Positions 1-24,682 of a DNA stretch of 24,682 nucleotides are shown here, in pieces. Made by a program: the position numbers and the translations under genes. The DNA comes from a virus. The number at the start of each line of letters is the position of its first letter. Position 1 is the first letter of the stretch. The stretch is taken from positions 1 to 24,682 of IMG/VR virus record IMGVR_UViG_3300025058_000006; one strand, given 5' to 3'. Below the pieces are notes generated by a model, which saw only the letters and a list, made by a program, of their open reading frames with translations, did no database searches and was not told the DNA's origin.

Positions 1-393
1 AAAAAGCTTTTTATTGTTGTTATTGTTTTTATAATACATGTTATAAATTGCTTTTATGATTTTTGGGAAATTTTTCTTATTTGTTTTTATTCTTTTTATG
101 GTGATTATTCTTTTTTCGTATAGTTCGCTTAATGTATATTCTTCTTTGCCACATTCTATTTCAGATATTGTCATTTTAGTTTTATGTGCTAATATATCGA
201 AAGTTTCATATTCAAGCAAAAAGCAATATTCATTTATAGAAGCTTGACTTTTTATTTTTATTTTTTCTTTGTATTTTGCGATGTTTAGCAAATATTGATA
301 TATTTCGTTTAAAATTTCTTTTCTTATTTCGATGATATTTTGGAAAAATTGTATCTCTTTATCTATTATTTGTTGAATGGTTTCTTTTTCCAT
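1..393 (-). CDS. Hypothetical protein, 3' end cut by the left window edge
   Basis: An open frame runs from ATG (bases 393-391, minus strand) to base 1 without a stop, giving 131 codons. It begins MEKETIQQIIDKEIQFF and ends in an Asn-rich stretch (YYKNNNNNKKLF). A strong ribosome-binding site (AAAGGAGGT, bases 399-407) precedes the start. The product is Lys/Glu/Ile-rich and mostly helical by composition; I recognise no domain. It lies directly downstream of two intrinsic terminators, with only about 25 bases between the last T-tract and the start codon. There is no room for an ordinary promoter, so expression should depend on read-through from the leftward promoter at 692-719. The reading frame and ribosome-binding site are certain; the function is unknown. 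Confidence 0.8.
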   Translation of the reverse strand, partial: MEKETIQQIIDKEIQFFQNIIEIRKEILNEIYQYLLNIAKYKEKIKIKSQASINEYCFLLEYETFDILAHKTKMTISEIECGKEEYTLSELYEKRIITIKRIKTNKKNFPKIIKAIYNMYYKNNNNNKKLF

Positions 394-417
394 TTTTACC
401 TCCTTTGGTGAATGGTG

Positions 418-453
418 AAAAAAAAGGGGGAATGGTCCTATAACCATTCCCCC
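418..453 (-). terminator. Second of two tandem intrinsic terminators (leftward)
   Basis: Bases 426-436 and 443-453 form a perfect 11-bp stem around a 6-base loop. Read on the minus strand, it is followed by eight T residues (A run at 418-425). This is a textbook rho-independent terminator, placed just before the ribosome-binding site of the left-edge gene. Confidence 0.85.
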
Positions 454-459
454 TCAAAT

Positions 460-495
460 AAAAAAGGGGGAAGAGGCAATAAAGCCTCCTCCCCC
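460..495 (-). terminator. First of two tandem intrinsic terminators (leftward)
   Basis: Bases 466-477 and 484-495 form a 12-bp stem with one mismatch around a 6-base loop. On the minus strand it is followed by six T residues (bases 460-465 on the plus strand are A). It sits 14 bases beyond the stop codon of the 50-residue gene and only 12 bases before the second terminator stem. Confidence 0.85.
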
Positions 496-509
496 TTGTT
501 ATTTCTTAT

Positions 510-662
510 CTATCCAGAGCTTGCTTTGCCTTCTATTCCTTCTATTTCTTCAATATTTGGTAGTATTTCCTCAGTATTGCTGGTATTTTCAGTATTTGGT
601 TCTTGTATTTTTTCTATCTTTTCTATTAACTCTATAAGGTCTTTTAACAATTCTTTAAGCAT
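510..662 (-). CDS. Small acidic hypothetical protein, 50 aa
   Basis: The ATG at 662-660 is preceded by an AAAAAGGAGGTG ribosome-binding site (about 669-680), and the frame ends at a stop at 510-512. The product starts MLKELLKDLIELIEKIEKIQ, a probable amphipathic or coiled-coil helix, and continues with an Asn/Thr/Glu-rich tail. It is the first gene of the leftward unit. The mRNA would start about 23 bases before the ATG, from the promoter at 692-719, and terminate at the tandem hairpins just after the stop. No family is recognised. Given its position, a regulator or leader-type role is possible, but that is a guess. Confidence 0.7.
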   Translation of the reverse strand: MLKELLKDLIELIEKIEKIQEPNTENTSNTEEILPNIEEIEGIEGKASSG

Positions 663-691
663 GGTTACACCTCCTTTTTGGTTTTTTAATC

Positions 692-719
692 AATATAATA
701 CATTTTTAAAATTTGTCAA
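692..719 (-). promoter_or_regulatory. Leftward sigma70-type promoter (P1)
   Basis: On the minus strand there is a perfect TTGACA (714-719), a 16-base spacer and TATATT (692-697). Over 32 positions starting at CTACTTGACAAA, this site matches the rightward promoter at 4970-4997 at 30. It drives the 50-residue gene and, if the tandem terminators are passed, the left-edge gene. Confidence 0.75.
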
Positions 720-754
720 GTAGTCTTTCAAAAAAAATTTTAAAGATCTTTTCC

Positions 755-810
755 TCCTTGTCCTTTGTCCTTTGTCCCTTGTCCTTTGTTCCTTGTTCCT
801 TGTTCCTTGT
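755..810 (+). repeat. Eight tandem 7-bp repeats in the divergent control region
   Basis: Eight consecutive 7-mers of the form TCCTTGT, CCTTTGT or CCCTTGT fill 755-810; the minus-strand reading is ACAAGGA/ACAAAGG. A 10-bp palindrome (AAAGATCTTT, 742-751) lies just to the left. The array sits between the leftward and rightward promoters. Possible roles are iterons for replication initiation, a multi-copy operator, or a neutral microsatellite; the sequence does not decide. A related AACAAGG motif recurs in the first codons of the regulator gene at 1869. Confidence 0.8.
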
Positions 811-839
811 CCTTTTTCTTAGAGCCGAGGCTTGGAAGC

Positions 840-867
840 TTGACCATTTCTTGAAATGTATTAATTT
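840..867 (+). promoter_or_regulatory. Rightward early promoter (P2) with internal dyad
   Basis: TTGACC (840-845), a 16-base spacer and TAATTT (862-867) match the spacing of the other phage promoters and share their ATGTAT just before the -10. The spacer contains a perfect dyad, CATTTC-TT-GAAATG (845-858), well placed for a repressor between -35 and -10. The predicted start near 874 gives a short leader to the ribosome-binding site at 885-892. Confidence 0.5.
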
Positions 868-897
868 TTATAGAAAACGAAAAAAGGAGGTGCGCAA

Positions 898-1272
898 ATG
901 ATGATGGTTTTTTATGACGAATGCGCAATATGCATAAGAAAGCTTGAAGATAAGATCGATAAATTGTTAAAATCACATAAAGCCGAGATCGAAAAAATAA
1001 GTAAAGACATAAACGAGAAAATCTTATGGAAATTTCATAGCGATGAAAACAGGCTTTATATGAGTTTTTATGTAGCTCAGATGATAGGGAACCATTTTTT
1101 AGATTATTTGTTAGCTGACCAAATAGAGCTCGAGGAAATAAAGCTTAGGGAAGTGTTAGGCGAGGAAGATTATAAGAAAATGAAAGAAATCGAGGAAAAA
1201 GGATATTTGAGGTATTATTTTGAGCAAGCAATAAAGGCTATTAAATCTTTTTTTGACATAAGAGCCAATTAA
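898..1272 (+). CDS. Hypothetical early protein, 124 aa
   Basis: This is the first gene of the rightward unit. AGGAGGTG at 885-892 sits five bases before the first of three consecutive ATG codons. The N-terminus has a CAIC pair (residues 9-12), followed by a Lys/Glu-rich predicted helical region and a central hydrophobic stretch (YMSFYVAQMIGNHFLDYLLA). With only two cysteines, the CxxC is not by itself evidence for a zinc finger. No family is recognised. First-transcribed early phage genes often encode host-takeover proteins; that role here is inferred only from position. Confidence 0.75.
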   Translation: MMMVFYDECAICIRKLEDKIDKLLKSHKAEIEKISKDINEKILWKFHSDENRLYMSFYVAQMIGNHFLDYLLADQIELEEIKLREVLGEEDYKKMKEIEEKGYLRYYFEQAIKAIKSFFDIRAN

Positions 1273-1299
1273 CGAGAAAACGAGGGGAGGTGAGTAGAG

Positions 1300-1791
1300 A
1301 TGGTTAATTTTATTGAGCTAATAGCGAACCAGTTTGATTTTGATAAGGTAGTTAAAATTCTTTCGAAGCTACCATACGAGCATGCCTCTGAAAGTCTTGC
1401 TCATGCTTGTTTTTATGGCATAGTTGACTATTTAGAGAAAAAGAAGCAAATGGGGGATGAAAATGTAACTTTGGAAGAGAGGATAGCTTTTACGTTGAGG
1501 TTTATTTTTTTCAGGTTTTTAACTAAATCAATGTTAAAGGATATGTGGTATTTTATTTTATTTGAAATGAGCGGAAAACATGAAGGAAAAAATCTTCCAC
1601 CTGTGAAGCTATCAGAAATAGTGAAAGATATTGAAGATGCAGCGATAAGGTTTTTCAAAAAATTTAAAGACGTCCAAGGAGTGGATGCGGTAAGGTCTGT
1701 GATAATTAAATTTATATTTGACAACGAAGAAATATTAGAGGAAATGCATGATATGTGGCAAGATATGAAATTAAACATTTTTATGAATTAG
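1300..1791 (+). CDS. Hypothetical early protein, 163 aa
   Basis: A strong ribosome-binding site (GGGGAGGTGAG, about 1283-1293) precedes the ATG. The product is rich in aromatic residues (many Phe) and appears all-helical. Hydrophobic patches (FTLRFIFFRFL and MWYFILFEM) could be a membrane-associated region or a buried core. It lies 27 bases after the preceding gene, and the terminator begins right at its stop codon, so these two genes form one transcript. No homologous family is recognised. Confidence 0.75.
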   Translation: MVNFIELIANQFDFDKVVKILSKLPYEHASESLAHACFYGIVDYLEKKKQMGDENVTLEERIAFTLRFIFFRFLTKSMLKDMWYFILFEMSGKHEGKNLPPVKLSEIVKDIEDAAIRFFKKFKDVQGVDAVRSVIIKFIFDNEEILEEMHDMWQDMKLNIFMN

Positions 1792-1826
1792 GTCGAAGGG
1801 GGGTGATCCCCCCTTGACTTTTTTTT
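1792..1826 (+). terminator. Intrinsic terminator fused to the next promoter
   Basis: AAGGGGGG (1796-1803) pairs with CCCCCCTT (1808-1815) around TGAT. The stem extends by GTC/GAC (1792-1794 with 1816-1818) past one bulged base, and eight T residues follow (1819-1826). The stem begins immediately after the stop codon of the 163-aa gene. Its 3' end shares bases with the -35 element of the following promoter. Confidence 0.85.
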
Positions 1827-1841
1827 GGAATATGTTATTTT
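1814..1841 (+). promoter_or_regulatory. Rightward promoter (P3) overlapping the terminator
   Basis: TTGACT (1814-1819), a 16-base spacer and TATTTT (1836-1841) preceded by TG (extended -10) reproduce the spacing of P1 and P4. The -35 lies in the 3' arm and first T of the terminator. It would drive the two ribbon-helix-helix genes and the PrimPol-helicase. Confidence 0.55.
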
Positions 1842-1868
1842 TATATTAAACAGGAGGAGGGTTAAAAA

Positions 1869-2072
1869 ATGGAGACCGAGGAAAGGAAAACAAAAGGAAC
1901 AAGGGGAACAAGGACAGTGATATTTAGAGCTTCTACTGATTTACAAAAAGAAATAGTTGATTTTTGTCAAACAAATGAGATTTCGTTAGCTAAATTGATA
2001 CAAATGGCGATAGATAAGATTTATGAAAATTACAAAGAAATTTTAGGAGAGGAAGATGAAGGAAGGGCGTAG
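1869..2072 (+). CDS. Ribbon-helix-helix (CopG/Arc-type) DNA-binding protein, 67 aa
   Basis: The pattern TVIFRASTDLQKEIVDFCQ, then NEISLAKLIQMAIDKI, is a beta strand followed by two helices, as expected for a ribbon-helix-helix dimer (residues about 16-52). The N-terminal 15 residues are basic and Thr/Gly-rich, and the tail is acidic. A GGAGGAGGG ribosome-binding site lies before the ATG. Proteins of this family usually repress their own or neighbouring promoters by binding short repeated sites. Candidate targets are the dyad in P2 and the 7-bp array, but this is not shown. The KTKGTRGTR codons use a 9-bp repeat resembling that array. The gene overlaps the start of a second regulator by 17 bases. 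Confidence 0.75.
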   Translation: METEERKTKGTRGTRTVIFRASTDLQKEIVDFCQTNEISLAKLIQMAIDKIYENYKEILGEEDEGRA

Positions 2073-2229
2073 AAGTGTTTTAGATGTCAAGTTAGGGACC
2101 ACGATTAAAAAAGAGGATTATTTACGGCTCAAAAAAATAAGTAGGATCACTGGTCTTTCAGTTTCACACCTCATAAAGCAAGGCATTTGGTATATTTTAA
2201 GAGAGAACAAGTTAAAAAGATCAAGTTAA
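2056..2229 (+). CDS. Second ribbon-helix-helix DNA-binding protein, 57 aa
   Basis: The ATG at 2056 lies inside the last codons of the previous gene (17-base overlap, different frame), with an AGGAGAGGA ribosome-binding site at about 2045. The 57-residue product reads TTIKKEDYLRLKKISRITGL, then SVSHLIKQGIWYIL. This is a typical ribbon-helix-helix: a strand, helix A, the turn GLS, and helix B. It differs clearly from its neighbour, so the pair could form homodimers at different sites or a heterodimer. The overlapping frames imply translational coupling. It is followed after 33 bases by the PrimPol-helicase gene. Confidence 0.75.
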   Translation: MKEGRRSVLDVKLGTTIKKEDYLRLKKISRITGLSVSHLIKQGIWYILRENKLKRSS

Positions 2230-2262
2230 GGAAAAGATTTAGAAAGGCTGAGAAGCTAATTT

Positions 2263-4962
2263 ATGTCTTCAAAATTTGTCAAAAGAGAGTTAAAGGTTTT
2301 TTTTTCACTTTATCAAAGGCTTAATCTTAAGGTAATTCCTCTTGCAGTAGGGTCAAAGGTTCCTGTTGAGGGTTTAAAGTTAGCTCAAGTTTATGAGGGT
2401 CAGGATTTTCATTATAATTGGGAAACTCATTACGGGAATATAGGGATAGTAACTGGGTTTGAGAATTTTTGTGTAATTGATTGTGACACGAAAGAGGCGA
2501 TAGAATGGTTTGAGAGTTTAGAGGAGTATATACCAACAGTTGTTGTGAAGACGAGGAGAGGGCATCATTATTGGTATTGTATTTATGATGCGAAGCCTGA
2601 ACAGAGGAAGTCTTTTACTATTCAAGATGCTGAAGGTGTTTTTAAGGTAGATATTCTTTTTGGTAATAAATATGTGGTGGCACCACCTTCTGAAATAAGA
2701 AACAAGGGGGAGTATCATAAATATGTTTTTATAGATGGGTATGATCCTGTTAGGAACAGGCTTCAGATATCTTTGATGGATTATGAGACTTTGAAAGCTA
2801 TAATTGAGAAGGCTTATAGGAAGGCTGGTAGGACTATTTCGAGTGAGAAGATTTACAAGAAAATTGAGGAAGTAAAGGTAAGTGAAGAGGAGGAAAGGGA
2901 GAATATAGAGAAGTTTTTAAAAGTAGTAGAGATTTGCAAGAATTTTTATTATGAAGGGAATAGGCAGAACATATGGCTTGGTTTAGCAGGGATAGCAAGG
3001 AAACTTGGTATATCGAAAGAGATAACTAAAGAGATTTTAATGAAGGAATTGTATTATGGAATGAATGATGATGACAATGAGAAGCAGAGGCTAACAGCTA
3101 TAGATGGGACTTATGATAAAAGATTAGATGAGATAGCAGGGATAAGCATATTAGCTGAAAGGGTTGTTGATGCTGAAACTTTAGAGGAAATAGCAAGAAT
3201 TTTAAGACCTTTAAAGTATAAGGTAGTAGATAGAGAGGAGATACCGGCTCTTACCGAGGAGGCTTTATCTGAGGCTAAAAAGATAGTCAAAATTTGGAAT
3301 AAAACTTTTGCTTTGATTAATAATTATTGGTATGTGATGTCATCAGTAAATTCGAAAAAAAGAGGTGCTAAAGAAGAAGCTAAAACAGGAAAAATTTTAA
3401 AGCCGGTTTGTGTAGGTTTTTTAATAAAAGAGAGAGGATTTGATCATAAAAACCAAAGACCTATTTTTATAGCTTACAATTTAGAGACGAAAAGGGAAGG
3501 AGAAATAGATTTAGATACAATCAATTTAAAGAATTTTTTAGGGAAGCCTATTCTTGACTATAAAAATTTAGATTATTTGTGGAATGCTTTAATTGGAGAG
3601 AAAAGAGAAAAAAAATTTTATTCTGAGATGGGATGGCTTGAGTTAACTGAAAACAAAAAGATTTTTATTCATCCTTTAAATAATTCTTATTTGTTGAAGC
3701 ATAACGTTTTTTGCTATTTAGAAAAAGACTTAAGTCAGCTGTTTTGGTATAGCGATGCGGAGAAACAGCATGAAATGGTTAGGAATTTACTGATTGAAGG
3801 GAAGGTCTTGGCTGCTAAAATTGTATTTGGTGCTTGTAGTTTATTTTTAAGTCCAAGGGTTTCTGGCTTTTCTGTTTTTGATGTAGGACCAAGAGGGGTA
3901 GGAAAAACTACCACTTCTCAATTTGTAATTTCTTTATTTTATGATGCTAATTCTTCTCTAACACTTGAAGCAACAGTTACAGGAATGGAATTATATTTAA
4001 GAAGATTTAAGAATTTGCCTGTTTTATTTGATGAAACCACTTTTGCTAAAGATAAAACATTGCAAGAAATAGTATTTCTTATAGCTTCAGGAGTTGGAAA
4101 ACTAAGAGGAACTAAAAAATTAAGCGTTGATGTGGGGAAGTTGTATTCAGTTATTTTTATCACAGGAGAAAAAGATCCTGAATTTGAAAGAAGGGGAGCA
4201 GAAAGAAGAGTAATTATAATACCTGTTAGCAAATGGTCGGATTATACAGAAATGTATGTGAGACCTGATTTAGTTAGGACTTTTACGAAGATGCAAGGGG
4301 TGGGTTTTGATTGGATCAAATGGTTAGAAGAAAATCAGGATTTTCAAGATAGAATGGAATTACCTCAAGATCTTGTAGTTTTTAATTTTTGTGAGGTTAT
4401 AGAGAAGACTTTAGCTTTTTTAAAGACTTTTTACAATCTTTCAGATGCCGAATTTGAAAGGACCTATAAGATTGTGGTAGATATTCTTTATGAGCAGTTC
4501 GAAAGAATAGACATTCATTTTACTAAGCTAATAAATCATCTTTCTGAATTTATTTTGAAATATGCTCCCAATTTTATTATAACGGGATTGACTGCTAATA
4601 GGGAGCCTACGTCGGGGCAAATTTTTGGGTGTATAGATGCGGATAAAAATAAGATATTTGTAAGGACTGAAGTTTTGAGGAAATTTTGTGAGGAGGCAAA
4701 GGTAGATTTTAGGACTGTTATTAACAAATTGGAGGAGAAGGGAATTCTTTTAGCGAATGTTGAATATATGAAGGGTGGATTTTTTAAAAAGAGAGATGCC
4801 AAGGTTAAAAGGATTAAGTATCAAGGGCAGAGTTTTGTGGTTTCTGGTTATGAGCTTGATTTAGATAAGATCTCAGAAGAGTTTAGGGACCAATTGATTT
4901 CGGAAGCCATGAAGTCTGAGGGGAAATCCTTCAAGGAAATTATAAATGAGCTTCCTTTTTAG
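2263..4962 (+). CDS. Bifunctional primase-polymerase (PrimPol) / helicase
   Basis: This 899-aa protein has an N-terminal archaeo-eukaryotic primase domain. Visible motifs are GSKVP (about 30), NIGIVTG, the metal-binding VIDCDT (D73, D75), TRRGHHYW (H101/H102) and VDILFG followed by YVVAPPS (D130, residues 137-143). A middle segment, EGNRQNIWLGLAGIARKLGI (about 230-250), resembles a primase C-terminal linker. The C-terminal half carries a Walker A, GPRGVGKTT (542-550; K548, T549), and a Walker B, LPVLFDET (D590, E591). VIFITGEKD follows as a likely sensor region, then GAERRV with candidate arginine-finger residues. Such fusions make primers and unwind DNA at the phage origin. The ribosome-binding site is weak, suggesting coupling to the upstream regulators. 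The C-terminal domain beyond about residue 760 is not assigned. Codon choice shifts from GAG/AGG-rich to GAA-rich within the ATPase core, suggesting mosaic ancestry. Confidence 0.88.
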   Translation: MSSKFVKRELKVFFSLYQRLNLKVIPLAVGSKVPVEGLKLAQVYEGQDFHYNWETHYGNIGIVTGFENFCVIDCDTKEAIEWFESLEEYIPTVVVKTRRGHHYWYCIYDAKPEQRKSFTIQDAEGVFKVDILFGNKYVVAPPSEIRNKGEYHKYVFIDGYDPVRNRLQISLMDYETLKAIIEKAYRKAGRTISSEKIYKKIEEVKVSEEEERENIEKFLKVVEICKNFYYEGNRQNIWLGLAGIARKLGISKEITKEILMKELYYGMNDDDNEKQRLTAIDGTYDKRLDEIAGISILAERVVDAETLEEIARILRPLKYKVVDREEIPALTEEALSEAKKIVKIWNKTFALINNYWYVMSSVNSKKRGAKEEAKTGKILKPVCVGFLIKERGFDHKNQRPIFIAYNLETKREGEIDLDTINLKNFLGKPILDYKNLDYLWNALIGEKREKKFYSEMGWLELTENKKIFIHPLNNSYLLKHNVFCYLEKDLSQLFWYSDAEKQHEMVRNLLIEGKVLAAKIVFGACSLFLSPRVSGFSVFDVGPRGVGKTTTSQFVISLFYDANSSLTLEATVTGMELYLRRFKNLPVLFDETTFAKDKTLQEIVFLIASGVGKLRGTKKLSVDVGKLYSVIFITGEKDPEFERRGAERRVIIIPVSKWSDYTEMYVRPDLVRTFTKMQGVGFDWIKWLEENQDFQDRMELPQDLVVFNFCEVIEKTLAFLKTFYNLSDAEFERTYKIVVDILYEQFERIDIHFTKLINHLSEFILKYAPNFIITGLTANREPTSGQIFGCIDADKNKIFVRTEVLRKFCEEAKVDFRTVINKLEEKGILLANVEYMKGGFFKKRDAKVKRIKYQGQSFVVSGYELDLDKISEEFRDQLISEAMKSEGKSFKEIINELPF

Positions 4963-4969
4963 GACCTAC

Positions 4970-4997
4970 TTGACAAAATTTAAAAATGTGTTATATT
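4970..4997 (+). promoter_or_regulatory. Rightward extended -10 promoter (P4)
   Basis: A perfect TTGACA (4970-4975), a 16-base spacer and TATATT (4992-4997) preceded by TGT form an extended -10 promoter. It begins seven bases after the PrimPol stop codon. It is almost identical to P1 on the other strand, so both probably respond to the same signal. It drives the recombination genes from 5033. Confidence 0.75.
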
Positions 4998-5032
4998 TTA
5001 AGTAGGACAAAAAAAAGAGGGAGGGAGGCAAG

Positions 5033-5623
5033 ATGGAGGAAGTAAAAGAGAAAAAAGAGCTGATACCTTCTGAAAATGGGGTTTGGGAAGCCCATTCAGC
5101 GGTCCCCTCAGTTATAGAAGAAGAGGAAGACCTATTCATAGAAGCAATAGAAAAAGCTGAAAAAAGACTGGAATTCATCAATAAACAAAGAATGCTAATA
5201 CTGAAATTAACTAAGCCATATGACTGGGTCAATTTTGGCGGAAGAGCCTATCTTACAAGCTATGGTGCTGAAAGGCTTATGCTTGTCTTTGATATTTCTT
5301 ATAAAATAGGAGAACCAGAAATAAAATATGATAAAGATGGTCATTTTGTTGTGATGTATAAAGGAACTTTCACTTGGGGAGGCAAGACTATAGAAGAGAT
5401 AGGGGTAAGATCATCAAGAGATCCTTTTTATAGCAGAGCAAAAGGTCAAGAAATACCTCCTCATCAAATTAAGCTTTCAGATATTATGAAAGCTGCAAGA
5501 AGCAATCTTATTTCAAGAGGTGTTTCAACTTTGTTAGGTTTAAGAGGCTTAAAAATAGAAGACGTAGTAAAACAAGTAGGACATGTTGAAACAAAAGTAG
5601 AATTTAAAAAGGAGGTGAGTTAA
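5033..5623 (+). CDS. Putative single-strand annealing (Rad52/RecT-like) recombination protein
   Basis: This 196-aa protein starts after a strong GGGAGGGAGG site. The first 55 residues are acidic and probably flexible or helical. The core begins KPYDWVNFGGRAYLTSYGAE (61-80), continues with a beta-rich section to GTFTWGG (111-117), then VRSSRDPFYSR (125-135). It ends in a helix, LSDIMKAARSNLISRGVSTL (148-167), followed by LGLRGL. I recall this core arrangement from phage proteins encoded beside exonucleases. The last helix resembles the Arg-rich helix ending a Rad52-type annealing fold. The strongest support is context: it follows the replicative primase-helicase, and a Cas4-like nuclease lies two genes downstream, as in phage annealase-exonuclease pairs. 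The annealing role is inferred; a general single-strand DNA-binding accessory role is the main alternative. Confidence 0.5.
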   Translation: MEEVKEKKELIPSENGVWEAHSAVPSVIEEEEDLFIEAIEKAEKRLEFINKQRMLILKLTKPYDWVNFGGRAYLTSYGAERLMLVFDISYKIGEPEIKYDKDGHFVVMYKGTFTWGGKTIEEIGVRSSRDPFYSRAKGQEIPPHQIKLSDIMKAARSNLISRGVSTLLGLRGLKIEDVVKQVGHVETKVEFKKEVS

Positions 5624-5624
5624 G

Positions 5625-5894
5625 ATGAAAATCAATGAGTTAGACAGAAGAAAAATAAGAGAAAAAATAGCAAAAGAATTTAAAACATTAGGTTATGATG
5701 GTAAAAGTTTAGAAGAAAAAATTTTTCGTCTTAAAAATATATATGCTTGCGTAATAGCTACTTTGCTTGCTAAAGGTGCAGAAAAACTGGCAAAAGATTT
5801 GGTCCCTTATTATGCATATTTAAGCAATTTAGATGAATATTTTTTGAAAAAAAATTTTAAAGAAATTATGAAAAACTACCAAGGAGGGGATTAA
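5625..5894 (+). CDS. Hypothetical protein, 89 aa
   Basis: The gene starts one base after the preceding stop, using an AAAGGAGGTGAG ribosome-binding site inside the previous gene's last codons, so the two are translationally coupled. The protein is Lys-rich, with a central Ala/Leu helix (YACVIATLLAKGAEKLAKDL). No family is recognised. Its place between the annealing protein and the nuclease suggests a role in recombination or replication. Glu is coded almost only by GAA, in contrast to the next gene. Confidence 0.75.
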   Translation: MKINELDRRKIREKIAKEFKTLGYDGKSLEEKIFRLKNIYACVIATLLAKGAEKLAKDLVPYYAYLSNLDEYFLKKNFKEIMKNYQGGD

Positions 5895-5897
5895 ACG

Positions 5898-6149
5898 ATG
5901 AAGAATTTTATTATGATTGGAGAGGATGAGGATATTTTGTGTTTGGATAATGTGATATGTATTACTTTTGGTGATAGGAAGAGATATAAAAATGATACAG
6001 ATGTTCGGTTTTGGTTTAATGGATTTTATCTTGATTATATTGATGTGTCAGAGGAGGAAAAGAGAAAAATAAAAGAATTGTTTAAACCTCAAATAGTTTC
6101 AGTTATTGGTGGTAAAAGAAACAAAACAAAGGAGGTGATTAAAAAATGA
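5898..6149 (+). CDS. Hypothetical protein, 83 aa
   Basis: An AAGGAGGGG site at the end of the previous gene precedes the ATG. The product seems beta-rich (MIGEDEDILCLDNVICITFG, then DVRFWFNGFYLDY) with a Lys-rich tail. It ends with an ATGA overlap into the nuclease gene, so nuclease translation is probably coupled to it. The first two-thirds uses GAG, AGG and TTG codons where its neighbours use GAA, AGA and TTA, which suggests a separate origin. No family is recognised. Confidence 0.75.
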   Translation: MKNFIMIGEDEDILCLDNVICITFGDRKRYKNDTDVRFWFNGFYLDYIDVSEEEKRKIKELFKPQIVSVIGGKRNKTKEVIKK

Positions 6150-7138
6150 TTGTAGAAAAAATTAAAACAAGCAAACAAGCAGGCTTATATCCAGTTCATT
6201 CTAATAGAGCTTCAACTTTAGGGCATCCTTGTTTGAAATTTTTAGTTTGTGAGAGACTACATTGGGACCAAAAAAGCCCTATATCTTTTGATAAGCTTTG
6301 CAGATTTGAAATAGGAAAAATCTTTGAAAAACAAACTTTAATAGATTTATATCAGGCTGGCTTTGATATTATTCATCAACAACAAGTATATCAATTGCCT
6401 GAGCATAAAATTACAGGAAAAATAGATGGGAAAATTTTAATAGATGGCAAGGTTTACGTTTTAGAAATTAAAAGCATGAATGATTATCTAATGGATAAAA
6501 TAAAAACAGCTGAAGATTTTCTAAATTGTAGTGAGTGGTTCTACAAAGGATATTATCACCAACTTAATCTTTATTTGCATCTTGCAATTAATCAAGGAGA
6601 AAAAATAGAAAAAGGATTGTTTATTTTAAGGAGCTTAACAGGAGGTTGGAAAGAAATTTATATGGATTATGATCCAGATAGAGCTAATGAAATGGTTGAA
6701 AAAGCAATTAAAGTTAATGAATATGTAGAGAAAAAAACTTACCCTGAGCCTCTTTGGAAGACTAATCCTGAAGAATTAAAGGTTTGCTTGCAGTGTGATT
6801 ATAAGCATCTTTGCTTAACTGAAATGAAAGGCTCTGAAAAAATTATCTTCCAAGATGATGAAAAATTGCTTGAAATGCTAAGAGAAAGAGAAGCTTTAGA
6901 AGAATATGCTAAAAGATATGAAGAATTAACTGAAAAAATAAAACAAGCATTCATACCACCTAAAGAAGTCCAAGAAGAAATGCTAAAGAAAAAAGATACA
7001 GAGAAATTTTACGTTTTTGATAAATATGTGATTAAGCAAAAGCTTTACTATCAAACTGAATATAAAGTTCCAGATGAGATTAAAAAGCAATATGCAATAA
7101 AAGCTCCTCGTTGTAGAATAACTATTGATTATTTATAA
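6146..7138 (+). CDS. Cas4/RecB-like Fe-S PD-(D/E)XK exonuclease
   Basis: This 330-aa protein carries the nuclease motifs in order: GKIDGKI (D94), LEIKS (E107, K109) and the QxxxY motif HQLNLY (Q139, Y143). Cysteines placed as in Cas4/AddB-type [4Fe-4S] nucleases are C29 or C35 near the N-terminus and the C-terminal cluster CLQCDYKHLC (C214, C217, C223). The C-terminal 100 residues form a Lys/Glu-rich helical extension, which I do not recognise. Such enzymes resect double-stranded DNA ends to give single strands. Together with the putative annealing protein at 5033 this would make a two-component phage recombination system. There is no cas1 or CRISPR array nearby, so a spacer-acquisition role is not supported. 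An AAAGGAGGTGAT site lies just before the start, and the ATGA overlap links it to the preceding gene. Confidence 0.8.
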   Translation: MIVEKIKTSKQAGLYPVHSNRASTLGHPCLKFLVCERLHWDQKSPISFDKLCRFEIGKIFEKQTLIDLYQAGFDIIHQQQVYQLPEHKITGKIDGKILIDGKVYVLEIKSMNDYLMDKIKTAEDFLNCSEWFYKGYYHQLNLYLHLAINQGEKIEKGLFILRSLTGGWKEIYMDYDPDRANEMVEKAIKVNEYVEKKTYPEPLWKTNPEELKVCLQCDYKHLCLTEMKGSEKIIFQDDEKLLEMLREREALEEYAKRYEELTEKIKQAFIPPKEVQEEMLKKKDTEKFYVFDKYVIKQKLYYQTEYKVPDEIKKQYAIKAPRCRITIDYL

Positions 7139-7148
7139 AAGAAAGTGT

Positions 7149-7190
7149 TTCCCGGGGAGGGTGGCTATTTTGGTGTTGCTTCCCCGGGGA
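7149..7190. other. GC-rich hairpin between nuclease and next gene
   Basis: CCCGGGGA (7151-7158) pairs with TCCCCGGG (7181-7188). Two further pairs at the base (one G-U) and two on the loop side (one G-U) give about 12 pairs around an 18-base G/T-rich loop. Each arm contains the palindrome CCCGGG. No T-run follows on either strand, so it is not a standard terminator. In this AT-rich genome such a GC-rich structure is likely functional: mRNA end protection, a protein-binding RNA element or a DNA site are all possible. Confidence 0.7.
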
Positions 7191-7209
7191 CCATAAAAAG
7201 GAAAAGACA

Positions 7210-7827
7210 ATGAAAGAAAAAAAAGAAACGCCAGCTTCTCCATATTTATATGCACTATATGAAACTGTTTTTACTACTATGACCTTAATCTATTTATCTT
7301 GCCTGAAAAATAAAAAATCTTTTGATGATACTTGGCAAATAATCGCTCAAACCTTTGATTTACATTACCTGGATCTAAAAAATTTAAAAAAAGCCTTAAA
7401 ATACGAAAGCGACTTCTTTATTAAACTCTCTAAAAAATTTGTCAAAAAATTTTGCATTCCTTCTGATCTGAAAGACTTGTTATGTGAAGTTAGAGTGCTC
7501 TATTTTTTCTTTTTAATGAGAATGCCTAAACATTATGCCAGAATGTGGGCTATATTTTACGCACTGCTTCATCCTGCTGTCTTAAATTATCCTCTATTCT
7601 TGGTCTTAAATTTATTAGCAGGAAGTGTTGCTGTAACTAAAGCTAAAGTTATATATACCGAAGAAAATTTGAAAAAAGCTTTTGACAGACTAAAAACAAC
7701 AGGAATTTTAAGAGATGTAAAAATCACTTGGGAAGAAATCAAAGAAGAATTTGTTAAAAAAGAAAAAAAATCTTCATTGTTGTTAAAACCTAAAAAGACA
7801 AAATCAACAAAATATTTGCTAATGTAA
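7210..7827 (+). CDS. Hypothetical protein, 205 aa, last gene of the rightward unit
   Basis: AAGGAAAAG just before the ATG is a moderate ribosome-binding site. The middle part is hydrophobic and aromatic (VLYFFFLMRMPKHYARMWAI, then LNYPLFLVLNLLAGSVAV), suggesting one or two membrane or buried helices. The C-terminal 60 residues are strongly basic (KKEKKSSLLLKPKKTKSTK). It overlaps the end of the large terminase gene on the other strand by nine bases, with no terminator between. No family is recognised. Adjacency to the terminase is tail-to-tail and does not imply a packaging role. Confidence 0.7.
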   Translation: MKEKKETPASPYLYALYETVFTTMTLIYLSCLKNKKSFDDTWQIIAQTFDLHYLDLKNLKKALKYESDFFIKLSKKFVKKFCIPSDLKDLLCEVRVLYFFFLMRMPKHYARMWAIFYALLHPAVLNYPLFLVLNLLAGSVAVTKAKVIYTEENLKKAFDRLKTTGILRDVKITWEEIKEEFVKKEKKSSLLLKPKKTKSTKYLLM

Positions 7828-9576
7828 ATTGATGACTACATTATTACCAAGTCTTAAAACCTTTTTCTCAGGCTTAAAACTACTTCTAATAATATTCACC
7901 CTTCCTCTAACAAATCGTATATAAGTTTCTATAGCCAAAGCTGCTGCTATTACTCTATCATCTTTAAAATCACCTTCAGCTTCTATAACTGACCCATTCT
8001 TTATTACTTTAGCCATCTCTTTTAACAAAGCTTTCGATCTTATAACAACTCTGTTTTCAGTCAAAGCTCCTTTAAATACTTGAAATAAATCAACCTTCAA
8101 GTCAGGTGTCATTTTCCAATGCCTTAAAAAAGATCTTCTAAAACTATCAGCTCTATAATACAAATAATCTTTGATGTATCTTATGTTGCTTTGTAAAAAT
8201 TCTTTTGTTTCTTCATCTAAAATGATTTTTTCGGGAACCCAAGCATGCCCTTTTAAGTAATCTAATTCTTTTAAAGTAGATTGCCCAGGTCCTGTGACTT
8301 CTAAATTAACATATGCTCCATTATAAAGACCACCTAAAAATAAAATATATCTTGCAAAAATTTGAGGAGGGATTTGATTATCAACAAATTCAGCTACTTG
8401 ATAAATTTTATCTTCTTCACATCTCCAAACAGACAAAACCGCATTATCACTATCGGGATTGGCTGCCATAGTAGGGTCAGCTCCTATTACATATACAGCA
8501 CCAGCCTGTGGAAATTCCCAAATTTTAAGATTGCACTTTTCCTCTTGCACTTCTTGAAAAATAAATTCGTTGCTGTCATAAAACAATCTATAACATCTTT
8601 CTTTTATTAATCCTTTTTTGATTTCTTCTCTTAATTGATCTTCAAGTCTTTTAATGCAAACACTATCAAAAAACCTATTTCCAGACAATTGAAAAGCTTG
8701 GTCCTCAAAGAAAGGTAGCTCTTGTAAAGCAAACATTTTATTTCCTCTATACTTGTCATAAAGTTGATATCGCCACCATGCCATTTGCTCCATGCTGATA
8801 TCATATTTATAAAGACTTTTTACAGCTTTTATCCATTCTTTTTCTTCTTTTGATAAAGGATAAGAAAAATGTTTATAAATTTTGCTGTCAGGGTTTAATC
8901 TATAAGTTTCTTTAGTCCACCAACCAATGAATATTGCTTTCATAGCAGGAGAAGTTTTAGCTGTTTCATAAAGATCATAAAACTCGTTATATCCATTGGC
9001 TGTTGACTCATAAATATAAAGTCTATATGGATGAATTTCTGACAAGCTTGCTTGCACAGCATCAAAATCCTCCCAAGAATTGAAATAAGCAACTTCAGTT
9101 CCATGTAAATAATTATATCCTTTACCTCTACCTGTTTTTCCTTGCCCTGTTACTCTTTTAGATGTGTAAAGAAAATGAATTACAGAATTATTAGCAAATC
9201 TTATTCCTTCTCTTGAATTATGCGTCATTATTATTCTTATTTTCTCATCAAGCATATCGTAAAAATCATGCAATATAGTTCTTCGTATATAATCAATGTC
9301 TGAATAATCAGAGACAAAAATAGCTCCTTTGCTGTTAGGTATGGTTTGATGATAAAAAAGAGTTAAAGCATTGCATAAAGAAGTAATTCCTAATTGACGG
9401 GCTTTTAAAATTATAAAAGTCCTTGTCTCATCATCTGCTTTATACAATTCTTTTAACAAATACTTTTGTGATCCCCACCATTGCTGAGGAGAAAATCTAA
9501 TTAAACCATAGTCTTTTGAATTAATGTATAAATATTTCGACCAAATCCAAAATTTTTCAATAAGTTTTTTAATCAT
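7819..9576 (-). CDS. terL: Terminase large subunit
   Basis: This 585-aa protein is the two-domain motor that cuts and pumps DNA into the prohead. The ATPase domain shows a deviant Walker A, KARQLGITS (58-66), a Walker B ending YNYLHGTEVAYF (catalytic E161) and the coupling motif YESTANG (189-195). The RNase-H-like nuclease domain has acidic residues in the expected order: VIGADPTMA (D367), VNLEVTG (E426) and DFKDDRVIAA (D539/D540). The length is normal for the family. It is the last gene of the late leftward block. It overlaps the 94-aa gene upstream by eight bases and the convergent 205-aa gene by nine. Confidence 0.9.
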   Translation of the reverse strand: MIKKLIEKFWIWSKYLYINSKDYGLIRFSPQQWWGSQKYLLKELYKADDETRTFIILKARQLGITSLCNALTLFYHQTIPNSKGAIFVSDYSDIDYIRRTILHDFYDMLDEKIRIIMTHNSREGIRFANNSVIHFLYTSKRVTGQGKTGRGKGYNYLHGTEVAYFNSWEDFDAVQASLSEIHPYRLYIYESTANGYNEFYDLYETAKTSPAMKAIFIGWWTKETYRLNPDSKIYKHFSYPLSKEEKEWIKAVKSLYKYDISMEQMAWWRYQLYDKYRGNKMFALQELPFFEDQAFQLSGNRFFDSVCIKRLEDQLREEIKKGLIKERCYRLFYDSNEFIFQEVQEEKCNLKIWEFPQAGAVYVIGADPTMAANPDSDNAVLSVWRCEEDKIYQVAEFVDNQIPPQIFARYILFLGGLYNGAYVNLEVTGPGQSTLKELDYLKGHAWVPEKIILDEETKEFLQSNIRYIKDYLYYRADSFRRSFLRHWKMTPDLKVDLFQVFKGALTENRVVIRSKALLKEMAKVIKNGSVIEAEGDFKDDRVIAAALAIETYIRFVRGRVNIIRSSFKPEKKVLRLGNNVVINLH

Positions 9577-9853
9577 TTAAATCCTCTAAAGAAACTTCGT
9601 GATATTTTATGAAATATAATAAAGCTAAATAACCAATTTTTTTATGCTCATAAATCATCCAGCTTATCAATTGTTTTGCCCTTGTAAATACATCTGCATC
9701 ATATTTGCTTTCTATTTCTGAATTTGATAAAATTTTCTCAAAAGTTTTCAACATTTTCTGACAAAGTTTTCTTTTTATAGCAGGATGTAAATTTTCAATA
9801 TAATTAACCAATTCTTTTATCATTTTGGCTTGTTCTGTTGTAAGCTTTATCAT
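9569..9853 (-). CDS. Hypothetical protein, 94 aa; small-terminase candidate
   Basis: This is a Lys/Glu-rich, apparently all-helical protein (MIKLTTEQAKMIKELVNYIE, then KIGYLALLYFIKYHEVSLED). It overlaps the large terminase start by eight bases and is linked upstream by an ATGA overlap, so all three are translationally coupled. T7 encodes its small terminase (gp18, 89 aa) in exactly this place, and the size fits. I see no diagnostic helix-turn-helix motif, so the assignment rests on position and size. Confidence 0.6.
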   Translation of the reverse strand: MIKLTTEQAKMIKELVNYIENLHPAIKRKLCQKMLKTFEKILSNSEIESKYDADVFTRAKQLISWMIYEHKKIGYLALLYFIKYHEVSLEDLND

Positions 9854-10080
9854 TGGTTCTTCCTATAAAAGATAGGTAAGTAACTTATGAATAGAAACCC
9901 TAAAACAGGATAACAATAAACTATATCTTTTTGCATAGCTTGATAAAAAAGATAAGCCGATAAAGTCGTGGAATAAATATAAAGCAAATTCCTAATATTT
10001 GCAAAAACCCCTAAAAGAAAACTAACTAATAAATCATTCAACTTTTTTCTCACGTTTTTAGAGTTGTTTTCTTTTTTCAT
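9850..10080 (-). CDS. Small two-helix membrane protein, holin-like, 76 aa
   Basis: A basic N-terminus (MKKENNSKNVRKKLNDLL) is followed by a hydrophobic segment (about 17-47, LLVSFLLGVFANIRNLLYIY) and a second one (about 53-72, IVYCYPVLGFLFISYLPIFY). Short two-TM proteins directly before the terminase genes in T7-like phages are class II holins (T7 gp17.5), and this matches in size and order. A separate, better-supported holin lies at 23586-24059. This could therefore be a second holin, an antiholin or an unrelated membrane protein. Confidence 0.6.
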   Translation of the reverse strand: MKKENNSKNVRKKLNDLLVSFLLGVFANIRNLLYIYSTTLSAYLFYQAMQKDIVYCYPVLGFLFISYLPIFYRKNQ

Positions 10081-10092
10081 ATTCTTTCTCCT

Positions 10093-10572
10093 CTATGTTT
10101 TTTTTCTTAAAACATTTTTCAAAATTTCGTCTAAAGTGATCATAGGTTCACTTACTTTTTGTTTTATTTTCTGTGTTTCAATCTCAATTATCTCTTCTTC
10201 ATCCTCTTCTAATCCCTCATCTACTTCATCTGCATTTTCTTCCTCTTCTTCATTTTCTTCTTCTTCTTCTTCTTCTTCTTCAATTTTTTCTTTTTCTATT
10301 TCTTCCATTTCTTCTATTTCCCAATCCCCTTCATCAGTTAAACCTAAAGCTTTTTGTATATCCTCTTCTTCTACTTCTTCTTCTAAAAGAGCACTCCCAG
10401 ATGATGCTATTAGATTTAATTCTCCAGCTGTTTTGACCGTCTTTCTAAATTCAGATAACATCTTTAAAGCTATATCTATTTGACCCTCTTGAAAAGCTTC
10501 CTTTGCTTTTTCTAACAAAATCTCAGCTACCCCCTTTAATTCCTCAGTTAAATCCTTCCACGTCTTTGACAT
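10093..10572 (-). CDS. Highly acidic hypothetical protein, 159 aa
   Basis: A good ribosome-binding site (AAAAAGGAGGTAAA) precedes the ATG. Residues 1-55 are predicted helices (LTEELKGVAEILLEKAKEAF). Residues about 63-130 are dominated by Glu and Asp, including a run of nine Glu encoded by GAA/GAG repeats. A short conserved-looking tail (EPMITLDEILKNVL) follows. It sits where T7 has its tail-fibre gene but looks nothing like a fibre. The acidic tract could act as a DNA mimic, chaperone or scaffold; nothing in the sequence decides. Confidence 0.75.
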   Translation of the reverse strand: MSKTWKDLTEELKGVAEILLEKAKEAFQEGQIDIALKMLSEFRKTVKTAGELNLIASSGSALLEEEVEEEDIQKALGLTDEGDWEIEEMEEIEKEKIEEEEEEEEENEEEEENADEVDEGLEEDEEEIIEIETQKIKQKVSEPMITLDEILKNVLRKKT

Positions 10573-10589
10573 TTTAGTTTACCTCCTTT

Positions 10590-13500
10590 TTATTCTTCTA
10601 AAGCCTCAACAAATTTTTCTTTTTTATAAACCTTTTTCACATAATCAGCATAATTCTTCTTAACATAGTTAATTAAACTACTCTTAATGTAATAAGGAAA
10701 AACACTCTCTTTAATATCTTCCACCATCTTTTTGTTCACTATATAATGAGCATTTGACAATAGATTTTTTAAATCTTTGTCTTTGTTATCTTTTACCCAA
10801 ACTTCAAAATATTCTTTTAAATATCTTTCGCCAAGACTTCTTGTTAAAGATTGTTCAAAAGTTATTTTTGGTTCTTTCCCAAAATATCTTCGGTAATCTT
10901 CAACTGCCTTTTCAAATTCATCTAAATAGCGATCAAAATATTGCCTTGCTTTTTCTAAATGTCTATTCTCAAACATATAATCAATCAAATCCTCTTTCAC
11001 ATAAATTTTAGCAGAAAAAGCCTGCAATTTACCTACATGCTCAAAAACATCTCTAAAATCTTCAGACACCCGATAAGGATATCTTGTCTGTAAAAATTGT
11101 TGAAAAATAAGAGGAGCAAACTGTCTTCCTATACTTTGCATAGCTTCTTCAAAAGTAATTCTCTCAGCTGGATCTGCCCATCTTGTAGATCTATATAATT
11201 CACCAAAAATTCTTAAAATTGAAGAAGATTTTCTTACCCAATAGTGATAAAATTCTTTTCCTGTTCCTGCTAAAAAATCCCAAACTCTTGATGAAAGATC
11301 CATAGTAGGATGCTCTATTGCTCTTATAAAGCTATGCAAAGCACCAAGAAGACCAATCATTTCAAGACTTTCTTTTTCAGGTCCTAATAAGTCTATTATT
11401 AAAAATCTTTTTCTTCCTGCTTTGTCAATTATTGGAATGTAAACTTTAAATAAATTAGTCCAATCATGTAAAAGAAACTTTATTATCTGTTTTCCATCAG
11501 AAAAATCGTATTTGTCAATAGGACTTGTTCCATAGACTGCATAATTTAATGAATTAGCTATCCACCAGCGCATCCTTAAAATAGCTGGATAAAATTTGCT
11601 TACTAAAGGACTTGTTTGTGATACCCATGTTCTAAAATTGTTAAAAATAGAAATATACCAGTCAGGAGCAAAAAATAACAATCTATAAAGGCTTGCATGA
11701 TTAGGATGAATAAGTCTCCATCCATGCCAACCACCAAAAACATCATTAATCGATTTAAAAGTATTAGCAAGAGTTGCTTCATCTAAAACACCCTGGCGCC
11801 AAAGTTTAATTGCTGAATAAGCTGTTCTAATTTTCAATCCCCGATACAAACCATCCCAAAGAGCACCATCAGGCAATCCAATAAAAAACCATCTAAATAA
11901 TCTCTTTAAACTTTCTTTCCCTGTTAATTTTGCTTCCTTTTTTAATTCATCATGTAAAGTTTTGCTTAATTCCAAAGTTCTATTAACTGATGATGGATCG
12001 CCTCTTTTAAGAAAAGATCCTAAAACAGATTTTCCTAAAGTAATAAACTCAGCAAATGTTCTTCTGCCTTCAAAATAACCGCTTAAATTTAAATCAACTA
12101 CTTCATATCCTGCTTGCCTTACAGCATGCTGAGCTCTTGCTATTTCTCTAAGCATATGAGTCATTTCTTGATGGTTATGCCCTACAAAAGGAACTCTAAA
12201 AGCATCAATCAATGATCTTATAACTACTCTAATTTTGTCTCTTAAAGGTAAGTTTAAAGCTATAGCACTTAAAGTTAAAACAGCACCATGGAAAGTAATA
12301 GCCCACCATAAAAATAATCGTTTAAGTCCAACATTTAAAGAAACATTAAAACCGCTTTTCATTAACCAATAATAAGCACCTAATTCATGAGCTTTATAAA
12401 TAGTTAAAGCTTCCAATAATTCCACTGGAACCTTATCCCATTTTTTATGAAATAAACTGAAGCTACTTTTCTGCACTCTAAAATCGTCTAAGTCTTTTAA
12501 AATTTTAGGATTTTTCAAAAAGTCATCAAACTTTTTATACAAATCGTTTAAAAACTTAGGAATAAAAAGCTTAGCTGCAAGTAAATTAGGAAGCCCTACT
12601 CCTCCAGATAATCTAAAATTGTTAAAAATAAAATCAACAGCTTCTTCAACAGGCTTTTTTATTAAATTTTCTTTAAACCAAAGTTCTCTTACACCAAAAA
12701 TAAAAGCATTGCTCAAAGTGGGTATTGTTCTTGGTTTAAGAAGAGCAGTTAATCCATAAGCTGCAAACCATTCAGGTGCCTCATCTAAAAACCTAACAAA
12801 ATCTTGGTCTATAATTTCAATCAAATTATGCTCGTCCCTTGCTATTTTCTTAAAATAATGTTTAATCCCTTCTCTTGGTATCCACATTTCAAAAAATCTT
12901 TCTACTATGGGTCTTTCATAATTATTGTAATACCGTAAAAAATCATCAGTTTGTCCCATTAATATTGCTCTCATCTTACTTTCAATAGGCTTAACATTTT
13001 TAGCATGTTGAATTATAATTTCTGTCAGCTCTTTTAATCCTTTTGCAGGCTCAACAAATACTTTTGCTTGTATTTTCACCAGTTTTTTACTTAGTTGCGC
13101 TAAAATTGTTTCATTTATACCAAAATCACTTAATATTTTCCCAACTGGTTGTTCTTTTATTAGATCTTTGAATAAATAGTTAAGAGTTGATATTCTTACA
13201 GTTTTAGGAGTTTCCTCTGAAAGAAGAATTGAAAGAAATTTTTTCGTTTTTTCTAAAAGTTTAATTTCTTCTTTAAGCTGAGCATTAAAAATAAGTCTAA
13301 AAGCATTTTTTACATCTTGAAGTTCTTCAGTTAATTTCTTTTTCGCTACTTTCTTATCAAACGGATTATTCAAATAACTTTTCAAATTTTCTAATTCATC
13401 TATTTTTTTTTGCAATTTTTTTATATTGCTCTTAAACTTCTCAAGAGAACCAGTAAACCAATTCTCTGTTTTCTTTATAAAAGTTATAGGTAAAACCTCT

Positions 13501-14798
13501 TGTTTTTCCCATATATGGTTCAAAATTTTTCTTAACTCAGTATAATAAGGCTCTAACTCTTCAGCTGTTGCTTTCTTAATAGGAGCTAATCTTTCTTCTA
13601 ATCTAATTAAAGCTGTCCTTATTTTAGCAAAATCAACATCATTTAAAACTGTTTCTATATTAGCTTTTTCCGGTCCAATAGTTTCAATTAAAGGTTTTAA
13701 AGGATGTCCCTCAGCTACTCTAATTCTTACTGGTCTAAAATTAATCGTTTTTGCTAAATTAACTAAAAAATTTTTAATCGATATCATTTTATTTTCTACA
13801 AAAGCTTGTTTTGCTTCATCTTTAATAGCTTTCAACTCAGGTAAATTTTCAAGTTCTTTTATTTTTGATGCTAAAGTAGGCGATATTTCAGGATTTATAT
13901 CAACTGCTTCTTTAAATGCTGTCCAAAAATAGCTATTATACCAATCCTCAGTTAATGCTCTTCTTCTAATCTCTATAAGAACTTCATCTGGAATACCAGG
14001 AATTTCACCTGCTAATTTTGTTATCATTGAATTAATAAATTTCCCATAATCCTTTCTTACTTCAGGAGAATTAAAAATATCATCCAAATACTCATAATAT
14101 AAATGACTAATCGTTCCTGTCCCATAGCTTCCTAAAGATGTTATAGTTTTTATAGTGCCAGGAGAAAATCCAGTTGCCTTTTTTATAATAGTGTCTGATG
14201 CCTTTTCTAAAAAACTATCCATCTTTTGAGACTTTCTTGACATTTTAATAGCTGTCGAAAGAATAGGTTTTGTAGCTTTTATTCCTGCTTTTATTCCTTC
14301 AATAGCACCTCTTATACCAAGACCCCCAACAACTGTAGAATACCAAAATTCAACAGGATCTCTTTTTTGCAATTCTAAAGCATCCCCTAAAATAGATCTT
14401 CCTGCTACAACACCAGCTGCCATTTTGGTATTAATCTTAACTTCATCTGCTATTACTTTTAAAACTTTCCCAGCTTTAGTCCCATCTAAAAAAGACAAAG
14501 TATCTTTGACAACAGAAATGTATTTAGGAATTCTTGTCGCTCTTAAAGGTAAAGTTAAAACTCCACCCGGTATTGCTAAAGAAGCTAATCCAAAAACAAG
14601 ATCAGCTGCTACTTCTCTCCAAAAATGTTTTGCTTCCTGTGGTTTAATCTTTTCTGTTTGACTTATTTCAGATAAAGGTTTCTCATATTCAGGTATTCTT
14701 GGCTCTTCTTTTAACAATTTTATCTTTTTCTCTTTTTCTACAAAAGGAAATGCTTTTTCTTTTAATGCTTTTTCTCTTTCAATAAAAAGTTCAGCCAT
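10590..14798 (-). CDS. Giant virion protein, putative DNA-ejection protein (gp16-like), 1402 aa
   Basis: This is the largest gene in the window. It is Lys/Glu- and aromatic-rich and largely helical. It has an N-terminal hydrophobic region (about 66-90, LVFGLASLAIPGGVLTLPLR), coiled-coil-like stretches around 400-560 and a strong hydrophobic segment near 829-850 (FLWWAITFHGAVLTLSAIAL). A section near 1023-1090 contains RLLFFAPDWYISIFNNFRTW and a Trp-rich continuation, a pattern I associate with large internal proteins of short-tailed phages. It follows two smaller putative ejection proteins, in the same size order as T7 gp14, gp15 and gp16, which form a channel for DNA entry. No lytic transglycosylase motif was seen at the N-terminus, unlike T7 gp16. 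The ribosome-binding site is weak, suggesting coupling to the gene six bases upstream. Confidence 0.6.
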   Translation of the reverse strand: MAELFIEREKALKEKAFPFVEKEKKIKLLKEEPRIPEYEKPLSEISQTEKIKPQEAKHFWREVAADLVFGLASLAIPGGVLTLPLRATRIPKYISVVKDTLSFLDGTKAGKVLKVIADEVKINTKMAAGVVAGRSILGDALELQKRDPVEFWYSTVVGGLGIRGAIEGIKAGIKATKPILSTAIKMSRKSQKMDSFLEKASDTIIKKATGFSPGTIKTITSLGSYGTGTISHLYYEYLDDIFNSPEVRKDYGKFINSMITKLAGEIPGIPDEVLIEIRRRALTEDWYNSYFWTAFKEAVDINPEISPTLASKIKELENLPELKAIKDEAKQAFVENKMISIKNFLVNLAKTINFRPVRIRVAEGHPLKPLIETIGPEKANIETVLNDVDFAKIRTALIRLEERLAPIKKATAEELEPYYTELRKILNHIWEKQEVLPITFIKKTENWFTGSLEKFKSNIKKLQKKIDELENLKSYLNNPFDKKVAKKKLTEELQDVKNAFRLIFNAQLKEEIKLLEKTKKFLSILLSEETPKTVRISTLNYLFKDLIKEQPVGKILSDFGINETILAQLSKKLVKIQAKVFVEPAKGLKELTEIIIQHAKNVKPIESKMRAILMGQTDDFLRYYNNYERPIVERFFEMWIPREGIKHYFKKIARDEHNLIEIIDQDFVRFLDEAPEWFAAYGLTALLKPRTIPTLSNAFIFGVRELWFKENLIKKPVEEAVDFIFNNFRLSGGVGLPNLLAAKLFIPKFLNDLYKKFDDFLKNPKILKDLDDFRVQKSSFSLFHKKWDKVPVELLEALTIYKAHELGAYYWLMKSGFNVSLNVGLKRLFLWWAITFHGAVLTLSAIALNLPLRDKIRVVIRSLIDAFRVPFVGHNHQEMTHMLREIARAQHAVRQAGYEVVDLNLSGYFEGRRTFAEFITLGKSVLGSFLKRGDPSSVNRTLELSKTLHDELKKEAKLTGKESLKRLFRWFFIGLPDGALWDGLYRGLKIRTAYSAIKLWRQGVLDEATLANTFKSINDVFGGWHGWRLIHPNHASLYRLLFFAPDWYISIFNNFRTWVSQTSPLVSKFYPAILRMRWWIANSLNYAVYGTSPIDKYDFSDGKQIIKFLLHDWTNLFKVYIPIIDKAGRKRFLIIDLLGPEKESLEMIGLLGALHSFIRAIEHPTMDLSSRVWDFLAGTGKEFYHYWVRKSSSILRIFGELYRSTRWADPAERITFEEAMQSIGRQFAPLIFQQFLQTRYPYRVSEDFRDVFEHVGKLQAFSAKIYVKEDLIDYMFENRHLEKARQYFDRYLDEFEKAVEDYRRYFGKEPKITFEQSLTRSLGERYLKEYFEVWVKDNKDKDLKNLLSNAHYIVNKKMVEDIKESVFPYYIKSSLINYVKKNYADYVKKVYKKEKFVEALEE

Positions 14799-14804
14799 TG
14801 CTAC

Positions 14805-16298
14805 TTAAAAGGGCCACCATTTTCTTTTTTTCTTTTCTAAAAAGGCAGGAGGAGGTTCAGGAATATATCCTTTAAATCCAGGATATTTATTTATTTCCCT
14901 TAAAATTTGGTCTACATATTCATTATCTCTATGAAGCATAAGTTTATTCAATACACCCCTAACAAAAGCAGATCCCGCCTCAGGATTTTTACTTAAAACT
15001 TGATTAAAACTTGAAACTAAAACTTCTGCTAAATGAGCTCCTAATGTTTCTTTAGGATAAATCCCCATTTGTTTTTCTAAATCTTTTATTAAACTTTCTG
15101 CATATTTTTCTCCTTCTTTTTGAGCTTTCATAATATCTTTCAAATCTGTTTCTGAAGCCTTTTTGCCAGCTGCTCTTAATTTTAATCTTAGTGACTCAAT
15201 AAGTTTATCAAATTCAAATTTTTCTCTTTCCAATTTCATTTTTTCTTCTTCTCTTTTTGCTTTTCTTTCTTCTTCATAAGACTTAATTATTTGTTTCTGA
15301 GCTTCCCTTATAGCTCTTCTTCCTTCTTTATAAAGTTCAGCTTCATTTTTAACAATACCGTCTAATCTGCGTTTTAATAAATCAAGTTCTTGTAAAAGTG
15401 GAAAAGTTTCTACTTCAGTTGTTTTTTGCAATAAAGTTAAAGTATGTCCTAAAACATTAGATAAATGTTGTATTCTCATATTAGCTATTTCAGCTGCTGC
15501 TTTAAATCTTTCCATTGCCATTTTAAAATTCTCTAAATCTTCATTTTTCCAATATTCAACTACCTTAGGTATAGCTGCTAAAAAATACATAGAATGTGAA
15601 GGATGAAAGAAACTTGAAATAGCCATTAATCCCATCGCTAAATTCCTTGCCCATGTGGTCTTCTCATCAGGATCTAATTTAGGCTCCTTAGCCATTAAAT
15701 TTTGAAAAATACTATTTAAACTGTTGATATAATTCGTCATTTCTTCTCTAAACTTATCCAATTCTTTTTTCTGTATTTCGCTAATTTGTTTTAATTTATT
15801 TTGTATATCTGTTATTATCGCTTCTCTTTCTTTTTTTACTTCTTTTAAAAGCTCTTCTTGATCTTTTTTAGTTAACTGAGCTAAATAAATTGAGGCTTCT
15901 ACAGGTCCTTTTGTTTCCAAAAGCTTTAATATGTTTACTAAATCCTCATCTACACTCAATACAGATGAATTCAATGAAAAATTTTTGGTAATCAAAGAAT
16001 TAATATCAATAGCTTTTTCTCTAAAAGGTATTAAAGGCAAAGCCTTATCTTCTTCTTTTGTTGTTGAAATTTCAGCTGGTTTTTTTGCTTTTTTTATTTT
16101 TTCCACAACCATCTGTGGAATAATTGGTTTTTTTACTGTTGTTTGTTCTGACTCATTTTTAGGTTTAACTATTACTTTTTCTTCTTTAGGTTTTTCTTGA
16201 ACTCTAATAATATAAGGTTCAGCACCAGAAAGCAAATGAAAATTAGGAAATTCTACTTCCATTGTTAAAAGCTCCAATAAATTTTTAGGCATTTGCAT
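14805..16298 (-). CDS. Putative internal virion/ejection protein (gp15-like), 497 aa
   Basis: AGGAGGTT seven bases before the first ATG supports this start rather than the ATG two codons later. The N-terminal 85 residues are Lys/Pro/Glu-rich and probably disordered. Residues 130-205 and 245-420 are long Lys/Glu coiled-coil segments. Between them is a hydrophobic stretch (about 215-240, LAMGLMAISSFF, then MYFLAAI). The protein ends in the basic-aromatic tail KKKRKWWPF. The role as the middle ejection protein rests on neighbours and gross architecture; no domain is recognised. Confidence 0.5.
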   Translation of the reverse strand: MQMPKNLLELLTMEVEFPNFHLLSGAEPYIIRVQEKPKEEKVIVKPKNESEQTTVKKPIIPQMVVEKIKKAKKPAEISTTKEEDKALPLIPFREKAIDINSLITKNFSLNSSVLSVDEDLVNILKLLETKGPVEASIYLAQLTKKDQEELLKEVKKEREAIITDIQNKLKQISEIQKKELDKFREEMTNYINSLNSIFQNLMAKEPKLDPDEKTTWARNLAMGLMAISSFFHPSHSMYFLAAIPKVVEYWKNEDLENFKMAMERFKAAAEIANMRIQHLSNVLGHTLTLLQKTTEVETFPLLQELDLLKRRLDGIVKNEAELYKEGRRAIREAQKQIIKSYEEERKAKREEEKMKLEREKFEFDKLIESLRLKLRAAGKKASETDLKDIMKAQKEGEKYAESLIKDLEKQMGIYPKETLGAHLAEVLVSSFNQVLSKNPEAGSAFVRGVLNKLMLHRDNEYVDQILREINKYPGFKGYIPEPPPAFLEKKKRKWWPF

Positions 16299-16301
16299 TT
16301 T

Positions 16302-17015
16302 TTAACCTCCTAAATCTGAAAAATCTAACTCAGGAGGCTTCACAACATCTTTAGTTTCAACTTTAGGTGTCTCAACTTTAGGTGTTTCAACTTTAGATGA
16401 TTTGGTTATTCCTTCTATTCCTGCTCTTAAATTTTCTAAACCTTTTCCTAATCCTATCATTCTTCCTGCTTCAATCATTGCTCCCGCTGCTAATCCCGTT
16501 GCTTGAGCTTGAAAAGCACTTGAATAAGCTTGTATTTCACTTAATAAAGCATTAATATCTTCTTTTCCTAATCCAGCCAAAGTTAATGCATCCTGTAATT
16601 GTTGATTTAGTAAAGTATAATAATTTTGCTGATACCACCTGTCAATTTCATTAATAACCTCTTGTTCTATAGAAGATCCAGTCAATCCTCTTGCTGCAAG
16701 TAAAGCTTGAGCTTGAGCTCTTTTTTGTTGATAAGCTAAATCAAGCTTAGCTTTATATCTTGGATCAAGTATTCCTTCTCTAAATTTAGCTAAAGCCTCA
16801 GTTGCTATTCTTCTCCCTTCTTCAGATATAGGAGTAATCGCTGCTATTCTTTGCTCTAATCTTGTAAAAATTTCTTTTGGAACCTCAAATTTAGGAATTT
16901 TAGGAGGTTTAAAAGCTTGTAAAGCTGTTGCTATTCCAGTTACTACGCTTAAAATGCTACCTATAGGAGATAAAACTCCTGTAAATATTCGACCTAAATC
17001 TTTTACAAAACCCAT
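16302..17015 (-). CDS. Putative internal virion protein (gp14-like), 237 aa
   Basis: An N-terminal hydrophobic helix (about 7-35, VLSPIGSILSVVTGIATALQ) is followed by a Gln/Ala-rich helical domain. The segment QAQALLAARGLTGSSIEQEV (near 110-130) is of a type common in podophage internal or DNA-transfer proteins. The tail has three copies of KVETP/KVET before a PELDF end. It overlaps the upstream gene by 13 bases and precedes the 497-aa gene by three. Size, hydrophobic N-terminus and order match T7 gp14. Confidence 0.6.
   Translation of the reverse strand: MGFVKDLGRIFTGVLSPIGSILSVVTGIATALQAFKPPKIPKFEVPKEIFTRLEQRIAAITPISEEGRRIATEALAKFREGILDPRYKAKLDLAYQQKRAQAQALLAARGLTGSSIEQEVINEIDRWYQQNYYTLLNQQLQDALTLAGLGKEDINALLSEIQAYSSAFQAQATGLAAGAMIEAGRMIGLGKGLENLRAGIEGITKSSKVETPKVETPKVETKDVVKPPELDFSDLGG
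16354..16398 (-). repeat. Three 15-bp tandem repeats encoding KVETP
   Basis: Three adjacent 15-bp units (GTTTCAACTTTAGGT and near copies, plus-strand reading) code for the repeated pentapeptide near the C-terminus of the 237-aa protein. The copy number could vary by slippage without changing frame, altering a linker length. Confidence 0.85.
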
Positions 17016-17296
17016 TGTTTTACCTCCATTTTAGTATTTATCCATTTTACCACTTTTATATTTTCTTTTTTAAATTTATCCGATAAAGCTTTAAAAACTT
17101 CTTTTTTAGGTTTCCCATAAATTTTCATTAACCAAACTTCTTCTTTGTCTTGGTCAATAGCTTTTAAAAATTCTTCTGCTGTTTTAGGTTGGTCCATATT
17201 TTTTGGTGTATAAATCCAAATTAAAAACATATCATCATCTATATAAAACCAATCAAGCAAAACACAAGCTTTTACTAAAGTTCTTAAACATTCCAT
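17003..17296 (-). CDS. Hypothetical protein, 97 aa (weak acetyltransferase-fold resemblance)
   Basis: The start overlaps the upstream gene by 13 bases and the end overlaps the next by 13. The pattern is alternating beta strands (FYIDDDMFLIWIYTP, then EEVWLMKIYG), a helix (KEVFKALSDKFKKENIKVVK) and a final strand (VKWIN). A terminal helix followed by a strand of this kind is seen in small phage proteins with a degenerate GNAT fold near the T7 gp13 position. The likeness is weak, and no acetyl-CoA loop is visible. Confidence 0.65.
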   Translation of the reverse strand: MECLRTLVKACVLLDWFYIDDDMFLIWIYTPKNMDQPKTAEEFLKAIDQDKEEVWLMKIYGKPKKEVFKALSDKFKKENIKVVKWINTKMEVKQWVL

Positions 17297-17880
17297 ATAG
17301 TTCTCAATAATTGCTCAGCTGTAATTTCTTCTATTCCTAATTCTTTTAAATAATTTGCTGTTGCTTCAAGCATTTTATTATATTGCTCTTTAGCTTGAGC
17401 AAACATACTTTCAATTCGAGGTCTTTCTGTATACCATTCTCTTCCTAACCATTGAGGTGCTGTTAAAGCTAATCCAGTTGTTACAGCTACTTCTGGTTTA
17501 TAAAGCTCTCCTAAAAATTGACTTAAATTCTCTACATATTTAGGAGTTAATTCTTTTAATCTACCTGAAACTTCTTCTTCTCTTTTTTTAGCAAAAAAAG
17601 ACTTCCAAGCCTCAGGAACAGTTCCAGGTGTTACACTTACTAATGCTACACCTTTTCTTTCAGCTTCTTCATAAGTCGGAGTTATTTCTTTTCGTATTTT
17701 AGCTTCTTCTTTCGGTAAAACAAACCCTAAAAGTTTTTTCACTAAAATATCTTTCTCAATAGCTGGTTGTTTTTTTTCTAATCCAGATATAAATTCAGTT
17801 AAAGCTGCTGCAGACGCGGATGCTTCAGCTGCTCTTTGTGCTTTTTTCTTTTTTTTCTTTTTTCTACCTAATCCAAACAT
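17284..17880 (-). CDS. Hypothetical virion-region protein, 198 aa
   Basis: The N-terminus is extremely basic (MFGLGRKKKKKKKAQRAAEA), followed by an Ala/Ser helix and mostly helical sequence with a Thr/Ala section (PEVAVTTGLALTAPQWLG). It overlaps the 97-aa gene by 13 bases and follows the 126-aa gene by one base. The position between nozzle and ejection proteins suggests a virion or assembly role. The poly-Lys start could bind DNA or membrane. No family is recognised. Confidence 0.7.
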   Translation of the reverse strand: MFGLGRKKKKKKKAQRAAEASASAAALTEFISGLEKKQPAIEKDILVKKLLGFVLPKEEAKIRKEITPTYEEAERKGVALVSVTPGTVPEAWKSFFAKKREEEVSGRLKELTPKYVENLSQFLGELYKPEVAVTTGLALTAPQWLGREWYTERPRIESMFAQAKEQYNKMLEATANYLKELGIEEITAEQLLRTIWNV

Positions 17881-17881
17881 T

Positions 17882-18262
17882 TTATCCTCCTCCTAAACTT
17901 AAAATAAATTGCTCTATATCTCTATGCATAAAATATTCTTTAGTAATTGCATCTTCTTCACTTGAAGCTTTCAAAATTTTAGGTATAACAACTATAGGAG
18001 GACTTAAAGAACTTCCTAATTGCTCCATTATTTGATAAATACTTAAATGTATTCTATAATTCCAAAGCATAATCTGCTCCCAATCAGGTTCATCTGGTAT
18101 TAGTTTTGCTATTAAAGGTAAATAAAAGTCAACATCTTGCCCTGTATAAGCTTTATATAAATCTTTTAAAGCATCAATAAAATCCATATGATCTTTATCT
18201 ATATCGTAAAGCCAATCAAATAATTTCTCATAATACTCTTTGCTATATTTTACTTGTATCAT
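17882..18262 (-). CDS. Hypothetical protein, 126 aa
   Basis: An acidic N-terminal half rich in Tyr, Asp and Leu (YDIDKDHMDFIDALKDLYKA) is followed by a Pro-rich link (LSPPIVVIPK) and a short C-terminal helix. The ATG comes two bases after the nozzle gene stop, with only a weak ribosome-binding site, so translational coupling is likely. No family is recognised; tail or assembly function is inferred from position. Confidence 0.7.
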   Translation of the reverse strand: MIQVKYSKEYYEKLFDWLYDIDKDHMDFIDALKDLYKAYTGQDVDFYLPLIAKLIPDEPDWEQIMLWNYRIHLSIYQIMEQLGSSLSPPIVVIPKILKASSEEDAITKEYFMHRDIEQFILSLGGG

Positions 18263-18264
18263 CG

Positions 18265-19677
18265 TTATCCCGTATAATAAAAATAATTAACATGCCCTAA
18301 AAGATGTATTTTAGCTGTAATCCTACTAACAAAGGCAAAATCTCTTTCATTTGGATCAGAATAAATTCTAAATCCTATTTTATAACCTTTTCTACCAATA
18401 CTGCTTCTATAAATTAATAAATCAGGTCCTAAAGCTACATAATATGGAGTTTGATATAAAGCATATCTGTCGTAAATTAAATCAACATTCAAATTCCCTT
18501 TTCCAATTATTTGAAATTCTCTTATATATTTAAATCTTTGCTGTCCTAAATCATGTAAAATAGAAAGATATTCAAAAGGATAATACTCACTTGAAGCAAA
18601 AAGTTTCTGAATATAATTAGGTTCTTTAAAGTCTAAAGTCTTCCCTGAAGAGGTAAATAAAGTGTTTTTAATTTTAAAAGGTAATAAAAAAAACTGTGTA
18701 TATTCAAAACTATAAGCTAAACTTATTTCTCGATTGTGATAAGGAATAAAAACAAATTTTTGTCCTTGATAATAACCAACTCCTGCGTTTGTAAAATCTA
18801 AATTTGACATTTGGTCTGCCACTACCCAATCAAATCTTTCAAGTCTTAATCCCCTCAAAAAATAAAGACCATTTTCAGTTAAAACTATCAATTGATCTCC
18901 TAAAAGAAATATTTTGCTATTAGTAAAATTAAAATTTATACCAGCTTCAATAACATAAAAAGTAGAAGGAGCGTTGCTTGCTAAAGAAACTGTCAAAACA
19001 TATAGCCCTCCGTCAGTAAAAATATACAACATATCTTCATAAGGAATTAAATATTTAATCTGTGTAACTTGCGGATAATGAAGTAAAATATATCCTCCCC
19101 CATTAGCACTATCAAAAGGATTACCTTGAAAAGTAGGATCAACAATAGCAGGACCTGAAAAAATTAAAGTTTTACCATTCCCTATAAAAAGTCTTCCTTT
19201 AAAAAAAGCTAAACAATTTCCTTTTTGATTATATTGTCTTATTTGATTTATGGTCCAAAAGAAAATTTTTAAAGCATTAGAAGAAGCATTAGTTATACAA
19301 GCAAAACTAATATCATTTATTAAAGCAGAAATTAAAGGAGCTTCTACAGAAAAAGTATAAGAATATAAAACGTTTTCACTTTCTAAATCTATCAATTTAA
19401 TCGTATTACCTGAATGCCCAACTATTCTTGTTATTGGTGATTGATAAATAAAATGATTAATAGTAGCTAAATTTGTATTAACACTTTTTTGAATATTAGT
19501 CCAGCCATATTTCAAATCAGGTAAAGCAAATATTTCTAAAGCATGAGTAGGCTCTCTTTTAGCATCATCTAAATTAGTAGCAAGTCCCATTAAAGGAGCT
19601 TCTATATAAACTAAATCTCCTAATCCTTCATAAGTTTTATCTACTTGATAACTTGTTACTTTTCCTTTTTTAGGCAT
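18265..19677 (-). CDS. Tail nozzle / tail tubular protein B-like (P22 gp10 / T7 gp12 type)
   Basis: This 470-aa, beta-rich protein has repeated hydrophobic strand motifs consistent with a propeller (LFIGNGKTLIFSGPAIVDPT, YLIPYEDMLYIFTDGGLYVL, and KIFLLGDQLIVLTENGLYFL). The phrase with RLFIGNGKTLIFSGP is typical of phage stabilisation or nozzle proteins, which close the short tail tip. Its ATG overlaps the adaptor stop by one base (TAATG), a sign of coupled translation. At 470 residues it is shorter than T7 gp12. It directly follows the tail adaptor, as in T7 and P22. Confidence 0.7.
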   Translation of the reverse strand: MPKKGKVTSYQVDKTYEGLGDLVYIEAPLMGLATNLDDAKREPTHALEIFALPDLKYGWTNIQKSVNTNLATINHFIYQSPITRIVGHSGNTIKLIDLESENVLYSYTFSVEAPLISALINDISFACITNASSNALKIFFWTINQIRQYNQKGNCLAFFKGRLFIGNGKTLIFSGPAIVDPTFQGNPFDSANGGGYILLHYPQVTQIKYLIPYEDMLYIFTDGGLYVLTVSLASNAPSTFYVIEAGINFNFTNSKIFLLGDQLIVLTENGLYFLRGLRLERFDWVVADQMSNLDFTNAGVGYYQGQKFVFIPYHNREISLAYSFEYTQFFLLPFKIKNTLFTSSGKTLDFKEPNYIQKLFASSEYYPFEYLSILHDLGQQRFKYIREFQIIGKGNLNVDLIYDRYALYQTPYYVALGPDLLIYRSSIGRKGYKIGFRIYSDPNERDFAFVSRITAKIHLLGHVNYFYYTG

Positions 19678-20246
19678 TAAAAAGCACCTCTTTGTAAAGT
19701 TGCAAGTCTTAACTTATATTCAGCTTCAAAATATCCTTTCATAGCATATTGCAAGTCATTTTCAGCTAATCTTAAACAAATTTGCAAAACTACTAAATCA
19801 AGAGCAGTCTCAGGAATGTAAGTTTCTTCATCAGATAATCTTTGCATTGGATCAAGAATTGGAACATAATCTATTACTATCTTATCATTTTCATCAGCTT
19901 TATAATCCTGAGGCAATAGATAAATCTTATTAGGAGCCTTTAAAACATAATTTAAAGGTTTTAAAGCGTATTTAAAAGGCTGAAAAAGATTGGGCTTTCT
20001 TTTTAAAAGAATTTGAAAATTATTGTTAACTAAATAAACTTTTCTGACTGCTAAAAAGTTTTTTGAAAGAGTTAAAGAATTAGGATTATTTTCTAAACTA
20101 AATTCTTCTCTCGTGGTTAAATCAAGATCAAGAGCAACTTTATTTCTTGCATAATTTAAAGTTCTATAAAGAAAAGGTCCTTCATCCCAAGCAATTGGAT
20201 ATCTATCAAAAGCATATTGAAAATAATTTTGTGCTGTAACTGCCAT
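19677..20246 (-). CDS. Head-tail adaptor / tail tubular protein A-like, 189 aa
   Basis: The N-terminal part has the helical look of tail adaptors (AQNYFQYAFDRYPIAWDEGP), then mixed beta segments (KVYLVNNNFQILLKR, KIVIDYVPILDP). A C-terminal helical repeat follows (YIPETALDLVVLQICLRLAE, then AMKGYFEAEYKLRLA). The terminal pattern of a Pro followed by Ala/Leu helices is shared by T7 gp11-type proteins, which sit between portal and nozzle. The assignment rests on this plus its place between capsid and nozzle. There is no clear ribosome-binding site before the ATG. Confidence 0.6.
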   Translation of the reverse strand: MAVTAQNYFQYAFDRYPIAWDEGPFLYRTLNYARNKVALDLDLTTREEFSLENNPNSLTLSKNFLAVRKVYLVNNNFQILLKRKPNLFQPFKYALKPLNYVLKAPNKIYLLPQDYKADENDKIVIDYVPILDPMQRLSDEETYIPETALDLVVLQICLRLAENDLQYAMKGYFEAEYKLRLATLQRGAF

Positions 20247-20269
20247 TTCATTTTATTTTTGTTCTTTTT

Positions 20270-20551
20270 TTACTGTATTTCCCTTTTTTTGCCTGTCTTT
20301 ATTACTTTTTCTGAGGTCAAAGTGTCATGTATTTTTAAAAAATCTTCATAACTAATTTCATTTCCTAAAATCCTTAATCTATTCCAACATTCTTTAAGCT
20401 GAGCTTCATGTTCTAAACCCCATCCAAAAAATAAAGCAGCGTAAAAATCACCAATTTGCACTTCAGCTTCAGGAGGAATTTCAATCCAACTTTCTTCCCA
20501 AGCTAATTTTATTCTTATAACTTCATTTGTGTGGTTGTATAAAACAGGCAT
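20270..20551 (-). CDS. Hypothetical capsid-region protein, 93 aa
   Basis: A strong ribosome-binding site (TTAAGGAGGACAAT) precedes the start, immediately after the attenuator that ends the capsid gene. The N-terminal 45 residues seem beta-rich (LYNHTNEVIRIKLAWEESWI, then IPPEAEVQIGD), followed by helical sequence. Candidates are a minor capsid or head-completion protein. No family is recognised. Confidence 0.7.
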   Translation of the reverse strand: MPVLYNHTNEVIRIKLAWEESWIEIPPEAEVQIGDFYAALFFGWGLEHEAQLKECWNRLRILGNEISYEDFLKIHDTLTSEKVIKTGKKREIQ

Positions 20552-20563
20552 ATTGTCCTCCTT

Positions 20564-20599
20564 AAATAAAATCGGGGGTTTACCCCGCTTATTTTATTT
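20564..20599 (-). terminator. Attenuator/terminator directly after the major capsid gene
   Basis: AAATAAAAT (20564-20572) pairs with ATTTTATTT (20591-20599), and CGGGG (20573-20577) pairs with CCCCG (20583-20587) above a three-base bulge, with a 5-base loop. The minus-strand transcript ends GGGG-loop-CCCC, then GATTTTATTT, a broken U-rich tail. The stem includes the capsid stop codon. Partial termination here would give more capsid mRNA than downstream mRNA. Confidence 0.7.
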
Positions 20600-21692
20600 A
20601 TGCACTAAAAGAAGGAACATTTTTAATTATAAAATGGGCTCTTGGTCTATCGGTATAAAATTGTCCTGTAATTAAGCATAAACTGCTAAAAGCAAGCCTA
20701 CCTTGAGTTACTTCACTCCACCATTCATGCACATAATATTCAATAGGAGAAGCTCCAGTAAAATATAAATGATCAAAATTTAAAAAGTAAATATCTCCAT
20801 AATAATTACCACCAGAGCTATAGTTTTGCAAATAAGGATCAGGAAAGATTGCTACCCCTCCAATATCAAGACCTCTGACGTTATATTCTCTTATATCAGC
20901 TATACTCCTTGTTTCTCCTACTATATATCTTTCTATAGAAACAAAGCTTTCAGCTATTTTAGAGAAAGTATTTGGATCAGTAAAAGCAACTCTTGGAACA
21001 CCATAAATATTTCCATATTCAGCCCAATATTTGTTTATTCCTCTATTTATTACTGCATAAATAGGTAGATTTGTGTCTCCTGCTCTTAAATCGTTAAAAT
21101 TATAAACAGGAGAATTCCACCATGGATAAGTAGTTCTACTTAATCCTCCAAATTCAGGTTGATTTAATCCGTTATCTACAACATCTTTTAAACCATAAAA
21201 TTTTTGATCATTAGTTCCTCTTGTTCCCATAAGATCAGTTTGTAGCCCTAAAAACAGTTGTCTAACTGCTTCTTCAATTTTTAATTGAACTGTATCAATA
21301 ATGTTATTAGGACTTTGCATGACAAGTCCTTCAAACATATTAATAGTGAAAGTTTGATATAATCCAGAAGGTGTAAATTTTGCATACAAAACATCCACAA
21401 AATAATCTTGTGTAGTAAAAGCACCAGTTGTGAAATTTATATATCTTGGTTGCATATTCTGTTGGTTAGTGGTGTCAGGTCCTCCATATACAGGAAAGAT
21501 CACAAAATCATGTTGAAAAGGTTGGCTATCTTGTTTTTCTAAAAGAAGTTTCATCAATGCTGAGACTTTAGGTAAGTTTTGGGCTAAAGCATACATTAAA
21601 ATGTTTCTTCGTGTAACATTTAGCCATCTTGTTAATGTGGCGGTATCTCTAAACCCACCACCAATATCAGTTACATAAGGTGTTATTGGCAT
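20598..21692 (-). CDS. Major capsid protein (HK97-fold, podovirus type)
   Basis: This 364-aa protein has an excellent ribosome-binding site (AAAAAAGGAGGTGT) and lies just downstream of a scaffold-like gene. Composition is that of a coat protein: few Lys/Cys, many Asn, Tyr, Phe and Gly. Notable segments are a long helix (VQLKIEEAVRQLFLGLQTDL, like the spine helix), then FYGLKDVVDNGLNQPEFGGL, then GLSRTTYPWWNSP. This Gly-Leu, Gly-Gly, Trp pattern after the spine helix is common in HK97-fold coat proteins. The C-terminus (RPRAHFIIKNV) fits the P-domain end. The coding density, expression signals and place next to scaffold and adaptor make the assignment fairly safe. Confidence 0.82.
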   Translation of the reverse strand: MPITPYVTDIGGGFRDTATLTRWLNVTRRNILMYALAQNLPKVSALMKLLLEKQDSQPFQHDFVIFPVYGGPDTTNQQNMQPRYINFTTGAFTTQDYFVDVLYAKFTPSGLYQTFTINMFEGLVMQSPNNIIDTVQLKIEEAVRQLFLGLQTDLMGTRGTNDQKFYGLKDVVDNGLNQPEFGGLSRTTYPWWNSPVYNFNDLRAGDTNLPIYAVINRGINKYWAEYGNIYGVPRVAFTDPNTFSKIAESFVSIERYIVGETRSIADIREYNVRGLDIGGVAIFPDPYLQNYSSGGNYYGDIYFLNFDHLYFTGASPIEYYVHEWWSEVTQGRLAFSSLCLITGQFYTDRPRAHFIIKNVPSFSA

Positions 21693-21716
21693 TTTTTACA
21701 CCTCCTTTTTTATTCT

Positions 21717-22226
21717 TTATATTATCATGTTTTTATAAATTTGCAGCAAGTCTTCTTTTAATTTAGTTTTCCCTTCAGCACCAGAATACCTGCTTATCAA
21801 ATCCTTTTCTCTTTCTATAGGAGGTTTATTCACGATCATAGATTGCAGTTCTTCTTGCTCTTTAGCATATAATTTGCAAGCTGTTTCCCATTTTGTAATT
21901 CCTTTTTCTTTTGCAAATTGTTCTACTTCTACTATTTTACTTCTCGGTATCCCATATTTATCCATAATTTCATAAGCCCTTTGCAATTTTTTCTCATTCT
22001 CTAAAGCTTGAAGTTTTATTTTCATTTCTTCTTTTTCTTCATCATATTTTTTCATCTTTTCTTCTAATTTTTTTTCTACTTTTTTCTCTTTAGGTTCAGG
22101 AATAAAATATTCAGTGTCGGCTAAAATTTTATTAAATCTTTCTCTTAATTCATCATCATATTGAATTTCTTCAATTAACCTTTTAATTGCTTCAACTTCA
22201 AACCTATCAAGATCCCTTTCAGACAT
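21717..22226 (-). CDS. Putative capsid scaffolding protein, 169 aa
   Basis: The protein is highly charged and almost entirely helical, with a central coiled coil (about 50-85, KKLEEKMKKYDEEKEEMKIK). A shorter domain (GIPRSKIVEVEQFAKEKGIT) and a terminal helix (KLKEDLLQIYKNMII) follow. It ends 24 bases before the major capsid gene. Scaffold proteins in T7 (gp9) and P22 (gp8) have the same position and coiled-coil nature. Confidence 0.65.
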   Translation of the reverse strand: MSERDLDRFEVEAIKRLIEEIQYDDELRERFNKILADTEYFIPEPKEKKVEKKLEEKMKKYDEEKEEMKIKLQALENEKKLQRAYEIMDKYGIPRSKIVEVEQFAKEKGITKWETACKLYAKEQEELQSMIVNKPPIEREKDLISRYSGAEGKTKLKEDLLQIYKNMII

Positions 22227-22229
22227 ACC

Positions 22230-22391
22230 TTATTTCCCTCCTTTTTTCTTTTTCTTAGGAGGAATAAAATTTTCATATTTAGGCTCATCAATACCAGCTA
22301 TTTGCCCTCCAGAAAGAGGAGCGCTCTTTCCCGTTATAATTCCTGAATATTTTTCAGGAGTAAAAACATTTTTCTTAGCTTTTCTTGCCAT
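22230..22391 (-). CDS. Small basic protein, 53 aa
   Basis: The ATG at 22391 follows a strong AAAGGAGGTGAAAT site, and the stop is at 22230-22232. The product begins MARKAKKNVFTPEKYSGIIT and ends in a poly-Lys tail (PPKKKKKGGK). It is encoded between the 150-aa gene and the scaffold gene, whose ATG follows within a few bases. It is one of three very small basic proteins in the late block. A virion DNA-binding or capsid-cementing role is possible but not shown. Confidence 0.75.
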   Translation of the reverse strand: MARKAKKNVFTPEKYSGIITGKSAPLSGGQIAGIDEPKYENFIPPKKKKKGGK

Positions 22392-22415
22392 TTTATTTCA
22401 CCTCCTTTGTTTTCA

Positions 22416-22868
22416 TTATACTTCTATACCTTCCAAAGATGGTTCACCAGGAGGTATAGAAGCTTCAGACGTTGGTGTTGGCGTTGGCGTTGGAGTTGGA
22501 GTTGGAGTTGGTGTTGGTGCCATTCCTGTTGCTATGGCTGTTGGTGTTGGTCCTACACCAGGCATTCCTGCTATTATAGTTTGTGCCTTAAGTAAAGCTT
22601 CATTAATATCTATAGTTTTCCCTATTCTTTTCATAATATCTAAAGCAACTTCATTTAATTCATCAAAAGGAGGAGTTGTAGCAATAGTTTGGGCTAATAC
22701 ATAAATAAAAGCTAACATACCTTCCTTTAAAGTATCAATTCCTTCAGGAACAGGTCCTGTCATCTGTGCCCTCATAACATCAGGAGAAATAGGTCCTGCC
22801 TCTAATCCTGCTGGTATCCCCCTTTCTAATCCTAAAATACTTAAAATTTCTTCTTTAGGATCTGGCAT
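22416..22868 (-). CDS. Hypothetical structural-region protein with Pro-Thr linker, 150 aa
   Basis: GAAGGAGG at about 22876-22883 gives a good start. The N-terminal 100 residues are helical (MPDPKEEILSILGLERGIPA, then LKEGMLAFIYVLAQTIATTP, then ELNEVALDIMKRIGKTIDIN). The C-terminus has eight consecutive Pro-Thr pairs (about residues 118-133) and a short acidic end, suggesting a stiff linker holding a C-terminal peptide. Pro-Thr linkers are common in exposed structural or surface proteins. It lies in the portal-to-scaffold interval but is far too small for a portal. No family is recognised. Confidence 0.7.
   Translation of the reverse strand: MPDPKEEILSILGLERGIPAGLEAGPISPDVMRAQMTGPVPEGIDTLKEGMLAFIYVLAQTIATTPPFDELNEVALDIMKRIGKTIDINEALLKAQTIIAGMPGVGPTPTAIATGMAPTPTPTPTPTPTPTPTSEASIPPGEPSLEGIEV
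22470..22517 (-). repeat. Hexamer microsatellite encoding (Pro-Thr)8
   Basis: Eight consecutive 6-bp units, each CCA plus an ACN codon on the minus strand, encode the Pro-Thr linker of the 150-aa protein. Each change of one unit keeps the frame, so linker length could vary between isolates. Confidence 0.9.
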
Positions 22869-22883
22869 TCCTTAACCTCCTTC

Positions 22884-23088
22884 AAGAGAGGCTGCTGAAA
22901 TTGATCTTTTAATTTTTTTTAAATTTTTTTAAGCTGTTGTTCTTTTTTTCCTTCTTCCAGCTTTTCTTCCAGCTTTTCTTGTTTTCTTTCTTTTCCTTCT
23001 TGCCATGGTCCCCTCCTCCTTTCTTTAGTCTTTTTTTAATTTTTTAATATTTTCTCGTTTAATAGTAAAAATTTCAGCAGCCTCTCTT
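22884..23088. repeat. Perfect 19-bp inverted repeats flanking the 25-residue gene
   Basis: AAGAGAGGCTGCTGAAATT at 22884-22902 recurs as its exact reverse complement at 23070-23088, with 167 bases between. The right arm lies near the predicted start of the transcript from P5. The left arm ends three bases before the GGAGG of the 150-aa gene. In RNA the arms could close a long stem around the small gene; in DNA they resemble terminal or inversion repeats. Confidence 0.85.
22929..23006 (-). CDS. Very small, highly basic protein, 25 aa
   Basis: The ATG at 23006 follows a very strong site (AGGAGGAGGGGACC), and the stop is at 22929-22931. The product is made almost only of Arg, Lys, Ala, Gly and Thr: MARRKRKKTRKAG, then RKAGRRKKRTTA. 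A 12-bp tandem duplication (22953-22976) encodes the repeated AGRK unit. It is the first gene after the consensus promoter P5 and lies between the inverted repeats. The composition suggests nucleic-acid binding, like a protamine-type packaging peptide or an antitermination-like RNA-binding peptide. The strong ribosome-binding site argues that it is real despite its size. Confidence 0.65.
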   Translation of the reverse strand: MARRKRKKTRKAGRKAGRRKKRTTA

Positions 23089-23108
23089 TAGTATCATTTT
23101 CAATAATT

Positions 23109-23137
23109 ATTATAACACAAAAAAATTAATTTGTCAA
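23109..23137 (-). promoter_or_regulatory. Consensus leftward promoter for the capsid block (P5)
   Basis: On the minus strand there is a perfect TTGACA (23132-23137), a 17-base spacer and a perfect TATAAT (23109-23114) preceded by TG (extended -10). The -35 overlaps the endolysin stop codon. Predicted initiation near 23102 puts the right 19-bp inverted-repeat arm at the start of the leader. It is the strongest promoter in the window and would drive all morphogenesis genes. Confidence 0.8.
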
Positions 23138-23583
23138 TATTTAAACAACAATTTTACTCCTTCTAAAAAAAGAGCTCTTTCAGCTTGTCTTCTTCTTTCT
23201 AATCCTTTTAATTTTTTACCTCCTGCATAAACCCATTTTAAAAACTCATTGCTTGCATCTAAAAATTCTTTTTTATTAATTTTTTTTCTCAAAGTTGAAA
23301 CTTTAAAAGCATAACAACCAACATTATAACTGAAGCTAATTAAAGCATCCATCATATATGGATGAATTTTTACTTGAATTAATGGACTTATTATTTTTTC
23401 GATTTTTAATAGATCTTCTATTAACAATTCTTCTGCTTTTTCTTTTGACAAAGGTATTTCTATTTTCATTTTAGGATAAATTACTTTTCCATATCCGATT
23501 GTTAAATAACCAGCTGGACATCTATAAGGATAATCTGAAAAACCTTCAAACTTTTTAACAAGCTCAACACATCTTTCAGTCAT
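23134..23583 (-). CDS. Endolysin, GH24 lysozyme (phage R/T4 lysozyme family)
   Basis: This 149-aa muramidase cleaves the glycan backbone of peptidoglycan at lysis. The diagnostic segment is KKFEGFSDYPYRCPAGYLTI, followed by GYG. Glu13 is the catalytic acid, Cys22 stands in the position often held by Asp, and Thr28 is present at the expected spacing (E, +9, +6), as in many phage GH24 enzymes. Further family features are the helix DALISFSYNVGCYAF and the end GLERRRQAERALFL. I chose the ATG at 23583. It lies two bases after the holin stop and gives the usual family N-terminus. The longer frame to 23631 would add 16 unlikely residues overlapping the holin gene. No signal peptide is visible, so export depends on the holin. 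Confidence 0.88.
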   Translation of the reverse strand: MTERCVELVKKFEGFSDYPYRCPAGYLTIGYGKVIYPKMKIEIPLSKEKAEELLIEDLLKIEKIISPLIQVKIHPYMMDALISFSYNVGCYAFKVSTLRKKINKKEFLDASNEFLKWVYAGGKKLKGLERRRQAERALFLEGVKLLFKY

Positions 23584-23585
23584 TT

Positions 23586-24059
23586 TTAAACTCTCCCAAA
23601 AGTTCTTTGCATTAATCTTCCACCAAACCAAAAAGTAATGATAGTTGCTATAAAATCAGTTTCATATTGTCCCCAAATTTGAGGAATTGCTTCTAAAGTT
23701 CCTCCTGCCTTCTGCCACATAGCATATTTTAAAATAAGCCACATTGTAATAATTAAATAAGTAATAGTAGGTCTTACAGATTGATTATAAGCATTCATCA
23801 AAACTTGTATTATATCGATAAATTTAGAGCCTGTTAGTGTTATTGGTGTAGTTCCTGTGTATTGATAAACTGCTTTATCTAATTCTATTTGAGCCAAAGC
23901 TTTTGCTTCTTCTATTCTTATTTGAGCTAATTCTTTTTGATGTTTTAATTCAAACTCTAATCTTTCTAATTCTTGCTTATGCTCTAATTTTTCACGATAT
24001 ATTTTAATTAACTCAGGAATAAAGCTTGAAACCAAGCCTATTATTGTTCCTATTAGCAT
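23586..24059 (-). CDS. Holin, three-TM family (GTA-type holin)
   Basis: A short hydrophobic N-terminus (1-16) is followed by a long charged coiled coil (about 20-65, rich in Glu, Lys and Gln). Two membrane segments follow: TITYLIITMWLILKYAMW (about 98-115) and FIATIITFWFGGRLMQR (about 136-152). The SVRPTITYL and FWFGGRLMQR signatures are those of the 3-TM holins described in gene-transfer agents and many phages. It sits directly before the endolysin and has a strong GGAGGAG site. Holins open the inner membrane to let endolysin reach the wall. Confidence 0.85.
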   Translation of the reverse strand: MLIGTIIGLVSSFIPELIKIYREKLEHKQELERLEFELKHQKELAQIRIEEAKALAQIELDKAVYQYTGTTPITLTGSKFIDIIQVLMNAYNQSVRPTITYLIITMWLILKYAMWQKAGGTLEAIPQIWGQYETDFIATIITFWFGGRLMQRTFGRV

Positions 24060-24061
24060 AT

Positions 24062-24352
24062 CTACTCCTCCTTTTTCATTAATAGTCTTACTAAATAATT
24101 AAATTTTTCCTCTAACTTTATAGACAAAGTATTTATTTTTTCTTCCAATCTATGTTGAATTTTTTCTAATCTATCATATAAATTTTGAATTTCTTTCCAA
24201 TGCAAGTCAAATTTTGCTGAACATACATTGTATTTTTTTAAACAATCATCTACAGCATTATTCTCTTTTCTTATTTTAAGCCAGTCCCATACTATCTTAA
24301 AAATTAAAGCTATAAAATTAGCAAGCAATAAAGAAGCTATAACTTCACTCAT
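24062..24352 (-). CDS. Membrane-anchored coiled-coil protein, lysis-associated, 96 aa
   Basis: An N-terminal transmembrane helix (about 3-24, VIASLLLANFIALIFKIVWD) is followed by a Cys pair region (CLKKYNVCS) and a coiled coil (about 53-85). One TM segment plus a coiled coil next to a holin recalls i-spanins and hemolysin-type accessory proteins. No lipobox-containing o-spanin partner is visible. The ATG shares an ATGA overlap with the upstream 56-aa gene. The function is inferred from neighbours. Confidence 0.65.
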   Translation of the reverse strand: MSEVIASLLLANFIALIFKIVWDWLKIRKENNAVDDCLKKYNVCSAKFDLHWKEIQNLYDRLEKIQHRLEEKINTLSIKLEEKFNYLVRLLMKKEE

Positions 24353-24519
24353 TTCTTATTCCTTCTTTTTTTTCTTTTTTTTCCTGATTTTCCTGTTGTT
24401 AAAGAATATGCTATAGCTATTGCTTGTTTTTTTGGATATCCTTCTCTAATATAATGAGCAATTAGTCTACTACGATAACTTTCTATACTTTCTCCTTTTC
24501 TTTTTCTTGGTTTAGGCAT
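24349..24519 (-). CDS. Small basic phage protein with GYPKKQAIAIAYS motif, 56 aa
   Basis: The ATG at 24519 follows a GGAGAAAAT site, and the frame ends at 24349-24351, overlapping the next gene by four bases. The product begins MPKPRKRKGESIESYRSRLI, continues AHYIREGYPKKQAIAIAYSL, and ends in a Lys/Arg-rich tail. A short GYPxxQAxAIAYS helix pair of this kind recurs in small proteins and domains of several phage head modules, as I recall, but its function is not established. It is one of three tiny basic proteins in the late block. Confidence 0.72.
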   Translation of the reverse strand: MPKPRKRKGESIESYRSRLIAHYIREGYPKKQAIAIAYSLTTGKSGKKRKKRRNKK

Positions 24520-24557
24520 TTTATTTTCTCCTTTTTGAATTCCAAATTTTTAATAAC

Positions 24558-24682
24558 TTATCCCTCAAACTCAATTTTTATCCTCTCAAGCTCTTCTAAA
24601 GTTTTAGCCTCTTTTATTGCTTGTTTTATTCTTTCGTTCCACTCTCTTATTCTTTGCCTCTTTTCTAAAACCTGTGAATATT
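24558..24682 (-). CDS. C-terminal end of a gene cut by the right window edge
   Basis: An open frame enters from base 24682 and ends at a stop at 24558-24560. The visible 40 residues start YSQVLEKRQRIREWNERIKQ and end ELERIKIEFEG, a charged, probably helical tail. It lies 38 bases before the start of the 56-aa gene on the same strand. A portal or other head gene would be expected near here by synteny, but this fragment is too short to say. Confidence 0.65.
   Translation of the reverse strand, partial: YSQVLEKRQRIREWNERIKQAIKEAKTLEELERIKIEFEG

Follow-up and report, generated by a model that had tools for sequence, protein, structure and literature searches.

A stretch of 24,682 nucleotides of viral DNA, comprising IMG/VR record IMGVR_UViG_3300025058_000006 and hereafter called the window, carries at the head of its capsid mRNA an RNA element that is supported by covariation and finds no match in Rfam at the gathering score, either in the window or in six relatives. 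The element is unusual in that its stem encloses a whole mini-gene. An inverted repeat in the window would encode this long-range RNA stem, whose pairing would close off the leader at the 5′ end of the late (capsid) mRNA. We give a probability of roughly 0.45 to the reading in which the closing stem, at the 5′ terminus, shields the late mRNA without unfolding during translation of its first two genes.

One arm of the repeat, AAGAGAGGCTGCTGAAATT, occupies positions 22884-22902, and the other, at 23070-23088, is its exact reverse complement, so that 19 bp with 0 mismatches are separated by a spacer of 167 bases. This is the longest inverted repeat of the window at spacers of 60-300 nt, the runner-up being 13 bp, and the maxima in 30 simulated first-order Markov sequences of the window's length were 11-14 bp as against the 19 bp observed. 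A preliminary description of this DNA had reported perfect 19-bp arms around 167 bases containing a strong ribosome-binding site and an Arg/Lys gene, with one arm near the 5′ end of the late transcript and the other abutting the ribosome-binding site of a 150-aa gene. The sequence bears out the arms and their contents; the predicted transcription start (+1), near 23102, coincides with the end coordinate given in that description, and the gap between the other arm and the AGGAGG of the 150-aa gene is 2 nt.

All of the features concerned lie on the minus strand, in the order lysozyme gene, promoter, arm, A-rich stretch, ribosome-binding site, mini-gene, 26 nt, arm, 2 nt, AGGAGG and 150-aa gene. 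The lysozyme gene (23134-23631; Pfam Phage_lysozyme) is located just upstream of the late leader. The late promoter (23109-23137) is of the sigma-70 type, TTGACA-17-TATAAT, agrees with the consensus at 12 of 12 positions and has a spacer of 17 nt; with +1 predicted near 23102, about 14 nt separate the start from the 5′ arm of the closing stem (23070-23088; transcript AAGAGAGGCUGCUGAAAUU), for which a covarying counterpart exists in all six relatives. The ribosome-binding site of the mini-gene, GGAGGAGGGG (23012-23019), precedes the 25-codon basic mini-gene MARRKRKKTRKAGRKAGRRKKRTTA (22929-23006), and 15 nt separate the end of the 3′ arm (22884-22902) from the next start codon. Behind this arm lie the ribosome-binding site AGGAGG (22876-22881) and the 150-aa gene (22416-22868), which opens the capsid block as its first larger gene and is 55-60% identical in 6/6 relatives. 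The 150-aa protein had no Pfam match and only a marginal match to a PHROG of unknown function; it contains a Thr-Pro repeat tract (PTPTPTPTPTPTPT, 22470-22520), the length of which varies among relatives. The major capsid protein is encoded at 20598-21692 (phrog_9953 major head protein, E 2.7e-13). Elsewhere in the window, two 64-nt regions (692-755 and 4934-4997) are 73% mutually complementary and resemble two similar promoter regions, one on each strand, and a 56-aa gene with basic ends (MPKPRKRKGES...KKRKKRRNKK; 24349-24519) heads the lysis genes.

Relatives were collected from IMG/VR with the capsid protein of the window, which yielded six contigs with capsid proteins 80-82% identical to it. 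Scans of viral sequences with an alignment of the capsid and with an alignment of the 150-aa gene returned the same six loci again; further members of the clade were not found in bacterial and archaeal genomes, and a DNA search of annotated phages with the window sequence gave no match. A terminase 71-75% identical to that of the window is present in all six. The stem-bearing phage family includes hot-spring members: metagenome 3300005860, the source of one relative, is Yellowstone hot-spring water from Washburn Spring (PMC7380581). Each of the six relatives has an inverted repeat at the equivalent place, composed of letters unlike those of the window.

The arms of the seven loci were aligned in a register chosen by hand, anchored with artificial identical flanks, and the pairs were then counted. 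Two-sided changes occurred at 15 of the 18 stem pairs in this hand-set register, the sample being a small one of seven sequences in which L001-L003 are closely alike. Pairing cells amounted to 92.9% in register versus 37-49% after the partner had been slid by 1-3 columns, and the covariation score was reached by 0 of 500 shuffles. Because the register had been picked for pairing, a second, register-free test was run, in which the two flanks of the mini-gene were paired with each other as well as possible without gaps and the score was compared with dinucleotide-preserving shuffles; at every one of the seven loci it was above that of all 2000 shuffles. Compensatory swaps were seen between close relatives, namely from L001 to L004 (G-C to A-U, A-U to G-C) and from L005 to L006 (A-U to G-C, C-G to U-A). 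Among the non-canonical pairs on the transcript strand there were six G-U versus two A-C, which is the direction expected for RNA but is not significant (p = 0.14). The predicted mean pair probability of the stem was 0.85-0.99 at 37°C and 0.79-0.97 at 70°C. Pairing has thus been kept in seven related phages despite differing letters, indicating that the fold itself is selected, and these comparisons support selection on base pairing in the late mRNA.

The same data bear on whether the repeat acts as DNA, as an invertible segment, the remnant of a mobile element or a protein-binding dyad. A perfect inverted repeat with a gene inside would suit such a feature, but we regard it as very improbable, since the arms differ between relatives and covary, the orientation of the segment is the same in 7/7 loci, the 19-mer has no second exact copy in the window or in IMG/VR, and no flanking direct repeat or duplication was recognized by eye around the repeat of the window. 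The preliminary description had set three readings side by side and had suggested a search for the 19-mer elsewhere, the outcome of which is the absence of further copies just given. Its RNA stem is upheld by the compensatory changes in relatives, whereas its invertible segment and its inserted element fail on the divergent arms and constant orientation; arms diverging without compensation, which it had named as evidence against its proposal, are not what the relatives contain, as their arms differ yet covary. An invertible segment was rejected on these observations together with the Pfam scan of 27 window proteins, which turned up neither a site-specific recombinase nor a transposase or reverse transcriptase, and an inserted element or MITE was rejected on the covarying arms, the lack of another exact arm copy and the lack of a flanking direct repeat.

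The arrangement of the leader was compared among the seven loci. A similar promoter is located at the same place in the six relatives, with spacers of 16-17 nt (hexamers assigned by eye). Between the −10 box and the 5′ arm lie 6-9 nt in six of the seven loci and 20 nt in the window; given the predicted starts, about 14 unpaired 5′ nucleotides would precede the stem in the window, and the transcripts of the six relatives would start at the arm. In most members, where the arm begins at the predicted start, the RNA should already be paired from its first bases. The loop of the stem is 122-167 nt long, with 31-56 nt between the 5′ arm and the first ribosome-binding site and 20-36 nt between the mini-gene stop codon and the 3′ arm. 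From the 3′ arm, the second ribosome-binding site is 2-8 nt away and the second start codon 15-19 nt, the latter in 7/7 loci. Both ribosome-binding sites lie outside the stem at all loci, and that of the mini-gene was predicted to be largely unpaired in the window (0.71 at 37°C, 0.91 at 70°C). The A-rich stretch ahead of this site (window 23022-23060) recurs in L001-L004, with a common AAAAGAAGACTAA-like motif. L001 and L003, alone among the members, have a further local hairpin, AATTGTTCATGAGCAATT, with a T run behind it, inside the closed loop between the mini-gene stop and the 3′ arm. An intrinsic terminator was rejected as an explanation of the stem itself: the loop is much longer than a terminator would have, and only L001 and L002 show a T run past the 3′ arm.

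The ribosome footprint reaches about 15 nt past a stop codon and begins about 15-20 nt ahead of a start codon. The closing stem could therefore stay folded during the passage of ribosomes over the mini-gene and the 150-aa gene, because the mini-gene is located well inside the loop and the 3′ arm lies at the edge of the footprint of a ribosome bound at the next gene. It would shield the 5′ end and the whole leader from 5′-end-dependent decay, for which RppH with RNase E, or RNase J, are candidates, and a message needed for many capsid subunits would be kept alive. We favor this mechanism because the arm is at the predicted +1 in 6/7 loci and both ribosome-binding sites are left outside the stem. 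According to a review (PMC3997798), cleavage by RNase E is more than tenfold faster at an accessible 5′ monophosphate than at a base-paired end, and B. subtilis RppH requires at least two unpaired 5′ nucleotides. Two considerations count against shielding. With its approximately 14 unpaired nucleotides, the 5′ end in the window would not be sealed, unlike those of the other six loci, and a short local hairpin would protect equally well, so that protection alone leaves a gene-spanning stem unexplained.

The main rival is processing by RNase III, which would cut both strands of the duplex. A short mRNA for the peptide would be set free, and the capsid mRNA would acquire a new 5′ end immediately in front of its ribosome-binding site, in the manner of the T7 and rRNA processing sites. 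Such processing would agree with a long duplex around a stretch of RNA, reaching right up to the next ribosome-binding site, and with conservation of pairing rather than sequence, as expected for a duplex-specific nuclease. However, the gap-free stems are 15-19 bp long (counting G-U), which is below two helical turns (approximately 22 bp) and hence a little short; the stem of L002 has one mismatch, no internal loop is conserved among members, and a stem starting at the predicted +1 in 6/7 loci is unnecessary for processing. We consider RNase III processing rather unlikely. A role in organizing translation, with stability secondary, appears more doubtful still: the stem would bring the 5′ end beside the second ribosome-binding site or set the output ratio of the two genes, and the gap between the 3′ arm and the second start codon is indeed the tightest of the longer spacings. 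However, the second ribosome-binding site has predicted accessibilities (37°C) between 0.23 and 0.88, depending on the locus, so that no consistent switch is seen.

The mini-gene of the window consists of 60% Lys/Arg codons, and homologous genes of 15-21 codons are present in 6/6 relatives, where they encode 62-76% Lys/Arg and begin with MARR. The pN/pS values were 0.16 and 0.19 in the two pairs of relatives of alignable length, the sequences being very short. By these measures the mini-gene is a real gene with the appearance of being translated. Its position raises the question of autoregulation, in which the basic peptide would bind its enclosing stem and alter the translation, stability or termination of the late mRNA; a peptide of 60-76% Lys/Arg is indeed encoded within the conserved stem in 7/7 loci. 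However, the letters of the stem vary widely while the MARR start is kept, so that any binding would have to be non-specific, and the ribosome-binding sites both lie outside the stem. Similar basic mini-genes also occur at the equivalent place in phage lineages that have no such stem, which makes autoregulation less likely, and we judge it to be improbable.

These other lineages include a contig of 48 kb, L036, in which a 12-codon gene, MARRKKRSRRRR (2590-2628), precedes scaffold-like and capsid-like genes; an enclosing stem was looked for around it and was absent. A distant lineage, known from Manatee Spring, has a capsid protein 23% identical to that of the window and is very common in IMG/VR, with at least about 600 capsid matches. 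It carries two basic genes of about 13 codons, of the types MYKKMKRGRKTRR and MARMKRKGRKGRK, and both were present in 46 of the 56 loci with enough upstream DNA among the best 80 of these at least about 600 matches. The twin genes are located at 4446-4607 of L009 (MW202753) and 4457-4617 of L010 (MW202825), and also occur in L044-L122; their pN/pS was 0.15-0.46. An enclosing stem was looked for in this freshwater lineage as well and was not conserved. The search thereby led to very short basic genes in several phage lineages, and these are missing from the annotation of the two annotated genomes examined, MW202753 and MW202825.

Other structures were noted in the twin-gene lineage. Between the twin mini-genes of L044-L121 (e.g. 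L009, 4488-4546) there is a conserved pseudoknot-like RNA, AGGG..CCCU, in which GGCUGACU pairs with AGUUGGCC; it has several covarying pairs and a GNRA-type hairpin ahead of it, some sequences being mis-registered in the matching, and Rfam gave no match to it in eight loci. In the same loci, a G+C-rich hairpin of variable sequence (e.g. GGGGGAGGGGAAATACTCCCCCACTTGACA) ends right upstream of the −35 box of a TTGACA promoter located after the second mini-gene.

As L036 lacks the stem and the freshwater lineage does not conserve one, the peptide does not depend on such a stem. It is probably an independent product, encoded in the first cistron by coincidence, and perhaps a nucleic-acid-binding virion peptide. 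We also considered stem and peptide as one unit, in which the basic mini-protein would bind duplex RNA, coat or clamp its own stem and time late expression. This is quite improbable; if true, an exceptionally small gene would come with an RNA housing of its own.

For the peptide alone, the core peptides J of phiX174 and mu of adenovirus offer an analogy as very short basic proteins encoded near capsid genes; the present peptides differ in being shorter (13-25 aa) and in belonging to a dsDNA tailed phage. For the stem, a described equivalent, either a stem with a leader peptide or such a structured phage RNA, was not found in the open-access literature. In retron msr-msd, the a1/a2 inverted repeats are likewise near the transcript start and before the next gene, but here the enclosed stretch is a coding gene, and a retron was rejected because no reverse transcriptase was found among the 27 window proteins scanned with Pfam. 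RNase III processing stems, such as those of T7 mRNAs, the rRNA processing stems and the lambda N leader, share with the element a perfect duplex around an RNA segment that ends beside a ribosome-binding site; the stem here is slightly short, and the RNA that it encloses is a coding mini-cistron. The 5′ stabilizing stem-loops of bacterial mRNAs, of the ompA/papA type, would resemble it in their duplex close to the transcript start, before which 6/7 of our loci are predicted to leave few 5′ nucleotides unpaired, and differ from it in that the loop here is 122-167 nt long and contains a whole gene and that about 14 nt are predicted to precede the stem in the window. The element makes it testable how a late phage message could stay protected during translation. 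Stems at the 5′ terminus that stabilize mRNA are already known; a gene-enclosing one that a phage family maintains by covariation appears to be new.
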